64,000 nucleotides of DNA from contig NZ_FNWJ01000002.1 of assembly GCF_900108055.1 (NCBI RefSeq), forward strand, positions 692,382-756,381. Reading direction: 5' to 3'. The notes beneath the pieces are model-generated. The model saw only the letters and a program-made list of their open reading frames with translations, was not told the DNA's origin and did no database searches. Positions 1-64,000 of the stretch are shown here, piece by piece. Numbering within the stretch: position 1 is the stretch's first letter; each line of letters begins with the position of its first letter. Origin of the DNA: Thermoleophilum album (GTDB lineage: Bacteria > Actinomycetota > Thermoleophilia > Solirubrobacterales > Thermoleophilaceae). A program made the translations under genes and the position numbers.

Positions 1-627
1 CGGGTGGCGTCGCACAAGGTCGATCGACTCGTCCGGGTCCTGCAGCGTCGAGAACTCGACGTAGGCCTCGTCGACGATCACGCACACGTGGCGCGGTACC
101 TCCGCGACGAAGGCGTCGATCGCCGCCACCGGCAGGGCGGTTCCGGTCGGGTTGTTGGGGTTGCAGACGAGCACGAGACGGGTCGCCGCGGTGACCTCAC
201 GCGCGATCGCTGCCAGGTCGTGACGCTGCTCGCGGTCGAGCGAAACCCGCACTTCACGCGCACCGGTCAAGGCCGCCAGTTGCGGATAAACAGAGAACGA
301 CGGCCAAGCGAAGACCACCTCGGCGCCGGGCTCGAGCAGTGCCTGTGCGGCCGCCAACAGAATCTCGCAGGAGCCGTTGCCGACCGTCACCATCGACGCG
401 TCGACGCCGCAGCGCGCTGCGATCCGCGCGCGCAGCTCGGACTTTTCGGGGTCGGGGTAGCGGTTGAGGCTGCCGATCCGGGCGACGATCGCCTCGCGCA
501 CCGCCGGCGCCGGGGTGAACGGCGTCTCGTTGGAAGCCAGCAACACCAACTCGCGCCCGTCGCCGTACGCATCGGCGGCCGGGTAGTACGGGATGCTCTC
601 GAGACGGGCGTTGAACTCGATCGTCAT
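1..627 (-). CDS. hisC: Histidinol-phosphate aminotransferase, N-terminal part (cut by window edge)
   Basis: A PLP-dependent class I/II aminotransferase that converts imidazole-acetol phosphate to histidinol phosphate; many actinobacterial homologues also act on aromatic or prephenate substrates. Reading down from ATG at 627 gives 209 codons with no stop. Visible family landmarks are an N-terminal LASNETPF segment, NRYPDPEKSELR, the VGNGSCE loop that binds PLP phosphate, and CNPNNPTGT followed by VDEAYVEF. The PLP lysine lies beyond the edge. The start is 5 nt after the aroH stop, so the two are co-transcribed. With chorismate mutase upstream, a role in aromatic amino-acid transamination is as plausible as histidine synthesis. 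Confidence 0.85.
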   Translation of the reverse strand, partial: MTIEFNARLESIPYYPAADAYGDGRELVLLASNETPFTPAPAVREAIVARIGSLNRYPDPEKSELRARIAARCGVDASMVTVGNGSCEILLAAAQALLEPGAEVVFAWPSFSVYPQLAALTGAREVRVSLDREQRHDLAAIAREVTAATRLVLVCNPNNPTGTALPVAAIDAFVAEVPRHVCVIVDEAYVEFSTLQDPDESIDLVRRHP

Positions 628-632
628 CTGGC

Positions 633-998
633 TCACTGGGCGGCCTGCAGGTCGCGCCGCAGCGCGACCGCTTCGCGCAGGTAAACGTGCTGGGGCTGCA
701 CCTCGACCGGTTGATAGCAGTGCACGAGCACGCGCACGGTCCGCGGCAAGGCGCCCGGGACGTCGATTTCCTGGGCACACAAAAGGGGCACGCGGTCGAG
801 GCCGAGGCGCCTAGCCGCCACAGCCGGAAACTCGGCGTCGAGGTCGGGGGTCGAGGTGAAGATGCAGCTCACGAGATCTTCCGGCGTCAGCCGATTGCGC
901 TCCATCAGTTCGCGCAGGAGCTCCTCAGTCGCCTCGAGGATCGCCTCGGCGCTGTTCTCGGTCGCCGTCGTCGCGCCGCGCAAAGCCCGCAGTCTCAC
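633..998 (-). CDS. aroH: Chorismate mutase, AroH type
   Basis: Monofunctional chorismate mutase of the trimeric AroH fold (about 120 aa, as in Bacillus subtilis), converting chorismate to prephenate for Phe/Tyr synthesis. I place the start at GTG 998, giving 121 aa that begin RLRALRGATTATENS, the family's N-terminal signature; the longer frame upstream overlaps the previous gene and looks non-coding. Conserved segments include LVSCIFTSTPDLDAEFPA, the catalytic-pocket Cys/Glu region LLCAQEIDVPGALPR, and the C-terminal VHVYLREA-like strand (HVYLREAVALR). It lies 14 nt after the VOC gene and 5 nt before hisC in the same operon. Confidence 0.9.
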   Translation of the reverse strand: MRLRALRGATTATENSAEAILEATEELLRELMERNRLTPEDLVSCIFTSTPDLDAEFPAVAARRLGLDRVPLLCAQEIDVPGALPRTVRVLVHCYQPVEVQPQHVYLREAVALRRDLQAAQ

Positions 999-1012
999 GG
1001 CGCGCGATTGTT

Positions 1013-1516
1013 TCAGAGCGGCACCCCGGCGCCGCCGTCGGCCAGCGCCAACAGATCGCCGAGATCGAGCGGGCGCGTGTACATCGCGACCTGACCGTCC
1101 GGGGTGGTCGGCCACAGCTCGCGCGGCCGGTCCCAGTACAGCTCGATGCCGTTGCGGTCGGGATCCTCCAGGTACACCGCCTCACTCACGCCGTGATCGG
1201 AAGCGCCAACCAGCGGCCAACCGTGCGCGAGCACGCGCGCTACGGCTTGCGCCAGCGCCCGACGGGTCGGGAAGAGGATCGCGAAGTGATAGAGACCCAC
1301 AGACCCGGGGGGCGGCGGGCTGCCCCCTGCGCTCTCCCAGGTGTTGAGCCCGATGTGGTGGTGGTAGTCGTTGGCCGCCAGGAACGCCGCCTGCGGCCCG
1401 AAGCGTTGCCTCAACCTGAAGCCCAAGACGTCACGGTAGAAGGCGATCGAGCGCTCGAGGTCGGCGACCTTGAGATGGACGTGCCCAATCCGCGCCCCCG
1501 GATCGATCCCGCTCAT
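1013..1516 (-). CDS. VOC-family protein, catechol 2,3-dioxygenase-like
   Basis: A 167-aa vicinal-oxygen-chelate (glyoxalase/bleomycin resistance/extradiol dioxygenase) protein. The start is ATG 1516 (MSGIDPGARIGHVHLK). Two beta-alpha-beta-beta-beta units are visible. GHVHLKVADLERSIAFYRDVLGF carries the first metal His, HHHIGLNTW holds a further His cluster, YHFAILFPTR opens the second unit, and NGIELYWDRP carries the metal Glu. This pattern resembles bacterial CatE-like ring-cleavage enzymes, but substrate cannot be read from sequence. It lies 22 nt after rluB and 14 nt before aroH, so it is probably co-transcribed with them. Confidence 0.75.
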   Translation of the reverse strand: MSGIDPGARIGHVHLKVADLERSIAFYRDVLGFRLRQRFGPQAAFLAANDYHHHIGLNTWESAGGSPPPPGSVGLYHFAILFPTRRALAQAVARVLAHGWPLVGASDHGVSEAVYLEDPDRNGIELYWDRPRELWPTTPDGQVAMYTRPLDLGDLLALADGGAGVPL

Positions 1517-1538
1517 GCCAGCGAGCTTAGTGCGCCCC

Positions 1539-2264
1539 TCAACGCCCCGCGCGCCTGCGGGGGCGCAGCGCTGCACGGCGCAGCGCGTCGATCTCACGGG
1601 TGCCGAGACGGCGCGACTCGCCGGGAGCGAGACCGAGGCTCTGCAACGTGAGCGGCCCTATGCGCACGCGTTCGAGCTCGACCACGCGGTAGCCGAGCGC
1701 GTCCAACATTCGCCGCACCTCGCGTTTGCGGCCCTCCCCCATCGTGATCTCGAGCCTGCCGCGGCCGATCGCCCGAGCGCGCAGCGCTCGGGCGGGGCCG
1801 TCTTCAAGCTCGACACCCCGCTGCAGGCGTTCAACCAGCCGCTGCCCGAACCTCGGCGGCTCGACGCGGACGTGATAGACGCGCTCGACCCCGTAGCGCG
1901 GGTGCATCACGAGTTCGGCGAGCTCGCCGTCGTTGGTCAAGAGCAACAAGCCCGTCGAGTCAGCGTCGAGGCGCCCGACCGGGTACAGCCGCCTGCGCGA
2001 GGGCACGAGCTCGACCACGGTCTTGCGACCGTGGGTGTCGCGCACCGTGGAAAGCACCCCAGGCGGTTTGTTGAGCGCCCACACCTCGAGCGGCTCGGGT
2101 CGCACGAGGCGCCCATCGACGCGCACCTCCTCCCCGTCCGTGACCGCGCGCGCCGGGTCGCGCACGACCTCGCCGGCGATCGTTACGCGGCCCGCTCGTA
2201 CGAGCTCCTCGCTCGCCCGCCGCGACGCAACCCCGCAATGCGCCAGGTACTTCGCGAGTCGCAC
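1539..2264 (-). CDS. rluB: Pseudouridine synthase RluB/RsuA family
   Basis: Large-subunit rRNA pseudouridine synthase of the RsuA/RluB/E/F family, 241 aa. The start is GTG 2264 (RLAKYLAHCGVASRRASEEL), the usual beginning of the N-terminal S4 RNA-binding domain; the upstream extension of the frame runs into the divergent rlmN. The catalytic motif is VGRLDADSTGLLLLTNDG, with the uridine-attacking Asp in RLDADSTG. The C-terminal part shows TMGEGRKREVRRMLDALG, typical of the family. In many Gram-positives rluB follows scpA-scpB; here a deacetylase and rlmN lie between them. It heads the run rluB-VOC-aroH-hisC. Confidence 0.92.
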   Translation of the reverse strand: MRLAKYLAHCGVASRRASEELVRAGRVTIAGEVVRDPARAVTDGEEVRVDGRLVRPEPLEVWALNKPPGVLSTVRDTHGRKTVVELVPSRRRLYPVGRLDADSTGLLLLTNDGELAELVMHPRYGVERVYHVRVEPPRFGQRLVERLQRGVELEDGPARALRARAIGRGRLEITMGEGRKREVRRMLDALGYRVVELERVRIGPLTLQSLGLAPGESRRLGTREIDALRRAALRPRRRAGR

Positions 2265-2290
2265 GCACGTCAGCGTGCCACACTCGCGCC

Positions 2291-3415
2291 GTGGATCTTG
2301 ATCGCCTGGCAGAACTGATCGCTGAGCTCCGCGAGCCGCCGTACCGGGTCGGCCAGGTGTGGCGTTGGCTGGCCCGTGGCGCGAGTAGCTGGGAGCAGAT
2401 GACCGACCTGCCACTCGCGCTTCGGCGCGAGCTAGCTGAGCGCTTGCCGCTCTCGACGCTCTCGCTGGTCGCCGAGGCACGAGCGGCCGATGGCACGGAG
2501 AAGGCCCTCTTCCACACTCACGAAGGCAAGCCGGTGGAAGCAGTGCTGATGCGTTACCGCGACGGCCGTCGCTCGCTGTGCCTCTCCAGTCAGTCGGGGT
2601 GCCCGCTCACCTGCACGTTCTGCCAGACCGGCCGCATGCGCTTCGGACGCAACCTGACGAGCTGGGAGATCCTCGATCAAGCGCTGCACTTCCGCCGCCG
2701 CGAACAGCCCACGCACGCTGTCTTCATGGGCATGGGCGAGCCGCTTTTGAATCTCGACGCGGTGCTCACTGCCTGCGAGCGACTGCCGGAACTAGGTATC
2801 TCGCACCGTCACACCGCGATCTCGACGGTCGGGTGGCTGCCGGGCATCGAGCGCCTCGCGCGGGAGGGGCCGCCGGTCCGTTTGGCGCTCTCCCTGCACG
2901 CACCGAACGACGCGCTGCGCAGCGAGCTGATGCCGATCAACGACCGCTACCCGCTAGCGGAAGTGCTCGCCACCTGCCGCGATTGGTGGCGTCGCCGCAA
3001 GCGCCAGGTGTTCATCGAGTACCTGATGCTCGCCGGCGTCAACGACCGCTACGAGCAGGCGCTCGAGCTGACCAAGCTGCTGCGCCCACGCGAGGCCTTC
3101 TGCGTGAACTTGATCCCCTACAACCCAACCGACGCGCCCTACCAGGGATCGAGCCGTCGCGCGATCGAGGCCTTCCGCCGCACGCTCGAGCAGCACGGCC
3201 TGCGCGCGACCGTCCGCGTCACGCGCGGCCGCGACATTGCCGCCGCCTGCGGGCAGTTGGCGGCGCGCACGACCGCTAGCGGCGAGACGTCGGCCCCTCA
3301 GCCGTCCCCAGTTAGCGACGGCGGCAGCTCCGGCTCGAGGCCGAGCGCCCGCGCGCGGGCGCAGATCCCAGCGATCGCGGCCGCCGTCGCGCGCGGCGAG
3401 CGGCGCGGCGCGTAG
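2291..3415 (+). CDS. rlmN: 23S rRNA (adenine2503-C2)-methyltransferase RlmN
   Basis: Radical-SAM dual-specificity methyltransferase for A2503 of 23S rRNA and A37 of some tRNAs. It is 374 aa from GTG 2291. The iron-sulfur cluster motif CPLTCTFC gives C104, C108 and C111. GMGEPLLN and the HTAISTVG segment are canonical, and C320 in RGRDIAAAC is the second catalytic cysteine. The enzyme core ends near residue 330. The last ~45 residues are a Ser/Pro/Arg-rich tail with no family counterpart, translated from DNA antisense to the end of the convergent deacetylase gene. It is divergent from rluB with only 26 nt between starts. Confidence 0.95.
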   Translation: MDLDRLAELIAELREPPYRVGQVWRWLARGASSWEQMTDLPLALRRELAERLPLSTLSLVAEARAADGTEKALFHTHEGKPVEAVLMRYRDGRRSLCLSSQSGCPLTCTFCQTGRMRFGRNLTSWEILDQALHFRRREQPTHAVFMGMGEPLLNLDAVLTACERLPELGISHRHTAISTVGWLPGIERLAREGPPVRLALSLHAPNDALRSELMPINDRYPLAEVLATCRDWWRRRKRQVFIEYLMLAGVNDRYEQALELTKLLRPREAFCVNLIPYNPTDAPYQGSSRRAIEAFRRTLEQHGLRATVRVTRGRDIAAACGQLAARTTASGETSAPQPSPVSDGGSSGSRPSARARAQIPAIAAAVARGERRGA

Positions 3416-3969
3416 CGCGCCGAATCGTGGAGCAGCACGATCGCGCCCGGTGCCAGGTCGCGCGCGACCAGCTCGACGATGCGCGCCGCAGGGACCTCCT
3501 CCCAATCGAGGCCCCACGCTGACCAGCCGATGGTCTCGAGCCCGAGTTGGGCGGCAGCCTCGGATAGCGGGGCAGTGAGCTCGCCGTAGGGTGGTCGAAA
3601 CAAGCGCGGCCGCGGGAGCCCCGCGGCCGCGAACGCGGCGAGCGCCTGCTCGAGCTCGGCGCCAGCGTCCGGCAAAGCGCCCGGCCGCAGGTGACGGTGC
3701 CCGTGCAGGCCGACGAGGTGGCCACGCGCCACGATTTCTTGCGCCAGCTGCGGCGCCCGCTGCACCTGTTCACCGACACAGAAGAAGAGCGCTCGCGCGC
3801 GCGAGCGCTCGAGCTCCGTGAGGATCAGCGGCGTGGCGTCGGGCGCGGGATCGGGTCCATCGTCGAAGGTCACGAGCACGCGCCGCCCGTCGCTCGCGTC
3901 GAGCCGTGTGCGCAAGGGAAAGTTCCGCCAAGACTCGAGCGCCCGGACTTGCTGCTGGAAGCTCGGCAC
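3298..3969 (-). CDS. Polysaccharide deacetylase (NodB domain)
   Basis: A 223-aa carbohydrate esterase family 4 protein, expected to remove N-acetyl groups from peptidoglycan or another extracellular polysaccharide. NodB motifs are present in order: TFDDGPDP (catalytic Asp plus metal Asp), HGHRHLRPG (the metal-binding His pair, slightly atypical), RPPYGE, and LLHDSARY near the C terminus (catalytic His). No signal peptide or membrane segment is visible from the GTG start at 3969, so either the true start or the export route is unclear. It begins 16 nt after the scpB stop, so it reads as the distal gene of scpA-scpB. Its last 118 nt overlap the end of rlmN on the other strand. Confidence 0.85.
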   Translation of the reverse strand: MPSFQQQVRALESWRNFPLRTRLDASDGRRVLVTFDDGPDPAPDATPLILTELERSRARALFFCVGEQVQRAPQLAQEIVARGHLVGLHGHRHLRPGALPDAGAELEQALAAFAAAGLPRPRLFRPPYGELTAPLSEAAAQLGLETIGWSAWGLDWEEVPAARIVELVARDLAPGAIVLLHDSARYAPRRSPRATAAAIAGICARARALGLEPELPPSLTGDG

Positions 3970-3985
3970 CGACCGTCACGTGGGC

Positions 3986-4564
3986 TTAGCCACCGGTCCG
4001 CTGTTCCCCGGCGCGTAGCAGGCGTTCGCGCAGCTCCCCCTGCTCCTCGGGCGTCGGGTCGAAGCGATGGGGGTCCGGCAGGCGATCGATCGCCTCCAGT
4101 CCGAACAGTCGCTCGAACAGCGGCGTGGTGCGGTAGAGCACGGCCCCGAAACGCGAGCGCCCGGCTTCTTCCACGAGCCCCCGTTCCACCAACGTCGCTA
4201 CCGCGGAGTCCGAGGCGACGCCCCGGATACGCGCGATCTCCGGGCGCGACACCGGCTGCAGATAGGCCACGATCGCCAGGCACTCGGCTTGCGCCTGGGT
4301 CAACGGCGGTGTCCGCGGCTGCGCGAACAGCCGCTGCGCCGCGGGCTCGGCCATTGGCTTGGTGGCGAGCGCGAAGCCGCCGGCGAGGCGCCGCAGCGAA
4401 AGCCCGTGGCCGCCGGCCTCGAGCGCCCGGCCGAGCTCTTCGAGCGCCGCGAGCACCTCGGCTTCGGTGGCTTCGCAGGCTTCCGCGATCGCCTCCGCGG
4501 AGAGCGGGTCCGGCGATAGGAACAAAAGCGCCTCGACTTGCGCCGCGAGCTCGGAGATCCTCAT
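3986..4564 (-). CDS. scpB: Segregation and condensation protein B
   Basis: Winged-helix partner (kleisin-associated, 192 aa) of the SMC-ScpA-ScpB chromosome condensation complex. The start at ATG 4564 (MRISELAAQVEALLFLSPDPLS) matches the family N terminus and overlaps the scpA stop by 4 nt (ATGA), showing translational coupling. The core motif LTQAQAECLAIVAYLQPVSRPEI followed by IRGVASDSAV is the characteristic second winged helix. A much longer open frame continues upstream inside scpA and is a shadow. Confidence 0.95.
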   Translation of the reverse strand: MRISELAAQVEALLFLSPDPLSAEAIAEACEATEAEVLAALEELGRALEAGGHGLSLRRLAGGFALATKPMAEPAAQRLFAQPRTPPLTQAQAECLAIVAYLQPVSRPEIARIRGVASDSAVATLVERGLVEEAGRSRFGAVLYRTTPLFERLFGLEAIDRLPDPHRFDPTPEEQGELRERLLRAGEQRTGG

Positions 4565-5310
4565 GCGTCCTGCCCCGCACTCCGCAAACGCCGCACCGTG
4601 ATCGGACCGAACGGCTGCTCTTGCTCCCACACCGCTTCGCCGGATTTGTAGAGCTCGAGCAGAGCGAACAGCGTGACTGCCTCCGTCAACCGGTCGGCGC
4701 CCCGCACCGCCTCGTCGAACGAGAACACGGAGCGAGTGCGCAACAGCTCGCGCAGGTGCCGAAGCCGCTCGGTAACAGGCACCACCGGCCGTCGCACGTG
4801 GGAGATGTCGATCGGCGGCGGGGTGCGCAAAAGCTGGCCGATCGCGCGCGCCAAGAGCTCCGGGTCGTAGACGGGGGTCGCCGTCTCGAGCGCTACCCGG
4901 CGCAGCTCCAGGGGCAGCGGCGCGGACCGGAAACGGAAGCCTGCCTGCTGCTCGAGCCGAGCGCGCAGCCACTCGCCCGCTTTGCGGTAGCGGGCGTAGG
5001 TGAGCATGCGAGCGAACAGTTCTTCAGCAGCTTCTTCGGCGGTCAGCTGCTCCTCTTCGCCGTCCTCCTCGGCGACCGGCAACAGCAGTCGCGACTTGAG
5101 CTCTAAGAGGGCGGCGATCAGCACCAGGAACTCGGTGATCGACTCGAGATCGAGCTGCTCGGCCCGCTCTAAGTGATCGACGTAGGCGACCACGACGTCG
5201 GCCAGGTCGACGTCGCGTAGGTCGAGCTCCTCGCGCAGGACGAGCGCGAGCAGTAGGTCGAAGGGACCCTCGAACGCCTCGAGCTCGAGGTCGAAGGCGG
5301 CGAGCTGCAT
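4561..5310 (-). CDS. scpA: Segregation and condensation protein A (kleisin)
   Basis: Bacterial kleisin of the SMC complex, 249 aa, starting at ATG 5310 (MQLAAFDLELEAFEGPFDLLLALV). The N-terminal FEGPFDLLL motif binds the SMC neck. LITEFLV-type helices and ELKSRLLLP follow, then an acidic linker around residues 80-90 (VAEEDGEEEQL). The C-terminal winged helix TEAVTLFALLELYKSGEAVWEQEQPFGPI binds the SMC head. It lies 10 nt downstream of the trpS stop and overlaps scpB by 4 nt. Confidence 0.95.
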   Translation of the reverse strand: MQLAAFDLELEAFEGPFDLLLALVLREELDLRDVDLADVVVAYVDHLERAEQLDLESITEFLVLIAALLELKSRLLLPVAEEDGEEEQLTAEEAAEELFARMLTYARYRKAGEWLRARLEQQAGFRFRSAPLPLELRRVALETATPVYDPELLARAIGQLLRTPPPIDISHVRRPVVPVTERLRHLRELLRTRSVFSFDEAVRGADRLTEAVTLFALLELYKSGEAVWEQEQPFGPITVRRLRSAGQDA

Positions 5311-5320
5311 CCCGGCGAGC

Positions 5321-6322
5321 CTAGACCGGCTGGCGGACCGGAGCGCCGACACCCATCGCCGCGCGCACGTCGGCGAGCGTCTCGGCAGCGATCGCCCGCG
5401 CCCGCTCGGCGCCCTCGGCGAGCGTGCGCTCGAGCGCCGCTTCGTCGCCGCGCAGCTCGCGGTAGCGCTGCCGCACGGGAGCCAGGAACTCGACGATCGC
5501 CTCGGCAACGGCTTGCTTGAACTCGGCGTACCCACGCCCCTCGAACTCGCGTTCAACTTGCTCGGGTTCGACGCCGCGCGCCACCGCCATGATCTCGATC
5601 AGGTTCGAGATTCCCGGCTTGTCAGGGCGGCGCACGATCTCCCGACCCGGGTCGGTGACCGCGCTGCGCACTTTGCGGCGGATCTCGTCGGGCTCCTCGT
5701 CGATGAAGATCACGCCGGCGGTCGACTCGGCGGTCGTCGACATCTTGCTGGTCGGGTCTTGGAGGTCCATGATTCGCGCACCGACCGGCGGGATCCGGTG
5801 CCGCGGCACCACGAAGACCTCGCCGAAGCGCTGGTTGAAGCGCTCGGCGATGTCGCGGGTGAGCTCCAGGTGCTGGCGCTGGTCGTCACCGACGGGCACC
5901 TCCTCGGTGCGGTACGCGAGGATGTCGGCTGCCTGCAGCACCGGGTAGAAGAAGAGCCCGGCGGAGACCAGCTCCCGCTGCCGCTGCGACTTTTCCTTGA
6001 ACTGCGTCATCCGCGTGAGGTCCCCGTACGCGGTGACCGCCGAGAGCAGCCAGCAGAGCTCGGTGTGCTCGTGCACGTCGGACTGGCGAAAGAGGATCGA
6101 GCGGCCCGGGTCCAAGCCGGCCGCCAAGAGCAGCGCCAAGGTGTCGTAGACGGACCGCCGCAGCGCCGCCGGCTCGTGCGGCACGGTGATCGCATGAAGG
6201 TCGACGATGCAGTAGATCGCGGGGTTACCGCGCTCCTGACCCTCCACGTACTGGCGGATCGCACCGATGTAGTTGCCGAGGTGCTTGCGCCCGGTCGGCT
6301 GGATCCCGCTGAAGATGCGCAC
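5321..6322 (-). CDS. trpS: Tryptophanyl-tRNA synthetase
   Basis: Class Ic aminoacyl-tRNA synthetase that charges tRNA-Trp, 333 aa from GTG 6322. The HIGH-like motif is GRKHLGN (residues 11-17) after FSGIQPT. The second ATP motif is KMSTT (193-197) instead of the common KMSKS. As far as I recall KMSTT is usual in actinobacterial TrpRS, so it is a lineage marker and not a defect. VGDDQRQHLELTRDIA is the tryptophan-pocket signature. The gene is the first of trpS-scpA-scpB-deacetylase. Confidence 0.95.
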   Translation of the reverse strand: MRIFSGIQPTGRKHLGNYIGAIRQYVEGQERGNPAIYCIVDLHAITVPHEPAALRRSVYDTLALLLAAGLDPGRSILFRQSDVHEHTELCWLLSAVTAYGDLTRMTQFKEKSQRQRELVSAGLFFYPVLQAADILAYRTEEVPVGDDQRQHLELTRDIAERFNQRFGEVFVVPRHRIPPVGARIMDLQDPTSKMSTTAESTAGVIFIDEEPDEIRRKVRSAVTDPGREIVRRPDKPGISNLIEIMAVARGVEPEQVEREFEGRGYAEFKQAVAEAIVEFLAPVRQRYRELRGDEAALERTLAEGAERARAIAAETLADVRAAMGVGAPVRQPV

Positions 6323-6353
6323 GCGCGGCAGTCTACGTCGGCGCCTCGTCCTG

Positions 6354-8003
<1,650 letters not shown>

Positions 8004-8105
8004 TCGCTACTCCTCCCTCTGGGGCAAACAAGACGGTGTGCGGTCGAACCTACCGGAGCCGACGCCGCGAGCTAGTGCGCGCGGATCGCTCGCCCCTCGT
8101 CTTGC

Positions 8106-9659
8106 TCAGGTGAGGAGCAGACGCACCTGGGGTCGACGCGCCGCCGAAGCCTCGTCGAGGCGCCGCACCGGCGTCGTGTAGGGCGCGTTGCGGGCGATCT
8201 CGGGGTCCTGCTCGGCCTCGGCAAGGATCGCCTCGAGGGCTTCTACGAAGTGGTCGAGGCGCTCGACCGGCTCGGTCTCCGTCGGCTCGATCATCAACGC
8301 CTCCTCGACGAGCAGCGGGAAGTAGACGGTCGGCGGATGCACCTCCCAGTCGAGCAGGCGCTTCGCGATGTCGAGGGCGCGAATGCCGAGCTGCTCGCGC
8401 GCCTCGCGCGCCGACAGCACGAACTCGTGCATGCACGTGCGGTCGAAGCCCGGACGCAGGTAGCGGCCGGCCCTGCCCTGCGCGAGGCGGGCGCGCAGGT
8501 AGTTGGCGTTCAGGACCGCCAACTCCGAGACCTCGCGGAGTCCCTCCGGACCCAGCGCCCGAATGTAGGCGTAAGCGCGCACGAACGTCGAGAAGTTGCC
8601 TTGGAAGCCGCGGAGCCGACCGATCGAGCGGGGACGGTCGTAATCGAGCCGATAAGCGAAACCGTCGCCGCGCCGTTCCCGCACCACCACCGGCTTCGGC
8701 AGAAACGGCTCGAGATGGTCGGCGACCGCCACCGGCCCAGCCCCCGGCCCGCCGCCGCCGTGCGGCTGGGTGAACGTCTTGTGAAGGTTGAAGTGCACGA
8801 TGTCGAAGCCCATGTCTCCCGGCCGCGAGAGGCCCATCACGGCGTTCAAATTGGCGCCGTCGTAGTAGAGGGTCGCCCCCACCCCCCGCACGATCCGCGC
8901 GATCTCGGCGATGTTGCGGTCGAACAGGCCCAGCGTGTTCGGGTTCGTGAGCATCAGACAAGCGGTGTGCTGATCGGCCTTCGCGCGCAAGTCTTCGAGA
9001 TCGACACCGCCGTCGGCGGCAGTCCCCACCGCTACCGGCTCGTAGCCGGCCATCGTGACCGTTGCGGGGTTAGTGCCGTGGGCGGTGTCAGGGATCAGTA
9101 CGCGGCTGCGCTGTTCGCCCCGGTCCTCGTGGTAGGCACGGGTCAGCAGCAATCCGCAAAGCTCGCCCTGCGAACCGGCACCCGGCTGCAACGTCACGTG
9201 CGGCAACCCGGCGATCTCGGCGAGCGCCCGCTCCAGTCGCCACATCAGCTCGAGCGCGCCCTGAGCGAGCTCATCGGGGGTGCAGGGATGCAGACGGGCG
9301 AAGCCGGGTAGTGCCGCCAGGCGCTCGTGCAGCTTGGGGTTGTACTTCATCGTGCACGAGCCGAGCGGGTAGAAGCCACGGTCGAGGTGGAAGTTGCGCC
9401 GCGACAGGCCGACGTAGTGGCGAACCAGCTCCGGCTCGGAAACCTCCGGCAGGCGCGGCGGCTGGCGCCGCCGTGCGTGCTCGGGGATCAGCTGTTCGAT
9501 CGTCGGCGCCGGCACGTCGTCGGCGGGCAGGGTGCCAGCGCGCCGACCGGGCCGCGAACGCTCGAAGATCGTCGCATCCGGGTCGAAGGGGCGCGGCGCC
9601 GTGTCAACCTCGCGAGCTGCGGCTGCTTCGCCAGCTTGATGCCTCGCGTCGGCGCTCAC
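8106..9659 (-). CDS. gcvPB: Glycine dehydrogenase (decarboxylating) subunit 2
   Basis: PLP-bearing subunit of the two-subunit P-protein of the glycine cleavage system, 517 aa. The start is GTG 9659, overlapping the gcvPA stop by 4 nt (GTGA); the frame upstream is a shadow of gcvPA. The PLP lysine lies in FNLHKTFTQPHGGGGPG. The family signatures GFYPLGSCTMKYNPK, QPGAGSQGE and AHGTNPA are intact. It decarboxylates glycine and transfers the aminomethyl group to lipoyl-GcvH. It is the last gene of gcvT-gcvH-gcvPA-gcvPB. Confidence 0.96.
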   Translation of the reverse strand: MSADARHQAGEAAAAREVDTAPRPFDPDATIFERSRPGRRAGTLPADDVPAPTIEQLIPEHARRRQPPRLPEVSEPELVRHYVGLSRRNFHLDRGFYPLGSCTMKYNPKLHERLAALPGFARLHPCTPDELAQGALELMWRLERALAEIAGLPHVTLQPGAGSQGELCGLLLTRAYHEDRGEQRSRVLIPDTAHGTNPATVTMAGYEPVAVGTAADGGVDLEDLRAKADQHTACLMLTNPNTLGLFDRNIAEIARIVRGVGATLYYDGANLNAVMGLSRPGDMGFDIVHFNLHKTFTQPHGGGGPGAGPVAVADHLEPFLPKPVVVRERRGDGFAYRLDYDRPRSIGRLRGFQGNFSTFVRAYAYIRALGPEGLREVSELAVLNANYLRARLAQGRAGRYLRPGFDRTCMHEFVLSAREAREQLGIRALDIAKRLLDWEVHPPTVYFPLLVEEALMIEPTETEPVERLDHFVEALEAILAEAEQDPEIARNAPYTTPVRRLDEASAARRPQVRLLLT

Positions 9660-11038
9660 GCTGGTACCCCCTCGCGCGGCAGCGCAGACGGCGCTTGTGG
9701 CTGCGTCTCGCGCACCAGCGCTGCCAAGCGCTCGATGTCGGCCCGCGAGCGCCGCTCGGTCACCGCCACCAACAGACCATCGGGGTATTCGGGGTAGAAG
9801 TCGGCGAGTCGCACACCCGGGATCACCCGCTGCTCGTAAGCGCGGGCGAACAAGGCCTCGAGATCGGGCACACGTACGGCGAACTCGCGCACCACCGGGC
9901 CCGGGTTGATCGGCTCGAGGCCGAGCGCCGCGCGCGCGAAGTGCGCTCTGCGCGCGAGCAGCTCGCCGAGCTCGACGATCCCCGCCTTGCCCAGCCAAGC
10001 CAAGTAAACAAGACCGGCCAGCGCGTTGAGCTGCTGGGCCGTGCAGATGTTGTGAGTGGCACGTTCGCGACGTATGTGCTGCTCGCGCGTTTGCAGCGTG
10101 AGCACGTAGCCGGGGCGACCGTCGACGTCGCGTGTGCGCCCTGCGATCCGCCCCGGCATGCGCCGCAAATAGCGCTCGCGGGCGGCGAAGAAGCCGAAGC
10201 TGGGGCCGCCGTACTGAAGGTGGTTGCCGAGCGCCTGTCCTTCGCCCACACAGACGTCGAAACCGAGCACGCCAGGGGCTTCGAGCACCCCCAGCGTCAG
10301 CGGGTCGGCGACGCAAACGGCGGCCGCTCCGTGCTCGTGCGCTGCCTGCGCGAGCGTGGCGAGGTCCTCTACCGACCCCAAGAAGTTCGGTTGTTGCACG
10401 ATCACGCAGGCAGTGTCGGCATCGATCGCCGCCGCCAAGCGCGCGATGTCGGTGCGCCCGTCGGCGGCCAACGGCGTCTCAACTACTTCCATTCCGAAGC
10501 CACGAGCGTGCGTGGCGAGCGTCTCCCGCGCATGGGGATGCACGGCGCGCGAGACGACGATCCGCCGGCGACCGTTATCGAGCCGCACCAGGTAGGCCGC
10601 CGCCGCAACCGCGCTAGGTCCGTCGTAGACGCCAGCGTTTGCCACCTCGAGGCCGGTCAGCTCGCAGATCGCTGTCTGGAACTCGAACATCACCTGCAGC
10701 GTGCCCTGCGAGACCTCCGGCTGGTACGGGGTGTAGGGCGTCAGAAACTCCGAGCGGCGGATGATCTCGTCGACCACCGCCGGCACGTAGTGGTCGTACA
10801 TGCCGGCACCGGCGAACACCGTCCAAGCGTCGGCGTCAGCGTTGCGCTCGGCGAGCGCGCGCAGCTCGTCGCAAACCTCGCCTTCCGACGCCCCCGCAGG
10901 CAGCTCGAGTGGTCGCCGCAGCCGCACCTCCTCGGGAATTTCGTGCGACAGAAGCTGCTCGACCGAAGCCACCCCCAACGTCGCGAGCATGCGCTCGCGA
11001 TCGCCGCTTGCCGCCGAGGTGTAGCGGACGCCGCTCAC
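9656..11038 (-). CDS. gcvPA: Glycine dehydrogenase (decarboxylating) subunit 1
   Basis: Non-catalytic, structurally homologous half of the split P-protein, 460 aa. The start is GTG 11038, overlapping the gcvH stop (GTGA). Recognisable segments are RYTSAASGDRERML at the N terminus, FAGAGMYDHYVPAVVDEI, TPYTPYQPEVSQGTLQ, and EGQALGNHLQYGGPSFGFFA. The C terminus carries the THNICTAQQLNAL segment. The split P-protein is typical of thermophiles and many Gram-positives, in contrast to the fused GcvP of proteobacteria. It is translationally coupled on both sides. Confidence 0.96.
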   Translation of the reverse strand: MSGVRYTSAASGDRERMLATLGVASVEQLLSHEIPEEVRLRRPLELPAGASEGEVCDELRALAERNADADAWTVFAGAGMYDHYVPAVVDEIIRRSEFLTPYTPYQPEVSQGTLQVMFEFQTAICELTGLEVANAGVYDGPSAVAAAAYLVRLDNGRRRIVVSRAVHPHARETLATHARGFGMEVVETPLAADGRTDIARLAAAIDADTACVIVQQPNFLGSVEDLATLAQAAHEHGAAAVCVADPLTLGVLEAPGVLGFDVCVGEGQALGNHLQYGGPSFGFFAARERYLRRMPGRIAGRTRDVDGRPGYVLTLQTREQHIRRERATHNICTAQQLNALAGLVYLAWLGKAGIVELGELLARRAHFARAALGLEPINPGPVVREFAVRVPDLEALFARAYEQRVIPGVRLADFYPEYPDGLLVAVTERRSRADIERLAALVRETQPQAPSALPREGVPA

Positions 11039-11430
11039 TCGCTCGATTGCAGCAGATCGCGGTAGGCCGCCGCGTCCAACAGCTCGTCGATCTCGCTCGG
11101 ATCGCTCAAGCGCACGCGCACCAGCCAGCCACGACCGTAGGGGTCTTCGTTGATCAGCTCGGGCTTGTCGGCAAGCTCCTCGTTGACCGCGATCACCTCG
11201 CCGGAGAGCGGCGCGAAGACATCGGAGACCGCCTTGACCGACTCCACCTCCGCGTAGGGCTCGTCCTTGCGAACTTGCGCTCCAACCTCGGGAGCGTCGA
11301 AGAACACGACCTCGCCGAGCGAGTCCTGCGCGTACCACGTGATGCCGAATGTGGCGGTGCCGTCCTCGACGCGCGCCCAGTCGTGCTCGGGGTGGTACTT
11401 CAGGTCCTCGGGGTAGTGCTCCTCGGCCAA
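11035..11430 (-). CDS. gcvH: Glycine cleavage system H protein
   Basis: Lipoyl carrier protein of glycine cleavage, 131 aa. I choose TTG 11430 (AEEHYPEDLKYHPEHDWAR) because GGAGGA lies 5-6 nt upstream and the family begins a few residues before YxxxHxW; the longer frame runs into non-coding DNA. The lipoylated lysine sits in VESVKAVSDVFAP, and GEVIAVNEELADKPELIN is the second conserved block. It shuttles methylamine between the P-protein and GcvT. A 138-bp gap separates it from gcvT, so it may have its own promoter, although I see no clear one. Confidence 0.95.
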   Translation of the reverse strand: MAEEHYPEDLKYHPEHDWARVEDGTATFGITWYAQDSLGEVVFFDAPEVGAQVRKDEPYAEVESVKAVSDVFAPLSGEVIAVNEELADKPELINEDPYGRGWLVRVRLSDPSEIDELLDAAAYRDLLQSSE

Positions 11431-11568
11431 TTCGCGTCCTCCTTCTCGGTTACGCGCCAACGGCCGCCGCGGACCCTGCCGGGGCGGCGCTGCGACGCCC
11501 GTCATCTTCGCGCTTCGGGCGGTCGGAGGTCCGCCCGCACGGGCGCCTGAAGTGTCCGACTGGCAGCT

Positions 11569-12690
11569 TCACGCCGGCTGTTGCGTGCGGTGGAGTGGTC
11601 GCTGCGCGACCGCCGCGCGCCGCGGCTTGCCGCGCACATCGACCGCGAGCTCGCAGCCCACGCGGGCACAGCCGAGCGGCAAGTAGGCGAGGCCGATGCC
11701 GCGTCGCAGGTACGGGGAGAAGGTACCGCTCGTGACCACCCCGCCACCTGCTTCGCAACTCACGGCGTAGCCCTGGCGCGGTACCGCCCGCTCGCGCATT
11801 ACGAACGGCATCAGCCGCTCGCGGGGCGCGCGCTGCTTGATCGCCGCCGCCCCGATGAAGTTGGTGTCCAAAGCAAGACAGAAGTCGAGGCCGGCCTCGC
11901 GCGGCGTGCGCCGCTCGTCGAGTTCGTGGCCGTAGAGGGGTAGGCAGGCCTCGATCCTCAGGGTGTCGCGTGCCCCCAACCCACAGGGCTCGAAGCCGGC
12001 GTTCACCAGCGCGTCCCAGAGTGGTCCTACCAGTTGCGGCCGGCACAGCAGTTCGACACCGTCCTCACCGGTGTAACCGGTGCCGCAGGCCAGCACTTCG
12101 ACGTCGGCGACGCGAACTTCTGCGCAGCGCATCCGTGGCGGTAGCTCGCCGAGCGTCAGCGGGGCCAACAGTTGGCGTGCCTGTGGACCCTGCGCGGCGA
12201 GCATCGCCCACTCGCTGGCGCGATCGAGGACCTCGCAGTCCCAGCCGGCGGCGTGGCTGCGCCACCAGGAGAGGTCGCGCTCGTGATTGCTCGCGTTCGT
12301 CACGGTCAGGAAGCGGTCCGGCGCCAGCCGGTAGGTGATGACGTCGTCGAGCACGCCACCGTCCTCCCGGCAGACGACCGCGTACTGGGCGCCACGTTCC
12401 CCGAGACGGCGCACATCCGCCGAGGTCAGCAGTTGCAAAAGCCGCTCGGCGTCGGGGCCGCGCGTCTCGATCTGCCCCATGTGCGAGACGTCGAACAGTC
12501 CTGCGCGCAAGCGCACCGCCAGATGCTCGTCGGATATGCCGCGGTACTCGAGCGGCATCTCCCAGCCAGCGAACGGCGAGAACTTCGCGCCGAGCCCTTG
12601 GTGTCGGCCAAACAGCGGGGTTCGGCGCAGCGAGCCCGCCGAGGGCGCGGCTTCGGCTGGCGATGCGTCGGCTCGGGATGCGGCAGCCAA
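11569..12690 (-). CDS. gcvT: Aminomethyltransferase (glycine cleavage T protein)
   Basis: Tetrahydrofolate-dependent T-protein, 373 aa if started at TTG 12690; an in-frame stop just upstream limits the extension, and no ribosome-binding site is obvious, so the exact start is uncertain. Family landmarks are FAGWEMPLEY, FDVSHMGQIE, DDVITYRLAPDRFLTVTNASN, ACGTGYTGEDGVEL, LGARDTLRIEACLPLYGHEL, and the C-terminal GVVTSGTFSPYLRRGIGLAY. It releases ammonia and makes 5,10-methylene-THF. It starts 41 nt after the ftsZ stop, so the gcv operon appears to lie on the tail of the dcw transcript. I looked for a glycine riboswitch here and saw none. Confidence 0.93.
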   Translation of the reverse strand: MAAASRADASPAEAAPSAGSLRRTPLFGRHQGLGAKFSPFAGWEMPLEYRGISDEHLAVRLRAGLFDVSHMGQIETRGPDAERLLQLLTSADVRRLGERGAQYAVVCREDGGVLDDVITYRLAPDRFLTVTNASNHERDLSWWRSHAAGWDCEVLDRASEWAMLAAQGPQARQLLAPLTLGELPPRMRCAEVRVADVEVLACGTGYTGEDGVELLCRPQLVGPLWDALVNAGFEPCGLGARDTLRIEACLPLYGHELDERRTPREAGLDFCLALDTNFIGAAAIKQRAPRERLMPFVMRERAVPRQGYAVSCEAGGGVVTSGTFSPYLRRGIGLAYLPLGCARVGCELAVDVRGKPRRAAVAQRPLHRTQQPA

Positions 12691-12731
12691 GATGTGAGCA
12701 GGCTACCGCCCGACCGGCTCGCGGTCAGCGC

Positions 12732-13844
12732 TCAATCCTTGAGGAACGAGGGGATGTCGATCTCGTCGTCGGAGATCTCGAGCCGCGAGCGCTCGCGCTC
12801 GTCGAGGCGCACGTCGCGCCGCCGCGGCTCGCGGCGGCGGCCAGTCGAGTCCTCACCGAACAACGGCACGCCGCGCTGCGCGTCGAAGCCGGTGGCGATC
12901 ACCGTGACGCGCACCGAGTCGCCGGCGTTCTCGTCGACGACCGCCCCGAAGATGATGTTCGAGTCGCGGTCGGCGGCTTGTTGGATGATCTCCGCCGCTT
13001 CGTTGACCTCGAAAAGCCCGAGGTCTTGCGGCCCCGTGATGTTCAGCAGAATCCCCTTCGCGCCCTCCACCGACTGCTCGAGCAAGGGACTGGAGATCGC
13101 CATCTTGGCGGCCTCGGCCGCGCGGTTCTCACCCGAAGCTTCGCCGATGCCCATTAGTGCCGACCCGGCGTCCTGCATGATCGTTCGCACGTCGGCGAAA
13201 TCGAGGTTGATGAGGCCCGGGGTGGTGATCAGGTCGGTGATGCCCTGCACACCTTGACGCAGGACGTTGTCGGCCTCGCGAAACGCTTCGAGGATGCTGG
13301 TGCGCCGCTCGACCACCGCGAGCAGCTTCTCGTTGGGGATCACGATCAGCGTGTCGACCTCTTCGCGCAGCCGCTCGATCCCTTGTTCGGCCTGGCGCAT
13401 CCGCTGCGCCCCCTCGAACTCGAACGGCTTGGTGACGACGCCGACCGTGAGCGCGCCGACCTCCTGTTTCGCGACCTCGGCGATCACTGGCGCCGCACCG
13501 GTGCCCGTGCCGCCACCCATACCGGCGGTCACGAACACCATGTCCGCACCCTTCAAAGCTTCCTTGATCTCGTCGCGACTCTCGTTGGCGGCGGCCAAGC
13601 CAATCTCCGGGTTGGCGCCAGCCCCGAGCCCGCGCGTCAGCTGAGAGCCGATCTGGAGCTTGACGTCGGCGTCGCACATCTGCAACGCCTGGGCGTCGGT
13701 GTTGGCGGCGATGAACTCGACGCCCTTAAGACCGGCGTCAACCATTCGGTTGACGGCGTTGGTGCCGCCACCGCCGACTCCCACAACCTTGATCACGGCC
13801 AGGTAGCTGCCCGTGCCCGCGCCGCTGCCGATGCCGCTCTCCAT
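12732..13844 (-). CDS. ftsZ: Cell division protein FtsZ
   Basis: Tubulin-like GTPase that forms the Z ring, 370 aa from ATG 13844. GTP-binding motifs are [13 protein letters not shown], the tubulin signature [14 protein letters not shown], and the T7 loop [20 protein letters not shown]. The C-terminal linker is short, basic and acidic by turns ([16 protein letters not shown]). The conserved tail IDIPSFLKD would bind anchors such as SepF; neither ftsA nor sepF is in this window. The leader is about 125 nt and carries its own strong promoter candidate (13978-14007). Confidence 0.98.
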
Positions 13845-13977
13845 CTGTCGGTTGCCGTTCCTTTCAGATCGATTCGCCGAGTGGCCCACAGTTGCGCCGC
13901 CGCATCGGTCGCTCGCCGCACGAGACACCGGCGCTGGCGCACGACGTGGTGGGGCTACTCAGCCCTTCGAACCTCGC

Positions 13978-14007
13978 ACTGTAGGGAGTTTTCGGCACAA
14001 CTGTCAA
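13978..14007 (-). promoter_or_regulatory. Probable sigma-70-type promoter of ftsZ
   Basis: On the minus strand a perfect TTGACA (-35, 14002-14007) is followed after 18 nt by TACAGT (-10, 13978-13983). It lies in the 225-bp ftsQ-ftsZ spacer, in a locally AT-richer patch, and would give a leader of about 125 nt before the ftsZ ATG at 13844. This would allow ftsZ and the following gcv genes to be expressed independently of the upstream dcw genes. The match is read directly; activity is inferred. Confidence 0.6.
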
Positions 14008-14069
14008 ACGATGCTGCAAGGTTCCGTTCACTCTTCACCTTAAGTAGAGGTTGAGATCGTTAGTAAGCC

Positions 14070-14927
14070 TCAATTTCCGCTGAAGGTTTGTGCGGTACCT
14101 GGGCCGCCGGCCGTGCTCGTCGCTTGCGGCGAGCTATTCCCGACGAAGCCACCAGCGGCCGGACGCGACGGTACCCGCAGATCTAGGTAGGACGCGTTGA
14201 GAACTGTGTCGTCGGCAGCGAGTACCGCTGACATCGATCTCCACTTCAGCTTGAGATCGGTCGCCGCGCCGAAGATCGCGCGTAGACCCGAGCGCATCGT
14301 TGCCACGAGACCGAGCTGGCGATCGTCGATCACCGTCGCGACTTGCGGCAAGAGCTGCGGCGGTGCAGTAGCTAGCACTTGGAGGCGCCGCGCCAGTGAC
14401 CGCGACGGTGGCCGGCGCGGCTCGGGGCCATCGGGAACCTGCAAGGTCGGCAGCGCGTCCGAGGTCCGCACGCCCGGTAACGCGGTACCGTCGTCGGCAA
14501 CCGCGAGACGGCCGCGCGGCCCCACGATCACCGCGACCGGACGGCGGAGGCGCACCCGCAGCACGAGCCCATCGGGGAGGCGCCGATCGACCTCGACGCC
14601 CGCCGCCAGCGGGTATCCCGCAAGCGCGGCGCGCAGGCGTCGGCGATCGACAGCCAGTGTCGTCATCTGCTCGGCAGCTTGGATCAGCGCTTGCCGCGCT
14701 TGCGCCGCACCGGGACCTTGTAGACCGAGGACTGTCACGTGCTTGACCCGCCACAACGGCAGGTCACGCCCAAACCACACGGCCCCAGCGATCCCCAGCA
14801 AAACCAGCGCCGACACAACGGCACGCCGCCGAGCGGTCCGGGACAACGTGGGCCGCCGCGGGCGCGCGAGGCCGCCCTCGGCGCCTCCCCGCCGCCGCGC
14901 TGCCCGAGCGACCTGCGCAACCGCCAT
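14070..14927 (-). CDS. ftsQ: Cell division protein FtsQ/DivIB
   Basis: Bitopic divisome protein, 285 aa from ATG 14927. A GTG at 14987 is possible too, since the frame stays open to murC-murB. The layout is a basic cytoplasmic N terminus, one membrane helix (AVVSALVLLGIAGAVWFG), then a POTRA domain starting LPLWRVKHVTVLGLQGPG and the beta domain with RRLPDGLVLRVRLRRPVAVI. The C-terminal ~40 residues are low-complexity Gly/Ser/Pro. It sits between the murC-murB fusion and ftsZ, the usual position. The protein bridges FtsB/L and FtsI/W. Confidence 0.88.
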   Translation of the reverse strand: MAVAQVARAARRRGGAEGGLARPRRPTLSRTARRRAVVSALVLLGIAGAVWFGRDLPLWRVKHVTVLGLQGPGAAQARQALIQAAEQMTTLAVDRRRLRAALAGYPLAAGVEVDRRLPDGLVLRVRLRRPVAVIVGPRGRLAVADDGTALPGVRTSDALPTLQVPDGPEPRRPPSRSLARRLQVLATAPPQLLPQVATVIDDRQLGLVATMRSGLRAIFGAATDLKLKWRSMSAVLAADDTVLNASYLDLRVPSRPAAGGFVGNSSPQATSTAGGPGTAQTFSGN

Positions 14928-15000
14928 CTTGTCGAACGGTTCTCCCTGCGCCCGCGCGTCCCTGCCCGCCGCGCGCCGACGGCACACCCGCGAGCTCGGC

Positions 15001-17298
15001 TCAGAAAAGAGGCGCGAGGTCGACTTCGCCGAGGAACCGCACCTCCGGCTCGAGCTCGACGCCGAAGCGTTCACGAACCCGCCGGCGCCCCTCACCCATT
15101 AAGCGCACGATGTCGGCGGTGGTCGCGTCGCCGAGGTTCTCCACGAAGTTCGCGTGCTTCTCGGAGAAGCGGGCACCCCCGATGCGCAGCCCCCGACAGC
15201 CGGCCGCATCGAGCAGCATGCCGGCGGTTCGTCCCTGCGCCCGCGGATCGTCCGGAGGGGGGTTCTTGAAGGTCGAACCGAAAGTCTTGATGCCCGACGG
15301 CTGGGCCTCGCGACGCGCTCGCCGCAAACGCTCGAGCTCGGCCCGGACCTGCTCGGGCGTGGAGCGTCGCAGCCGGAACGCGGCCCGCGCCACGACCTCC
15401 CCCGGCCGCAGCGCGGAGCGGCGGTAGCCGAACCCGAGCTCCGCGGGACGCAAGCGCCTGACACCCGCCGGAGTTGCTACCTCCACCCATTCGAGCACCG
15501 CTCCCAGCTCGCCCCCGTAGGCGTTCGCGTTCATCCGCACCGCACCGCCGACAGTGCCGGGGATGTTGACCGCGAACTCGAGGCCGGCGAGACCGGCGCG
15601 GGCCGCTCGTGCTGCGACCTGCGGCAGCCGTGCACCGCCGCCGCACAGCACGCGCTCGCCTTCGATCTCGATGGCGGACAGATGGCCCTCGAGTTTCACC
15701 ACCAAGCCGCGGACGCCCTGGTCCGCGACCAGCAGGTTCGACCCCGAACCGATCGCCTCCACCGGCAGTCCCTGACAGACCGCCCAGGCGAGGAGCTCGC
15801 AGAGGCGCTCGAGATCGTCGGCGCGTGCGAAGAACTCGGCAGGACCACCGGTTCGCACGGTCGTGAAGCGGGCAAGGGGAACGCCCCGCTCGATGCCTGG
15901 CGGTTCGTCGACCAACGGCGACCCGTGAGCGAACGCACGCGCGACCCGGTCGATGTCGCCGGCACCCATCGTCACCACGAGGTCGCCAGCGCCCGTCGAG
16001 CGGCGGAGGGCCGCCAGCGCCGAGCGCAACGTCGGCGCCCAGACGAGCGGCCTGCCGGGCGCTGCCTCCGCTGCCGCGCGCACCACCGCGAGACCGCTGA
16101 CACCCGGCCACTCGCTGGGGTTCTCGCGCGCCGCGAAGACGTCGGTCACTACCACCATGTCGGCGTGCGCGAGCGACCTCCCGAACTCGCGCGCAAGCGC
16201 CCGCGTCCGCGAGTAGAGGTGCGGCTGGAACACCGTCACCAGCCGCCCCGCCGGGCGCAGCTCGCGCGCCGCCGCGAGCGTCGCTGCGACCTCCGTGGGG
16301 TGGTGCGCGTAATCGTCGTAGACCTGCGCACCGGTCGGTGACCGACCGATCGCTTCGAGTCTCCGTTCGGTGCCGGCGAAGTCGTCGAGCGCGCGCACAG
16401 CGTCTGCGCGCGCCACCCCTACGGCCTCGGCCGCAGCGATCGCGAGCCGCGCGTTGATGACGTTGTGCCGACCGGGGAGCGGAAGCCGTAGCGGCGGATC
16501 GGCTGTGGCCGCACGATCGTCCGCCGCCGCTCGTTTCACCTGGCCTGCGAAGGCGGTCGGCAGCAGCACCTCGGGGCCGACCACCACGATCCGAGCGGCG
16601 CCGATGAACTGCGCAAAGGCGGACTCCAGTTCCTCGAGGCTCGCGTAAGTGCTGTGATGGTCGAGCTCGACGTTGGTGACGACCGCAATCTCGCGCGCCA
16701 ACTTTAAAAACGAGCGGTCCGACTCGTCGGCTTCCACCACCAGCCAGTCGCCCCCTCCGAGGCGTGCGTTGGTGCCGTAGCCGCGCAGCTTGGCGCCGAC
16801 CACGAAAGAGGGGGCACGCCCCGCACGCTCGAGGATGTGGACGATCATCGCCGCGGTCGTGGTCTTGCCGTGAGTTCCCGATACCGCGATCGTGCGCCGC
16901 AGCCGCGTCAACTCGGCAAGGAGGTCGGCGCGGTGCAAGATCCGCTGGCCACGCTCCCGCGCCCGCACCAGCTCGACGTTGTCGCTGGCGATCGCGGTCG
17001 ATACGACCACTTCGGCGTCGGGCGGCACGTTCCGCGGGTCGTGCCCGAGCGCGACCTCGGCACCGGCCCGGCGGACCAGCGCGAGGTACGGGGAGTCGGC
17101 ACGGTCGGAGCCGCTGACGCGCGCGCCGAGCTCCAGAGCGACCCGGGCGAGACCGCTCATTCCCGCCCCGCCGATGCCGATGAAGTGGAGGTGTCGCCCC
17201 TGCCAGGGAGCGCTCTCGTGCGCACGTCTCGGCGCCGCCTGCGCGCCGCGCTCACCCGCGTGTAGTCGCTCGCCCAGGCTCTGTGGCCGGTCGCTCAC
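15001..17298 (-). CDS. murC-murB: Natural fusion: UDP-MurNAc-L-alanine ligase (MurC) + UDP-MurNAc dehydrogenase (MurB)
   Basis: One 765-aa frame encodes two cytoplasmic peptidoglycan-precursor enzymes. Residues ~35-456 are MurC: the Rossmann start FIGIGGAGMSGLA (39-51), the ATP loop GTHGKTTT (141-148), EADESDRSF (189-197), NVELDHHS (209-216) and DDYAHHPTE (328-336). Residues ~468-765 are MurB: the FAD/UDP-GlcNAc motif GSGSNLLVAD (517-526), PGTVGGAVRMNANAYGGE (580-597), the catalytic-serine segment GSTFKNP (674-680), and the type II C terminus SEKHANFVEN (712-721). There is no frameshift or stop at the junction near 457-467. The start is GTG 17298 with AAGGTGA upstream. The reactions are two consecutive steps, so the fusion could channel UDP-MurNAc. 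Confidence 0.95.
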   Translation of the reverse strand: MSDRPQSLGERLHAGERGAQAAPRRAHESAPWQGRHLHFIGIGGAGMSGLARVALELGARVSGSDRADSPYLALVRRAGAEVALGHDPRNVPPDAEVVVSTAIASDNVELVRARERGQRILHRADLLAELTRLRRTIAVSGTHGKTTTAAMIVHILERAGRAPSFVVGAKLRGYGTNARLGGGDWLVVEADESDRSFLKLAREIAVVTNVELDHHSTYASLEELESAFAQFIGAARIVVVGPEVLLPTAFAGQVKRAAADDRAATADPPLRLPLPGRHNVINARLAIAAAEAVGVARADAVRALDDFAGTERRLEAIGRSPTGAQVYDDYAHHPTEVAATLAAARELRPAGRLVTVFQPHLYSRTRALAREFGRSLAHADMVVVTDVFAARENPSEWPGVSGLAVVRAAAEAAPGRPLVWAPTLRSALAALRRSTGAGDLVVTMGAGDIDRVARAFAHGSPLVDEPPGIERGVPLARFTTVRTGGPAEFFARADDLERLCELLAWAVCQGLPVEAIGSGSNLLVADQGVRGLVVKLEGHLSAIEIEGERVLCGGGARLPQVAARAARAGLAGLEFAVNIPGTVGGAVRMNANAYGGELGAVLEWVEVATPAGVRRLRPAELGFGYRRSALRPGEVVARAAFRLRRSTPEQVRAELERLRRARREAQPSGIKTFGSTFKNPPPDDPRAQGRTAGMLLDAAGCRGLRIGGARFSEKHANFVENLGDATTADIVRLMGEGRRRVRERFGVELEPEVRFLGEVDLAPLF

Positions 17299-17380
17299 GG
17301 CGGGTCACCTTAGAGGTGGTCTCGATCGCTCGCCCGGCGCCGCCGACTACGTCCGGCACCGCCTACGGAAACTGCGGTCT

Positions 17381-18535
17381 GTGAGGTCCCCCGCCGTTCG
17401 CGCCCTCACGTTCGCTGCAATCGCCGTACTGGCAGGCGGGCTCGCCACCGCTCGCCCGAGCCAGGCCGCGCATCCCACGGTCTGGCTTTGCCGACCCGGG
17501 CTTCCCCAAGATCCCTGCCGGGCGGACCTCACCGCCACGCTCCTGCTCCCCGGGGGAGCGACCCGCGTGGTGCGTTACCGAGTGCCGGCCCGCCCGCGCT
17601 TCGACTGCTTCTACGTGTACCCAACCGTCAGCGCGCAGCCGACGGTCAACGCGAGCCTCGCGCGCGACCCCGAGGTGCTCGCGGTTGCGCGTGCCCAGGC
17701 CTCTCGTTTCGCCACCGTCTGCCGCGTTTTCGCGCCGGTTTATCGGCAAGTCACGTTGGCTGGGAACGCACGTCCCGGAGGTCCCCCCGAGTCCGCGCGA
17801 GCGCTCGCTTTCAGCGACGTCGAAGACGCCTGGCGCGAGTACCTGCGCCGCTACAACCACGGTCGACCCTACGTGTTGATCGGCCACTCGCAGGGCGCCC
17901 GCATGTTGCTTACGTTGCTCAAACGCCGCTTCGACGCGAGACGCTCACGCGAGCGCCGAAGGCTGATCTCCGCGCTGCTGATCGGCGGCAACGTGGTGGT
18001 GCGGCGCGGTTCGGATCGTGGCGGCGACCTGCGCTTCGTTCCCGCTTGCCGACGGGGCGATCAGTACGGGTGCGTGGTCGCCTACAGCGCCTTCTTTGGG
18101 GAGCCACCGGCGGACTCGCGTTTCGGGATCGTGCGCGAAACCTTCTTCCGGCCCGCCGATCCGCGCCGGTTCCAGGTGCTTTGCACCGATCCAGCTCGCT
18201 TGTCCGGCCACCGCGACGGCGCCTTGCTGCCCTTCCTGCGCACGCAGCGTTTCCCGGGACCGATCGGCAGCGTTGAGGACCCGCCGGCCGCAGCAACCCC
18301 CTGGGTTGGGCTGCCCGACCTCTACAGCGACCGCTGTCGAGCTACCGCCACCAAGAGCTGGTTGCAGGTGATCGACCGCGGTGGCCCCAGCGATCGGCGA
18401 CCGCGGGTCTTCGAGCGGCTGGGCCCGACTTGGGGTCTACACCTGCTCGACGTAAACCTCGCTCTCGGCAACCTGGTCGAGCTGGTGGCGCGGCAAGCGC
18501 GGGCCTTTGAAGGCACGCAGCGCCGCCCACGCTGA
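17381..18535 (+). CDS. Secreted DUF3089-type alpha/beta hydrolase
   Basis: A 384-aa exported serine hydrolase. From GTG 17381 there is a clear signal peptide (ALTFAAIAVLAGGLATA, cleavage near SQA-AH). The mature protein begins VWLCRPGLPQDPCRADLTAT, contains FDCFYVYPTVS, the nucleophile elbow GHSQGA, and ends with WGLHLLDVNLALGNLVELV, the features I associate with DUF3089 proteins (predicted lipases or esterases). Substrate is unknown. It lies on the plus strand between murG and the murC-murB fusion, dividing the dcw cluster; it is divergent from murC with 82 nt between starts and convergent with murG. Confidence 0.75.
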   Translation: MRSPAVRALTFAAIAVLAGGLATARPSQAAHPTVWLCRPGLPQDPCRADLTATLLLPGGATRVVRYRVPARPRFDCFYVYPTVSAQPTVNASLARDPEVLAVARAQASRFATVCRVFAPVYRQVTLAGNARPGGPPESARALAFSDVEDAWREYLRRYNHGRPYVLIGHSQGARMLLTLLKRRFDARRSRERRRLISALLIGGNVVVRRGSDRGGDLRFVPACRRGDQYGCVVAYSAFFGEPPADSRFGIVRETFFRPADPRRFQVLCTDPARLSGHRDGALLPFLRTQRFPGPIGSVEDPPAAATPWVGLPDLYSDRCRATATKSWLQVIDRGGPSDRRPRVFERLGPTWGLHLLDVNLALGNLVELVARQARAFEGTQRRPR

Positions 18536-18572
18536 GCGCTCACCCCGCCGACAAGGTGGCTGCTCGCGGCGC

Positions 18573-18627
18573 GCCGATCAGGCGCCTCACGGCGTGCCGA
18601 TCAGCTCCCTCGCGCGGCGCCGATCAG
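18573..18627. repeat. Three tandem degenerate 23-bp units at the murG 3' end
   Basis: The 9-mer GCCGATCAG occurs at 18573, 18596 and 18619, exactly 23 bp apart, with flanking similarity between the second and third units (GCCGATCAGCTCC). The third unit encodes the last murG codons and the second covers its stop, so murG's 3' end appears duplicated downstream. Confidence 0.6.
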
Positions 18628-19761
18628 CTCCTCAGCAATCCGCTGGGCGGCGTCCGGACGCGAGATCTGCCGCGCCGCTTGCGCCATCTCGGCCATCCGC
18701 TGGGGCTCCGCAAGCAACGAAAGCACCGCCTCGCGGAGACGCTCGGGGGTCAGCTCATGGTCTTCGATCACTAGTGCCGCTCCGGCCCGCTCCAGGAGCT
18801 TCGCGTTCGCCCGCTGGTGGTCCTGTGCGGCGTGCGGGTAGGGCACGAGGATCATTGGCAGGCCGCAAGCCGCCACCTCGAGCACTGAGCCACCGGCACG
18901 CGCCACCACCAGATCGGCGCAGGCCAGCGCCTCGGCAAACGGCTTGACGAAGTCGCGTACCCGGTAGTGGGGCGGTGAGCCGGCGGCGCGCAGGCGCGCG
19001 GTGACCGCGTCGTAATCACGGCGACCCGTGACGTGGAGCACGGCGAGACCGCTCGGGAGCGGACGCTCAGCGAAGGCCGCAACCGTCGCGCAGTTGATCG
19101 AGCGCGCACCGAGCGAGCCCCCGAACACCAGTAGGCAGCGGCAGTCCGGCGGGATGCCGAAACGTTCGCGCGCGCGCGCTCGGTCGACCCTACCGAGCGC
19201 GGTGGGTAGCGGCCGCCCCACAACCGCGAAACGCTCGCCCGCAAGCCCCTCGACGGGGAAGAACAGAAAAGTGCGCCGACTCCACCTCGAAAGCAAGCGG
19301 TTGGCGAGACCGAGATGACTGTCGGCTTCCGTCACGTATAGGGGCAGCCCGAGCAGACGAGCCGCCACCCCGACCGGCGCAGCGACGTAGCCACCGCAGC
19401 AAAGGACGGCGTCGACGCCGCGTCGGCGGAGCTCGCCCAGCGCGATCAAGACTGCCCGCAGCGCCAACACCAACGCACCAAGTGCGCGCAGTGGGTTGCG
19501 ACGGTCGAGCCCGCGGACGGCGAGACGCACAAGCTCGTAGCCGGCATCCGGCACGAGCTCGGCCTCCGCGCGATCACCACCGAAAAAAACAACCTCAACC
19601 CCCCTCGCGCGCAACGCTTCGGCAACCGCCAAGGCTGGTACGACGTGCCCGGCGGTACCCCCGGCGGCGATCGCCACGAGCGGTTTCTGTCGCGGGCCGC
19701 GGGGTCGCGCGTCCAGCCCCTCAGTGGCATCGACCGCGCGACTTCGCCTGAGAACGCTCAA
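18601..19761 (-). CDS. murG: Lipid II-forming GlcNAc transferase MurG
   Basis: GT28 glycosyltransferase adding GlcNAc to lipid I at the inner membrane face, 386 aa. The start at ATG 19761 overlaps the ftsW stop by 4 nt. Motifs are AAGGTAGHVVPALAVAEAL (lipid I site), CCGGYVAAPVGVAA, EADSHLGLANR, the donor-binding FGGSLGARSINCA, and the C-terminal VARAGGSVLEVAACGLPMILVPYPHAAQDHQRANAK with the ribose-contacting acidic/Gln residues. A ~28-aa N-terminal extension precedes the fold. It is the last gene of its segment before the opposite-strand hydrolase. Confidence 0.95.
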   Translation of the reverse strand: MSVLRRSRAVDATEGLDARPRGPRQKPLVAIAAGGTAGHVVPALAVAEALRARGVEVVFFGGDRAEAELVPDAGYELVRLAVRGLDRRNPLRALGALVLALRAVLIALGELRRRGVDAVLCCGGYVAAPVGVAARLLGLPLYVTEADSHLGLANRLLSRWSRRTFLFFPVEGLAGERFAVVGRPLPTALGRVDRARARERFGIPPDCRCLLVFGGSLGARSINCATVAAFAERPLPSGLAVLHVTGRRDYDAVTARLRAAGSPPHYRVRDFVKPFAEALACADLVVARAGGSVLEVAACGLPMILVPYPHAAQDHQRANAKLLERAGAALVIEDHELTPERLREAVLSLLAEPQRMAEMAQAARQISRPDAAQRIAEELIGAARGS

Positions 19762-21107
19762 GGGCGCGTGCGACGGACGGCGCCTGCCGAGCCACTGCGC
19801 GCAGCCCGCCCCGCGGCACGCTCGCGGGGGGCAGCACCCTCGATCACCCGCAGGGCGGGGCGCGTCGGCGGTTGGCGGCGCCGCGGACGCGCCTTCGTGT
19901 TCGCCGCGGCGGTGGCCTCCCGACGTGCCGCGTCGAGCAGTAATCCGATCCCCGCAAGCACGGTCACGAGGCTACTGCTCCCGTAGGAAACGAGCGGCAA
20001 GGGGACGCCGGTCAGCGGAGCCAATCCGAGTACCGCCGCGAAGTTCAGCAACGCCTGCCCACCGATCGTGGCGGTGACACCGGCGCACGCGAGCTTCGTG
20101 AACTCGTCCCGACAACTGCGGGCGATCCGCAGCCCGCAGTAGACCACTCCGAGGTAGAGCAACAGCAAGCCCAGCAAGCCCAACAAGCCGAGCTCCTCGC
20201 CGATCACCGCGAGGATCATGTCGGTGTGAGCCTCGGGTAGATAGAAGACCTTTTGTACCGACTCCCCCAGGCCGACGCCGATCGGCCCACCTGAACCGAT
20301 CGCTACCAGCGCCTGGATCGTCTGAAACCCAGCCCCGCCGGGATCGTGGAAGGGATCAAGGAACGCGGTGAGTCGGGCACGACGGTAGGGCTCAGCGATC
20401 GCCAAAACCAGCGCGGCGAGTGCCAGCACGGCGGCGGCCACAGCGAGCTGGCGGATCGGGATACCGGCAGCGAACAGGAGAGCCGCGGCACCCGCGCAGA
20501 TCACCAGCGTGGTTCCCATGTCCGGCTGGGCCATCACTAGCGCAGCGGCTAGCGCAACGGCGATCAAGAACGGCAGTGCCGCGCCGCCGAGGGTGCGCCG
20601 TTCGGGACGCGCACGCGCCAGCAGGTGCGCCCCATAGATCACGAGCGAGAACTTGAGCAGCTCGGAGGGCTGGAATTGCAGCGCACCGGCACCGATCCAA
20701 CGCCGGGCGCCGTTTATCTCAACCCCGATCCCGGGCACCAGCACCGCCAAACAGAGCCCGCAAGCAGCCAAAAACAGCAGCGGGGCCAACCGCCGCGCCA
20801 GCGCCAAACCGCAACGCGCGCAGACAAACAGCACGACCAGCCCGACCAGCCCGAAGCCTACGTAGCGCTTCAAAAACAGCGCGGGATCGCCGGCGCTGAT
20901 CGCGTACTCCGCGGAGCTCGCCGAGTACACCATCACGGCGCCGGTGGCGAGCAGGCAGAAAGTGACGGTCTGCAACAGCGAGCGCTCGGCCGTGGCCGAG
21001 CGGCTGCGGGAAGCGAGCGGCGTCTGACCGGTGTCCCCGATCCGAACGCGCCGTTTCGAACCCGATCGTCCGCCGGCTCTGCCTATCCCGCTCGACCCCA
21101 CGGCCAA
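19758..21107 (-). CDS. ftsW: Septal peptidoglycan glycosyltransferase FtsW
   Basis: SEDS-family polymerase working with FtsI at the septum, 449 aa with about ten membrane helices. Family residues include GINGARRWI-like VEINGARRWIGAG, QFQPSELLKFSLVIYGA, the catalytic-Asp-bearing loop AEPYRRARLTAFLDPFHDPGGAGFQTIQALVAIGSGGPIGVG, LPEAHTDMILAVIGEE, and GVPLPLVSYGSSS. Both ends have basic cytoplasmic tails; the C-terminal one (about 55 aa) is Arg/Pro/Ala-rich. It follows murD by 71 nt and is coupled to murG. Confidence 0.95.
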   Translation of the reverse strand: MAVGSSGIGRAGGRSGSKRRVRIGDTGQTPLASRSRSATAERSLLQTVTFCLLATGAVMVYSASSAEYAISAGDPALFLKRYVGFGLVGLVVLFVCARCGLALARRLAPLLFLAACGLCLAVLVPGIGVEINGARRWIGAGALQFQPSELLKFSLVIYGAHLLARARPERRTLGGAALPFLIAVALAAALVMAQPDMGTTLVICAGAAALLFAAGIPIRQLAVAAAVLALAALVLAIAEPYRRARLTAFLDPFHDPGGAGFQTIQALVAIGSGGPIGVGLGESVQKVFYLPEAHTDMILAVIGEELGLLGLLGLLLLYLGVVYCGLRIARSCRDEFTKLACAGVTATIGGQALLNFAAVLGLAPLTGVPLPLVSYGSSSLVTVLAGIGLLLDAARREATAAANTKARPRRRQPPTRPALRVIEGAAPRERAAGRAARSGSAGAVRRTRP

Positions 21108-21178
21108 CTTGTTCGACGGCGGCCGCTCTCATCATTCTGTGGGTCGACAGCGGCCACCGCTGGCGAAGCCGCAGCAGT

Positions 21179-22567
21179 TCAAGCCACCGCGCCGTCGCTT
21201 GCGGAGAGCCTGCGCACGAGCGCCTTGAAGCGCTCGCCACGGGCCTCGAAGTCGCGGAATTGGTCGAAGCTCGCGCAAGCCGGCGACAGCAGAACCGTCT
21301 CACCCGGACGCGCCCGCGCTACGGCGCGCTCCAGCGCCCGCTCGAGGGTGCCGCAGCGCTCCACCGGCACGCAGTCGCTGAGGTCGCTGACGAGCTCCTC
21401 GCTTGCCTCGCCGACCGCGTACACCGCTCTGCACCGCTCGGCAACCAGCGGTCGCAACGCGCGGAAACCGCCGCCCTTCGGTCGGCCGCCGGCGATCAGG
21501 TGCAGGCCGCCGTCCGGGAAAGCCTCGAGCGCCCGCACGGTCGACTCCACGTTGGTCGCCTTGGAGTCGTTGACGAACAGCACGCCGCCGATCCGCGCGA
21601 CCTCCTCGAGGCGGTGCGGCACCCCTTTGAAGCTCGCCAGCGCCGTCCGCAGGGGCTCTGCGGAGACCCCGCAGGCGAGGGCCGCAGCCGCGGCCGCGGC
21701 TGCGTTCTCGAGGTTGTGTTGCCCGCGCAGCCGGATCCCCGAGCGGGCGACCAAAGGTTCGCCGCACCAGCACAAACCTTCCTCGGAGAACTCGAGCTCG
21801 GCGCCGCTGCCGGCGGGACCGAACGCAATCCGCCGGCCGCCCCCAGGGACCGCGACCCCTACCGGCGCCACCGCCACTGCTGACGGTTCCTGATGCTCGA
21901 AGAGGCGCAGCTTCGCGCGGTGGTAGGCCTCGACCGTGCCGTGACGGTCGAGGTGGTCGACGCCGAGATTCAGCAGCACGGCACAGTCCGGACAGAAGGC
22001 GATGGTGTCCTCGATCTGGAAGCTCGAGGCCTCGACCACCAGTGTCGTCTCGGGCCCGATCCGCCCGACGAGCGCCGCCAACGGTCGGCCGACGTTCCCC
22101 GCCGTTACCACCTCGCGGCCGGCCGCGCGCAGGATCGCGCCTAAGAGCTCGACGGTCGTGGTCTTGCCGTTGGTGCCGGTGACCGCCCAGCACTCGTTGG
22201 GTAAAAGGCGCCAGGCGACCTCGAGCTCTCCGATCACCGTCCGACCGCTGCGTAGAGCCTCGACGACGACCGGCGCCTCACGCGGAACGCCCGGACTCTT
22301 GACGACCGTACGCACGCCGACCAGCAACTCGCGTCCATCCCCCCCGAGATGAACTTCCGCGCGCGACTTCAGCGTGTCGACTCCGGCTAGCGCGGGGTTA
22401 GCGTCGTAGGCGACCACCCGATCGTGTTGGCTCAGGAGCTCGGCGACGGCGCGACCAGAACGCCCGAGGCCGACCACTAGGTAGGGCCCAGGCGGCAGCG
22501 GCGGGCGCCCGCTCCGCGCAGGCTCCGGAGCTGGAACGGATAGCTGCCGACGGGGCGTGCCGCTCAC
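21179..22567 (-). CDS. murD: UDP-MurNAc-L-alanine:D-glutamate ligase
   Basis: Mur ligase adding D-Glu, 462 aa. The start is GTG 22567, overlapping the mraY stop by 4 nt (GTGA). The N-terminal Rossmann-like VVGLGRSGRAVAELL binds the uridine end. The ATP loop is GTNGKTTTVELL, EASSFQIEDT marks MurD specificity, NLGVDHLDRHG and NDSKATNVEST are central and C-terminal motifs, and AGGRPKGGGF and LLSPACASFDQFRDFEARG close the third domain. It lies between mraY and ftsW as in most dcw clusters. Confidence 0.96.
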   Translation of the reverse strand: MSGTPRRQLSVPAPEPARSGRPPLPPGPYLVVGLGRSGRAVAELLSQHDRVVAYDANPALAGVDTLKSRAEVHLGGDGRELLVGVRTVVKSPGVPREAPVVVEALRSGRTVIGELEVAWRLLPNECWAVTGTNGKTTTVELLGAILRAAGREVVTAGNVGRPLAALVGRIGPETTLVVEASSFQIEDTIAFCPDCAVLLNLGVDHLDRHGTVEAYHRAKLRLFEHQEPSAVAVAPVGVAVPGGGRRIAFGPAGSGAELEFSEEGLCWCGEPLVARSGIRLRGQHNLENAAAAAAAALACGVSAEPLRTALASFKGVPHRLEEVARIGGVLFVNDSKATNVESTVRALEAFPDGGLHLIAGGRPKGGGFRALRPLVAERCRAVYAVGEASEELVSDLSDCVPVERCGTLERALERAVARARPGETVLLSPACASFDQFRDFEARGERFKALVRRLSASDGAVA

Positions 22568-23532
22568 CGAATCGACGCTTGGTAGATGGTGAAGCCGATC
22601 GCCGAGCAGATCGCCGCAACGATCCAAAAGCGCAGGATGATCTTCGTCTCCGACCACGCCAACAGCTCGAAGTGGTGGTGGATCGGAGCCATCAGGAAGA
22701 CCCGTCGGCGGAAGCGGCGAAAGGCGAACACCTGGATTGCGACGGACAGTGCCTCGATCACGAAGATGCCGCCGATCACCAGCAGCAGAAGCTCGGTTTT
22801 AGTCATCACCGCGAGCGCTGCGATCGCTCCGCCCAAGCCGAGCGAGCCAGTGTCGCCCATAAACACGGAAGCCGGGAAAGAGTTGAACCACAGAAAGCCC
22901 ACGCAGCCGCCCACCAGGCACGCCCCGAGTAGCGCGAGGTCTTTTTGGCCGGTGGTGATGAACGCCATCGCCGTGTAGGCGAGCAGCACCACCGCTGCGC
23001 AACCGGCCGCCAGGCCGTCGAGACCGTCGGTCAGGTTGACGCCGTTGGTCGCGCCCGCCAAGACGAGGAAGATCAGCGCCGGATAGGCAACTCCAAGATC
23101 GATCGAAGCGTCGACGAAGCGCAAACGCAGGGTGTCCTCGAGGCCGACGTACTGGGTCGCGACGAGCCAGAGGGCGATCGAGATCAAGATCTGGCAGAGG
23201 ATCTTCACGCGCCCCGACAGGCCGAGCGAGCGCCGCCGCCGCAGCTTGATTACGTCGTCAGCGAAGCCGACGGCAGCGCTCGCGAGAGCGGTACCCAGCA
23301 CCGCGAGGCTGGCGGCGCGGTACTCGCTGAGGATCAAGAACGGCACGCACACCGAAACGAAGATCAAGAGACCACCCATGGTCGGCGTGCCGGCCTTGGT
23401 CTTGTGACCCTCCGGACCCTCCTCGCGGATCTGCTGACCGAACTCCCGCTCGCGCAGGAAGGCGATGAAACGCGGCCCTAAGAAGATGCAGATAAGAAGG
23501 GACGCCAGCCCCCCGATCAAGAGCTCGCCCAT
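22564..23532 (-). CDS. mraY: Phospho-MurNAc-pentapeptide translocase (lipid I synthase)
   Basis: Integral membrane transferase making lipid I, 322 aa with about ten helices, from ATG 23532. Signature segments are GHKTKAGTPTMGG, the magnesium-binding FADDVIKL, GVNLTDGLDGLA, FMGDTGSLGLGG and the cytosolic loop MAPIHHHFELLAWSE. It starts 2 nt after the murF stop; a longer frame upstream is a shadow of murF. Confidence 0.97.
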   Translation of the reverse strand: MGELLIGGLASLLICIFLGPRFIAFLREREFGQQIREEGPEGHKTKAGTPTMGGLLIFVSVCVPFLILSEYRAASLAVLGTALASAAVGFADDVIKLRRRRSLGLSGRVKILCQILISIALWLVATQYVGLEDTLRLRFVDASIDLGVAYPALIFLVLAGATNGVNLTDGLDGLAAGCAAVVLLAYTAMAFITTGQKDLALLGACLVGGCVGFLWFNSFPASVFMGDTGSLGLGGAIAALAVMTKTELLLLVIGGIFVIEALSVAIQVFAFRRFRRRVFLMAPIHHHFELLAWSETKIILRFWIVAAICSAIGFTIYQASIR

Positions 23533-23534
23533 GG

Positions 23535-24878
23535 TCAACCTTCGATCGCGCGCTCGAGCCCGACCGAGCGCGACGCCTTGAGCAACACCACGTCTTCTGG
23601 TTGGGCGAGGTTGCGCAGCAGGCGTCCGGCCTCCTCGGGTGTCTCGCAAAGGTGCGCTTCACCCGCGAACCCCACCGCGTACTCGCGCGCTTCCTCGCCA
23701 ACGCAAACGAGCACGTCGACACCCGCGTCACGCGCATAGCGACCGATCTCGCGGTGCAGCTCAGGGGCCCGCGGTCCCAGCTCGGCCATCTTGCCGAGCA
23801 CCGCCAGGCGGCGGCCACCGGGTCGCCGCGCGAGGTTGTCGAGTGCCGCTCGCATCGACATTGGGTTGGCGTTGTAGCAGTCGAGGATCACGCGCACGCC
23901 ACCGTCGAGCGTTACGGTCTGTCCGCGCAACCGCGAGAACTCCGGTTCCACACGTCCTCGCGGCAGCACCCCGAGGGCGAGCGCGCAGGCCACCGCGCAG
24001 AGCGTGTTGGAGAGCTGGTGTGGCTCGTCGAAAGCGACCGGCAGACTGAGCACGCCGAACGGCAGTTGCAGCTCGAGCGAGCCGTCGCGCAGGCCGACCT
24101 GCTGCACGTCCCCGCCCGGCCCGAATGTGAGCGTCTCAAGATCATCCCGAAGATAGGGAGCGAGCAGCGGCTCGGCGACGGGCACCACCGCCGTCGCCCC
24201 CGGCTCGAGACCGCCGATCAGCTCGGCCTTGGCCCGCGCGATGCGCTCGACCGAACCGAGCAGCTCGAGATGCACGGGGCCGATGTTCACGATCGCGCCG
24301 ACTTGGGGGCGGGCGATCGCCACGAGCTCGGCGATCTGTCCCTCGCCACGCATCGCCATCTCCAGCACGAGGACCTCGCTGCCCGGCGGTGCCGCCAAGA
24401 CCGAGAGCGGCAAGCCGATCTCGGTGTTCAGGTTCTCGGGACTTGCGTGCACCGTCACGCCAGCAGCGCGCAGCAGCGCAGCGAGAATGTCCTTGGTCGA
24501 GGTCTTGCCGGTCGAACCGGTAATGCCGACCACGCGCGCGCCAAGGTGCTGCCGCCAGCTAGCGGCGAGTCGCTGCAGCGCCCGTAGCGGGTCGGGACTG
24601 ACGAGCACCACCTGGTCGGGCGCCGCGCGCTCCACGCAAGCCGGACTGTGCTGGGGCTCGACGAGGACGCCCCAGGCACCCGCAGCCAGCGCCGCCGGCG
24701 CGAACGCGCCGCCGTCGTGCCGCGCCCCGCGCAGCCCCACGAAGAGCGCACCGGGCCGCACCTCGCGGGAGTCGCAGACGGCGCACTTGAAGCGGTCGCG
24801 AGTGCCTGGACCGTGATGCAAGGCAGCGCCGGCGGCGCGGGCTACAGCCGCCGCGTCGAAGCGCCCTGAGCGCGTCAC
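23535..24878 (-). CDS. murF: UDP-MurNAc-tripeptide:D-Ala-D-Ala ligase
   Basis: Mur ligase that finishes the UDP-MurNAc-pentapeptide, 447 aa. GTG 24878 overlaps the murE stop (GTGA). Motifs are the ATP loop GITGSTGKTSTKDIL, SPENLNTEIGLPLSVL, EMAMRGEGQIAEL, NIGPVHLELLGS, and the C-terminal DCYNANPMSMRAAL and VLGKMAELG, all typical of MurF. The N-terminal domain carries CAVCDSREVRPGALFVGLRGARHDGG. Confidence 0.96.
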   Translation of the reverse strand: MTRSGRFDAAAVARAAGAALHHGPGTRDRFKCAVCDSREVRPGALFVGLRGARHDGGAFAPAALAAGAWGVLVEPQHSPACVERAAPDQVVLVSPDPLRALQRLAASWRQHLGARVVGITGSTGKTSTKDILAALLRAAGVTVHASPENLNTEIGLPLSVLAAPPGSEVLVLEMAMRGEGQIAELVAIARPQVGAIVNIGPVHLELLGSVERIARAKAELIGGLEPGATAVVPVAEPLLAPYLRDDLETLTFGPGGDVQQVGLRDGSLELQLPFGVLSLPVAFDEPHQLSNTLCAVACALALGVLPRGRVEPEFSRLRGQTVTLDGGVRVILDCYNANPMSMRAALDNLARRPGGRRLAVLGKMAELGPRAPELHREIGRYARDAGVDVLVCVGEEAREYAVGFAGEAHLCETPEEAGRLLRNLAQPEDVVLLKASRSVGLERAIEG

Positions 24879-26332
24879 GTCTGCGCCCCCAAGCGGGCAA
24901 GCAGCGCTGTGCGTGCGACCTCGCGGTCATCGAACGGCTCGATGCGCCCGTGCGCGAACTCTTGACCCTGCTCGTGCCCCTTGCCGGCGATCACCACCAG
25001 GTCACCGGGCTCCGCGGCGGCGATCGCCAGTTCGATCGCGCGCCGGCGATCGACCTCGCGGACGACCCCGTCGAAGCCGTCGATGCCGGCGACGATCTCG
25101 TCGATGATCGCCTCCGGATCCTCGCTGCGCGGGTTGTCCGAGGTCACCACTACGCGGTCGGCCAGCGCCGCCGCGATCCGTCCCATCTGCGGGCGCTTCC
25201 CGCGATCGCGATCACCACCACAGCCGAACACGCACCAAAGACGCCCCCGGCACAGTGGGCGGGCAGCCCGCAGCAGGCGCTCCAGCGAGTCGGGCGTGTG
25301 TGCGTAGTCGACGAGCACCCCGAACGGCTGACCCTCGTCAATCCGTTCGAAACGGCCGGGAACCGCTGGGAACGAGGCGAGCGCAGCGACCGCCTGCTCG
25401 AGCGGCACACCGAGCACGCGCACCGCTGCGAGCGCAGCAAGCGCGTTCTCGACGTTGAAGCGTCCGGGCAGCGGGAGCTCGCAGCGCAACCGCTGCTCCG
25501 GCGCCAGGAGCGTGAAACGCGCGCCGGAGAGGTCGAACTCGACGTCGACGGCGCGGAGCTCCGCGGGGCGATCGATCGCGAAGGTGACGGCGCCAGGCAG
25601 CTCGCGCGCCAGCCGCCGGCCCCACTCGTTGTCGATACCGACCACTGCCGGCCCCTCGTGCTCGACGAACAGCCGACGCTTGGCGGCGAAGTAGGCGTCC
25701 ATCGTGCCGTGAAAGTCGAGGTGGTCCTGAGTCAGGTTGGTGAAGACCTTGCAAGCGAAACGCGTGCCGCGCACGCGACCGAGCTCGAGCGCATGCGAGG
25801 AAACCTCCATCGCACAGGCTTGGTCGCCGGCAGCCACCATCCGCGCGAACGTTCGCTGCAGATCGAGCGACTCGGGAGTGGTGCGCTGCGCCGGCAGCTG
25901 CTCGCCTCCGATCACTTGGCAGACGGTTCCGAGCAGGCCGCAGCGGATCCCTGCCTCTTCGAGCAAGTGCCGGACCAGGAAGGTGGTGGTGGTCTTGCCG
26001 TTGGTGCCGGTGACACCGACGACGCGCAGGCGCGTGCTCGGGTCGCCGAAGAAGCGGGCGGCCATCAGCGCCATCGCAGTGCGCACATCGTCGACCAGCA
26101 CCTGGCTCACCGGTAGGTCGAGCCGGCGTTGGCAAACGAGCGCTGCGGCGCCGCGCGCAACCGCTTCCGGAGCGAAGTCATGGCCGTCAGCGCGCAGTCC
26201 GGGCACGCAGAAGAAGAGCGTCCCCCTTACCACGCGCCGTGAGTCGTAGGCGAGGTCGACGATCTCGACCGGCTCTTCGCCCCGAACGATCAGTTCGCGC
26301 GCGACCCCCTCTGCGAGCAGGCGGAGGTCCAT
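24875..26332 (-). CDS. murE: UDP-MurNAc-L-Ala-D-Glu:meso-diaminopimelate ligase
   Basis: Mur ligase adding the third residue, 485 aa from ATG 26332. The ATP loop is GVTGTNGKTTTTFLV; QRTTPESLDLQ, EVSSHALELGRV and NLTQDHLDFHGTMDAYF mark MurE. SDNPRSEDPEAI contains the DNPR motif that in known MurE enzymes selects meso-DAP, so the cell wall is predicted to be DAP type. It is the first gene of the murE-murG segment; its promoter must lie in the 80-bp divergent spacer shared with the GAF/GGDEF gene. Confidence 0.96.
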   Translation of the reverse strand: MDLRLLAEGVARELIVRGEEPVEIVDLAYDSRRVVRGTLFFCVPGLRADGHDFAPEAVARGAAALVCQRRLDLPVSQVLVDDVRTAMALMAARFFGDPSTRLRVVGVTGTNGKTTTTFLVRHLLEEAGIRCGLLGTVCQVIGGEQLPAQRTTPESLDLQRTFARMVAAGDQACAMEVSSHALELGRVRGTRFACKVFTNLTQDHLDFHGTMDAYFAAKRRLFVEHEGPAVVGIDNEWGRRLARELPGAVTFAIDRPAELRAVDVEFDLSGARFTLLAPEQRLRCELPLPGRFNVENALAALAAVRVLGVPLEQAVAALASFPAVPGRFERIDEGQPFGVLVDYAHTPDSLERLLRAARPLCRGRLWCVFGCGGDRDRGKRPQMGRIAAALADRVVVTSDNPRSEDPEAIIDEIVAGIDGFDGVVREVDRRRAIELAIAAAEPGDLVVIAGKGHEQGQEFAHGRIEPFDDREVARTALLARLGAQT

Positions 26333-26412
26333 GGTCGGCGCCAGTGTAGACGCGCCCCTGGTCGGCCCCGGAGGCCCCTCAAGGCGACGGCTCTGCTGCC
26401 GATATCGCCCCC

Positions 26413-27372
26413 ATGAGCGCCGCGGCGGTGACTGTCCTCGCACGCCTTGCCGAGCGCACCTACCAGAGCTTCTCGGAGGCGGCAGGCCAGGCCCTTCAGC
26501 TACTCGAGGAGACGCTCCCTCCTGGGGTGGTGGCGCTGGGACGCCTCGACGACGAGGAACGCGTTTACAGAATCCTCGACGTGCGCGGCGAGGCCGGCGA
26601 AGCGTTGGGCCGCGGCACCGTGCTACCGCTGCCGCGCGCCGGCCCCGACCCGGACCCGGAGTTACTCGACGCGCTCGCGATCCGTAGCTGGCTCGCCGTG
26701 CCGCTGCTCGCCAGCAACGGCGACATGCTCGGTGCGGTGTGGGCCCTGAGCGGCGAGGAGGCCGCCTACTCGGAGGAGGACTGGGCGCTGGTAGCGGTCT
26801 GCGCGCGTCTTTTGGCCGCCGAATGGGAGGGCGTGCAGCTACGCGCGGATCTGCGGCGGCTGCGCGAGCAGCTACGCGATCGGGACCGCACCGATCACGT
26901 CACCGGCCTACCGAACCGCCAGAGCTTCCTCGAGGCGCTGGAACGCGAGTGGCGCCTGTGCAAACGCGGGGCCGTCGAGTCGCACATGGTCGTGCTGAAG
27001 ATTCCGAACCTCGCGGATATCCGACAGCGCTACGGCGAGGCGATGGCGACCTTGATGCTCAAGGACGTGGCGGAGGCGTTGCAGGCGGTCGCGCGCAAAA
27101 CCGACCACACGGGCCGGCTCGACGAGGAGCTGATGGGCGTGATCCTCGTCGGCTGCAAGGGGCACGAGGGAGCCGAAGCGTTCGTATCGCGACTGTGCTC
27201 GCGGATCGAGCACGTATCGCGCGAGCGACCCGAGGTGCCAAGTCCCGTCTTCGGTTTCAGTCCGCTTGGCGGGATCGACGAGCCGGGCGCCGTGCTCGAG
27301 GCCGCGCAGGCCGACTTGGAGGCGTCGAGCGCGACGCTTGCGGCGGAAGCAACCCCAGGGGTAACCTCGTGA
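26413..27372 (+). CDS. GAF domain plus degenerate GGDEF domain protein
   Basis: A 319-aa soluble protein from ATG 26413. Residues ~20-140 look like a GAF sensor domain (VVALGRLDDEERVYRIL, SWLAVPLLASNGDMLGAVWALSGEEAAYSEEDWALVAVCARLLA). Then comes a helical linker and a diguanylate-cyclase fold at ~157-305 (RTDHVTGLPNRQSFLEAL). The catalytic signature GGDEF is replaced by DEELMG (237-242), and the metal-binding Asp segment reads LKIPNLADIRQRYG, so c-di-GMP synthesis is very unlikely; a binding or regulatory role is more likely. It is followed after 1 nt by the MshEN/coiled-coil gene, and both are inserted against the direction of the dcw cluster. Confidence 0.75.
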   Translation: MSAAAVTVLARLAERTYQSFSEAAGQALQLLEETLPPGVVALGRLDDEERVYRILDVRGEAGEALGRGTVLPLPRAGPDPDPELLDALAIRSWLAVPLLASNGDMLGAVWALSGEEAAYSEEDWALVAVCARLLAAEWEGVQLRADLRRLREQLRDRDRTDHVTGLPNRQSFLEALEREWRLCKRGAVESHMVVLKIPNLADIRQRYGEAMATLMLKDVAEALQAVARKTDHTGRLDEELMGVILVGCKGHEGAEAFVSRLCSRIEHVSRERPEVPSPVFGFSPLGGIDEPGAVLEAAQADLEASSATLAAEATPGVTS

Positions 27373-27373
27373 G

Positions 27374-29074
27374 GTGGACGTGGTGGGGGCCGAACAGCGC
27401 ACGGCGACCGGCGACCTAGCGACCGGCGCCGGCGGGCCCCGCAAGGGCGTGTACCCGCCGTCGACGCCGGGTGGTCGCTACACCTTCCTGAGCGACGTGA
27501 TCGTCGAGCTCGGCTTCGCCGATCGCGACACCGTCGAGCAAGCGGTCGAGGCGGCACGTGTACCGGGTCGCACGCTCCAGCAGATCTTGCTGGAGCAAGG
27601 CACCATCACCGAGGAGCAGCTGGCGCGCGCGATCGGGGAACGCTACGGCCTCGACTACATCGACCTCGACGAGTTCGAGGTCGACCTCGGTGCCGCCAAC
27701 CTGATCAGCACTTCGACGGCGCTCCGCTACCACGCGGTGCCGGTGGCTTTCGACCCCGACGGCACGCTCGTGGTGGCGATGACCGACCCCGCCGACACGC
27801 TTGCGATCGACGACATCGCGGTGATGACGAAGCTCGAGGTACGGCCCGCGGTCGCCACCCGCAGCGGCATCGAGGCGCTGATCGAACGCTTGCCGCGCGC
27901 CGGCGAGCAGGAGCGGCCTGCGAACACCCGCGAGAGCGCGGCACCGACCCCCCAGATCGGCTCGCGGCCCGGCGCGGTACCGACGCGTCCGGCCGCGACG
28001 ACCCCGCCGGTCGCTCCGTCGACACCGCCATCGAGCCCCGCCCCGGTCGACGACGCCCAGCTCGCGGAACTGCGCGCAGAGCTCGAGCGACTCCAGGAAG
28101 AGCTGGAGGAGGCGCGCAGCGAGGCCGAGCGGACGCGCGGCGAGCTCGAACAGGCGCGCTCAGAGGCCGAGGAGGCGAACGCCGAGCTCGAGCGCCTGCG
28201 CGAAGAGAGCGGACGCGCCGGAGCCGAACGTGAGCGTCTTGCCGAACTCGAAGCGCGCGGCGGCGAGCTGGCCGTCGAGCTTGAGCGCATGCGCGGTGAG
28301 CTTGAGCGCACACGCGGTGAGCTCGAGATCGCCCGCGCCGAGCTGGAGACCAAGCGCGCCGAGGGTGACCGTTTGCGCGCCGAGATGGACCGGTTGCGCG
28401 AGGAGGCCGGGGCCGCGCGGGGCGAGGCGGAGGCGGCACAAGCGGAGATCGCGACGCTGCGGGCGCGAGTTGCCGAGCTCGAGGGCCTGGCGGCCCGCAG
28501 CGAGGAGCTCGAAACCGACCTCCAGCAGTTGCGCGCCGAGAACGAGCGCCTGCGGGGCGAGATCGAGGCGCTACGCGAAGGACGCGACCAGGAACTCGAG
28601 CAGGCGCGGGCGGAGCTCGAACGGGCGCGGGAAGAGGCCGACCGCCGGGCACTCGGAGCGGAGCGCGCGCTCGAGCAGGCGCGCAAACGCCTGCTCGAAC
28701 TCGAGGAAGCGGATCAGCGCGCCGAGCGCGCGCGGGCGACGCTCGCGAAGATGCGCGAGGAGTTCGAGCGGGAGCGCGAGCACCAGGCCCGCACCGAGCG
28801 CTATCTGCGTGCCACGGTGGCTTCCGAACGAGCGCGCCGCGAGGCGCTGGAAGCGCTGCTCGACCGGGTGCGCAGCGCCGGTGCTGAGCTCCAGGCGGTG
28901 CTCGACGCGCTCGCGCAGCTGCCCGACCCGACGAGCGATAGCTCCGAGCGCGCTAGCGGCAGCGCCGAGCCTGGCGGCCGTCCGGCGGGCGCTCCCTCGC
29001 AAGCGCCCGACGCCGATCCGGCGGGCGACGAGAGCGCCGGCGAGGGTGGCAAAGCGCCGCCGATCTGGCGGTAG
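27374..29074 (+). CDS. MshEN (type II secretion ATPase N-terminal) domain fused to a long coiled coil
   Basis: A 566-aa protein, GTG start 27374, one base after the previous stop. Residues ~35-172 match the MshEN/GspE-N domain: a first helix pair DVIVELGFADRDTVEQAVEAA, a second RTLQQILLEQGTITEEQLARAI (66-87), then GLDYIDLDEFEVD and VPVAFDPDGTLVVAMTDPADTLAIDDI. There is no ATPase domain. A Pro/Ser/Ala-rich linker (~178-226) leads into an almost uninterrupted charged coiled coil (~227-520), then a disordered acidic tail ending PPIWR. MshEN domains bind c-di-GMP through RLG-x repeats; here the first repeat has lost RLG and the second keeps only its Arg. It may be a cytoskeletal or divisome-linked scaffold; function is not known. 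Confidence 0.7.
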   Translation: MDVVGAEQRTATGDLATGAGGPRKGVYPPSTPGGRYTFLSDVIVELGFADRDTVEQAVEAARVPGRTLQQILLEQGTITEEQLARAIGERYGLDYIDLDEFEVDLGAANLISTSTALRYHAVPVAFDPDGTLVVAMTDPADTLAIDDIAVMTKLEVRPAVATRSGIEALIERLPRAGEQERPANTRESAAPTPQIGSRPGAVPTRPAATTPPVAPSTPPSSPAPVDDAQLAELRAELERLQEELEEARSEAERTRGELEQARSEAEEANAELERLREESGRAGAERERLAELEARGGELAVELERMRGELERTRGELEIARAELETKRAEGDRLRAEMDRLREEAGAARGEAEAAQAEIATLRARVAELEGLAARSEELETDLQQLRAENERLRGEIEALREGRDQELEQARAELERAREEADRRALGAERALEQARKRLLELEEADQRAERARATLAKMREEFEREREHQARTERYLRATVASERARREALEALLDRVRSAGAELQAVLDALAQLPDPTSDSSERASGSAEPGGRPAGAPSQAPDADPAGDESAGEGGKAPPIWR

Positions 29075-29105
29075 CGCCGCTGGCGACAGCGCAGCCCTAA
29101 CCGTC

Positions 29106-30800
29106 TCATGAGGGCGGGATGCCGAGATACGGCAGCGCGAACGAGACGATGCGCTCGAAAGCGGGCGCGGCGACGGCGCCGCCGTAGATCTCGCCCTTCG
29201 GTTCGTCGACCGCGACGAGCACCAACAGTCGCGGCTTGCCGACCGGCGCGAAGCCGACGAACGACGCGACGTAGCGACTGTGCGAGTAGGTGCCGGTGAG
29301 GGGATCGGGTTTTTGCGAGGTGCCGGTCTTGCCGGCAATCCGGTAGCCCGGGATCTGCGCCTCCGAGCCCGTACCGCTGGGGCCGACCACGCCCTCGAGC
29401 ATGCGCGCGACGGTGTCGGCAACCTCCGGCGTGAGCACGCGGCGTCCGGGCTTGCGGCGCCCGGCGAGCACATAGGGCTCGTGCATGACCCCGTGGTTGG
29501 CGAGGGCGGTGTAAGCAGCGAGCAGCTGCAAGGGGGTGATCGCGAGCCCCTGCCCGATCGGAAGGTTGCCGATCGACGATCCCGAGTACTCGCGCAAGCG
29601 CGGAACGATCCCTGGCGACTCGCCAGGCAGACCGATGCCCGTCGGGCGCCCGAAGGCGAAGCGGCCCATCCAGCGGTCGAAGCGCCGCGCTCCCAGGCGC
29701 AGGGCGATCGTCACAGTGCCGACGTTCGACGATCGCGCAAGGATGTCGGCGACGCTCATCCGCTCCCAGCCGCGCGGGTGCGCCTCGCCGATCACGCGGT
29801 CGGCGACGCGAATCGTCGGCGGCAGATCGAAGCTGTCGAGCGGCGAGATCACGCCCTCCGAGAGGGCGGCGGCAACAGTGAAGGGCTTGAACGTCGAACC
29901 CGGCTCGTAGGTGTCCTGGACAGCACGGTTGCGCCGCACCTCTGGGCCGAGCTCGAGGCTGCGTTCGGGGGAGGCGGTCGGCCAGTTGGCGAGTGCCAGC
30001 ACCGCGCCGTCGCGTGGGTCGACGACGACGGCGGTGGCGCCGCGGGCCGCGTAGCGCTCGCCGGTGTCGGCGAGCACGCGCTCGACCTGCCGCTGAAGGA
30101 CCGCGTCGATCGTCAGTCGCAGGGTCTTGCCCGCACGGGGACGGGCGAGGGTGATCGTGCGCAGCGGCTGACCGAGAGCGTCGCGCACGACCTGCCGTGC
30201 ACCGTCGCGGCCGCGCAGCCAGCGATCGGCGGCCTGCTCGAGTCCGAACAAGCCGTAGCCGTCGGTACCTACCGCGCCCAGAAGCTGTGTCGCTAGGGCA
30301 CCCTGGGGATAGACGCGGCGGGGTTCCGGCAGGGTGCCGACGCCCTCGATCCGCAACCGCCGCAGCCGCTCGCCGAGTTCCGGCGCCAGCCGCCGGCGCA
30401 GGTACACGAAACCGCGCTTGCGATCGGCGATCCGGGCGAGGATCTCCTGCTCTGACATGCGCAGGAGTGGTGCGAGGCGGGCCGCTACCGCTGCCGGCCG
30501 ATTGATCAAGAACGGGTTCGCGTAGACGGTAACGGCCTCCTCCGAAACGGCCAGCTCGCGCCCGCGGCGATCGAGGATCGGCCCGCGTAGGCCCGGCTCG
30601 ACTACCCGCGCGTCGTGTTGCAGCTGGGCCTGAGCTCGCAGCGCGCCGGCGCGCACGGTCGTCAGCCATACCGCCCGCGCGGCGACTACGGCGAAGACGC
30701 ACAGGAACGCGGCGAACAGGACACCGATGCGGCGGTCGGTGCGGCTGACCGGTCGCCGCCGGATCAGCACGCGACGGCGCTTGCCGTTACGGCTGCCCAT
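29106..30800 (-). CDS. ftsI: Septal peptidoglycan transpeptidase FtsI (PBP2b/3 class)
   Basis: Class B penicillin-binding protein, 564 aa from ATG 30800. One membrane helix (~24-43) follows a basic N terminus. Transpeptidase motifs are S302-TFK305 in EPGSTFKPF, SSN at 357-359, and KTGT at 491-494. The pedestal domain shows GLRGPILDRRGRELAVS. No PASTA domain follows the catalytic domain, which ends FALPYLGIPPS. The start overlaps the ftsL end by 14 nt. It is convergent with the coiled-coil gene, 31 nt apart. Confidence 0.96.
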   Translation of the reverse strand: MGSRNGKRRRVLIRRRPVSRTDRRIGVLFAAFLCVFAVVAARAVWLTTVRAGALRAQAQLQHDARVVEPGLRGPILDRRGRELAVSEEAVTVYANPFLINRPAAVAARLAPLLRMSEQEILARIADRKRGFVYLRRRLAPELGERLRRLRIEGVGTLPEPRRVYPQGALATQLLGAVGTDGYGLFGLEQAADRWLRGRDGARQVVRDALGQPLRTITLARPRAGKTLRLTIDAVLQRQVERVLADTGERYAARGATAVVVDPRDGAVLALANWPTASPERSLELGPEVRRNRAVQDTYEPGSTFKPFTVAAALSEGVISPLDSFDLPPTIRVADRVIGEAHPRGWERMSVADILARSSNVGTVTIALRLGARRFDRWMGRFAFGRPTGIGLPGESPGIVPRLREYSGSSIGNLPIGQGLAITPLQLLAAYTALANHGVMHEPYVLAGRRKPGRRVLTPEVADTVARMLEGVVGPSGTGSEAQIPGYRIAGKTGTSQKPDPLTGTYSHSRYVASFVGFAPVGKPRLLVLVAVDEPKGEIYGGAVAAPAFERIVSFALPYLGIPPS

Positions 30801-31467
30801 CCAGCGTGGGGACTGCTGACACGCCGGCCGTCGACACTTCCCCCGGAGCGGGGATCCGAGACGCCGCACGCTCGCCGAGGCGTTGGGCAGCGATACGCAC
30901 GTCTGAGCTCGACTGGGGATGCAGATAGCGGACGGCATCCGGGGCCGGCAAGACGAAGCCCTGGCGCTGTGCTAGTTGCTGGATGCGATCCGCGGCCTCG
31001 AGCCTCGCCAGTTCCCTGCGCAAGCGTGCGTTGTCGGCCTCTACTTGGCCGCGGCGTTCGGAGATCGCGGCGAGCCGCCGGTTGAGTTGCAAGAGATCGA
31101 CGTTCAGGAACACGATGCCGACCAGGAGGGCAGCGACCAGCCAGATCCACAGTCGTGCGCGCAGCAGGCGGTCGATCAGCGCCGCGGCGGCCGCCGATCC
31201 GCGCGAGCGCCGGGCGCGAGCGGTCGTTCGCGCACGCACGCGGCGCCGCCGTGGGACCTGCTGAGGGCGGGTGCGGGGGCGCCGGGGCGCCGGCGCCACC
31301 GTCGGTTCGCGCAGCGGCCGGCGGGCGGGAGCAGCTGGCGTCGGCGCTGTCGCCGCCGCTCGGGCGGCCGCGCCCCTGACCGCGCGCTGCCGCCGCGGGC
31401 GCGGCGTCGGGCGCTCGACGTCCGCGACCAGGGCGCGTGCCGCGACCGTTGCCGCGCGCGGGCTCAC
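30787..31467 (-). CDS. ftsL: FtsL-like cell division protein with long basic N terminus
   Basis: A 226-aa bitopic protein in the ftsL position between rsmH and ftsI. GTG 31467 overlaps the rsmH stop (GTGA). The first ~120 residues are Arg/Pro/Ala-rich and probably disordered in the cytoplasm. One membrane helix (LWIWLVAALLVGIVFLNVDLL) is followed by a short coiled coil (LNRRLAAISERRGQVEADNARLRRELARLEAADRIQQLAQRQGFVLP), the usual FtsL/DivIC periplasmic architecture. Identity rests on position and architecture more than on sequence motifs. Confidence 0.8.
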   Translation of the reverse strand: MSPRAATVAARALVADVERPTPRPRRQRAVRGAAARAAATAPTPAAPARRPLREPTVAPAPRRPRTRPQQVPRRRRVRARTTARARRSRGSAAAAALIDRLLRARLWIWLVAALLVGIVFLNVDLLQLNRRLAAISERRGQVEADNARLRRELARLEAADRIQQLAQRQGFVLPAPDAVRYLHPQSSSDVRIAAQRLGERAASRIPAPGEVSTAGVSAVPTLDGQP

Positions 31468-32465
31468 GCTGCACGCTCCTGCTTGCGGTGATCGGACGCC
31501 GGCCGTCGCCCTTCCCCGTCGCCTTCCGGCAACTTGCGCAGCGCGCGCAGGCGCGCCGAGGCGGAGCGCGGGTTGGCAGCCAGCTCGTCGGCGGAGGGAC
31601 GCAGCGCCCGCGGGGTAAGCAGCTCTGCACGCGGCTGCCGGCCACAGGTGCAGATCGGGAAATCGGGCGGGCACACGCACCCACGGGCAAGCTCCCGCAT
31701 GAAGTTCTTGACCCGCCGGTCCTCGAGCGAATGGAAGGAGATCGCGGCGATCCGGCCGCCCGGCCGGGTCAGCTCGAAAGCCAACGGCAACGCCCGGTCG
31801 AGCGACTCGAGCTCGTGGTTCACGGCGATCCGCAGCGCCTGGAACGTGCGTTTCGCCGGGTGCCCGTGACCGAGTCGTCGAGCGGCGGCCGGCAACGCCG
31901 CCTCGATCGCCGCGACTAGTTCGCCGGTCGTCTCGATCGGTCGCCGCTTGCGGCGAGCGCAGATCTCGCGCGCGATCCGCGCGGCGTAACGCTCCTCGCC
32001 GTAGCGGCGCAGGACTTGCGCGAGCTGGCGCTCGTCCCACGCGTTCAGGAGATCACGCGCCGACAAGGGCGCCGACGGGTCCATACGCATGTCGAGCGGT
32101 GCGTCGCGCGTGTATGAGAAGCCGCGCTCCGGCTGATCGATTTGGAGCGAAGAAACGCCGAGGTCGAAGTAGACGACGTCCGCCTCGAGTCCCTCGTCCA
32201 GCAGGGCCGCCAGGACATCGGCGAAGTCGCCCTGCACGAAGCGCGCCTCGCACTGCCAGTCGCCGTGCAGCTCTTCGAAGCGGGCACGCGCCGCCGGATC
32301 GCGATCGATCGCCACCAGCAGCCCGCCTGGCCCAATGCATTCGGCAAACAGCTGCGCATGACCGCCTTGACCGAAGGTGCAGTCGACGACCGTGGCGCCA
32401 CGCTCGGGCGCGCAGATCTCGAGCAGCTCGGCCGCGAGAACGGGAACGTGTGCCGGTGCCGTCAC
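31464..32465 (-). CDS. rsmH: 16S rRNA (cytosine1402-N4)-methyltransferase RsmH
   Basis: SAM-dependent methyltransferase of the decoding centre, 333 aa from GTG 32465; a TTG at 32483 is the alternative start but overlaps mraZ. The N terminus HVPVLAAELLEI is diagnostic. VDCTFGQGGHAQLF is the SAM loop; YFDLGVSSLQIDQPERGFSY, DMRMDP, RTFQALRIAVNHEL and AAISFHSLEDRRVKNFM are canonical. The C-terminal part carries a CxC/CxC segment (RGCVCPPDFPICTCGR) common in RsmH. It is the second gene of the dcw cluster. Confidence 0.95.
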   Translation of the reverse strand: MTAPAHVPVLAAELLEICAPERGATVVDCTFGQGGHAQLFAECIGPGGLLVAIDRDPAARARFEELHGDWQCEARFVQGDFADVLAALLDEGLEADVVYFDLGVSSLQIDQPERGFSYTRDAPLDMRMDPSAPLSARDLLNAWDERQLAQVLRRYGEERYAARIAREICARRKRRPIETTGELVAAIEAALPAAARRLGHGHPAKRTFQALRIAVNHELESLDRALPLAFELTRPGGRIAAISFHSLEDRRVKNFMRELARGCVCPPDFPICTCGRQPRAELLTPRALRPSADELAANPRSASARLRALRKLPEGDGEGRRPASDHRKQERAA

Positions 32466-32466
32466 A

Positions 32467-32901
32467 TCAAGAAGGATCGCCAAGGCCCTCGATCACCTCC
32501 GCGATTTCGGCATCGAGCTCTTCGGCCGCACGCTGCCAGCGGTCACGCGCCCACACCTCGAGGTGGTCACCCACGCCGAGCACCACCACCCGCCGCTCGA
32601 TCCCGGCGTGAGCGAGCAGCGGCTGGGGCAGCGTCACCCGGCCCGCGGCGTCGAGCTCGGCGTCGAAAGAGTTGGCCTGGAAGAAGCGCGCGACCTTGCG
32701 GTAACGGGACCCCATTGGATTGAGGCCGGCGAGCGCTTGCTCGAGGATCCGCTCGTGCTGCTCGGGGGTCCAGACGGCGATGCAGGCCTCCGGATCCTTC
32801 GCGAGAACCACCCCCTGGGAGAAGGCCGCGCGGAACTTCGCCGGGATGCTGAGGCGGTTCTTCGCGTCCAGCGAATGCTCGAAGTGGCCCCTGAATGCCA
32901 A
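32467..32901 (-). CDS. mraZ: Transcriptional regulator MraZ
   Basis: AbrB-like double-SWAP-domain protein, first gene of the dcw cluster, 144 aa. I take TTG 32901 (AFRGHFEHSLDAKNRLSIPAKFR) because the family starts within a few residues of FRGxxEHSLDxKxR and GGGAG lies 7 nt upstream; the frame upstream is non-coding leader. The second repeat is FFQANSFDAELDAAGRVTLPQPLLAHAGIE. MraZ represses or activates its own operon through direct repeats upstream of its promoter; candidate repeats are at 33020-33050. Confidence 0.94.
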   Translation of the reverse strand: MAFRGHFEHSLDAKNRLSIPAKFRAAFSQGVVLAKDPEACIAVWTPEQHERILEQALAGLNPMGSRYRKVARFFQANSFDAELDAAGRVTLPQPLLAHAGIERRVVVLGVGDHLEVWARDRWQRAAEELDAEIAEVIEGLGDPS

Positions 32902-32983
32902 CGATCTGCTCCCAGCGCCGGGTGGGTTCGGTCCGAGGTGGCGGGGCGGGAGGAACCCCGCCACCCCGGCCGTGCGTGTCGCC

Positions 32984-33050
32984 ACACTAGCCCACTCGGC
33001 ACCACTCTGCAACACCTTTACCCACCAAATTCCCCGAACGCTCCCCACTC
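32984..33050 (-). promoter_or_regulatory. Candidate mraZ promoter with upstream 10-bp-phased TGGG-like repeats
   Basis: On the minus strand TTGCAG (33007-33012) and TAGTGT (32984-32989) are separated by 17 nt, a credible -35/-10 pair about 80 nt before the mraZ start. Just upstream, within 33020-33050, G-rich pentamers TGGGG, TCGGG and TGGTG recur every 10 bp. In studied bacteria MraZ binds direct repeats of TGGGN about 10 bp apart at this position. The pattern is seen; the binding is inferred. Confidence 0.5.
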
Positions 33051-33225
33051 GCCCTCACCGAGGGCCGGGAAACCGGCATCACGACGAGGAATCGCGGCGA
33101 CTGGCGAGCGGGCGAAGGCACGTCGAGCGCGTGGGCACTCCCGTGCAGGCGTGTCGTTTGCACGCAAAGCTGCGCCCATCCTGCGTGGCTGCACGACTGC
33201 TTGCAGGCCGAGCTCGCCGCGCCGC

Positions 33226-33286
33226 GGCGCGGTCGCCGGCGAGGCGCAGCCCGGTCGCCGGCTCGGCGCGGTCGCTGGCGAGGCGC
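33226..33286. repeat. Two 22-bp direct repeats between tadC and mraZ
   Basis: GGCGCGGTCGCYGGCGAGGC-type units at 33226-33247 and 33265-33286 differ at one base and are 39 bp apart, with a related partial copy between them. They lie in the 291-bp spacer 33049-33339, which otherwise holds no gene I can support; a small GCCGG-GAAA-CCGGC hairpin sits at 33064-33077 without a T-run. Confidence 0.55.
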
Positions 33287-33339
33287 GGCGCGGGTCCCGG
33301 CGAGCGGCTGACGCTCAGACGGTGCTGGCGGACGCGCGT

Positions 33340-34254
33340 CTAGGTGGCAGGGAGCAGCAGTCCGCGACTGGCGAGCAGTGCCCGGAGAACCGCCGCGAGC
33401 ACCACGATCAGGACCGACGGCACCAGCAGGAGGGCCACCACCAGCTGAATCTTCGGCCCCGCCCGGGCCGCCTCCTCGCGCAACCGCTGTGCGGCCAACT
33501 CGCGTGCTCTCGTGGCCTGCTGTTCGAGCACGTCTTCGAGCGGCGTGCCGTGGCGGAGCGCACGCTCGACCGCTCCGACGAACCCAACGACCTCGGGTTG
33601 GGGGAATTCTTTGGCGAGTTGGGCTAGCGCGTCGGCCAGCGACAGCCCGCGCTCGACTCGACGGGCAAGCACAGCCCAGGCCCCTGCGAGTTCGCCTTCG
33701 CCGCTTGCGCCGACCAGCGCGATCGCCTGCAGGGGTGGCGAGCCCGCGGCCAGCGCTACGCGCAGCAGGTCGAGCAGCGCCGGTAGATCACGTGCCGCGC
33801 GCGCTGCGCGCTTGCGTGCGCGCCGCGCGAGCCAAAGTTCGGGGGCGACAAAGGCCGCCGCTGGCAGCACGGGGACCAACACCGCCACTACCCGGGCGGG
33901 TAGCGCCGCGGCGGTGGCGAGGGTCAGCGGGAGGCTCACGACAACAGCGGTCAACTTGATCGCCACGATCTCGCTGGCGGAGATCCCGTACGGTCGGCCC
34001 GCGCGCACCACGAGGCGCTGGAGGTAGGGCGGCGTGGCGAGCCGCCCGGCGAGCGGGGCGAGGAGGCGTGCGGCGCGCACGGCAAGCGGGGCTCCGCAAC
34101 CGGCGATCGCGCGCCAGCGGCGGCGCCTGACGGTCCTCGCGCGCGCCGTCCATCCGGCGATGGCCAGCCGCATACCCGCGAGCAGATCGCTCGCTGCTGC
34201 CACTAGACAGCCCGCGGCGGTGGCTGCCAGTAGTTCCGGCACGATCACCCCCAT
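33340..34254 (-). CDS. tadC: TadC-like type II secretion F-domain membrane protein
   Basis: A 304-aa membrane protein with hydrophobic segments at the N terminus, centre (AVVVSLPLTLATAAALPARVVAVLVPVLPAAAFV) and C terminus (IQLVVALLLVPSVLIVVLAAVLRALL). The conserved cytosolic T2SF helices include RDLPALLDLLRVALAAGSPPLQAI, RVERGLSLADALAQLAKEF and RALRHGTPLEDVLEQQA, which define the GspF/TadB/TadC family. It lies 43 nt after tadB and ends the operon. It should form the inner-membrane platform for the TadA ATPase. Confidence 0.85.
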   Translation of the reverse strand: MGVIVPELLAATAAGCLVAAASDLLAGMRLAIAGWTARARTVRRRRWRAIAGCGAPLAVRAARLLAPLAGRLATPPYLQRLVVRAGRPYGISASEIVAIKLTAVVVSLPLTLATAAALPARVVAVLVPVLPAAAFVAPELWLARRARKRAARAARDLPALLDLLRVALAAGSPPLQAIALVGASGEGELAGAWAVLARRVERGLSLADALAQLAKEFPQPEVVGFVGAVERALRHGTPLEDVLEQQATRARELAAQRLREEAARAGPKIQLVVALLLVPSVLIVVLAAVLRALLASRGLLLPAT

Positions 34255-34297
34255 CCGCCGGACCGGGCCGCGACCGTCGGGGCTCGCGCATCACCGC

Positions 34298-35173
34298 TCA
34301 AACCGGTTCTCCAACGCGCGCGAGTTTGCGGATCGCCAGGAGGCCGGCCAGCTGCAGCAAGAGGGCGATGGCGAGCAGCGGGCCGGTGACCGCGTCGCTT
34401 GCTAGCCCGGTCAGGTAACCGGGACTCGCGATCTCCGTAAGCAGCGCGCCGGCGAGCGGCAAGGCCGCGACGACGAAGCCGGTGAAACGGGCTTGAGCAG
34501 TGGCGGCAAGCGCCTCGCCGAGCAGGCGATCCCCGGCCGCGAAGGTTCTCGCACACTCCCGCAAAAGCGCCGGCAGATCGCCGCCGACACGCTGTTGCAC
34601 CAGGCAAGCAGCGACTACGGTCGCGACCCGCGGCGAGGGACAACGCGCGCGCAGCCACTCGAGCGCCTCGTCGGTCGGCGCGCCGCGCTCCAGTCGAGCG
34701 GCCGTCAGCGACAGCTCGTGGCGGAGCGCACCCCGCACCCCCGTGGCCGCCTCGCGCACCGCTGATCGCAAGGCGTGCCCGGCACCCAGCGCGTCCGCCA
34801 ACGCCGCAGCGAAGGCCGCCGCCTCGGCGTCGAACTCGCGGCGCTGCGCTCGCGCCCGGACGCCGGCCACGGCGAAGCTCGCCACCAGGGTCGCGAGCGC
34901 CGCGAGCGGCACGAGCGCCCAGGTCCCGGCGGAGAGCGCGAACGGCGCCCCGGCGAGCGATCCGGCGAGCGCGACCGCTGCGCAATCGCGCGGCCTCGGC
35001 CTGCGCCCAGCGAGCGCGGCGAGCCAAGCGGTCTCGGCGCGGGCGAGCACGCCCCGCACAAGCGCCGCAAGCCTTCGCGACGCTTCGAGCCCGCGCCCGA
35101 GCTCCACGATCCCGCAGACCACCAGCAGCGCCGCTAGCGCTGCGGCGAGCTCGCTCGAGAGCCGAGCGCTCAC
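34298..35173 (-). CDS. tadB: TadB-like type II secretion F-domain membrane protein
   Basis: A 291-aa platform protein starting at GTG 35173, overlapping the tadA stop by 4 nt (GTGA). Two N-terminal helices and two C-terminal helices (FTGFVVAALPLAGALLTEI, PLLAIALLLQLAGLLAI) flank the T2SF domain, with FAAALADALGAGHALRSAVREAA and QRVGGDLPALLRECART as its characteristic helices. Partner of TadC; the pair is the minimal TadB-TadC platform. Confidence 0.85.
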   Translation of the reverse strand: MSARLSSELAAALAALLVVCGIVELGRGLEASRRLAALVRGVLARAETAWLAALAGRRPRPRDCAAVALAGSLAGAPFALSAGTWALVPLAALATLVASFAVAGVRARAQRREFDAEAAAFAAALADALGAGHALRSAVREAATGVRGALRHELSLTAARLERGAPTDEALEWLRARCPSPRVATVVAACLVQQRVGGDLPALLRECARTFAAGDRLLGEALAATAQARFTGFVVAALPLAGALLTEIASPGYLTGLASDAVTGPLLAIALLLQLAGLLAIRKLARVGEPV

Positions 35174-36432
35174 GCTGCCCCTTCCACCCTCGCCGACGGC
35201 GAGCCCCAATCTGCTCCAGGCGAAGCCGTCGCGGCCGCATCGGGACCGTCGAGAGCGCGCCCTTCACGGCGCCACAGCGTGCGACAGCCGAGCTGTCCGT
35301 CGCGCGCCAGCTCCACGACCTCCGCGACCACCCGCGCGCCACCGACAGCACGCTGCATGTGAACAACCAAATCGAGCGCCGATTCGACCTGCGCGCGGAT
35401 CGCGCCGTGGGGTAGATCGACGTCGGCCATCAGCGCGAGCGTCTCGAGACGGCGCAGCGCATCCTGTGGCGAGTTGGCGTGGATGGTCGAGAGCGAACCC
35501 TCGTGACCGGTGTTCATCGCCTGCAACATGTCGAGCGCCTCGCCACCGCGGACCTCCCCCACCACGATCCGGTCGGGACGCATACGCAGCGCGTTGCGAA
35601 CGAGCTGCCTGATCGTCACCTCCCCTTTGCCCTCGAGGTTCGGCGGTCGCGCTTCGAGACGAACCACGTGCGGCCGCTCAAGCCGCAGCTCGGCGGCGTC
35701 CTCGATCGTGATCAGGCGCTCACTCGCATCGATCTCCGCACAGAGCGCGCCCAACAACGTGGTTTTGCCGGAGCCGGTGCCGCCGCTGACCAGCAGCGAC
35801 CGACGCGAGCGGGTCGCTGTGGCCAGGTACTCCGCGAGCGGCGCCGGCAGCGCTCCCTTTGCCGCCAGCTCGGCCAGCGTGAAGCGGCGCGGTCGGAAGC
35901 GCCGAATCGTCAGACAGACCCCATCGACCGACAACGGGGGCAGGATCACGTTCACCCGCGAGCCGTCCGCGAGGCGCGCATCGCAGATCGGGTGAGCCTC
36001 GTCGACTCGACGGCCGAGCGGCGCCAGTATGCGCTCGATCAAGTTGCGCAGTTCGCGGTCGCTGGAGAAGGCGCTGGCGACGCGCTCGAGCCGGCCCTCG
36101 CGCTCCACCCAGATTTCGCGATAGCCGTTGACCATGATCTCGTCGATCGACTCGTCAGCGAGCAGCAGCTCGAGCGGACCAAGCCCTTGGGCGAGCACAA
36201 GCAGGCGGTGTACCAATGCCTCGCGCAGCGGAGCGGGCAACGTTCCCGCCTCCTCGGCCACCACTCGTTCGACCTCCAGGCGCGGGTCTTCGTGTGCACC
36301 GGCGTTCGCCGGCGCCGCTGCCAGCAGCCGTTCGCGCAAGGCAACCGCCAACCTCTCGAGCTCTGAAGCGACGCGAGCTGTGGGCCGCGCATGGTCGCCG
36401 CGGCTAGCTCCGGCGGCAGCTTGTACACGCAC
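35170..36432 (-). CDS. tadA: TadA/CpaF secretion ATPase
   Basis: Hexameric type II/IV secretion ATPase, 420 aa from GTG 36432. The N-terminal domain shows GPLELLLADESIDEIMVNGYREIWVERE. The ATPase has Walker A GGTGSGKTTLLGALC, the Asp box TIEDAAELRLERPHVVRLE, Walker B RMRPDRIVVGEVRGGEALDMLQAMNTGHEGSLSTIHAN, and a His-box-like DALRRLETLALMA. It powers pilus assembly or retraction. It is preceded by two unknown helical proteins in the same operon; no pilin, prepilin peptidase, CpaC secretin or TadZ is nearby. Confidence 0.93.
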   Translation of the reverse strand: MRVQAAAGASRGDHARPTARVASELERLAVALRERLLAAAPANAGAHEDPRLEVERVVAEEAGTLPAPLREALVHRLLVLAQGLGPLELLLADESIDEIMVNGYREIWVEREGRLERVASAFSSDRELRNLIERILAPLGRRVDEAHPICDARLADGSRVNVILPPLSVDGVCLTIRRFRPRRFTLAELAAKGALPAPLAEYLATATRSRRSLLVSGGTGSGKTTLLGALCAEIDASERLITIEDAAELRLERPHVVRLEARPPNLEGKGEVTIRQLVRNALRMRPDRIVVGEVRGGEALDMLQAMNTGHEGSLSTIHANSPQDALRRLETLALMADVDLPHGAIRAQVESALDLVVHMQRAVGGARVVAEVVELARDGQLGCRTLWRREGRALDGPDAAATASPGADWGSPSARVEGAA

Positions 36433-36438
36433 AGCTCT

Positions 36439-37095
36439 CTAAGGAAGCTGCGGCGAGTCTTCGCCCCCTGTCTCTCCCGTCGCCGGCTCCGGCAGCAGCG
36501 CGGAGACCAGCTGATCGCGCACACCGCGGCGCGCCGCGAGACGCCGGAGCACGAGCGCCGTGTCAGCGATCGCCACGCCCGTCAGATGGTGGTCGCGCTG
36601 CTCGAAGTCCCGCACGATCGCCGCCAGCGCTTCGCGGTAGTGGTCCGCATCGCCGCTCGCCAACGCGGCGATTGCGCGGGCGGTGCGCTCGAAGGCTTCG
36701 CCGCCCTCTCGCATCACCTTCGCCGCGGCGGCGGCCGTGTGGTCTTCGCCAGCTGCGAGGGCAGCTAGGGCAAGCGCGTAAGCCGCTGCCGGCGAGAGCC
36801 GCTCGCTGGCGTCCCGCTCACCGTGGATGGAGACACCTGCCAACTTGAGCTCGCGCAGCGCGGTACGACCAGCAGATATCGGCTCGTCGCCGGCCAGGAT
36901 CGACGCTTTGACGAAACCGATCAGGCGCCCGTAGCTCTCCGGCGGCGCGCTGCGCCAGCTCTCCAAGTAAGCGCGCGCAGCATCCCGATAGGCAGCGGTC
37001 GCCTCGTCGGACCTGCCCGCCAACAGCGCCTCGTGACCGCTGCGCTCGGCTGCGAGTGCCGACCGCAGCGCCAAGTGATGGGGCTGTGGGGTCAC
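36439..37095 (-). CDS. Unknown helical protein, upstream of tadA
   Basis: A 218-aa soluble, Ala-rich, all-helical protein that I do not recognise. It starts at GTG 37095, coupled (GTGA) to the preceding gene, and ends 6 nt before tadA. The N-terminal part (LAAERSGHEALLAGRSDEATAAYRDAARAYLESWRS) resembles TPR-like helical hairpins, and later segments (AAYALALAALAAGE, TARAIAALASGDADHYREALAAIVRDFEQRD) continue that pattern. Its fixed place in front of tadA suggests a role tied to this Tad system, but that is inference. Confidence 0.6.
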   Translation of the reverse strand: MTPQPHHLALRSALAAERSGHEALLAGRSDEATAAYRDAARAYLESWRSAPPESYGRLIGFVKASILAGDEPISAGRTALRELKLAGVSIHGERDASERLSPAAAYALALAALAAGEDHTAAAAAKVMREGGEAFERTARAIAALASGDADHYREALAAIVRDFEQRDHHLTGVAIADTALVLRRLAARRGVRDQLVSALLPEPATGETGGEDSPQLP

Positions 37096-37604
37096 CGCGG
37101 GCTGCCCTCCGCCTGGTCGCTACTCCGATTCCCATCGCCCGGTCGAGCGACCGCCGCGCGTCGCGCCGCGAGCTCCGCCTCGTCAACGCTCTCACGCACC
37201 GCGGCTCGCGCCAGCTTCGGTATGAGACGCTCGAGGTAGCGCGCGAGGCGCTCTTGATCGCGCCGAGCGCGGTGTAGCTGTCGCGCCAGTTCCAGCTCGC
37301 TGAGCTCGGTTGCTGCCGTCTCGGCGGCCAGCAGTGCGGCGATCGCGCGGGCCGCAAGCCCCACCTGGTCGATCGCGCGCCGCAGGTCGGCGCTCGCACC
37401 CACCGCGCTCGCCGGCGCCGCCTCACGCAGCGGGGCCTGTGAGGCGACCAGCGCTGCGCAGCGTTTGACGTCGGCGAGCTGGGAGCGCAGACGCTCGCGG
37501 TAACCCTCGCGTTCAGCGGCACCGGCGTCGCGCGCGAGCGCGGAGGCGAGCTCGTCGAGCGCTGCTCGGACCCGCGCTAGGTGCCGTTCGAGAGCCTCGC
37601 TCAC
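37092..37604 (-). CDS. Unknown helical protein in the tad operon
   Basis: A 170-aa charged, helical protein of no family I recognise, starting at GTG 37604, 1 nt after the M20 dipeptidase stop. Two long amphipathic helices are suggested by SEALERHLARVRAALDELASALA and ELELARQLHRARRDQERLARYLERLIPKLARA, with an Ala-rich centre. No membrane segment or signal peptide. The gene is translationally coupled to the next helical protein. Confidence 0.55.
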   Translation of the reverse strand: MSEALERHLARVRAALDELASALARDAGAAEREGYRERLRSQLADVKRCAALVASQAPLREAAPASAVGASADLRRAIDQVGLAARAIAALLAAETAATELSELELARQLHRARRDQERLARYLERLIPKLARAAVRESVDEAELAARRAAVARPGDGNRSSDQAEGSPR

Positions 37605-37605
37605 G

Positions 37606-38922
37606 CTACTCCCCCGAGCGCAGCGTCGCCGCGAGCTCGCGCAACAGCTCGCGCGCCGCTCGGTAGCCGAGTTCTAGGGCCTCGACGCGGAAGCTCTCGT
37701 CGGCCCCGTGAACGGCGTCTTCCTCGAGCGCGAAACCGGTGAAGACCGTCGGCACCCGGTGCGCTGCGAGCTCCCCGAGCACCGGCAGGGTTCCGCCGGT
37801 GCGGGCAACAATCGGTGGGTTAGCGCAAGCTCTGGCAAGCGCCTTGCGCGCCGCGGCAAGGACCGGATGCTGCGGGTCGAACCGCACCGGATCGGCGCTC
37901 GCCAGGCCCTCCACGGCGAGCTCGACATGGTCCGGGAGGAAGCCGCGCAGAGCCCTCTCGATGGCGTCGGCGACGCTGTCCGGGCGCTGCCGCGGCACTA
38001 GCCGGGCACTCAGTGTCGCGCTGGCGGTGGCCGGCACGATCGTACGTGGCGCACCGGCCTCGAAGCAGTGCACGTCGAGCGACGGCCGCGCAGTGGTCAG
38101 CTCCCAGAACCGCGCAAGGCGCGCCGGGTCGGCGGCGCGCCCGCCGGCAGCGGCCAGCAGTTGCTGTCCAGCACGCAAGCGCTGCCACGCGGCGCGCTCG
38201 AGCTCGCTCGGCGGCTCGACGTCGTCGGCGAGAAGCGGCGCGCCGCCGTCTGCCGTTTGCTCCACCAACCGGTCGATCGCGCGCGCCAGCAGGTGAATCG
38301 CGTTTTCTGCGACGCCACCGTAGATGCCGGAGTGAAGGTCACGCTCCGCGACCCGCACCGATACCCCCAGCATCACCAGGCCGCGTGCCCCGACACAGAG
38401 CAGCGGCGTCCGCTCGTCGGCCATCGTGGTATCGAAGGCGATGGCGGCAGCAAAATCGCCGGCGCGCTCGCGGAGCCACCGGCAGGCGGCGGTGCTGCCG
38501 GTCTCCTCCCCTCCCTCGACCAGCGCGGTCACCCGCAAGCGCAACTCGCCCTGGGCTGCCAGATCGCGAGCGGCTGCCAGCAACGGCAGCATGTTGCCCT
38601 TGTCGTCGGCCGCCCCGCGGGCGTAGACGCGACCGTCACGCAGGGCAGGCTCAAAGGGGTCGCTGGTCCACTGCGCGGCGTCGCCGGGATCCTGCACGTC
38701 GTAGTGCCCGTAGACGAGCACCGGGGGCGCATCGTCTGGGCCCAGCTCAGCGACGACCAGCGGCGCCTCCCGGTCGACCTCGACGAGCTCCGCTCGACCC
38801 GCTCCGGACAAGTAGTCGCGCACCCAGCGCGCTGCCTCGAGAAGCGCGTCGGGACGCCGTCGGCCCGCCGAGACCGAGGGAATACGCAGGAACTCGAGGA
38901 GTTCGCCCAGCAGCGCGGGCAC
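37606..38922 (-). CDS. M20-family metallopeptidase (dipeptidase)
   Basis: Zinc peptidase of the M20 clan (DapE/ArgE/carnosinase-like), 438 aa from GTG 38922. The first metal His is in VYGHYDVQDP, the bridging Asp in ARGAADDKGNM, the catalytic Glu pair in VEGGEETGS, a further metal ligand in FDTTMADERTP, and the C-terminal metal His in EEDAVHGADES. The lid domain is inserted after the DLHSGIYGG segment. Such enzymes cleave dipeptides; whether it serves peptide recycling or the downstream Tad genes is unknown. It is first in the operon with the helical proteins and tadABC. Confidence 0.88.
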   Translation of the reverse strand: MPALLGELLEFLRIPSVSAGRRRPDALLEAARWVRDYLSGAGRAELVEVDREAPLVVAELGPDDAPPVLVYGHYDVQDPGDAAQWTSDPFEPALRDGRVYARGAADDKGNMLPLLAAARDLAAQGELRLRVTALVEGGEETGSTAACRWLRERAGDFAAAIAFDTTMADERTPLLCVGARGLVMLGVSVRVAERDLHSGIYGGVAENAIHLLARAIDRLVEQTADGGAPLLADDVEPPSELERAAWQRLRAGQQLLAAAGGRAADPARLARFWELTTARPSLDVHCFEAGAPRTIVPATASATLSARLVPRQRPDSVADAIERALRGFLPDHVELAVEGLASADPVRFDPQHPVLAAARKALARACANPPIVARTGGTLPVLGELAAHRVPTVFTGFALEEDAVHGADESFRVEALELGYRAARELLRELAATLRSGE

Positions 38923-39008
38923 GGGACCGATTCTCGCCGATCGGCAGCCGCGACGACCGGTCGGCGACCGCCTCCGGCGATCGCCGCGCCGCGCTCGGGG
39001 CTCGGCGC

Positions 39009-39656
39009 TCAGGCAGGCGTTTGTTGGTCGCTTACCGACGAGCAGGTCGGCCAGGGCCGCCCACCCTCCAGCCGCCAGAGCCGCAAGGCGATGAGGTCTT
39101 GGATCCACTCGGCGGCGCGCGCCGGGTCTCCCCAACCACCCAGTCGACGCCAGGTTTCGAGGGTGAATTGGTACTTGCCTCGGTAGGCCCCGCCGCCTCC
39201 GATCGCAGCCGGGTTGCCGCCGGACTCGCAGTCCGCAATGCGCTCGAGCTCCGGCGGGATCCGGGGCACGGGCCGCCGCACGCTGGCCGCGCGGGCCGGC
39301 ATGTCGACCCGCAACTTGCGGGCCGTCAGATAGTCGACGAGGCCGGTCGCAGGGAGTCCCGCGCGGCGCTGGAAGCGTCGCACGGCGGCACGCGTCGCGG
39401 TGTCGTAGAGACCGTCGCGGAACGGTGTGCGCAACCGTACTTGCAGCGCCCGCACGGCGTCGCCGTAGCTGCCGAGGGATAGCAGCGGTGCGCCTACCGG
39501 CGGCGCGCCAGCACCGCCTCCCGCCCCGGCCGCAACTGGTTCGGCCGCGAGGCCGACGGCGACGGCCTGGAAAGCAACGACGAGCACCGCTAAGAGCCGT
39601 CGCCGGATACGTCGACGGCTCGCAAGCGCGCAGGTGTGGCGGCTCCGTTGTTCCAT
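39009..39656 (-). CDS. Secreted Rpf-like muralytic protein with peptidoglycan-binding domain
   Basis: A 215-aa exported protein. The N terminus is basic followed by a hydrophobic stretch (LLAVLVVAFQAVAVGLAA), a signal peptide. Residues ~58-115 form a PG_binding_1 domain (LSLGSYGDAVRALQVRLR, LYDTATRAAVRRFQRRAGLPATGLVDYLT). Residues ~133-208 are a resuscitation-promoting-factor/lysozyme-like domain: IADCESGGNPAAIGGGGAYRGKYQFTLETWRRLGGWGDP, with the catalytic Glu in CESGGNP. It should cleave peptidoglycan glycan strands during growth or germination. It lies 86 nt before the M20 gene on the same strand. Confidence 0.85.
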   Translation of the reverse strand: MEQRSRHTCALASRRRIRRRLLAVLVVAFQAVAVGLAAEPVAAGAGGGAGAPPVGAPLLSLGSYGDAVRALQVRLRTPFRDGLYDTATRAAVRRFQRRAGLPATGLVDYLTARKLRVDMPARAASVRRPVPRIPPELERIADCESGGNPAAIGGGGAYRGKYQFTLETWRRLGGWGDPARAAEWIQDLIALRLWRLEGGRPWPTCSSVSDQQTPA

Positions 39657-39819
39657 CTCGTCGTGCGCCTACGGGGTGAGCTGACGGGCTCGCGCTGTGC
39701 GCTACGCCGCGATCGCGGCGATTCGCCCCTGGGTGGCCGGGCCACCCGGTGGTTCCCCCGCTCCCCGCCGCCTGAGCGACGAGGACTCGGCGTGAGGGGC
39801 GTATCTAAGCAGAAGGCGC

Positions 39820-39888
39820 GGCGGCTTGCCCGCCAGCGCCGCACGGACTAGGCCAGGCCCGGCGGCTTGCCCGCCGGCGCCGCACGGA

Positions 39889-39895
<7 letters not shown>
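39820..39895. repeat. Tandem 41-bp duplication over the lon stop codon, each unit with a hairpin
   Basis: Two 35-nt copies (39820-39854 and 39861-39895) differ at one base and lie 41 bp apart. The right copy contains the last lon codons and stop (39889); the left copy is an extra 3' duplicate. Each holds the perfect stem GGCGG-CTTGC-CCGCC. They could terminate or protect the lon mRNA, but there is no T-run. The rest of 39657-39888 holds no gene. Confidence 0.7.
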
Positions 39896-42336
<2,441 letters not shown>

Positions 42337-42339
42337 AGG

Positions 42340-42365
42340 CACTTACTTACGGTAAGTGCAGTGTA
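42340..42365 (-). promoter_or_regulatory. Candidate lon operator: inverted repeat CACTTAC-N5-GTAAGTG, with -10 TACACT
   Basis: A perfect 7-bp inverted repeat spans 42340-42358. On the minus strand a -10-like TACACT lies at 42360-42365, placing the lon transcription start near 42353, inside the repeat, which is ideal for repression. It matches neither the HAIR (CTTGAGT-N7-ACTCAAG), CIRCE nor ClgR consensus used for lon or chaperones in other actinobacteria. No good -35 is visible. Confidence 0.45.
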
Positions 42366-42412
42366 GAGATGGAACGCTGCCGCGCCCCGGCGGGTCGTGC
42401 GATGCTCCGCTT

Positions 42413-43183
42413 GTGGACGCTGTAGAGACGGAGGGCAGCGCGCGCGCAGCGGGGCCGTCGGGTGCCCTCTCCAGTCCGGCGCGCGACGCCGCCGCGCGTG
42501 CGGCGCTGCGGCTCGTGCCGCGGGGAGGCGTCGTCGGGCTCGGCTCGGGGAGGGCGGTGTGGCGGCTTTGCGAGCTGATCGCAGCGGAGATCCCGCGCGC
42601 CGCGCGTCCCCGCGCGGTAGTGGCGTCGGAACGCACGCGCGAGGTCTGCGAGCGCGTCGGCATCACGGTGGTCGAGCTCGATGGTCGGGAACGTCCGCAA
42701 CTCGCCTTCGATGGCGCCGACGAGGTAGACCCGCAGCTGCGTCTTTTGAAGGGCGCCGGGGGAGCGCTACTGCGTGAGCGGATCGTCGCGGCGGCGGCGC
42801 AGCGTTTGGTGGTGGTCGTCGAGTCCCGCAAGCTGGTCGCGCGCCTCGGCCAGTCGTTCCGGCTGCCGGTCGAGATCGTGCGCTTCGGCTGGCCGGAGAC
42901 GCTGCGTCGGATCGGCGCGCTGCTGTCAGCTCCCGCGCTGCGCACTGGCGAGGACGGAAAGCCGTTCGTTACCGACGAGGGCCACTACCTGGTCGACGGC
43001 CAGATCCCCCCCACGAGCGATCCCGATCGACTGGCCGACGAGCTACGGCGGGTGCCGGGGGTCTGTGACCATGGTCTGTTCTTGCGCGAAGCGCACGTCG
43101 TGTTCGCCGGCGCGGACGACGGCAGCCACCGCGAGCTGCGGCGAGCGGAAGGGGCGACCGCCTCCGCGCCGACCTACCGCTGA
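42413..43183 (+). CDS. rpiA: Ribose-5-phosphate isomerase A
   Basis: Pentose-phosphate isomerase interconverting ribose-5-P and ribulose-5-P, 256 aa from GTG 42413. Key segments are VVGLGSGRAVWRLCELI (phosphate loop), FDGADEVDPQLRLLKGAGGALLRERIVA with the catalytic Asp and Lys region, VVESRKLVARLG, and LVDGQIPPTSDPDRLADELRRVPGVCDHGLF near the C terminus. The first ~27 residues are a low-complexity extension not usual for the family, so the true start may be further in. Confidence 0.92.
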   Translation: MDAVETEGSARAAGPSGALSSPARDAAARAALRLVPRGGVVGLGSGRAVWRLCELIAAEIPRAARPRAVVASERTREVCERVGITVVELDGRERPQLAFDGADEVDPQLRLLKGAGGALLRERIVAAAAQRLVVVVESRKLVARLGQSFRLPVEIVRFGWPETLRRIGALLSAPALRTGEDGKPFVTDEGHYLVDGQIPPTSDPDRLADELRRVPGVCDHGLFLREAHVVFAGADDGSHRELRRAEGATASAPTYR

Positions 43184-43291
43184 GCCGCGCAAAGACGAAG
43201 CGCACGACGCGGCGCACCCGCGCGCCGATTCCCCGATCCCGCTGGCATCCCCGCGTAGGAGGTCTCGGGCGGCGGCGATCGGTCGCTGCGC

Positions 43292-44047
43292 TCACTGCGC
43301 AGCACCGGCGGCAACGATCGTTCCGGCGCGCCGCCGGTCGCCCGGCGGGCGCAGGAGCAGACGCAGCTCGCGTGCGAACACGGCGGCGGCGGTCAGTTTC
43401 ACGGCCTGCGCGGGCGTCACGCGAAGGACCGCGAGGTGGCTTGCCGAGCGCGCGCTTTCACCACCCTCCGCGGCGCTCGCTTCGGCGGGCGAGCCGCCGG
43501 GCGCGCCGGCTCCCGGGCTGCCGAGCGGCCGCAGCGATCGAAGTTCCAAGGCCTCGAGTAGGAGAGTGCTTCTGCCGCCGCCAGCGGTCGCTTCGGAAAC
43601 CACGACGTCCACTCGCGCGCCGGGCTCGGCACCCGCGAGCGCCGCACCCCCAGCGACCGGCACCTCCACCAAGCGCTCACCGGTCTCGAGCGTGCGGGCG
43701 CGCTCGTTGGAAGCGGCGCCGTTGGCGAGGGCGGCGACGGTCACCGGATCGCCGCGCATCAGCGGCGCACGCAGCCGCCGGCCGATCACGAAGCGGGGGT
43801 CCGCGTAGGCGCTTGGCGGCGCGAAGCGCACAGGAATCCGGCGCAGCGCCAGATCGTGGGAGCGCAGCAGGGCGCCTTCGTGGAGGTCGCGAGCGGCAGC
43901 GACAACCGTGACCGGCCGTCCTACGAGCTCCTCGCTCGCGCGTAAGCGACCGCGCACTTCTGCCGCTGCCGCCGCCGCCAGCGCCAGCCCGACGAGAGCG
44001 AGCAGCGCGCCGCGACGCAGACGGCGGCCACGCTCAAGCGCCGACAA
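43292..44047 (-). CDS. cpaB: CpaB/RcpC-like Flp pilus assembly protein (SAF domain)
   Basis: A 251-aa envelope protein. I choose TTG 44047 because GGAGAG sits 5 nt upstream and the start overlaps the histidine-kinase stop by 14 nt. A single N-terminal membrane helix (RGALLALVGLALAAAAAAEV) precedes the SAF domain (GRPVTVVAAARDLHEGALLRSHDLALRRIPVRFAPPSAY) and the CpaB core (MRGDPVTVAALA, GERLVEVPVAGGAALAGAEPGARVDVVVS). CpaB helps stabilise the Tad secretin and pilus. It is about 8 kb from tadABC, in an operon behind a two-component system. Confidence 0.75.
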   Translation of the reverse strand: MSALERGRRLRRGALLALVGLALAAAAAAEVRGRLRASEELVGRPVTVVAAARDLHEGALLRSHDLALRRIPVRFAPPSAYADPRFVIGRRLRAPLMRGDPVTVAALANGAASNERARTLETGERLVEVPVAGGAALAGAEPGARVDVVVSEATAGGGRSTLLLEALELRSLRPLGSPGAGAPGGSPAEASAAEGGESARSASHLAVLRVTPAQAVKLTAAAVFARELRLLLRPPGDRRRAGTIVAAGAAQ

Positions 44048-44876
44048 GGCTGCTCTCCGACGGCCGTTTCGAGCAGCCGCAGCGCGCCTCCGGCGGGTTC
44101 GCAAGCCGGCTGCGGGCTTGCGGGCCCGCCGCTTCGAGCGGGACCTCGACGAGCGCCCGGAAACTGTCGGGGCCCGAAGCGACGGTCAGCCGCCCGCCGA
44201 GCGCGCGCAGCGCGTCGCCCGCGATCGCGAGTCCCAGTCCCGATCCGCGGCGCGCGCTCTGGCCCTCGCTGGGAGCGGGCGGCTGCGACCTGCGATCGTT
44301 CGCGATCTCGATCATCAGCGACCGCCGACCGCTCTCCTCGCTCTCGCACCGCACGCGCACGCACACGCTGCACTGGCCGTGAGCGACGGCGTTGTCGAGC
44401 AGCGCGCCAAGCGCCTGCGCCAGGCGGGGGTCGTTGGTGACGAGGGCCGCTGGCGCGCCGTCCCAGCGCACTTCCACACGGCGCTCCGCGATCAGCTCGG
44501 AGCGCGCAGCGAGCGCCGACAGCAGGAGCGCGAGCGGTCCGCCGACCGCTGCGCCACGGCGACCGCGGCCACCGACTTTGCGGTGGCGCGGGGGCGCCGT
44601 CGCGCTGGCGCTACCGCTCGCTGCTGCGGCAAGCGCGTTGAGCATGGCTGCGACCGACTCCAGTCGGGACACCTCGCAAGCCATCGGCAGTGCGGCGCTG
44701 CCACCCGCTCCCGACAGTTCGCGGCGCTCGCCGAGCGCCAGTAGCTGCGCGACCGCTCGAACCTCGTGCTCGCAGCGGGCAAGCGCTGCGGCGAGGCTGC
44801 CGCCCTCCGGTGTCGCCCTCGGTAGCGCCGGCGGCGCGGTGCGCGCCGTGCCCGGTTCGAGCGTGCCGCTCAGCAC
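44034..44876 (-). CDS. Histidine kinase-like protein, cytoplasmic, atypical
   Basis: A 280-aa protein from GTG 44876, overlapping the response-regulator stop by 7 nt. The C-terminal half is a HATPase_c domain with N-box ALGALLDNAVAHG and G2-box GSGLGLAIAGDALRALGGRL; the G1 Asp-x-Gly box is degenerate (ANDRRSQPP). The N-terminal half is helical; a possible phospho-acceptor His occurs in ARCEHEVRAVAQLLALG. No membrane segment or sensor domain is present, so it probably receives its signal from a partner protein. It is paired with the response regulator upstream and cpaB downstream. Confidence 0.7.
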   Translation of the reverse strand: MLSGTLEPGTARTAPPALPRATPEGGSLAAALARCEHEVRAVAQLLALGERRELSGAGGSAALPMACEVSRLESVAAMLNALAAAASGSASATAPPRHRKVGGRGRRGAAVGGPLALLLSALAARSELIAERRVEVRWDGAPAALVTNDPRLAQALGALLDNAVAHGQCSVCVRVRCESEESGRRSLMIEIANDRRSQPPAPSEGQSARRGSGLGLAIAGDALRALGGRLTVASGPDSFRALVEVPLEAAGPQARSRLANPPEARCGCSKRPSESSLVGA

Positions 44877-45625
44877 CGCTCGACCAGCCTGTAGCCGATG
44901 CCGCGTACGTTCGACACCCAGCGCCGCGGCGAGCCGGACAGCTTCGCGCGCAACCGGCAAGCGTGGGCGTCGAGCGTACGCGTGCGACCCGGGGAGCGGA
45001 AGCCCCAGACGTCGCGCAACAGTTCCTCCTTCGTGAAGACACGCTCCGGCTCCCGCGCGAGGGCAGTCAAGAGGGCGAACTCCTTGGCCGTGAGCGCGAC
45101 CGGCCGCCCGGCCAAGGTCACCGCTCGGCGAACGGGATCGATGCGCAGCTCTCGATACGCGATGAGGCCCTCGCGTGGGCGCTCGACGCTGCGCCGCAGC
45201 ACCGCCCGCACGCGTGCCAGCAGCTCCTGATAGCCGAAGGGCTTCGTGAGGTAGTCGTCGGCCCCGCGGTTCAGGCCGCGTACTCGCTCGGGCTCCGACC
45301 CGCGCCCGCTCACCACCACGATTGGCAGACCGGGGTCGATCCCCTGGGCAGCAGCCTCGGCGCCGCGAACCGCGTCGAGCAGGCGCAGCCCATCTTCATC
45401 GCCGAGCACGAGATCCAGCAGCACGAGGTCGGGGTGATGAATCTCCGCCCGCGCCAGCGCCTCCCTCACCCCGCGCGCCTCGACCACCGCGTAGCCGTCG
45501 GCAGCCAGGTTGTCGCGCAAATAGGTGCGTAGCCGCTCGTCGTCCTCGACGATCAGGATCTTCGAACCTTCGCCCCGCGCGGCCGATCCGAGGCGATCGC
45601 TCAAGCTCGCAACCCCGTGGCTCAC
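44870..45625 (-). CDS. OmpR/PhoB-family response regulator
   Basis: A 251-aa two-component regulator from GTG 45625. The receiver (~22-145) has the acidic pair VEDDE, phospho-acceptor D71 in LVLLDLVLG and K128 in YLTKPF, so phosphorylation should work. The C-terminal winged helix (~155-250) shows LTAKEFALLTALAREPERVFTKEELLRDVWG and NVRGIGYRLVE. It is first in a regulator-kinase-cpaB operon, so it may control pilus functions; targets are unknown. Confidence 0.9.
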   Translation of the reverse strand: MSHGVASLSDRLGSAARGEGSKILIVEDDERLRTYLRDNLAADGYAVVEARGVREALARAEIHHPDLVLLDLVLGDEDGLRLLDAVRGAEAAAQGIDPGLPIVVVSGRGSEPERVRGLNRGADDYLTKPFGYQELLARVRAVLRRSVERPREGLIAYRELRIDPVRRAVTLAGRPVALTAKEFALLTALAREPERVFTKEELLRDVWGFRSPGRTRTLDAHACRLRAKLSGSPRRWVSNVRGIGYRLVERC

Positions 45626-45829
45626 GTCGCATTAAGCGCGGAGCGGCGGAGTTTCGCCCCCGTGCCTGCTCAGTGACCACGCTCGCAGCTTCGCCCCCTT
45701 TAGCGAGCGCCTCCTGCAAGGTCCGTTTCAACCCTTCGCGCGAGGCAGGAATCGGCCCTAAGATGCCGACGCCTGCGCGCGACGCCGGCCGAACGACGGC
45801 GACGCGACGAGCCAAGGCGGGCAAGGCGC

Positions 45830-46294
45830 ATGGGAGACACCGCACGGAGAGGCAACTACGAATCCGGCTCCGACTACGTGCTCGAGTACGGGGAGCTGCG
45901 CTTCACGTTCAACGAACGGGACTTCGTCGAGCGTGTCGAACAAGCCGCGATCAAGCTCGGCTTCGTCGACGGTCCGCTGGGCGCGGCCGAACGCGAGGAC
46001 CTGGTGGAGTTGGCGGTCAACGGCGAGGTCAGTGCCCCCCGCTCGGAACTCGGCGAGCACATCAACGAACGCTGGGACGAGATCTGCGGTCAGCCCGACC
46101 ACTCCCTGGTTCACTGGCTGAGGCGACTGGTCTTTCGCGGCGCCTGGTTGGACCAGCGCGTGCTCGAAGGGGAGCTCGACGTCGTCTTCGACGAGCGCAC
46201 GCTGACCTTCGCTTACGCCCAGCCGGACCGCGGCGGTGCGCTCGTGGAGCTCGCTCCCGAACCCTCTTGGCGGAGCGTCGCATACCGGCGCTGA
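45830..46294 (+). CDS. Unknown acidic protein
   Basis: A 154-aa soluble acidic protein from ATG 45830 that I do not recognise. It has a consistent coding pattern and begins YVLEYGELRFTFNERDFVERVEQAAIKLGFVDGPL; charged and aromatic residues are evenly spread, with no membrane helix, signal or metal motif. It is isolated: the two-component operon diverges on its left and the Rho-like gene converges on its right, 94 nt away. Confidence 0.6.
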   Translation: MGDTARRGNYESGSDYVLEYGELRFTFNERDFVERVEQAAIKLGFVDGPLGAAEREDLVELAVNGEVSAPRSELGEHINERWDEICGQPDHSLVHWLRRLVFRGAWLDQRVLEGELDVVFDERTLTFAYAQPDRGGALVELAPEPSWRSVAYRR

Positions 46295-46388
46295 GCTCTC
46301 GCGCAGCGTCGCCTCGCGGCGGCGAGCCGCGCCCGCGCGACGGCCTGGCTGCCGCCTAGCACTACTGGCGCCCCGGCGGTACTGGCGC

Positions 46389-47645
46389 TCAGGTCAAGAG
46401 GTCGGCGCGCAGCGTCCCCGAGCGTTCGAACAAGACGTGCAGCTCCCCGTCTGGTGCGTGCGGTGGCCGCGGACCGAGCGTTACCCGCGCCGTCGCCATC
46501 GACACGAGCTCGGAGCGCTCATCGCAGGCTGCGAACACGGTCACCGTGGCGGCGCCGGCAACGCGCCGGCCGGCTGCGAACGCACGCCGACGAGCGACGG
46601 TCGGCAGGCGATCGGCGTCGTCGAGCAGAAGCACTGCGTCGCGACCGCGCTCGGCGTGGCGTTTACAGAACTCGACCGCCCAGTCGACCGCTTGCGCCAC
46701 CGCCTCGCCCGACTCGTCGAACGAACCGCCGAAAACGCGCACCCCCTCGATCGCTCGCCACTCCCCGAGCTCTTCGGGACGCACCCCGACCAGCCCAGCG
46801 ACCACCACCGGCGCCGTCGCGTCCGACTCGAGGCCGACCAGCGGCACCGCCGCCGGCGGCGACACGAGCGCCTGCGCCACCCGCCTGAGCAGCGAGCTAC
46901 GCCCGGTCCAGGGCGGACCGGCGACAGCGACACGTGAGCCGCGTCCGACCGGTACGCGGTCGAAGGGGCTCGGTAGATCGAGACGCTCGATCGGATAGAG
47001 GACCTCGAGCTCGTCGAAGCGCGGGCGCTCCAGCGGCGGTTCGGGCGGGCCCCCAGCGACCGACTCCACGCGCACCAGCGACGGGTGTCGCTCGCCGCGC
47101 CGCGGCGGTCGGGCACGCCCGCGCACCTCATCACCCGGACGTAGCCCGCAGCGGCGGATCTGCGCCGGCGAGACGTACACGTCGCGCCGCGAGGGACCGG
47201 CCGGATCGACGCGGATGAAGCCGCTGCCGTTGGCGAGCAGGTCGAGCACACCCGCGACCACCGTCTCCCCCTCGCCGCGCCCGCTGCGTCGCTCGACAGG
47301 CTCACGGGCCGCGCCCTTCTCCGCCTCTCGCGCTTCGTCGCCGGCTGCGGCCTCCTGGGCCACAAGCTCCTCGCTGCCAGCCAGGGGCACGGCATCTTCC
47401 GGACGCGCGCCGAAGGCGACCGACCGCTTTTCGGCCACCGCGGGTGGCGCCCCGGTCGCCACCTCCGAGGCGCTCTCGACCGGCGCCGGCGCGGGCTCCG
47501 AGGCCTCCCCGGCGCGCTCCAGTATCGCCTCGATCAGTGTCTCGCGGCGGAGCGTCCGATAGCCCTCGATGCCGAGCTCCGCGGCTAGCGCGTGAAGGTC
47601 CGCGAGGGGGCTTTCATACAAGTCTTCGCGTCGGATTACGGTCAT
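46389..47645 (-). CDS. Degenerate Rho-like protein
   Basis: A 418-aa protein from ATG 47645 with the domain order of transcription terminator Rho. It has a Rho_N/LEM-like helical domain (~1-45), an acidic Ala/Glu-rich linker (~46-125), a cold-shock-like RNA-binding domain (~128-195: VLDLLANGSGFIRVDP, RDVYVSPAQIRRCGLRPGDEVRGRARPP), and a shortened ATPase (~207-418) with the Rho motif YPIERLDLP. Walker A reads GPPWTGRS (243-250), with Arg for the essential Lys. After the Walker B-like AVLLLDD (337-343) the Q-loop and R-loop stretches typical of Rho are absent, though the SGTLRADLL end remains. ATP-driven translocation is unlikely. It ends the PAP2-lipoprotein-glpD-folP operon. Confidence 0.75.
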   Translation of the reverse strand: MTVIRREDLYESPLADLHALAAELGIEGYRTLRRETLIEAILERAGEASEPAPAPVESASEVATGAPPAVAEKRSVAFGARPEDAVPLAGSEELVAQEAAAGDEAREAEKGAAREPVERRSGRGEGETVVAGVLDLLANGSGFIRVDPAGPSRRDVYVSPAQIRRCGLRPGDEVRGRARPPRRGERHPSLVRVESVAGGPPEPPLERPRFDELEVLYPIERLDLPSPFDRVPVGRGSRVAVAGPPWTGRSSLLRRVAQALVSPPAAVPLVGLESDATAPVVVAGLVGVRPEELGEWRAIEGVRVFGGSFDESGEAVAQAVDWAVEFCKRHAERGRDAVLLLDDADRLPTVARRRAFAAGRRVAGAATVTVFAACDERSELVSMATARVTLGPRPPHAPDGELHVLFERSGTLRADLLT

Positions 47646-47670
47646 TTCTCGAGCTCGGTGAATGCTGCGG

Positions 47671-48630
47671 CTAACGGCGGCCACTCGGTGGCCGGCCGGG
47701 CAGGCTATCGCTTGCCACCGTCTCCGGGGGCGCCTGGCGTCTGAGCTCCTCCGCGAGCACGAGGTCGGGCGCAACCGCGGCGGCGCCCGACAATGCCGCG
47801 CGCACGGCGAGGAAGTCGCGCACCTGCGCGACATCGTGCACACGCACAAGCTGTGCGCCGGCGTCGGCAGCGCGCGCGACCGCAGCCAAGGTACCGCCCA
47901 GCCGATCAGCCGGCGGACGCCCACAGATCGCCCCGATGAAGTCCTTGCGCGAGCACGCCACCAGCAAGGCGCAGCCGAGCGCGTGGAGCCGTTCGAGCTG
48001 GCGAAGGATGCGTACCGACTGGTAAGGCGTCTTGGCGACGTCGATACCGGGGTCGAGCAGCAGACGGTCGGGCGCGATTCCGGCAGCGGTCGCCCGGTCG
48101 CGGAGCTCGGCCAGCAGACCGATGACGTCGGGTAGCACGTCGGCGCCGTCGCCCCGCGGTCCGGCGCTCTTGGGTGCGGCGCGCGTGTGGCATAGCACTA
48201 GCGACGCCCCTGTCTGCGCACACAGCTCCAGCAGGCGCGGGTCGCACAGCGCGGTCATGTCGTTGACCAGGCGGGCGCCCGCCTCGAGCGCTGCGCGCGC
48301 AACCGGTGAACGCCAAGTGTCGATGGAGACCAGCACGCCCTCTTCGGCTAAGCGCCGGATCACCGGCACGACGCGCTCGATTTCGACCTCTACGGGCACG
48401 GGCGGTCGATCGGTGCGTCCCGATTCGCCTCCCACATCGACGATCGCAGCGCCCTGCTCGACCAGACTCACGCCCCGCCGCACTAGTTCGTCGAGACTGC
48501 GCCGTCCAGGATCGGAAAAGGAATCCGGCCCCGCGTTGAGGATGCCCATCAAGAGGGGCTGGCCCGGCGGGGCGGTGAGCAGAGTGTCCCCCACCCGAAA
48601 CTCGGCCTGCCGCGTCGCGCTCGTAGTCAT
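47671..48630 (-). CDS. folP: Dihydropteroate synthase (divergent)
   Basis: Pterin-binding TIM-barrel enzyme of folate synthesis, 319 aa from ATG 48630, overlapping the glpD stop (ATGA). The usual blocks are present but altered: MGILNAGPDSFSDPG (family VTPDSFSD), DVGGESGRTD (family GGESTRP), SIDTWRSPVARAALEAGARLVNDM, LLLDPGIDVAKTPYQS, VACSRKDFIG and RVHDVAQVRDFL. Loss of Thr in two substrate loops is notable. It may be the true folate enzyme of this lineage or a FolP2-like paralogue; a second folP elsewhere would decide. Confidence 0.8.
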   Translation of the reverse strand: MTTSATRQAEFRVGDTLLTAPPGQPLLMGILNAGPDSFSDPGRRSLDELVRRGVSLVEQGAAIVDVGGESGRTDRPPVPVEVEIERVVPVIRRLAEEGVLVSIDTWRSPVARAALEAGARLVNDMTALCDPRLLELCAQTGASLVLCHTRAAPKSAGPRGDGADVLPDVIGLLAELRDRATAAGIAPDRLLLDPGIDVAKTPYQSVRILRQLERLHALGCALLVACSRKDFIGAICGRPPADRLGGTLAAVARAADAGAQLVRVHDVAQVRDFLAVRAALSGAAAVAPDLVLAEELRRQAPPETVASDSLPGRPPSGRR

Positions 48631-50282
48631 CCGCCGACCCGCTCTTCGCTCGGCACGAGGCCCTCGGCCCGATAGTTCGCGGCCCACTCGGCCCGGGCCG
48701 CCTCGCGCTCCGTCGCCCGCCAGCCGAGCTCGCGCGCCATCGCCTCGACGATCGGCTCGAGCCGCTCCGCGCGCCCCGGCTCGAGCGCACGCGGCGCCAG
48801 CAGGCCGAGGCGTGTGCGCCGCAGCAGCACGTCGGCGAGCGACCGCGCCTGCTCGTGGCGAGCGGCGAACGCGACTTCGGCGAGCAAGTCGGGCATCCCG
48901 GGGACGACAGGCGCCGTTAGCTCCGGCCGCTCGGCCGCCAGACCGAGCACCTCGTGCGCAGTGTGCCCGTAGCGCGCCGCGAGATGGCGGATGCTCGCTT
49001 CGTCGACACCCGGGACGCGCGGCAGACGTTCCGGATCGACCGGCAGGCCAAGCGGAATCTCCTCGGTCCGGCACGGCGCTCGCCGCCCCTCGCGTTCCAC
49101 CAGTCGGTCGACCACTTGCTGCGCCATGCGCCGCCAGGTCGTGAGCTTTCCGCCGGTGATCGTCACCACTCCGGACGGCGTCTCGAACAGCTCGGCGCGC
49201 CGCGAGATGTCGACCGACTTGCGCTCGTCGCCGGTGCCGACTAGTGGACGCACCCCGGCGTAGGCACCCTCGACGTCGGCCACCGTAAGGTCGGTCTCGA
49301 AGAACTCGTTGACTGCTTCGAGCAGGTAAGCCACGTCCTCGCTTGCTGGCGGCACGTGTTCAAGCGGACCCTGGTAGTCGTGATCGGTCGTGCCAACCAG
49401 CGTCCGTCCGAGCCACGGCAGAACGAAGATCGAGCGCCCGTCCTTGGCCGGCACGATCGCCCCGGCCCGCACTGGCAGGCGCTCCTGGGCGATCAACAGG
49501 TGGGAACCCCGGCTCGGTCGGATGCGCGGTGCCTCGCTGAGCTCGCGCAACTCGTCGGCCGGTAGGCGGTCCGCCCACACACCGGTCGCGTTGACGACGT
49601 GCCGGGCGCGCACCCGAAAGCGCGCATCGCGCTCGCGGTCGCGTACTTCGGCCCCGACCGCGCGACCGCCCTCGCGCGCCACCGCCACCGCTTCTAGCCG
49701 GTTCGCGCAAACCGCGCCGTAGCGCTCTGCCTCGGCGAGGATCGTGAGCACCAAACGGGCGTCATCGGTCTGGCAGTCGTAGAAGAGGTAACCGCCAGTG
49801 GGGTGGCGTCGGCTGAGCGCCGGCAGCAGCTCGCTGACCTCATCACCGGCGATCAAGCGGTGACGCTGGGGGCTCCACTCCTCGGCCTCGCCGCGGCGAC
49901 CGCGGCGCCAGGCCATCGCGTCGTACATGTTGAGCCCGAGACCGACCAGTCGATCGGGACGCTTCCCGTCGAAAGCAGCCACCACGAGCGGCAAAGGCCG
50001 CACCAGGTGCGGTGCAAGCTTGACCATCAGGGAACGCTCGAGCAGCGCCTCGCGCACCAGCCCGAGGTCGAACTGCTGCAAGTAGCGCAGGCCACCGTGC
50101 ACGAGCTTGGAGGACCGGCTCGAGGTCCCGGCGGCGTAGTCCTCGCGCTCCACGAGCGCCACGCTGAAGCCGCGCGAGGCTGCGTCGAGCGCAACGCCGG
50201 CGCCAGTGACACCACCGCCGACGACGACGACGTCGAACTCCTCCTCGGCGAGGTCGACGAGCGCGCGATCCCGATCGATCAC
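48627..50282 (-). CDS. glpD: Glycerol-3-phosphate dehydrogenase, FAD-dependent
   Basis: Membrane-associated flavoprotein oxidising glycerol-3-P to DHAP, 551 aa from GTG 50282. The FAD Rossmann motif is VVVVGGGVTGAGVALDAASRG; TSSRSSKLVHGGLRYLQQFDLGLVREAL, HVVNATGVWAD and GTTDHDYQGP are GlpD signatures, and the C-terminal domain shows YGHTAHEV and RRTRLGLL. No glpF or glpK lies nearby; it sits with a PAP2 phosphatase and lipoprotein, suggesting turnover of glycerolipid-derived glycerol-P. Confidence 0.94.
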   Translation of the reverse strand: MIDRDRALVDLAEEEFDVVVVGGGVTGAGVALDAASRGFSVALVEREDYAAGTSSRSSKLVHGGLRYLQQFDLGLVREALLERSLMVKLAPHLVRPLPLVVAAFDGKRPDRLVGLGLNMYDAMAWRRGRRGEAEEWSPQRHRLIAGDEVSELLPALSRRHPTGGYLFYDCQTDDARLVLTILAEAERYGAVCANRLEAVAVAREGGRAVGAEVRDRERDARFRVRARHVVNATGVWADRLPADELRELSEAPRIRPSRGSHLLIAQERLPVRAGAIVPAKDGRSIFVLPWLGRTLVGTTDHDYQGPLEHVPPASEDVAYLLEAVNEFFETDLTVADVEGAYAGVRPLVGTGDERKSVDISRRAELFETPSGVVTITGGKLTTWRRMAQQVVDRLVEREGRRAPCRTEEIPLGLPVDPERLPRVPGVDEASIRHLAARYGHTAHEVLGLAAERPELTAPVVPGMPDLLAEVAFAARHEQARSLADVLLRRTRLGLLAPRALEPGRAERLEPIVEAMARELGWRATEREAARAEWAANYRAEGLVPSEERVGG

Positions 50283-50298
50283 GGCACGCAGCTTACGG

Positions 50299-51189
50299 TC
50301 AGCGCTCCCGCGCCCGACCGACACCGGCGAGCGGGCCGGTCGCAAGCGGCAGGCGCAGGGATCGGCGGCGGTCGGCGGCGACCGCTACCGCACCTCGCAA
50401 GGCACGCCGTTCGAGGAGCTTCGCCGCTCTCTCCACCCCGTCTTCGTCGAGCCCCGTGACGACCAGCACATAGCCCTCGCCGGGGGCTTCTGCGCGACTC
50501 GTGTCGATCAGCGCAGCGACCACGCCACTGCCCGGCCCGAGTCGACGCCGCTGCCTGCCGAACGCGTCGTAGAGCGCGATCGCCCGGGGACCGATGCGCA
50601 GCGGCAGCCCACTGCGGTTGGGCGGCTCGGTGAGCCGGCCGAGCGCACGCAGACTGGCGAGCACCGACCACCGACCGACGACCACGCGTACGCTCGCCGC
50701 AGCCGCCACGGCGCCCGGCAGGCCGCGACTCGCCGGCGTGCCGAGCGCGGCGATCCGTCGCTCGACGAGCTCGCAAGCCCATCCACTCGGCGGCGCGCAT
50801 TCGAGGCGCACCGGCAGACGTTTGCCGCCGAACCCGCGCAGAAGCGGCGCCGGGAAGGCTCCCACCAGCGCCGGCGGAGTCGGCGCCCCCTCCGGCAGCA
50901 CCAGCCACTGCACGAGATCACCGGGGAACAGCCGCGTCCCGGCAGCGGCCGGAACGGGTAGGCCGTTCACGTAGGCGATCACCGACTGGTTGCGAGCGAG
51001 CGCGCGGGGGGGCCGTAGCTGTGCCAGCTGCCGCGGCGGCGTTTGCAGACGGCGACTCGAGGGCACGGACCCGTCGGTTGCCAACACCTCGACGGTGACT
51101 GCCCGTTCCTGCGCGGGGCGGGCGCAGCCGCTGAAGATCGTGAGCGCAACCGCGGCCAGCAGCGTCCAGTGGATCCGGCGTGGCCGCAT
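50299..51189 (-). CDS. Putative lipoprotein of unknown function
   Basis: A 296-aa exported lipoprotein from ATG 51189. The signal peptide ends in a lipobox IFSGC (Cys22). The mature N-terminal part (VTVEVLATDGS, then SVIAYVNGLPVPAAAGTRLFPGDLVQWLVLP) is reminiscent of DUF4430-type domains, which I suggest only weakly. The rest (GAFPAPLLRGFGGKRLPVRLEC and VRVVVGRWSVLASLRALGRLT) I do not recognise. It lies 15 nt after the PAP2 gene and 16 nt before glpD, so it is co-expressed with them. Confidence 0.6.
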   Translation of the reverse strand: MRPRRIHWTLLAAVALTIFSGCARPAQERAVTVEVLATDGSVPSSRRLQTPPRQLAQLRPPRALARNQSVIAYVNGLPVPAAAGTRLFPGDLVQWLVLPEGAPTPPALVGAFPAPLLRGFGGKRLPVRLECAPPSGWACELVERRIAALGTPASRGLPGAVAAAASVRVVVGRWSVLASLRALGRLTEPPNRSGLPLRIGPRAIALYDAFGRQRRRLGPGSGVVAALIDTSRAEAPGEGYVLVVTGLDEDGVERAAKLLERRALRGAVAVAADRRRSLRLPLATGPLAGVGRARER

Positions 51190-51204
51190 CGCCCGCTCGT
51201 TCTC

Positions 51205-52122
51205 CTAGCGCGCAGAGCGCGGCGAACGCGCGCCGCTGTGCTCGATCGCCGAGGTGATTGCGACCAGCGGGAGGACGGCGGCCGCCGCGACGACCGCGGT
51301 GAACAGCAGCGCCGACGGCTCGTCGACCACCAGCCGCGCAAGCGACCACGGGTCGGGTCGCAGGAGCGCTGCGAGCGCCGCGAGCAGCACCGCGAGCGCC
51401 GCGCCGCTGGCTGCGAAGGCCCGTGCGGCGACGACGCGCGCGGGCAAGGCGGCGCGGCCTCGACGCGGGGGCGCCGAGCGCTTGCGCGCGTGGGTCCCCA
51501 CGCCCTTGCGTGCACTCGCCCAGCCAGCGACCAACAGACCCCAGGAGCCGGCGAACAGGTAGCCGGCGACGACGTCGCTCGGAAAGTGCCAGCCGAGGAC
51601 CACCGTCGAGACACCGACGCCTGCGGCCAGACACGCACCGGCCGCTGCGGCGGCGATCCGCAGCTGGCGCGGCGCGACCAGAACGGCCGCCAGCGCCAAG
51701 GCCATGGCAGCGGTCGCGTGCCCACTCGGCAGAGCCCGCGGCTGCACGACGATCCCGTAACTCTGGGGGGCGGGACGGGGATGGGCGAGCACGCTCTTGG
51801 CCAGCTGTCCGAGCAGCACCGCTCCCGCGACCAGCAGCAACACCAGCAGCGCGTCGCGTAGCGAGCCCCGCGCGAGCGCCGCACAGACAAGCGCTCCCGT
51901 CGCCAGCAGCACGGGCAGCGGATCACCGATCCCCACCAGCGTCGCGGCCGCCGCGCTGAGCTCACGAGGGGCGTGGTCGACCACCGCCACCAGCGCAGCA
52001 GCGTCGAGGCGCGTGCCCGTCGACCACCCGTAGGCGGCTACCGTGACGCAAGCGAAGACCAGCGCGCAGGCGATCGCCCCGAGGTAAGCGAGGAGAGGGC
52101 CGCCTGCTGGCCTTTCGGTCAC
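51205..52122 (-). CDS. PAP2-family membrane phosphatase
   Basis: A 305-aa polytopic phosphatase of the PAP2/undecaprenyl-pyrophosphatase type, GTG start 52122. The three catalytic motifs are complete: KSVLAHPRP, PSGHATAAMAL (catalytic His), and STVVLGWHFPSDVVAG (nucleophile His). About six membrane helices surround them; two further helices follow a basic loop (KGVGTHARKRSAPPRRGRAALP). Likely substrates are phosphatidate, phosphatidylglycerol-P or undecaprenyl-PP. It is the first gene of the operon running to the Rho-like gene. Confidence 0.85.
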   Translation of the reverse strand: MTERPAGGPLLAYLGAIACALVFACVTVAAYGWSTGTRLDAAALVAVVDHAPRELSAAAATLVGIGDPLPVLLATGALVCAALARGSLRDALLVLLLVAGAVLLGQLAKSVLAHPRPAPQSYGIVVQPRALPSGHATAAMALALAAVLVAPRQLRIAAAAAGACLAAGVGVSTVVLGWHFPSDVVAGYLFAGSWGLLVAGWASARKGVGTHARKRSAPPRRGRAALPARVVAARAFAASGAALAVLLAALAALLRPDPWSLARLVVDEPSALLFTAVVAAAAVLPLVAITSAIEHSGARSPRSAR

Positions 52123-52213
52123 CCTCGGCAGGCTAGAGAGGACGCTCCACGCACGGGCTGATGCTCGCGGCGCCTGCGCGCAGCGCGCGCGGACGTGGTC
52201 GGCGGTGGACGGC

Positions 52214-52219
52214 TAAAAT
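52214..52219 (+). promoter_or_regulatory. Possible -10 box for tRNA-Glu
   Basis: TAAAAT stands out in very GC-rich DNA, 53 nt before the tRNA-Glu 5' end. No convincing -35 is seen 16-18 nt upstream. It may also drive the fatty-acid hydroxylase gene downstream. Confidence 0.35.
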
Positions 52220-52272
52220 GCCGCACGGCGCATCGGTCGGAGTGGCCGCAAGTGCGCCGCGTAAGACCACGG

Positions 52273-52345
52273 GCCGCCATCGTCTAGGGGACTAGGACGC
52301 CGGCCTCTCACGCCGGAAACCCGGGTTCGAATCCCGGTGGCGGTG
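52273..52345 (+). tRNA. tRNA-Glu (CTC)
   Basis: A 73-nt cloverleaf. The acceptor stem GCCGCCA pairs with TGGCGGT (one G-T), discriminator G. The anticodon stem CCGGC/GCCGG encloses loop CTCTCAC with anticodon CTC (decodes GAG). The T arm is CCGGG-TTCGAAT-CCCGG. CCA is not encoded. Confidence 0.95.
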
Positions 52346-52406
52346 CTCGACGTCGGCGGGAACCGCTGCAGGTGACCTGCGGATCGCAGCACAGGCGGAT
52401 CTCGAG

Positions 52407-53123
52407 ATGAGCACGCAAAGAACCAGCAGCGGAACCGTGGCGCAGCCGCCGCGCGGCAGGCGGCGCAGTGGGCGCCCGGTAGGTCGCGGGTCGCAGCTGA
52501 CCAGCTCGCCGCGCATGTTCCAATCGGACCTGCTCGAGTTCTTCTCGCGGGTCCACCCGGCCGTGCCGGTTTTGATCTTCGGACCGGCGGTGGCGATCCT
52601 CGCCTACAGCGGCCTCGCGGAGACGCGATCACCGCTCGCGGCAGTCGGCCTTCTGGCCGGCGGTTACGTCTTTTGGACGCTCTGCGAGTACTGGATCCAC
52701 CGCGCGATCTTCCACTTCGAACCCGAGCGCGGGATCGGCGCACGGCTGCACTGGATCATCCACGGCGTGCACCACGACTATCCGAACGATCCCAAGCGAC
52801 TGGTGATGCCGCCGGCGGTGAGTGTGCCGCTGGCGATCCTCTTCTGGCTGGGCTTCGAGGGGCTGCTCGGCCGGCCTGCGGCCTATCTGTTCGGAGCGGG
52901 CTTTTTCGGCGGCTACCTGCTGTACGACATGATCCACTACACCGTGCACCACCATCGGCCGCGCACACGGGTGATGCGCCTGTTGCGCGAGCTGCACATG
53001 CGCCACCACTTCCAGGACGCAACGCGCGGTTACGGGATCAGCGCGCCGTGGTGGGACGTCGTTTTCGGCACCCTTCCGCGTCGGCGGGGGCGTGCGCGGG
53101 CAGCCGGCCACGCGCGCAGCTAG
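52407..53123 (+). CDS. Fatty-acid hydroxylase superfamily membrane protein (FA2H-like)
   Basis: A 238-aa integral membrane di-iron oxygenase. Eight or more conserved histidines form the family cluster: HRAIFHFE, HWIIHGVHHDYPND, HYTVHHHRPRT and HMRHHF. The layout of membrane pairs with HGVHHxYPxD is closest to FA2H/Scs7-type sphingolipid or fatty-acid 2-hydroxylases. The product is probably hydroxylated fatty acyl chains of membrane lipids. It starts 61 nt after tRNA-Glu; the ribosome-binding site is weak. Confidence 0.85.
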   Translation: MSTQRTSSGTVAQPPRGRRRSGRPVGRGSQLTSSPRMFQSDLLEFFSRVHPAVPVLIFGPAVAILAYSGLAETRSPLAAVGLLAGGYVFWTLCEYWIHRAIFHFEPERGIGARLHWIIHGVHHDYPNDPKRLVMPPAVSVPLAILFWLGFEGLLGRPAAYLFGAGFFGGYLLYDMIHYTVHHHRPRTRVMRLLRELHMRHHFQDATRGYGISAPWWDVVFGTLPRRRGRARAAGHARS

Positions 53124-53221
53124 CCCGCAATCCGTAACCGAACTGAAACAGTCGCGTGACGGTCCTGCAACCGTCGGCGCGCACGATGCCTCGTCGTGTC
53201 CACGCACGAAGGAGGTGTCCG

Positions 53222-54847
53222 ATGAGCGCTGCCGACCAAGGCGCCGTCAGCGCGCCCCGCACGCCAACGCCGTCGGCCGCGAAGCGGCCGCCCGCGACGC
53301 CGCGCGCCAGCGAGCTGGAGCCGCGCGCGAGCAAGCTAGAGCCGGGCCGTCGCACGTGGCTCCGCGGCCGCTGGCTGCACCACTGGAACCCGGAGGACCC
53401 GCGCTTCTGGGAACACACCGGAAAGCGGATCGCGCGCAAGAACCTGGTGTTCTCGGTGTTCGCCGAGCACCTCGGTTTCGCCATGTGGGTGCTGTGGACG
53501 GTGCTCGTCGTCAACCTCCCGAACGCCGGCATCGACGTCACGCTCGCCCAGCAGTTCTGGCTGACCGCGGTGCCGAACCTGGTCGGCAGTTTCCTGCGGA
53601 TCCCCTACACGTTCGCGGTCGCGCGCTTCGGGGGCCGTCTGTGGACCTTCATCAGCGCCGCTCTGTTGCTAATACCGGCGCTGCTCGTCGCGCTGCTCGT
53701 GCCGAGCGGCTGGCTTGCCGCTCAGGATCCCGACACACGCTTCTGGATCCTGCTCGCGTGCGCTGCGACGTCGGGCTTCGGCGGCGGCAACTTCTCGTCG
53801 TCGATGGCGAACATCTCGTTCTTCTATCCGGAGGGCAAGAAGGGCTTTCCGCTCGGACTCAACGCTGCCGGTGGCAACCTCGGTGTGGCGGTGACCCAAC
53901 TGCTGGTGCCGCTGGTGATCGTGGTCGGCACGCCGGCGGCGCAGCTCGCCGATCCGATCCACGAGGTCAAGCTCGCCTACGCCGGCTGGATGTGGGTGCC
54001 GTTGCTCTTGCTCGCAGCGATCTGTGCGCTGCTGTTCATGGACAGCGTCGGCGAGGCGCGCACCGAGCGCCGCAGCTACGTGCGCGCACTCAAGGAGCCG
54101 CACACGCTGATCATGTCGATCCTCTACATCGGCACCTTCGGCTCGTTCATCGGCTACTCGTTTTCGCTGCCGCTGGTCATCAAGAACACCTTCCCCGAGT
54201 TCCTCGCCAACAATCCGTTCATCGCCACCTATCTCGGCGGGCTCGCCTTCCTCGGCGCCCTCGTCGGCTCCGTTTCGAGACCGTTCGGCGGGTGGCTGTC
54301 CGACCGCCTGGGGGGCGCACGCGTCACGCTGTGGTGCCTCCTCGGGATGGCCGCGTTCACACTGCTCGCGATCGTCGGCATCGCCAACCGCAGCTTCCCG
54401 CTGTTCCTGGGCTCCTACGCGGTGATCTTCGCTCTCTCCGGGATGGGGAACGGCTCGACCTACCGGATGATTCCGGCGATCTTCGCCGTGCTCGCACGCA
54501 ATCACGCGCGCGCCACGGGAGAGCCAGAGGCCGCGGTGCGCAGCGAGTTCAAGCGCCGTGCGGCGGCGGTGATCGGCATCTGCGGCGCGGTTGGCGCGTT
54601 TGGCGGCTTTCTGATTCAGCTCGTATTCCGGCAGGCCAGCCTCGACGTCTCGGCGGCGATGACGAGCGCCGGCACGGTCGCCGAGAAGCTGCGGATCGCG
54701 GAAGCCAACGCCGACTGGGCGATCCCCGCGCTCGCCGTCTTCCTCTGCGGCTACGCGCTGTTTGCGGGAATCACCTGGTTCTTCTACCTGCGCCGGTCGT
54801 TTGCGATTCGACGCGTCCCCAGCATCGCCGCCGAGGCCACGGTGTAG
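53222..54847 (+). CDS. narK: NarK/NasA-type nitrate/nitrite transporter
   Basis: Major facilitator nitrate porter, 541 aa with about 12 membrane helices. ATG 53222 is chosen because GGAGGTG lies 4 nt upstream. After an ~80-aa polar N terminus comes the first helix (AEHLGFAMWVLWTVLVVNL). The nitrate signature GGNFSSSMANISFFYPEGKKG with FPLGLNAAGGNLGVAV, and a second in the C-terminal half (ALSGMGNGSTYRMIPAI), mark the NNP family. No nitrate reductase lies in the window. It is convergent with the following regulator, 11 nt apart. Confidence 0.92.
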   Translation: MSAADQGAVSAPRTPTPSAAKRPPATPRASELEPRASKLEPGRRTWLRGRWLHHWNPEDPRFWEHTGKRIARKNLVFSVFAEHLGFAMWVLWTVLVVNLPNAGIDVTLAQQFWLTAVPNLVGSFLRIPYTFAVARFGGRLWTFISAALLLIPALLVALLVPSGWLAAQDPDTRFWILLACAATSGFGGGNFSSSMANISFFYPEGKKGFPLGLNAAGGNLGVAVTQLLVPLVIVVGTPAAQLADPIHEVKLAYAGWMWVPLLLLAAICALLFMDSVGEARTERRSYVRALKEPHTLIMSILYIGTFGSFIGYSFSLPLVIKNTFPEFLANNPFIATYLGGLAFLGALVGSVSRPFGGWLSDRLGGARVTLWCLLGMAAFTLLAIVGIANRSFPLFLGSYAVIFALSGMGNGSTYRMIPAIFAVLARNHARATGEPEAAVRSEFKRRAAAVIGICGAVGAFGGFLIQLVFRQASLDVSAAMTSAGTVAEKLRIAEANADWAIPALAVFLCGYALFAGITWFFYLRRSFAIRRVPSIAAEATV

Positions 54848-54858
54848 CGGGCGAGCGG

Positions 54859-55695
54859 TCAGAGCACCGTGAAGCCAGCGTGAGCGGCCGCCACCAAGGG
54901 TCGGCGGCCGCTGCGCGCGGTGTGGTGGCGGCGGGCCGCCGCCACCAGCGCCGGCGCCGCTCGGTAGCCGACGCCGCGCACCGTCTCGATCAGCTGACAA
55001 CCGACCGGTCCCAGCTTCTTGCGTAGACGCAGCACGCACACGTCGACGGCGCGCTCACCGGCCGGCTCGTGGTAGCCCCACACCGTCGTCAAGAGGGCGC
55101 TGCGCGTGTGCACGCGACGCGGGTTGGTCAGTAGGTGCGCGAGCAGCTCAAACTCGAGTTTGGTGAGCGGCACCTCGCGCCCCTCGACCGTGCAGCGCCG
55201 CTCCTCGAGATCGAGGACGACCGGGCCGAGCCGCACCTCCTGGGTCGCCGCACCCTCCCCTGACCGAGCGCGCGACTCGCCGGGCGCTCCTTGCAGCGCA
55301 CGAGCGACCCTCAGCTCCAGTTCGGCCGGGCCGAACGGGCGAACGACCAGTTCATCGGCCTCGTGCGCGAGCTCGTCGTCGGTCAGCGGATCGGTGACCG
55401 CGACGGTCGCGACGCCCCGCTGGCGCAGCAGCTTGACGGTGCGGCGCAGCCGCTCGGAGAGGTCGGCGCCGCTCTCGACGGCGACGACCACCAGCGCCGG
55501 CAGCGGTGACCGCCCGGCGACCGAACGGGCAGGTGACGTCGACGGCACGCCGACGACGCGGTTTGCACCGCTCAGCACTGCGAAGCCCGCAGCGATCAGG
55601 GGCCGGGACTGGTAGCCGAAGGCGGCAAGCGCGGCAACGAGCAGCTCGCGCTCGTCGCTGCGCGGTGCGTGCAGCCAAGCCTCGCCGGGAGCCAT
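54859..55695 (-). CDS. Response-regulator-like winged-helix protein with degenerate receiver
   Basis: A 278-aa protein from ATG 55695. The C-terminal OmpR/PhoB winged helix (~150-248) is intact: LTKLEFELLAHLLTNPRRVHTRSALLTTVWGY and LIETVRGVGYRAAP. The N-terminal ~140 residues keep the receiver-like outline, but the phospho-acceptor strand reads ALVVVAVESGADLS with no Asp at the expected place, and the conserved Lys before PF is Arg (VVRPFGPAEL, 117-125). It is therefore probably phosphorylation-independent. It abuts narK and may regulate it. Confidence 0.75.
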   Translation of the reverse strand: MAPGEAWLHAPRSDERELLVAALAAFGYQSRPLIAAGFAVLSGANRVVGVPSTSPARSVAGRSPLPALVVVAVESGADLSERLRRTVKLLRQRGVATVAVTDPLTDDELAHEADELVVRPFGPAELELRVARALQGAPGESRARSGEGAATQEVRLGPVVLDLEERRCTVEGREVPLTKLEFELLAHLLTNPRRVHTRSALLTTVWGYHEPAGERAVDVCVLRLRKKLGPVGCQLIETVRGVGYRAAPALVAAARRHHTARSGRRPLVAAAHAGFTVL

Positions 55696-55802
55696 CGCTT
55701 CGGCAAGCAAACCGCATGCAGTCGGAGGCGCCTTTCGCCGCCGCGTCGAAAGGCCGCTCGCCGCGCTGTCGACCGAGGGTCGGCGGGCGGCTAGGGAGTA
55801 GG

Positions 55803-55886
55803 TGCGGATGGAGGGATTCGAACCCCCACGGGCTTTCGCCCACGGCCTCCTGAGGACCGCGTGTCTACCAGTTCCACCACATCCGC
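55803..55886 (-). tRNA. tRNA-Leu (CAG)
   Basis: An 84-nt class II tRNA with long variable arm. The acceptor stem is GCGGATG/CATCCGC, discriminator A; the D loop has TGGTAGAC; the anticodon stem-loop CGGTC-CTCAGGA-GGCCG carries CAG (decodes CUG); the variable arm is TGGGCGAAAGCCC-like; the T arm is GGGGG-TTCGAAT-CCCTC with one mismatch-type pair. CCA is not encoded. Confidence 0.95.
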
Positions 55887-55990
55887 GTGGCGCGCTTAAG
55901 GCTAGCGACGTCGAGCGCCGTGGCGGGCACCGCGGCGCCGATCGCATAGAGTTCGAGGCCGCTCGTTCGCGACCTTGAAAGGAGGCTGCG

Positions 55991-56599
55991 TTGGCTTACG
56001 AGGTGCCACCTCTCCCCTACGACTACGCCGCGCTCGAGCCGCACATCGACGAGGAAACGATGCGGCTCCACCACGACAAGCACCACCAGGCGTACGTCGA
56101 CAAGGTCAACGCCGCCCTCGAGGGCACCGACTGGGCGAACAAGCCGATCGAGGAGGTCATCCGCAACCTCGCGCAGGTGCCCGAGAACATTCGGACGACG
56201 GTTCGCAACAACGGCGGCGGGCATCTCAACCACACGCTCTTCTGGGAGTGGATGTCGCCGAACGGGGGCGGCGAGCCCGAGGGCGCGTTGGCCGATGCGA
56301 TCAACTCGACGTTCGGCTCCTTCGCCGATTTCAAGGCGAAGTTCAAGGAGGCCGGCGTCAACCAGTTCGGCAGCGGCTGGGCCTGGCTGGTGTGGGACGG
56401 TTCGGGCCTCGCGATCGTCTCCACATCGAACCAGGACAATCCGCTCAGCGACGGCAAGACGCCGCTGCTCGGCGTCGACGTGTGGGAGCACGCGTACTAC
56501 CTGAAGTACCGCAACCGTCGACCCGACTACATCGACGCCTGGTGGAACGTCGTCAACTGGGCGAAGGTCGCCGAGGATTTCAAGCGCGTGGCGGGGTAG
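55991..56599 (+). CDS. sodA: Superoxide dismutase, Mn type (Fe/Mn family)
   Basis: A 202-aa SOD. The start is TTG 55991, with GAAAGGAGG 5 nt upstream deciding it. Metal ligands are in [13 protein letters not shown] (first His), [11 protein letters not shown] (second His), and [11 protein letters not shown] (Asp and His). Gly in [10 protein letters not shown] and Gln in SNQDNPL favour manganese over iron. It detoxifies superoxide in the cytoplasm. It is a single-gene unit followed by a clear intrinsic terminator. Confidence 0.95.
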
Positions 56600-56618
56600 C
56601 TCCCTGCCCGCGCGGCAC

Positions 56619-56656
56619 GGGGCGCACGAGGGAGGCTCGCGCGCCCCTTTTCTTTT
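56619..56656 (+). terminator. Rho-independent terminator of sodA
   Basis: Stem GGGGCGC (56619-56625) pairs with GCGCCCC (56641-56647), and an inner GAG/CTC can extend it; TTTTCTTTT follows at once (56648-56656). It lies 20 nt after the sodA stop. It is the only textbook intrinsic terminator I found in the window. Confidence 0.85.
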
Positions 56657-56666
56657 GCCATTCTCG

Positions 56667-57551
56667 CTAGCGCGCCTCGCTCACGAACGCCGTGACCAGC
56701 TCAGCGATCCGCTCACCGGCGTCCTCCTGCAGAAAGTGCGAAGCCTCCGTGACTCGGACCTGTGGACGGGCATTCGGCAGTAACCGGCAGAAGTACTCAC
56801 CGGCCTGGGGAAACGGGAACACGGGGTCGCGGTCGGAGAAAGCGACGAGCGCCGGCACCTCCCAGCGGCTCAGCTCGTCCGCGACCGCTCGCATCTCGCG
56901 CGCGCCCGGGTCGTCTTCGGAGAGCGGAACGAGCAGCGGGAATTGGGCAGCGCCGGCCTTCGACTCGGGCGTCGGGAACGGCGCCTCGTAGCCCTTGATC
57001 ACGGAATCGGGCAGCTCGCTGACCGTCGCCGACTGAATCACGAACCCGATCGGCAGATCGGGGTTGCGCTCGGCGAACGCACGCCACCGCAAGAAGCCCT
57101 CGCTCACCCGCCCCGTGAACAGGCCGGTGTTGAGGATCACCAGCCGCGCCACACGATCCTTGTGCTCGACCGCCCAACGCAGCCCGATCGGACCGCCCCA
57201 ATCCTGCACCACGCAAGTGACGCGGTCGAGGTTCAGGCGATCGAGCAGCGCCGACACGTAGTGGACGTGGCGGTCGTAGGAGTACCAGCGGCGGTCGGTG
57301 GGCTTGTCAGAGCGTCCGAAACCCGGCAAATCGGGCACCACCACGCGCAGGCCGCTGGCGACCAGCGGCGGCACCAACTTGCGGTAGAGATACGCCCAGG
57401 TCGGCTCGCCGTGAAAGCAAACCACCGGGTCGCCCTCGCCCACGTCGAGCACGTGCATGCGCAGGCCCTCGACATCTTCGTAGCGCGCCGGCCACGAGTA
57501 GTCGGCAAGCCCCTCGAATCGCTCTTCGGGTGTTCTGAAGACTTCTTGCAC
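56667..57551 (-). CDS. Haloalkane dehalogenase (HLD-I-like alpha/beta hydrolase)
   Basis: A 294-aa alpha/beta hydrolase from GTG 57551. The oxyanion region HGEPTWAYLYRKLVP, the nucleophile elbow VVQDWGGPIGLRWA (Asp nucleophile, with the halide-binding Trp next to it), FSDRDPVFP (acid candidate) and the C-terminal SHFLQEDAGERIAE (catalytic His) match haloalkane dehalogenases of subfamily I. It hydrolyses haloalkanes to alcohol plus halide, or may act on another ester in vivo. A TTATAC -10-like box at 57562-57567 would give a very short or absent leader. Confidence 0.85.
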   Translation of the reverse strand: MQEVFRTPEERFEGLADYSWPARYEDVEGLRMHVLDVGEGDPVVCFHGEPTWAYLYRKLVPPLVASGLRVVVPDLPGFGRSDKPTDRRWYSYDRHVHYVSALLDRLNLDRVTCVVQDWGGPIGLRWAVEHKDRVARLVILNTGLFTGRVSEGFLRWRAFAERNPDLPIGFVIQSATVSELPDSVIKGYEAPFPTPESKAGAAQFPLLVPLSEDDPGAREMRAVADELSRWEVPALVAFSDRDPVFPFPQAGEYFCRLLPNARPQVRVTEASHFLQEDAGERIAELVTAFVSEAR

Positions 57552-57561
57552 GCGCGGCAGC

Positions 57562-57568
57562 GTATAAC
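57562..57568. promoter_or_regulatory. Shared -10-like element between haloalkane dehalogenase and fur/zur
   Basis: GTATAAC in the 45-bp divergent spacer reads as TATAAC toward the Fur gene and as TTATAC toward the dehalogenase. No convincing -35 partners are seen. Either or both genes could use it. Confidence 0.35.
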
Positions 57569-57596
57569 CGCGTCCGCCTTAGAGTTCCGTTCATCG

Positions 57597-58103
57597 ATGG
57601 CCGCACGCTGCGTCCCCAAGCTCGAGACCTCCACTCGCTGGGACGACCACGCTCTCGCCACGCTGCAGGCTCACGGCTACCGCTCGTCGCGACCGCGACG
57701 CGCGATTGTCCAAGCGCTAGCCACGCGCCACTGCGGCACCACCGCACGGGAGCTGCAAGGGGCGTTGGAGCGTGCCGGTGTGCGCGTCGGTGTCGCCAGC
57801 GTGTACCGCACCCTCGAGCTACTGGCCGATCTCGGCCTGGTGCGGCGACTCGATCTCCGGGACGGAGGAGCACTGTTCGAACCGGCGCTCCCCGACGGCA
57901 GCCACCACCATCACCTGATCTGCGAGGCTTGCGGCGAAGTCGAGACCTTCGAGGACGCTGCGCTGGAACGCGCGATCACAGCGCTCGCGCAGCGCGTGCG
58001 CTTTCAAGTGGCCGCGCACGATGTCACGCTGCGGGGGATCTGCCCGGACTGTGCTGCGCGGCGAGACGCAGCGCCTGCGGACAGCCGCGGCGGCCGCCGC
58101 TGA
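57597..58103 (+). CDS. zur: Fur-family metalloregulator, probably Zur
   Basis: A 168-aa Fur-superfamily repressor from ATG 57597. The DNA-binding winged helix reads HGYRSSRPRRAIVQALATRH and VGVASVYRTLELLADLGLVRRL. The dimerisation domain has a His run HHHHLICEACGEVETFED and a second Cys pair RGICPDCAARRD forming the structural zinc site. The convergent neighbour is znuA, whose promoter has a Zur-type palindrome, so zinc sensing is favoured over iron. Its last 80 nt overlap the end of znuA on the opposite strand. Confidence 0.85.
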   Translation: MAARCVPKLETSTRWDDHALATLQAHGYRSSRPRRAIVQALATRHCGTTARELQGALERAGVRVGVASVYRTLELLADLGLVRRLDLRDGGALFEPALPDGSHHHHLICEACGEVETFEDAALERAITALAQRVRFQVAAHDVTLRGICPDCAARRDAAPADSRGGRR

Positions 58104-59040
58104 GGCCGCGTACGATCGCATCGGCGTTGCTCGCCAGCATCCCGAGATAGCTGGCCGCCGGTCCACGGGGCGCGAGCGAGTCGGTCCAAAGCGGTTGACC
58201 CAAGCGTGCTCCGGCCTGCCGTGCCAGCGCTCGCTCGATGCGCGGCGACACACCGCGCTCCGGGAAGACCACGTCGATGCCACGCCGACGCATCTGCGCC
58301 GCGAGTCGCGCGAGATCGCGCGGCGAGGGCTCAGCCTCGGTCGAAAGCGAGGGGATCACCGAGCCGACTTCCAGCAAACCGAAACGCCGAGCGAAGTAGG
58401 AGAGCGAGCGATGCCCCGTCACCAGCAAGCGACGGTTGCGCGGCACGACCGCAAGGCACGACCGAATCGCCTGCTCCAGACGCCGCACGCGACGTTCGTA
58501 AGCGACCGCCCGCCGGCGCAACACTTGGCGATCTGCGAGACCCGCCGCCGCGCCCGCGCGCGCCACCACGAACGCCGCCCGTGCCCCACGCTCGGGATCG
58601 TGCCACCAGTGCGGATCGTCGGCGACCGCCCGTACCGCACGCGCCAGGTCGACCACGCGACCGGCCGACCGCTCAGCGAGGAAGCGCTCGCTCCAAGCGT
58701 CGATGGAACCGCCGCTGCGCACGACGAGGGGAGAATCGAGGAGCAGACGAGCGTCGTTCGGACGCGGTTCGAATTCGTGCGGATCGACCCCGGCCGGCAT
58801 CACGCTCTCGACAGCGATGGCCGGGCCGAGTACGGCACGCGCAATGTCGGCAGCGACCACCGTGGTCGCCGCGACGGTGCGTCCCGAGCGTTCGGCAGCT
58901 TGCTTCTCGCCACCGCCGCAACCGACGAGCGCGATCACCACTACCACGGCCAAAGCCGGTAGTCGCGGCCAAGCGCTGAGCCTGGCGAACGCTCGCCGGT
59001 GAAAGAAGAACTTTTCGGCGGGGTCGTGCGCTGCGTTCAT
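58024..59040 (-). CDS. znuA: Zinc (or manganese) ABC transporter substrate-binding lipoprotein
   Basis: Cluster A-I metal-binding lipoprotein, 338 aa from ATG 59040, with a lipobox LVGC (Cys41) after a hydrophobic stretch. Metal ligands expected from the family are visible: His in VDPHEFEPRPND, His in HWWHDPE, His in VTGHRSLSYFARRFGL and an acidic residue in VVFPERGVSP. The His-rich loop of typical ZnuA is short. No permease or ATPase gene (znuB/znuC) is adjacent. A Zur-type box lies 16 nt upstream of the ATG. Confidence 0.87.
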   Translation of the reverse strand: MNAAHDPAEKFFFHRRAFARLSAWPRLPALAVVVVIALVGCGGGEKQAAERSGRTVAATTVVAADIARAVLGPAIAVESVMPAGVDPHEFEPRPNDARLLLDSPLVVRSGGSIDAWSERFLAERSAGRVVDLARAVRAVADDPHWWHDPERGARAAFVVARAGAAAGLADRQVLRRRAVAYERRVRRLEQAIRSCLAVVPRNRRLLVTGHRSLSYFARRFGLLEVGSVIPSLSTEAEPSPRDLARLAAQMRRRGIDVVFPERGVSPRIERALARQAGARLGQPLWTDSLAPRGPAASYLGMLASNADAIVRGLSGGRRGCPQALRLAAQHSPGRSPAA

Positions 59041-59047
59041 GGCGCGT

Positions 59048-59076
59048 ACTATAAATGAGAATGATTCTCAATTACA
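59048..59076 (-). promoter_or_regulatory. znuA promoter with Zur box in the -35/-10 spacer
   Basis: TGAGAATGATTCTCA, a perfect 7-1-7 palindrome at 59056-59070, resembles the actinobacterial Zur consensus TGAAAATGATTTTCA. On the minus strand a -10 TATAGT lies at 59048-59053 and a weak -35 TGTAAT at 59071-59076, so the palindrome sits in the spacer. Transcription would start at or within a base or two of the ATG, giving a leaderless mRNA. Confidence 0.8.
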
Positions 59077-60118
59077 TCGAGAGCCGTGCTCGCTCCACGG
59101 GGCGGCCCGAATGCCGCTTCCGCCGACCACGCGCCGTCGCCGCGTGCGCAGCCGCCGCGACCTGCCGCTGGAGGCCACCGAGGAGCGTGCGTGTCGGCAC
59201 GTAGCCGAGCTCACGACGTGCACGCTCGCCGCAGGCGTGCGTCACCGTCACGTCGGCCGGGTGCTCGGGCAGCCGCTCGAGGCGCGCGCGCCGCCCGATC
59301 AACTGCTCGAGTAGGGAGAGCACGGTGAGTAGCGGTACCGACCCGCAGCCCGGAACGTTGTACACGGACCCACTCCGCCCCCGCTCGAGGGCCGCAATCA
59401 AGCCCTCGACGGCGTCGTCGACGACCGTCAACTCCCGCGCTGCGCCAGTCGGCGCATGCCAGGGGACTGGCCGATCGCGGAGCAGCGCGTCGACCCACCG
59501 CGCGATCGCCATCTCCGGACGTTGCCCGGGTCCGAAAACCGTGAACAGGCGGACGACCACCACGTCCAAGCCGGCATCGGTGTGGGCACGTCGACAAGCT
59601 CCCTCGGCGGCAACCTTGCTCGCCGCATAAAGCCCGAGCGGGGCCGGCGGTGCGTCTTCCGGTGTCGGCGTGATCGGGGCGTCGCCGTAAACGGATGAGC
59701 TCGAGGCGAACACCAGGCGCACACCGTGCGCCGCACAGACCTCGCAGAGGCGGGCGGTCAGTGCGACGTTGTGGAGCCACAGCTCTCCCAAACCGATCCG
59801 CTGCCGCACACCGGGAAGCCCAGCCAGGTGGACGACGGCGTCGACGTCAGCGACGAGACGGTCGAGGTCGATCCGCGTCAGGTCGAGTAGCCGCACGTCG
59901 ACCGCCAGCTCCCGCGCGAGCTCCGCCGCCGCACCGGCACCAGCGGGCGGAGCGTAGGTGCCGCGCAATGCATCGACGCAGACGACTTGCCGCCGCTCCA
60001 GCGCCAGCCGTCGGCAAAGCTGCGAGCCGACGAAGCCGAGCCCGCCGGTTACCAACACGCGCTCGTGACGGCGGCGCCCGCATCGGGGTCCGCAGGTCGA
60101 GCGCTCGCTGATCGCCAT
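59072..60118 (-). CDS. NAD-dependent epimerase/dehydratase
   Basis: Extended short-chain dehydrogenase, 348 aa from ATG 60118. It has the NAD loop GGLGFVGSQL (25-34), VHLAGLPGVR, the catalytic Ser in SSSSVYGDA, and YAASKVAAE with the Tyr/Lys pair. FTVFGPGQRPEMAIARWVDALL and the ELTVVDDAVEGLIAAL segment point to nucleotide-sugar epimerases such as UDP-glucose/glucuronate 4-epimerases. The C-terminal ~30 residues are basic. It ends 31 nt before znuA; its stop overlaps the znuA -35. Confidence 0.85.
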   Translation of the reverse strand: MAISERSTCGPRCGRRRHERVLVTGGLGFVGSQLCRRLALERRQVVCVDALRGTYAPPAGAGAAAELARELAVDVRLLDLTRIDLDRLVADVDAVVHLAGLPGVRQRIGLGELWLHNVALTARLCEVCAAHGVRLVFASSSSVYGDAPITPTPEDAPPAPLGLYAASKVAAEGACRRAHTDAGLDVVVVRLFTVFGPGQRPEMAIARWVDALLRDRPVPWHAPTGAARELTVVDDAVEGLIAALERGRSGSVYNVPGCGSVPLLTVLSLLEQLIGRRARLERLPEHPADVTVTHACGERARRELGYVPTRTLLGGLQRQVAAAAHAATARGRRKRHSGRPVERARLSM

Positions 60119-60120
60119 AG

Positions 60121-60139
60121 TTAGGTAACCCTAACAAAC
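60121..60139 (-). promoter_or_regulatory. Candidate DtxR/IdeR-type metal box upstream of the epimerase
   Basis: The 19 bases starting TTAGGTAACCCTAAC match the DtxR/IdeR consensus TWAGGTTAGSCTAACCTWA at 14 of 19 positions, and contain the inverted half-sites TTAGG/CCTAA. It sits 2 nt upstream of the epimerase ATG, where a bound repressor would block expression. Regulator identity is inference. Confidence 0.4.
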
Positions 60140-60257
60140 CCTACTAGCGCGCTATGGATTCGGTCGAGAACGGCGTGGACCTCCGGGGACCGCCATCGAT
60201 TCGCAGCTTCCGCGGGCGCTCGGCCCGCCCGCTGACCGCCCGGCCCGGCTATCTACC

Positions 60258-60295
60258 GGCGCTTCCCTGCCGACCGGGGCGCTTCCCTGCCGACC
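60258..60295. repeat. Tandem 18-bp repeat, period 20
   Basis: GGCGCTTCCCTGCCGACC occurs at 60258-60275 and again at 60278-60295 without mismatch. It lies in the 200-bp spacer between the diguanylate cyclase end and the epimerase start; no gene is supported there. Confidence 0.7.
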
Positions 60296-60319
60296 CGCGC
60301 CCGCGCCCGATCGCCCTGC

Positions 60320-61375
60320 TCAGCCGGTGTCCGTAAGCACTGCAGTACGCGCGATTTCGCCGAGACGCACTCGCGCGCGCCCCGCCCGCTTGGCCGCATA
60401 AAGCGCGCGATCGGCCGCCTCGAACAGCTGGTCGCGACTCGGGAGGGGAGGCGTGGCGGCGGCGACGCCGGCGCTCACCGTGAGCGGAGCCTCGCGGTCG
60501 CCCGCACGCTGCCGCTCGACGACGCGCTCAGCGAACGCAAGCGCCGCGTTGGCGTCGGCGTCGTAGAGGATCGCGGCGAACTCCTCGCCGCCGATCCGCG
60601 CCAGCACGTCGCCGCGACGGGCGCTGCGCCGCAAGAGCTTCGCGAAGGCGACCAGCGCACGATCGCCCGCCGCATGCCCGTGGGTGTCGTTCAGCTGCTT
60701 GAAGTGGTCGAGGTCGAAGACGACGAGCGCGACCGGCGCCCCCGTACGGGCCGCCCTCGCCAGCTCGCGTTCTAGCGCTTCCTCGAAGCCACGCCGATTG
60801 ACGAGGCCGGTGAGCGGGTCGGTGATCGCGCTGTGCCGGAGGTGGCCGACGAGCTCGGAAACCCGTTCGCGCAGGAACACCACCACCGCCACGGCGACGG
60901 AGATCGTGATCACCGTGTCCATGAACAGGATCGCGCGCATCTCGACGTCCGGCCGCAACGCCAACGCGATGCCGAACGCCGTCCAAGCCAGCGCGAGCAT
61001 CGCCAACACCCAGCGACGGCCGACGAAATAGGCACCGAAGAGGAGCGGCCAAAGGTAGAAAGACGGAGTACCGGAGATCGGCTTCGCGACATAGACCGCA
61101 GCGCTGACGAGCCCGATCCCGTAGACCACGATCGCCGCCAGACCCTCGAGGCGCCCGAGCCATATCACTGCCGCGCCCAGCACCGCGAGCGCCGCGATCA
61201 CCCGAAAACCGGTGTGATCGCTGGGATCGACATCGGGTGCCGCGAGGACCAGCATCACCGTGACGGCCCCGGCAAGGAACATCACGGCGGCGATCGTGCG
61301 AGCGAGGCGCGCTTCCTCGAAGCCGGGGGTGGCCGCCCCGGCGGGGGTGCGCGCGCTGCGGCCGAGCCTTTTCAT
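60320..61375 (-). CDS. Membrane-bound diguanylate cyclase (GGEEF)
   Basis: A 351-aa protein from ATG 61375. The N-terminal ~170 residues hold about six membrane helices (AAVMFLAGAVTVMLVLAA through ITISVAVAVVVFLRE), a MASE-like sensor. The GGDEF domain (~182-345) is complete: DPLTGLVNRRGFEEALE, metal Asp in VVFDLDHFKQLND, active site GGEEF (262-266), and the inhibitory I-site RRGD (253-256) five residues before it. It should make c-di-GMP under product inhibition. It is the only intact c-di-GMP synthase in the window and a natural counterpart to the degenerate GGDEF/MshEN pair. Confidence 0.92.
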   Translation of the reverse strand: MKRLGRSARTPAGAATPGFEEARLARTIAAVMFLAGAVTVMLVLAAPDVDPSDHTGFRVIAALAVLGAAVIWLGRLEGLAAIVVYGIGLVSAAVYVAKPISGTPSFYLWPLLFGAYFVGRRWVLAMLALAWTAFGIALALRPDVEMRAILFMDTVITISVAVAVVVFLRERVSELVGHLRHSAITDPLTGLVNRRGFEEALERELARAARTGAPVALVVFDLDHFKQLNDTHGHAAGDRALVAFAKLLRRSARRGDVLARIGGEEFAAILYDADANAALAFAERVVERQRAGDREAPLTVSAGVAAATPPLPSRDQLFEAADRALYAAKRAGRARVRLGEIARTAVLTDTG

Positions 61376-61510
61376 CGTCCCCGCGGCCTTTCGGTTGCTA
61401 TCGGACGCCGGCGGCGGATCTTTACTGCGTGCATTCCACCAGCCTCCGCCCTCGGCCGCCGATGCTAGTGCTGGGCCGCACAGGCAGGCAAGCAAGGGAC
61501 GAGGCTCGAG

Positions 61511-61584
61511 TCGGGGCGGCCGGATTTGAACCGGCGACCTTTCGGCCCCCAGCCGAACGCGCTACCAGGCTGCGCCACGCCCCG
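61511..61584 (-). tRNA. tRNA-Pro (GGG)
   Basis: A 74-nt cloverleaf. The acceptor stem is CGGGGCG/CGCCCCG, discriminator A; the D arm has AGCCTGGTAGCGCG; the anticodon stem TTCGG/CCGAA encloses CTGGGGG with anticodon GGG (decodes CCC); the T arm is GCCGG-TTCAAAT-CCGGC. It is 2 nt downstream of tRNA-Gly, so the two are probably cotranscribed. CCA is not encoded. Confidence 0.95.
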
Positions 61585-61586
61585 GG

Positions 61587-61657
61587 AGCGGGCGACGGGA
61601 TTCGAACCCGCCCTAGGAGCTTGGAAGGCTCCTGTGCAGCCACTACACCACGCCCGC
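61587..61657 (-). tRNA. tRNA-Gly (TCC)
   Basis: A 71-nt cloverleaf. The acceptor stem is GCGGGCG/CGCCCGC, discriminator T; the anticodon stem GGAGC/GCTCC encloses CTTCCAA with anticodon TCC (decodes GGA); the T arm is GCGGG-TTCGAAT-CCCGT (one G-T pair). A TAGAAT -10-like box lies upstream at 61669-61674. CCA is not encoded. Confidence 0.95.
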
Positions 61658-61717
61658 TTGTGGCGCCGATTCTAGATCGTCGCGCCGCCGCGGCCGCGTG
61701 CGCTTCGCCGCACGTGC

Positions 61718-62680
61718 CTACGATCCGACGAGCCAGCGGCGGGGATTGTCGATCAAGATCGTCCGCTCCTGATCCGCGCTGAGCCCCCGCTCACGAAGCA
61801 CCGGCAACACCTGCTCGAAGATCAGCGTCATGCTCCAGTCCTCGCGCACCGCGCCGCCGGCGATCAGCTGCTCGACCGCTTCTGGCGGGAACCAGTCGAT
61901 CGTGGCGCAGTAGTCCTGACTGAGCAGGATGCGCTCGGCATAGCCGCGTTCGATCAGCGCCAACGCGGTTTCGTTGCGGCGGTCAAGCGGCAGGAACATC
62001 TCCAGTCCGTAGCGGTCTAGTCCCACGTAGACGCCCTTTTCGAGCAGCGGCAGGATGTAGTCGAGATCGTCGGTGTCACCGGTGTGGGCGAGCTGGATCT
62101 TCGCCGGGTCGACGCCCTCCTCGAGGAAGATCTCCAACTGGCGCGGGCCGGTGTTCGAGGCCGGACGCGTGTGCGCCATGATCGGAGCGCCGGTCTCCCG
62201 GCTGGCGCGCGCGGCGGCGCGGTGCACCTTCTCGACATTCGGTGTGACACCCGGCTCGTCGGCCGCGCACTTGATGAATGCGGCCTTGATCTCGGTGCCC
62301 TGGATACCGACAGTGATGTCGCGCACGAACAGCTCGGCGATCGCGTCGACATCGCGGGTCTGGAAGAACATCGGGAGGTGGTCGTAGGTGTAGATGCCGG
62401 TGCAGGCCACGATCGCCACACCCGTCCGCTCCGACACGGTGCGCATAAAACGAACGTCGCGACCCCCGAACATCGCTGTCGGATCGACGATCGTGCGCAC
62501 CCCGTGAGCCTTCGCCGCCGCCACCGCCTCGACGGCAGCGGTCAGCTCTTGCTCGGCGTCGTAGAGGTGCGGCCACTGCTCGGCGACCGCTTCGTCGCGG
62601 AAGCGCACGTGCTCGTGGACCAGGGTCATCCCCAGGTCGTCGGCCGCACGCGGCCCGGTAACCGTCTGAACCTCCCTCAT
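61718..62680 (-). CDS. Phosphotriesterase-like protein (lactonase/PTE family)
   Basis: Binuclear-metal TIM-barrel amidohydrolase, 320 aa from ATG 62680, with GGAGG 4 nt upstream. Metal ligands are in LVHEHVRF (HxH), AAFIKCAAD (carboxylated Lys), MAHTRP and LAHTGDTDD (two His), and LSQDYCATIDWFP (Asp). The closest characterised relatives in general form are PLL lactonases and phosphotriesterases; native substrate is unknown. It lies 27 nt after a small membrane protein gene and probably shares its transcript. Confidence 0.88.
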   Translation of the reverse strand: MREVQTVTGPRAADDLGMTLVHEHVRFRDEAVAEQWPHLYDAEQELTAAVEAVAAAKAHGVRTIVDPTAMFGGRDVRFMRTVSERTGVAIVACTGIYTYDHLPMFFQTRDVDAIAELFVRDITVGIQGTEIKAAFIKCAADEPGVTPNVEKVHRAAARASRETGAPIMAHTRPASNTGPRQLEIFLEEGVDPAKIQLAHTGDTDDLDYILPLLEKGVYVGLDRYGLEMFLPLDRRNETALALIERGYAERILLSQDYCATIDWFPPEAVEQLIAGGAVREDWSMTLIFEQVLPVLRERGLSADQERTILIDNPRRWLVGS

Positions 62681-62707
62681 CCTGCCTCCCTCTCTCCGAA
62701 GCTCGGC

Positions 62708-62950
62708 TCACACATACTCGCGCCGACGGCCGCGCAGACCGCCGCGGTCGATCACCAGGCCGAGCAACAGCCCCGCTGCGGTCAGTACCAGCGCTAGCGC
62801 GAGCTCGGCGATGATCGCCCCCTGCACCCCATCCTGAACCATCGCGAGCAACGCGAGTCCGACGGGCAAGACGAAGCAAAGGCCCTTCCACAGGCCGGGA
62901 GCGGCGTAGCCGAAGCCAAGCCCGCCCACGAAAAACAGCGTGTAAGCCAC
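62708..62950 (-). CDS. Small integral membrane protein, unknown
   Basis: An 80-aa hydrophobic protein with two or three membrane helices (LFFVGGLGFGYAAPGLW, FVLPVGLALLAMV, IIAELALALVLTAAGLLLGLVI) and a basic C terminus RGGLRGRRREYV. GTG 62950 is the likely start, but its GGAGGGG is rather far upstream (about 14 nt). I recognise no family. It precedes the phosphotriesterase-like gene on the same strand. Confidence 0.55.
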   Translation of the reverse strand: MAYTLFFVGGLGFGYAAPGLWKGLCFVLPVGLALLAMVQDGVQGAIIAELALALVLTAAGLLLGLVIDRGGLRGRRREYV

Positions 62951-63666
62951 GGCGTCCAGTTCCGCCCCTCCTGAGATCCAGCTCCTCCTCTCGCGCGCCT
63001 GCGTGGGCGCTGTTGGCGATCCTAAACCCCTCGGGGGCGGATCGGAAGCGAGCGGGGACCGTTCTGGAATCGCTTCAGGTCCGTGGTTTCAAAGCGTCTC
63101 GGCTTTCCTTGCACACACTCTGCGCGGAGTTCTGCACACGGACCACTGGCCTTGCCCGGCAGTTAACGACACCGGTGAGTGGTCGAGGTTCGCACCGTCG
63201 CGCTCGCGATCTCTGCGATGTTCGGGGCGCGAGCCGCGGGCGCCGTAGCTGCTTGTTCCCGCGCTCGTGAGCTCACGCTCAGGCGGTAGCTCTCCTGTTG
63301 TGCCCAGAGAATCGGAGGTTACTTCTGGGCAACTCTGGATTTCGAGTTCGAACGACCACGAAGGCGTCAGAAAACTCACCAGAAGCATGCGCAACTCGCC
63401 TGCTCAAGGAGCGTAAGGACCTCCTCGGGGGAGCTCGTGCACGCTGGTCGCATCTCGGAATCGCATGCCGCAGAGTTTCAGAGGCGCTTCTCCGGAGGTC
63501 GAGACAGATTCCGCCCTCCTCGCCAGATTGCAGACTTTGGCGAGAAGCAGAGACCATGTTGGAAAGACGAGGAAGGCCGAAGGATGTGGCTCGGTAAGGC
63601 GTTCCTGCTGAACAGCTCCTGCGACGGAATCAGGTATCTGGACAACAGCTCCGCGAGCCGCGAGCC
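62951..63666. other. About 700 bp without a supportable gene; lower GC than surroundings
   Basis: Open frames here are short, overlap on both strands and show no family motif. Three 60-base lines counted by hand (63301, 63481, 63541) are 53%, 62% and 57% G+C, against about 70% elsewhere. No rRNA, tRNA, CRISPR or transposase signature is visible. It could be decayed coding sequence, an RNA gene I cannot recognise, or an inserted fragment. Confidence 0.4.
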
Positions 63667-64000
63667 TTAAGCATCCACGCCCCACGCGCTTGTTGGGGTG
63701 CCGCGTCGACGAAGGGCACGAGTTTCGGGCGCGTAAGAACGCAGCTCGTGGCCGTGATCGGAGAGCCAGGTTGCCGCCTGCTCCCAGTCGGGCAGCGCCG
63801 TGCTGAGCGCACGCCAGAAGGCCTTGCTGTGGTTCGGGATGCTGAGGTGAATGAGCTCGTGGACCACGACGTAGCGCGCCACCGACCGCGGCGGGATGAC
63901 CAGCCGCCAGTTGAGCGAGATGGTGCCGGTCGGTGCGCATGAGCCCCAGCGGGTGCGCTGGTCGCGCACAGCCAGTCGTCGGAAGGTGCAGCCCAGGCGC
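63667..64000 (-). CDS. YgjP-like (DUF45) metallopeptidase, C-terminal part (cut by window edge)
   Basis: The frame runs without a stop to the window end, so the N terminus is missing. The visible 110 residues carry the family core: TRWGSC, then SLNWRLVIPPRSVARYVVVHELIHL with the zinc HExxH (HELIH), and PNHSKAFWRAL with the third His ligand. These features match YgjP/DUF45 SprT-like zinc metalloproteases. The C-terminal ~20 residues are a basic tail. Substrates are unknown; homologues often accompany DNA-repair or restriction genes. Confidence 0.85.
   Translation of the reverse strand, partial: RLGCTFRRLAVRDQRTRWGSCAPTGTISLNWRLVIPPRSVARYVVVHELIHLSIPNHSKAFWRALSTALPDWEQAATWLSDHGHELRSYAPETRALRRRGTPTSAWGVDA

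What the first reader, a model, noticed from the sequence alone, without database searches (positions are those of the whole stretch)
26413..29074. GAF/degenerate-GGDEF plus MshEN/coiled-coil gene pair embedded in the dcw cluster
Two coupled plus-strand genes (1 nt apart) interrupt the minus-strand division cluster between ftsI and murE. The first has a GAF domain and a GGDEF domain whose active site is DEELMG and whose metal Asp is lost. The second pairs an MshEN-type domain, known elsewhere as a c-di-GMP receiver on secretion ATPases, with ~290 residues of coiled coil and no ATPase. An intact I-site-bearing cyclase (60320-61375) is nearby. This suggests a nucleotide-sensing scaffold acting on septum or envelope synthesis, which I have not seen described.
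Basis: partly seen in the sequence, partly recalled or inferred. Interest (0 to 1): 0.75.

Follow-up and report, generated by a model that had tools for sequence, protein, structure and literature searches.

The report
Pseudo-cyclase and pilus-motor-head adaptor pair
Two linked genes sit in the cell-division gene cluster of a small group of actinobacteria: one encodes a dead signal-making enzyme that probably still senses the signal c-di-GMP, the other a piece of a pilus motor that lost its engine and gained a long rod, and together they look like a little-known signalling adaptor rather than a proven part of cell division.

Summary
A (26413-27372; GAF + GGDEF with dead active site DEELM) and B (27374-29074; MshEN domain + ~290-residue heptad coiled coil, no ATPase) lie on the plus strand between ftsI and murE. 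Both are under strong purifying selection (dN/dS 0.12 for A and for B's MshEN, below murE 0.21).

The interpretation needs turning round. B's MshEN domain has lost all six conserved Arg/Gly/Gln ligand positions of the published c-di-GMP motif and scores below NCBI's cut-off for it; the same loss is widespread in pilus ATPases of this order. A, by contrast, keeps the I-site RxxD and a third Arg at the spacing of known degenerate-GGDEF c-di-GMP receptors. So A is the likely receptor and B the adaptor.

B proteins form one clade, apart from PilB-type ATPases. The conserved unit is A-B, not its place: all three genomes of the genus have it in dcw, but two other genera have A-B elsewhere, one genome has B alone between ftsI and murE, and 16 family members have ftsI-murE directly adjacent. 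A septum role is unproven; a c-di-GMP-read adaptor, most likely touching the type IV pilus machine, fits best. New variant of known kinds.

The parts
26413..27372 (+). gene A: GAF + pseudo-GGDEF protein, 319 aa
   Evidence: dN/dS 0.115-0.119 within the genus
26470..26823 (+). A: GAF domain (about residues 20-137)
   Evidence: PF01590; AlphaFold model with pLDDT mostly 75-88 over this part
26773..26889 (+). A: long signalling helix joining GAF to GGDEF (residues 121-159)
   Evidence: AlphaFold model
26890..27321 (+). A: degenerate GGDEF domain (about residues 160-303)
   Evidence: PF00990; Foldseek hits to WspR, DgcB, PleD, FimX GGDEF domains
27121..27135 (+). A: dead active site DEELM (residues 237-241)
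   Evidence: alignment; GEDVF in G018, GEATV in G053
27094..27105 (+). A: retained I-site R228-K-T-D231, five residues before the dead active site
   Evidence: RRSD in G018, RATD in G053
27190..27192 (+). A: candidate third I-site arginine R260 (RxxD Arg + 32)
   Evidence: invariant in A2; offset matches B. cereus PelD +32 (PMC7112168) and SgmT +31 (PMC3509222)
27374..29074 (+). gene B: ATPase-less MshEN + coiled-coil protein, 566 aa
27476..27649 (+). B: MshEN N-subdomain (residues 35-92), both c-di-GMP motifs degenerate
   Evidence: four helices, pLDDT mostly 76-92
27650..27907 (+). B: MshEN C-subdomain (residues 93-178)
   Evidence: PF05157; AlphaFold confidence low here
27908..28051 (+). 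B: Pro-rich linker (residues 179-226)
   Evidence: sequence; Pro-rich in all B homologues
28052..28933 (+). B: heptad coiled coil (residues 227-520)
   Evidence: period-3.5 test
28934..29071 (+). B: disordered-looking tail (residues 521-566)
   Evidence: sequence; ends PIWR / TIWR within the genus
26333..26412 (.). 80-nt divergent region between murE start and A start
   Evidence: no sigma-70-like consensus found
29075..29105 (.). 31-nt convergent gap between B stop and ftsI stop
   Evidence: no terminator found

Best explanation
A-B is a two-protein signalling adaptor. A is a catalytically dead GGDEF protein that reads c-di-GMP at its I-site and a second, unknown cue through its GAF domain (SgmT/PopA/PelD-like logic). 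B descends from the N-terminal head (MshEN, also called N1D or GSPII) of a type IV pilus assembly ATPase; it lost the motor and its own c-di-GMP pocket and gained a coiled coil, so it should form elongated oligomers that present several heads. A, made from the same coupled mRNA, binds B and switches or positions it by c-di-GMP level. The most likely target is the socket that normally takes PilB's head (PilM/PilC) or PilB itself, so B would control where or whether a pilus motor docks. Shown: domains, dead active site, kept I-site residues, loss of MshEN ligand residues, common origin of B proteins, coupling, purifying selection. Inferred: c-di-GMP binding by A, A-B contact, and the pilus target.
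For: I-site R228xxD231-x5-A-site spacing identical to SgmT (R763HPD...G772, PMC3509222) and kept in all paired As with a readable C-terminal half, while the active site decayed differently in three lineages: DEELM/DDELM, GEDVF, GEATV. R260 invariant. B's MshEN lost the R/G/Q ligand positions (0 of 6 in own B) and is below the NF053729 cut-off. B proteins form one clade, 100/99 support, among PilB-type MshEN domains (97/96). A and B stay adjacent in three genera in three different genomic settings. dN/dS A 0.12, B MshEN 0.12. Same genome has a T4P cluster with PilB, a PilT-like ATPase, PilC, pilin and prepilin peptidase and a rich c-di-GMP network: 18 full GGDEF matches plus one fragment, 3 EAL, 1 PilZ. 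Precedents: PilB N1D is the docking domain for PilZ/FimX and probably PilM (PMC11656802).
Against: 12 of 15 other GGDEF active sites read in this genome also carry RxxD, so keeping it may be inheritance plus fold constraint. No experiment shows A-B contact. The pair is not next to T4P genes in any genome seen, and most T4P-bearing relatives lack it. In G037, B exists without an adjacent A, and the A-like gene of that genome keeps an intact GGDEF.
Confidence: 0.42

Rival explanations
1. Septal or elongation scaffold: in this genus B is a coiled-coil scaffold (a DivIVA-like role) that gathers cell-wall enzymes, controlled through A, and its place between ftsI and murE reflects that role.
For: Present at exactly this place in all three genomes of the genus. 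B alone sits at the same place and orientation in G037, whose genus has the MurE closest to ours (69% identity); one common origin for the dcw-located Bs is not rejected (AU p 0.54). A and B-MshEN are more constrained than murE.
Against: A-B lies elsewhere in G018 and G053. G037's own congeners G031 and G055 have ftsI and murE adjacent. The junction takes other inserts too: a glycosyltransferase in G017, an acyl-CoA dehydrogenase next to murE in G063. The pair runs opposite to the dcw operon, so it is not co-transcribed with it.
Confidence: 0.2
2. B still senses a cyclic dinucleotide through its MshEN domain with an altered pocket.
For: Fold and size of MshEN kept; hydrophobic core Leu/Gly positions largely kept.
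Against: All Arg/Gly/Gln ligand positions changed to F/S/A/T/Q/R. Thermus PilF GSPII-A, with fewer changes, does not bind, and restoring only its consensus did not rescue it (PMC12002112). Below the curated cut-off.
Confidence: 0.08
3. A is a purely structural pseudo-enzyme: its GAF domain senses a small ligand and the dead GGDEF is only a dimerisation/contact surface for B; no nucleotide is involved.
For: Active site lost in all paired As; RxxD is common in this genome and could be a leftover.
Against: R228, D231 and R260 stay invariant at 36-39% overall identity.
Confidence: 0.22
4. Recent insertion of no special function, kept by chance.
For: Patchy distribution: 5 genomes with the complete pair seen among the 232 of the order.
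Against: dN/dS 0.12-0.17 at dS about 0.8, and a single origin of B across two families.
Confidence: 0.03

Closest known systems
SgmT of Myxococcus xanthus (and PopA of Caulobacter)
   Same: GGDEF domain with degenerate active site and intact RxxD I-site at the same spacing acting as c-di-GMP receptor; SgmT also has a GAF domain (PMC3509222)
   Different: SgmT is a histidine kinase and PopA a response regulator; A has only GAF + GGDEF and is coupled to B
PelD
   Same: GAF + degenerate GGDEF binding c-di-GMP by RxxD plus a distal Arg (+32 in B. cereus, as R260 here) (PMC7112168)
   Different: PelD is membrane-bound and part of exopolysaccharide synthesis; A has no membrane segment and no pel-type neighbours
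PilB/MshE/GspE assembly ATPases (MshEN/N1D/GSPII head)
   Same: B's head is homologous, up to 59% identical to MshEN heads of PilB-type ATPases of the same order
   Different: B has no N2/CTD ATPase (no Walker A) and ends in a coiled coil; ligand residues lost
Thermus PilF GSPII-A
   Same: MshEN-fold domain with degenerate motifs; shown not to bind c-di-GMP (PMC12002112)
   Different: Part of a three-GSPII ATPase, not stand-alone
NfrB and other MshEN fusions without an ATPase
   Same: MshEN domains fused to glycosyltransferase, REC, HD-GYP, CheA and others are known (PMC5013675)
   Different: A coiled-coil fusion paired with a pseudo-GGDEF was not found in the papers searched
FimX-PilZ-PilB complex
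   Same: Degenerate GGDEF protein acting on a PilB N-terminal head (PMC11656802)
   Different: FimX senses through its EAL domain, A has none; B is not the motor

Membership tests
MshEN domain family (PF05157) | profile match over the curated cut-off and MshEN-like fold | tested here: met
   68.4 bits against 23.1; best PDB sequence hits PilF, PilB, MshE; Foldseek 5htl probability 1.00, though TM-scores are low because the C-subdomain model is poor
c-di-GMP-binding MshEN receptor | two RLGxx..Q 24-residue motifs | tested here: not met
   R9F, G11S, Q32A, R38T, G40Q, Q61R (MshE numbering) in B; NF053729 28.8 bits against 38
PilB/GspE assembly ATPase | T2SSE ATPase domain with Walker A | tested here: not met
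   no T2SSE hit, no GxxGxGK[ST]; TIGR02538 61.8 against 675.65
Active diguanylate cyclase | GG[DE]EF and metal Asp | tested here: not met
   DEELM; Asp positions K196/P198
Degenerate-GGDEF I-site c-di-GMP receptor (SgmT/PopA/PelD type) | degenerate A-site with RxxD five residues upstream | tested here: met
   R228KTD231-x5-D237EELM; spacing as SgmT
Degenerate-GGDEF I-site c-di-GMP receptor (SgmT/PopA/PelD type) | third I-site arginine | tested here: met
   R260, RxxD Arg + 32, invariant in paired As; assigned by offset, not by structure superposition
Degenerate-GGDEF I-site c-di-GMP receptor (SgmT/PopA/PelD type) | measured c-di-GMP binding | not testable with these tools
   needs ITC or DRaCALA
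dcw (division and cell wall) gene | conserved position in dcw across relatives, co-oriented | tested here: not met
   opposite strand; in dcw only in own genus and (B alone) G037; ftsI-murE adjacent in 16 family members
RsiG-type coiled-coil c-di-GMP binder | E(X)3S(X)2R(X)3Q(X)3D motif | tested here: not met
   no match in B (motif from PMC8325347)

The most novel reading that the evidence does not exclude
A c-di-GMP-read scaffold that evolved from a pilus motor head and was recruited, in one actinobacterial genus and its nearest kin, to organise cell-wall synthesis or division from within the dcw cluster, linking second-messenger level to septum or envelope growth.
Probability: 0.15. Interest if true: 0.78.

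Novelty: new variant of a known kind. Interest (0 to 1): 0.46.

Why it matters
It is a clear case of a motor's regulatory head being cut loose and rebuilt as a stand-alone coiled-coil protein, travelling with a dead cyclase that seems to keep the sensing job the head lost. If A binds c-di-GMP and B docks in the pilus socket (or at the septum), it would give deep-branching actinobacteria a post-translational c-di-GMP output beside the known RsiG-WhiG switch that controls pilus expression in Rubrobacter (PMC8325347). It also warns that an MshEN annotation does not mean c-di-GMP binding in this order: none of the 95 domains read keeps all six ligand residues.

Tried and rejected
B as c-di-GMP receptor: rejected on motif and curated cut-off. 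B's coil as RsiG-like binder: no motif. dcw conservation as proof of function: rejected by family-wide synteny. Chance ORFs or decay: rejected by dN/dS. Sigma-70 promoters or terminators around the pair: none found, uninformative at this G+C. AlphaFold of B residues 1-195: only the N-subdomain was confident, so fold comparison adds little beyond sequence there. Search for A outside the order: no hit at E 1e-35 beyond order members in 399 genomes of the class or 396 of the phylum; a pattern scan of 85k species genomes returned only HR41 and MohnsGC08_bin146 as strong hits, but it depends on two short peptide patterns, so absence there is weak evidence. Other MshEN proteins without a Walker A motif among 101 distinct ones read were contig-edge or frameshift cases, except the B clade; the list was itself cut off and covered 151 genomes, so further Bs may exist.

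Full report
OBSERVATION. The two plus-strand genes are real and placed as stated: A 26413-27372 and B 27374-29074, between murE (24875-26332, minus) and ftsI (29106-30938, minus). A has GAF and GGDEF domains; B has an MshEN domain and a coiled coil, with no ATPase domain. The heptad signal of the coil far exceeds shuffles. A AlphaFolds as GAF, long helix, GGDEF (mean pLDDT 83) and matches solved cyclases. B's N-subdomain folds as the four helices of MshEN and Foldseek ranks MshE and PilF GSPII first.

SELECTION. Between our genome and HR41 (G082), A has dN/dS 0.115, the MshEN part of B 0.117, the rest of B 0.19; murE has 0.21 and ftsI 0.15 (simple Nei-Gojobori estimates at dS about 0.6-1.0). 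The pair is under constraint at least as strong as its essential neighbours.

WHICH PROTEIN SENSES. The published MshEN motif needs R9, G11, Q32, R38, G40 and Q61 besides leucines (PMC5013675). By ungapped alignment, B has F38, S40, A61, T67, Q69 and R90 at these places. All six B proteins lack all of these, except one Gly in G018's B; of 95 MshEN domains read in this order, 70 have none of the six and none has all six. NCBI's model for the binding motif scores 28.8 bits, cut-off 38. Thermus PilF GSPII-A, with milder changes, does not bind, and restoring the consensus alone did not rescue it (PMC12002112). So sensing by B is unlikely. A has a dead active site, yet R228-K-T-D231 lies five residues before it, exactly as in SgmT (PMC3509222), and R260 sits at the offset of PelD's third arginine (PMC7112168). 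All three are invariant in the paired As, whose active sites read DEELM/DDELM, GEDVF and GEATV. Caution: RxxD is common among this genome's GGDEF domains (12 of 15 other active sites read), so its retention is suggestive, not proof.

ORIGIN AND DISTRIBUTION. The B proteins of four genera form one clade with 100/99 support, against PilB-type heads (97/96 on a smaller set). Adjacent A-B pairs were found in the three genomes of our genus, in G018 and in G053; G067 has A cut by a contig end at the same PAC2-gene locus as G018. G053 is Solirubrobacterales MAG MohnsGC08_bin146 and G082 is bacterium HR41. More distant A homologues in family f4 and in G037 keep GGDEF and have no B beside them. A was not seen outside the order at E 1e-35.

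POSITION. In our genus the pair splits ftsI from murE in all three genomes. In G037 a shorter B alone sits in the same place and orientation. Elsewhere in the family ftsI and murE lie within about 130 nt in 16 genomes, including G037's congeners G031 and G055 (G079's ftsI is split into two overlapping hits there). Other genomes of the order carry other inserts there: a family-2 glycosyltransferase in G017, an acyl-CoA dehydrogenase beside murE in G063. Whether the dcw position of B is ancestral to our genus and G037 or arose twice is unresolved; one clade is not rejected (AU p 0.54).

MECHANISM. I commit to a two-part adaptor: A reads c-di-GMP (about 0.6) and something else through GAF; B, a PilB head on a coiled rod, is its partner (about 0.75 that they bind, from conserved coupling); the target is most likely the type IV pilus socket or motor (about 0.5), because that is what the head docks to in pilus and secretion systems (PMC11656802) and the genome has a T4P cluster. 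I give about 0.4 to this reading as a whole when partial variants are allowed. The septal scaffold stays open at about 0.2.

KNOWN OR NEW. Both halves belong to known kinds: degenerate-GGDEF receptors and MshEN fusions without an ATPase. Their pairing, the coiled-coil fusion and the dcw insertion were not found described in the literature searched, which holds open-licence papers only. Hence: new variant of a known kind, moderate interest.

Noticed in passing
95 MshEN domains of the order: PilB-type ATPases across this actinobacterial order have largely lost the c-di-GMP motif: 88 of 89 have Arg where MshE has Q61, and 70 of 95 domains keep none of six key residues.
   Followed up: partly
L126:469-1476 (G017) and L129:2965-4422 (G063): The ftsI-murE junction carries other genes in other lineages: a family-2 glycosyltransferase in G017 and an AidB-like acyl-CoA dehydrogenase beside murE in G063, so it seems an insertion-tolerant point in dcw.
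   Followed up: partly
L220:3037-3885 (G006): In G006 and G061 no ftsI was found within 1.5 kb upstream of murE; in G006 a WD40-like PD40 protein lies there instead. Possible break of the dcw cluster in that genus.
   Followed up: no
G000 whole genome: About 18 GGDEF domains, 3 EAL and 1 PilZ in a 2.2 Mb genome: a dense c-di-GMP network for its size.
   Followed up: partly
L134 (G000:C2:285000-303000): Type IV pilus cluster with PilB, a PilT-like ATPase, PilC, pilin, prepilin peptidase and a likely PilM in the same genome.
   Followed up: partly
60320-61495: Membrane-type diguanylate cyclase with intact GGEEF and RRGD I-site; ordinary among this genome's cyclases.
   Followed up: partly
L068-L072 (family f4, genus g19): GAF-GGDEF proteins about 32% identical to A keep an intact GGDEF and have no B beside them; they look like the active cousins of A.
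   Followed up: partly

What the first reader, a model, noticed from the sequence alone, without database searches (positions are those of the whole stretch)
46389..47645. Rho-like protein that has lost its motor residues
Rho_N, a cold-shock RNA-binding domain and a Rho-type ATPase outline are all recognisable, but Walker A is GPPWTGRS (Arg for Lys) and the Q/R-loop region that grips RNA is missing. A catalytically dead Rho could be an RNA-binding regulator, a dominant partner of true Rho hexamers, or a former Rho with a new job in the PAP2-glpD-folP operon.
Basis: partly seen in the sequence, partly recalled or inferred. Interest (0 to 1): 0.7.

Follow-up and report, generated by a model that had tools for sequence, protein, structure and literature searches.

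The report
Motor-dead Rho, its order's only Rho
Rho normally pulls itself along RNA to stop transcription, but this soil-bacterium lineage (an order of Thermoleophilia) has no working Rho: its one remaining rho gene has lost every part of the engine while keeping, under selection, the parts that hold RNA, so Rho seems to have been turned from a motor into a static RNA-binding protein.

Summary
Window 46389-47645 (-) encodes a 418-aa Rho relative with Rho_N, an OB-fold RNA-binding domain and a RecA-like domain. Walker A Lys is Arg, the catalytic Glu is Val, the Arg finger is Leu, and the Q-loop, R-loop and C-terminal helices are gone. No canonical rho exists in the genome, in the single-contig genome of its congener, or in any sampled genome of its order (Solirubrobacterales by named carriers, about 100 genomes). 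It is not a paralogue. It is the original rho gene: it forms one clade with the other damaged Rhos of the order and sits at the ancestral rho locus behind the same upstream genes. The Q-loop is deleted in all 88 damaged sequences examined. Walker A and the catalytic Glu decayed differently by family. Selection is purifying in all three domains, so this is no pseudogene. Related lineages shed further modules: one group lost the OB fold and carries an Arg-rich box, one species lost the ATPase domain, and some Rho-less sister families keep only a Rho_N-like stub fused to an enoyl-CoA hydratase. Best reading: a motor-less RNA-binding pseudo-Rho. RNA binding and any role at RNA polymerase are inferred, not shown. 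The 'dominant partner of true Rho' idea is rejected.

The parts
46389..47645 (-). CDS of the motor-dead Rho orthologue (418 aa plus stop, ATG at 47645)
47505..47624 (-). Rho_N domain (residues 8-47)
   Evidence: Pfam PF07498 1e-9; model pLDDT about 97
47265..47504 (-). disordered, fast-evolving linker (residues 48-127)
   Evidence: pLDDT under 50 through most of it; dN/dS 0.56 against congener
47040..47258 (-). OB-fold RNA-binding domain (residues 130-202); most primary-site positions kept (GSGFIR, DVYVSPAQIRRC, GERHPSL)
   Evidence: Pfam PF07497 7e-23; alignments
46392..47021 (-). RecA-like pseudo-ATPase domain (residues 209-418), ends where E. coli Rho residue 372 would be
46896..46919 (-). 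degenerate Walker A, GPPWTGRS (Lys to Arg)
46782..46784 (-). Val288 at the catalytic-Glu position (E. coli E211); context GVRPEE
46620..46622 (-). Walker B Asp342, kept (LLLDD)
46592..46604 (-). junction left by the Q-loop deletion (RLP/TVARR)
   Evidence: deletion shared by 88/88 relatives
46410..46412 (-). Leu412 at the Arg-finger position (E. coli R366); context SGTLRADLL
47671..48633 (-). upstream neighbour folP (Pterin_bind), part of the conserved locus
48627..50282 (-). upstream neighbour glpD (DAO family), part of the conserved locus
45830..46294 (+). convergent neighbour conserved at this locus across the order; no Pfam match

Best explanation
This is the order's original and only Rho, rebuilt as a motor-less RNA-binding protein. 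Shown by sequence, synteny and tree: it is orthologous to canonical rho; it lacks the residues needed to hydrolyse ATP and the two loops that move RNA; no second Rho is present; all three domains are under purifying selection. Inferred: Rho_N, the OB fold and, in relatives, basic linkers or tails hold RNA passively, while the RecA-like domain serves as a folded scaffold for self-association or for contact with a partner such as NusG or RNA polymerase. It would act as a static RNA-bound regulator or chaperone, not as a translocase that chases RNA polymerase.
For: No canonical rho: all other hits in the own genome are FliI, AtpA and AtpD, and no genome of the order has one, including the single-contig congener G103. 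In 88 damaged Rhos the Q-loop is deleted in all, and the canonical R-loop Lys and Arg finger are gone in all that could be read there; in the window's family the Walker A Lys and catalytic Glu are also gone. One clade, 49/49, SH-aLRT 99.8 / UFB 100. Ancestral locus. dN/dS in OB 0.02-0.29 and pseudo-ATPase 0.03-0.34 (canonical control at most 0.09). Confident three-domain model. Relatives that lost the OB fold carry an Arg-rich box under selection (dN/dS 0.08-0.18) and the one that lost the ATPase kept the OB, so nucleic-acid binding looks like the common denominator. Experimental analogue: M. tuberculosis Rho E386A loses ATPase, helicase and termination but keeps nanomolar RNA binding and oligomerisation (PMC4499133); the Arg-rich actinobacterial N-terminal subdomain binds RNA alone (PMC4167861).
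Against: No biochemistry: RNA binding is inferred from retained residues, and one primary-site Phe is Ser in the window's family. Family f4 has lost most OB signature residues yet keeps the gene, so RNA may not be the ligand everywhere. At least two well-assembled genomes of the order (G202, G228) seem to lack the gene, so it is not indispensable. dN/dS is several-fold above that of canonical Rho.
Confidence: 0.66

Rival explanations
1. It still terminates transcription, but without a motor: it binds nascent RNA and RNA polymerase and inactivates the polymerase allosterically.
For: It keeps the RNA-binding half and a folded RecA-like domain. ATP-uncoupled release had been proposed for M. tuberculosis Rho (discussed in PMC4499133).
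Against: The same paper shows that termination by M. tuberculosis Rho is inhibited by E386A. The channel loops and C-terminal helices are gone. Sister families live without any Rho.
Confidence: 0.15
2. A slowly decaying relic: the order gave up Rho termination and the gene is only partly useful on its way to loss.
For: Stepwise loss of different parts in different families, OB-less and ATPase-less forms, apparent absence in some genomes, and complete loss in sister families. dN/dS is raised relative to canonical Rho.
Against: Intact reading frames in nearly all genomes of an old, diverse order; OB and pseudo-ATPase dN/dS well below 1 in every pair tested; all three domains still fold confidently in the model.
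Confidence: 0.14
3. An ATP-responsive (binding, not hydrolysing) RNA-binding switch.
For: In family f3 the Walker A Lys is kept in 50 of 56 and the Walker B Asp in 55 of 56 sequences.
Against: The window's own family mostly has Ala, Arg or Val for the Walker A Lys and f4 has no P-loop, so at best it applies to f3.
Confidence: 0.05

Closest known systems
Canonical transcription termination factor Rho (TIGR00767; E. coli 1pv4/3ice, M. tuberculosis 7oqh)
   Same: Domain order Rho_N - OB - RecA, ancestral gene locus, most primary RNA-site residues, Walker B Asp, overall fold (Z 30.6)
   Different: No functional Walker A, catalytic Glu, Arg finger, Q-loop, R-loop or C-terminal helices; scores 146 bits against a 509 cut-off
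Laboratory ATPase-dead Rho mutants (M. tuberculosis E386A, E. coli E211A; PMC4499133)
   Same: The same catalytic Glu is lost; shows that RNA binding and oligomers survive motor death
   Different: Single engineered change beside an otherwise intact motor; here the loss is natural, multiple, and fixed across an order
Rho with disordered N-terminal insertions (mycobacterial Rho PMC4167861; B. thetaiotaomicron phase-separating Rho PMC10284900)
   Same: Disordered, often Arg/Asp/Gly-rich stretch before the OB fold in many relatives
   Different: Those Rhos keep an active motor; the window's own linker is Ala/Glu-rich rather than Arg-rich
NCBIfam NF041509 'Rho short form' paralogue
   Same: Named as a second kind of Rho
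   Different: Score 109 bits against a cut-off of 628; here the gene is the orthologue and the only Rho

Membership tests
Transcription termination factor Rho (TIGR00767) | Profile score above the curated cut-off (509 bits) | tested here: not met
   146.5 bits, coverage to 287/415
Transcription termination factor Rho (TIGR00767) | Rho_N + OB RNA-binding + RecA-like domain order | tested here: met
Transcription termination factor Rho (TIGR00767) | Common descent with rho (tree and locus) | tested here: met
   Ancestral locus shared with canonical rho; tree of Rho sequences, though its exact attachment point is confounded by the long stem
Transcription termination factor Rho (TIGR00767) | Walker A Lys | tested here: not met
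   Arg in GPPWTGRS
Transcription termination factor Rho (TIGR00767) | Catalytic Glu (E. coli E211) | tested here: not met
   Val288; no member of f1, f3 or f4 keeps it
Transcription termination factor Rho (TIGR00767) | Arg finger (E. coli R366) | tested here: not met
   Leu412
Transcription termination factor Rho (TIGR00767) | Q-loop and R-loop of the secondary RNA site | tested here: not met
   Q-loop deleted in 88/88; FKGTGN motif absent
Transcription termination factor Rho (TIGR00767) | Walker B Asp | tested here: met
   Asp342
Transcription termination factor Rho (TIGR00767) | Primary RNA-binding site residues of the OB fold | tested here: met
   F143, R145, D155, Y157, E185 kept; the first aromatic of GFGF is Ser
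Transcription termination factor Rho (TIGR00767) | Hexameric ring, RNA-stimulated ATPase, termination activity | not testable with these tools
   needs purified protein
NF041509 paralog_Rho2 | Profile score above the cut-off (628 bits) | tested here: not met
   109 bits
FliI / F1-ATPase | Better match than to Rho | tested here: not met
   F1 Z about 23 against Rho Z 30.6; FliI 12 bits against rho 146

The most novel reading that the evidence does not exclude
A whole bacterial order controls transcription with a pseudo-Rho: a static RNA-binding protein docked at RNA polymerase or NusG that regulates (stops, pauses or protects) transcripts without ATP or translocation, and the same motor loss has happened independently in other Actinomycetota families.
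Probability: 0.3. Interest if true: 0.88.

Novelty: new variant of a known kind. Interest (0 to 1): 0.72.

Why it matters
Rho is widely treated as an indispensable motor of large GC-rich genomes. Here a diverse order keeps the RNA-binding body of Rho under selection after discarding the engine, and sister families discarded Rho altogether. That separates what the Rho body does from what the motor does, and makes it testable whether Rho has a motor-independent role. It is also a practical caution: genomes that look as if they encode rho cannot be assumed to have Rho-dependent termination.

Tried and rejected
Second canonical rho in the genome: searched with PF00006 and TIGR00767; hits are FliI, AtpA, AtpD only. 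Assembly gap: rejected because the single-contig congener and the rest of the order agree. Paralogue: rejected by locus and tree. Sequence artefact or pseudogene: rejected by relatives and dN/dS. FliI or F1 relative: rejected. Function from neighbours: not informative, as the neighbourhood is inherited from the canonical rho locus; the convergent neighbour has no Pfam match. My early count that 11 of 28 f2 genomes lack the gene (notebook) was wrong: with the family profile most of these carry an OB-less form. The Foldseek superposition gave high rmsd, probably because the domains are joined by mobile linkers; VIA resolved it. No paper describing this was found in the held library in nine searches; subscription papers, including the 2013 phyletic survey of Rho (PubMed 23704790), could not be read, so prior mention cannot be excluded.

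Full report
OBSERVATION. Window 46389-47645, minus strand, encodes a 418-aa protein. Pfam finds Rho_N at residues 8-47 and Rho_RNA_bind at 130-202; the NCBIfam rho equivalog scores 146 bits against a cut-off of 509, with coverage ending at profile position 287 of 415. PDB Rho chains match at E 1.4e-33. The motor residues were read from alignments with canonical Rhos of the same class and phylum. Walker A is GPPWTGRS instead of PPKAGKT. The catalytic-Glu motif DERPEE is GVRPEE. The Q-loop segment is deleted. The R-loop FKGTGN is absent. The Arg-finger motif SGTRKEELL is SGTLRADLL. The chain stops where E. coli Rho residue 372 would be. The Walker B Asp and most OB-fold RNA-site residues are kept. 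E. coli residue numbers are from general knowledge of Rho; the roles of the catalytic Glu, Arg valve, Arg finger and Q/R-loops are stated in PMC8828861.

NO OTHER RHO. In the window's own genome (2.2 Mb, 5 contigs, 95.6% complete) the only other hits to the rho and ATP-synt_ab models are FliI, AtpA and AtpD. Of 299 genomes of the class, 45 have a Rho above the cut-off, all in families labelled f6, f8, f9 and f12. None of the roughly 100 genomes of the window's order (f1-f4) has one, including the congener G103, which is a single contig. A profile of the damaged family (alignment A1) finds a rho-derived gene in nearly all of 131 order genomes. The tool's tally of 130 of 131 includes weak FliI/ATP-synthase matches; for example G202 and G228 have no true hit. 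Named carriers from the genome collection are Solirubrobacter phytolaccae and Solirubrobacterales MAGs, so the order is Solirubrobacterales or its GTDB equivalent in the Thermoleophilia.

ORTHOLOGUE, NOT PARALOGUE. In sister families with canonical rho the gene order is metallophosphoesterase - cyclic-DPG synthetase - 2-phosphoglycerate kinase - (transaldolase) - rho. These enzyme names are my reading of the sequences; Pfam gave only generic matches for the kinase and none for the synthetase. The damaged rho stands behind the same genes in members of f1 and f4, and directly behind the transaldolase gene in members of f2 and f3. Variants that lost whole domains sit at the same locus, between glpD/transaldolase and the same convergent gene. 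In the tree all 49 damaged sequences form one clade (SH-aLRT 99.8, UFB 100) with a long stem; f2 and f3 are each monophyletic. The clade's exact attachment among canonical Rhos is unreliable because of the long branch.

ORDER OF LOSS. Among 88 damaged sequences the Q-loop is deleted in 88 of 88, and the canonical R-loop Lys and Arg finger are gone in all that can be read there. The Walker A Lys is still Lys in 50 of 56 of f3, Arg in 14 of 15 readable f2 sequences, Ala, Arg, Val or other in f1, and absent in f4. The catalytic Glu survives in 14 of 15 f2 sequences and in none of f1, f3 or f4. The simplest history is that the RNA-gripping loops went first and the ATPase site then decayed along different routes. 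Two genera of f2 (g35, g36; loci L178-L190) later lost the OB fold and the P-loop, and now consist of Rho_N, an Arg-rich linker with a conserved box (RPRRRRRRRRFGRR) and a shortened RecA core. That core is predicted with pLDDT near 90 and still matches Rho best (Z 15.3). One f2 species (G178, L194) did the reverse and keeps only Rho_N and the OB fold.

SELECTION. In close pairs dN/dS is 0.02-0.29 for the OB fold and 0.03-0.34 for the pseudo-ATPase, and 0.07-0.86 for the linker. In the OB-less genera it is 0.18-0.28 for the pseudo-ATPase and 0.08-0.18 for the Arg box. Canonical Rho of sister families gives at most 0.09. Selection is thus relaxed but clearly purifying, also on the domain that cannot work as an ATPase. 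These are simple Nei-Gojobori estimates, and dS above 1 is uncertain.

STRUCTURE. The AlphaFold2 model has mean pLDDT 85, with Rho_N, OB and RecA domains mostly above 90 and a disordered linker. It aligns with E. coli Rho 1pv4_B at Z 30.6, 2.1 A over 272 residues; F1-ATPase follows at Z about 23.

MECHANISM. Direct experiment on a relative shows what losing the catalytic Glu does: M. tuberculosis Rho E386A loses ATPase, helicase and termination but keeps nanomolar RNA binding and its oligomeric state (PMC4499133). The actinobacterial N-terminal subdomain binds RNA without the OB motifs (PMC4167861). Together with the retained OB site, and with the presence of an Arg box where the OB was lost, the best-supported account is a motor-less RNA-binding pseudo-Rho. 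Orthology, motor death and purifying selection are shown here. RNA binding, oligomerisation and any contact with RNA polymerase or NusG are inferred. An ATP-independent terminator (0.15), a slow relic (0.14) and, for f3 only, an ATP-binding switch (0.05) remain possible.

KNOWN OR NEW. By the membership test it is Rho by descent and fold, but it fails the features that define a working Rho. Nine library searches found no description; the 2013 survey of Rho distribution (PubMed 23704790) was not readable. I rate it a new variant of a known kind. Beyond the order, several other Actinomycetota genomes without canonical Rho carry differently damaged Rhos, which suggests that motor loss has recurred.

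Noticed in passing
L276:5741-6598, L277:2678-3514, L278:6369-7466, L279:5925-6776 (families f11, f10): In Rho-less families of the same class the gene in the ancestral rho slot (after 2-PG kinase) is an enoyl-CoA hydratase carrying a Rho_N-like N-terminus; Rho_N is marginal in Pfam (23.5 bits against 24.9) in one and below threshold in another.
   Followed up: partly
L178-L190 (f2 genera g35, g36): Rho derivatives without OB fold or P-loop but with an Arg-rich box and a mini RecA core.
   Followed up: yes
L194:1705-2211 (G178): Rho reduced to Rho_N plus OB fold, 169 aa; ATPase domain gone.
   Followed up: partly
L288-L294 (G494, G398, G447, G538, G534, G524, G335): Other Actinomycetota families whose only Rho has damaged motor motifs to varying degree (P-loop, Q-loop, R-loop or Arg finger); G494 is a complete genome. 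Looks like independent motor decay.
   Followed up: partly
L077, L197 (Solirubrobacter phytolaccae and relative): Damaged Rho with a long Lys/Ala/Pro-rich, histone-H1-like C-terminal tail.
   Followed up: no
window 45830-46294 (+): 154-aa protein without Pfam match, convergent with the rho gene across the whole order.
   Followed up: partly
class-wide: Families f5, f7, f10 and f11 have no Rho hit beyond FliI/ATP-synthase-level scores, and two near-complete f9 genomes (G012, G030) also lack it; f7 keeps the upstream genes of the rho locus.
   Followed up: partly
window 39650-39802 (-): c-di-AMP (ydaO) riboswitch, 53 bits.
   Followed up: no
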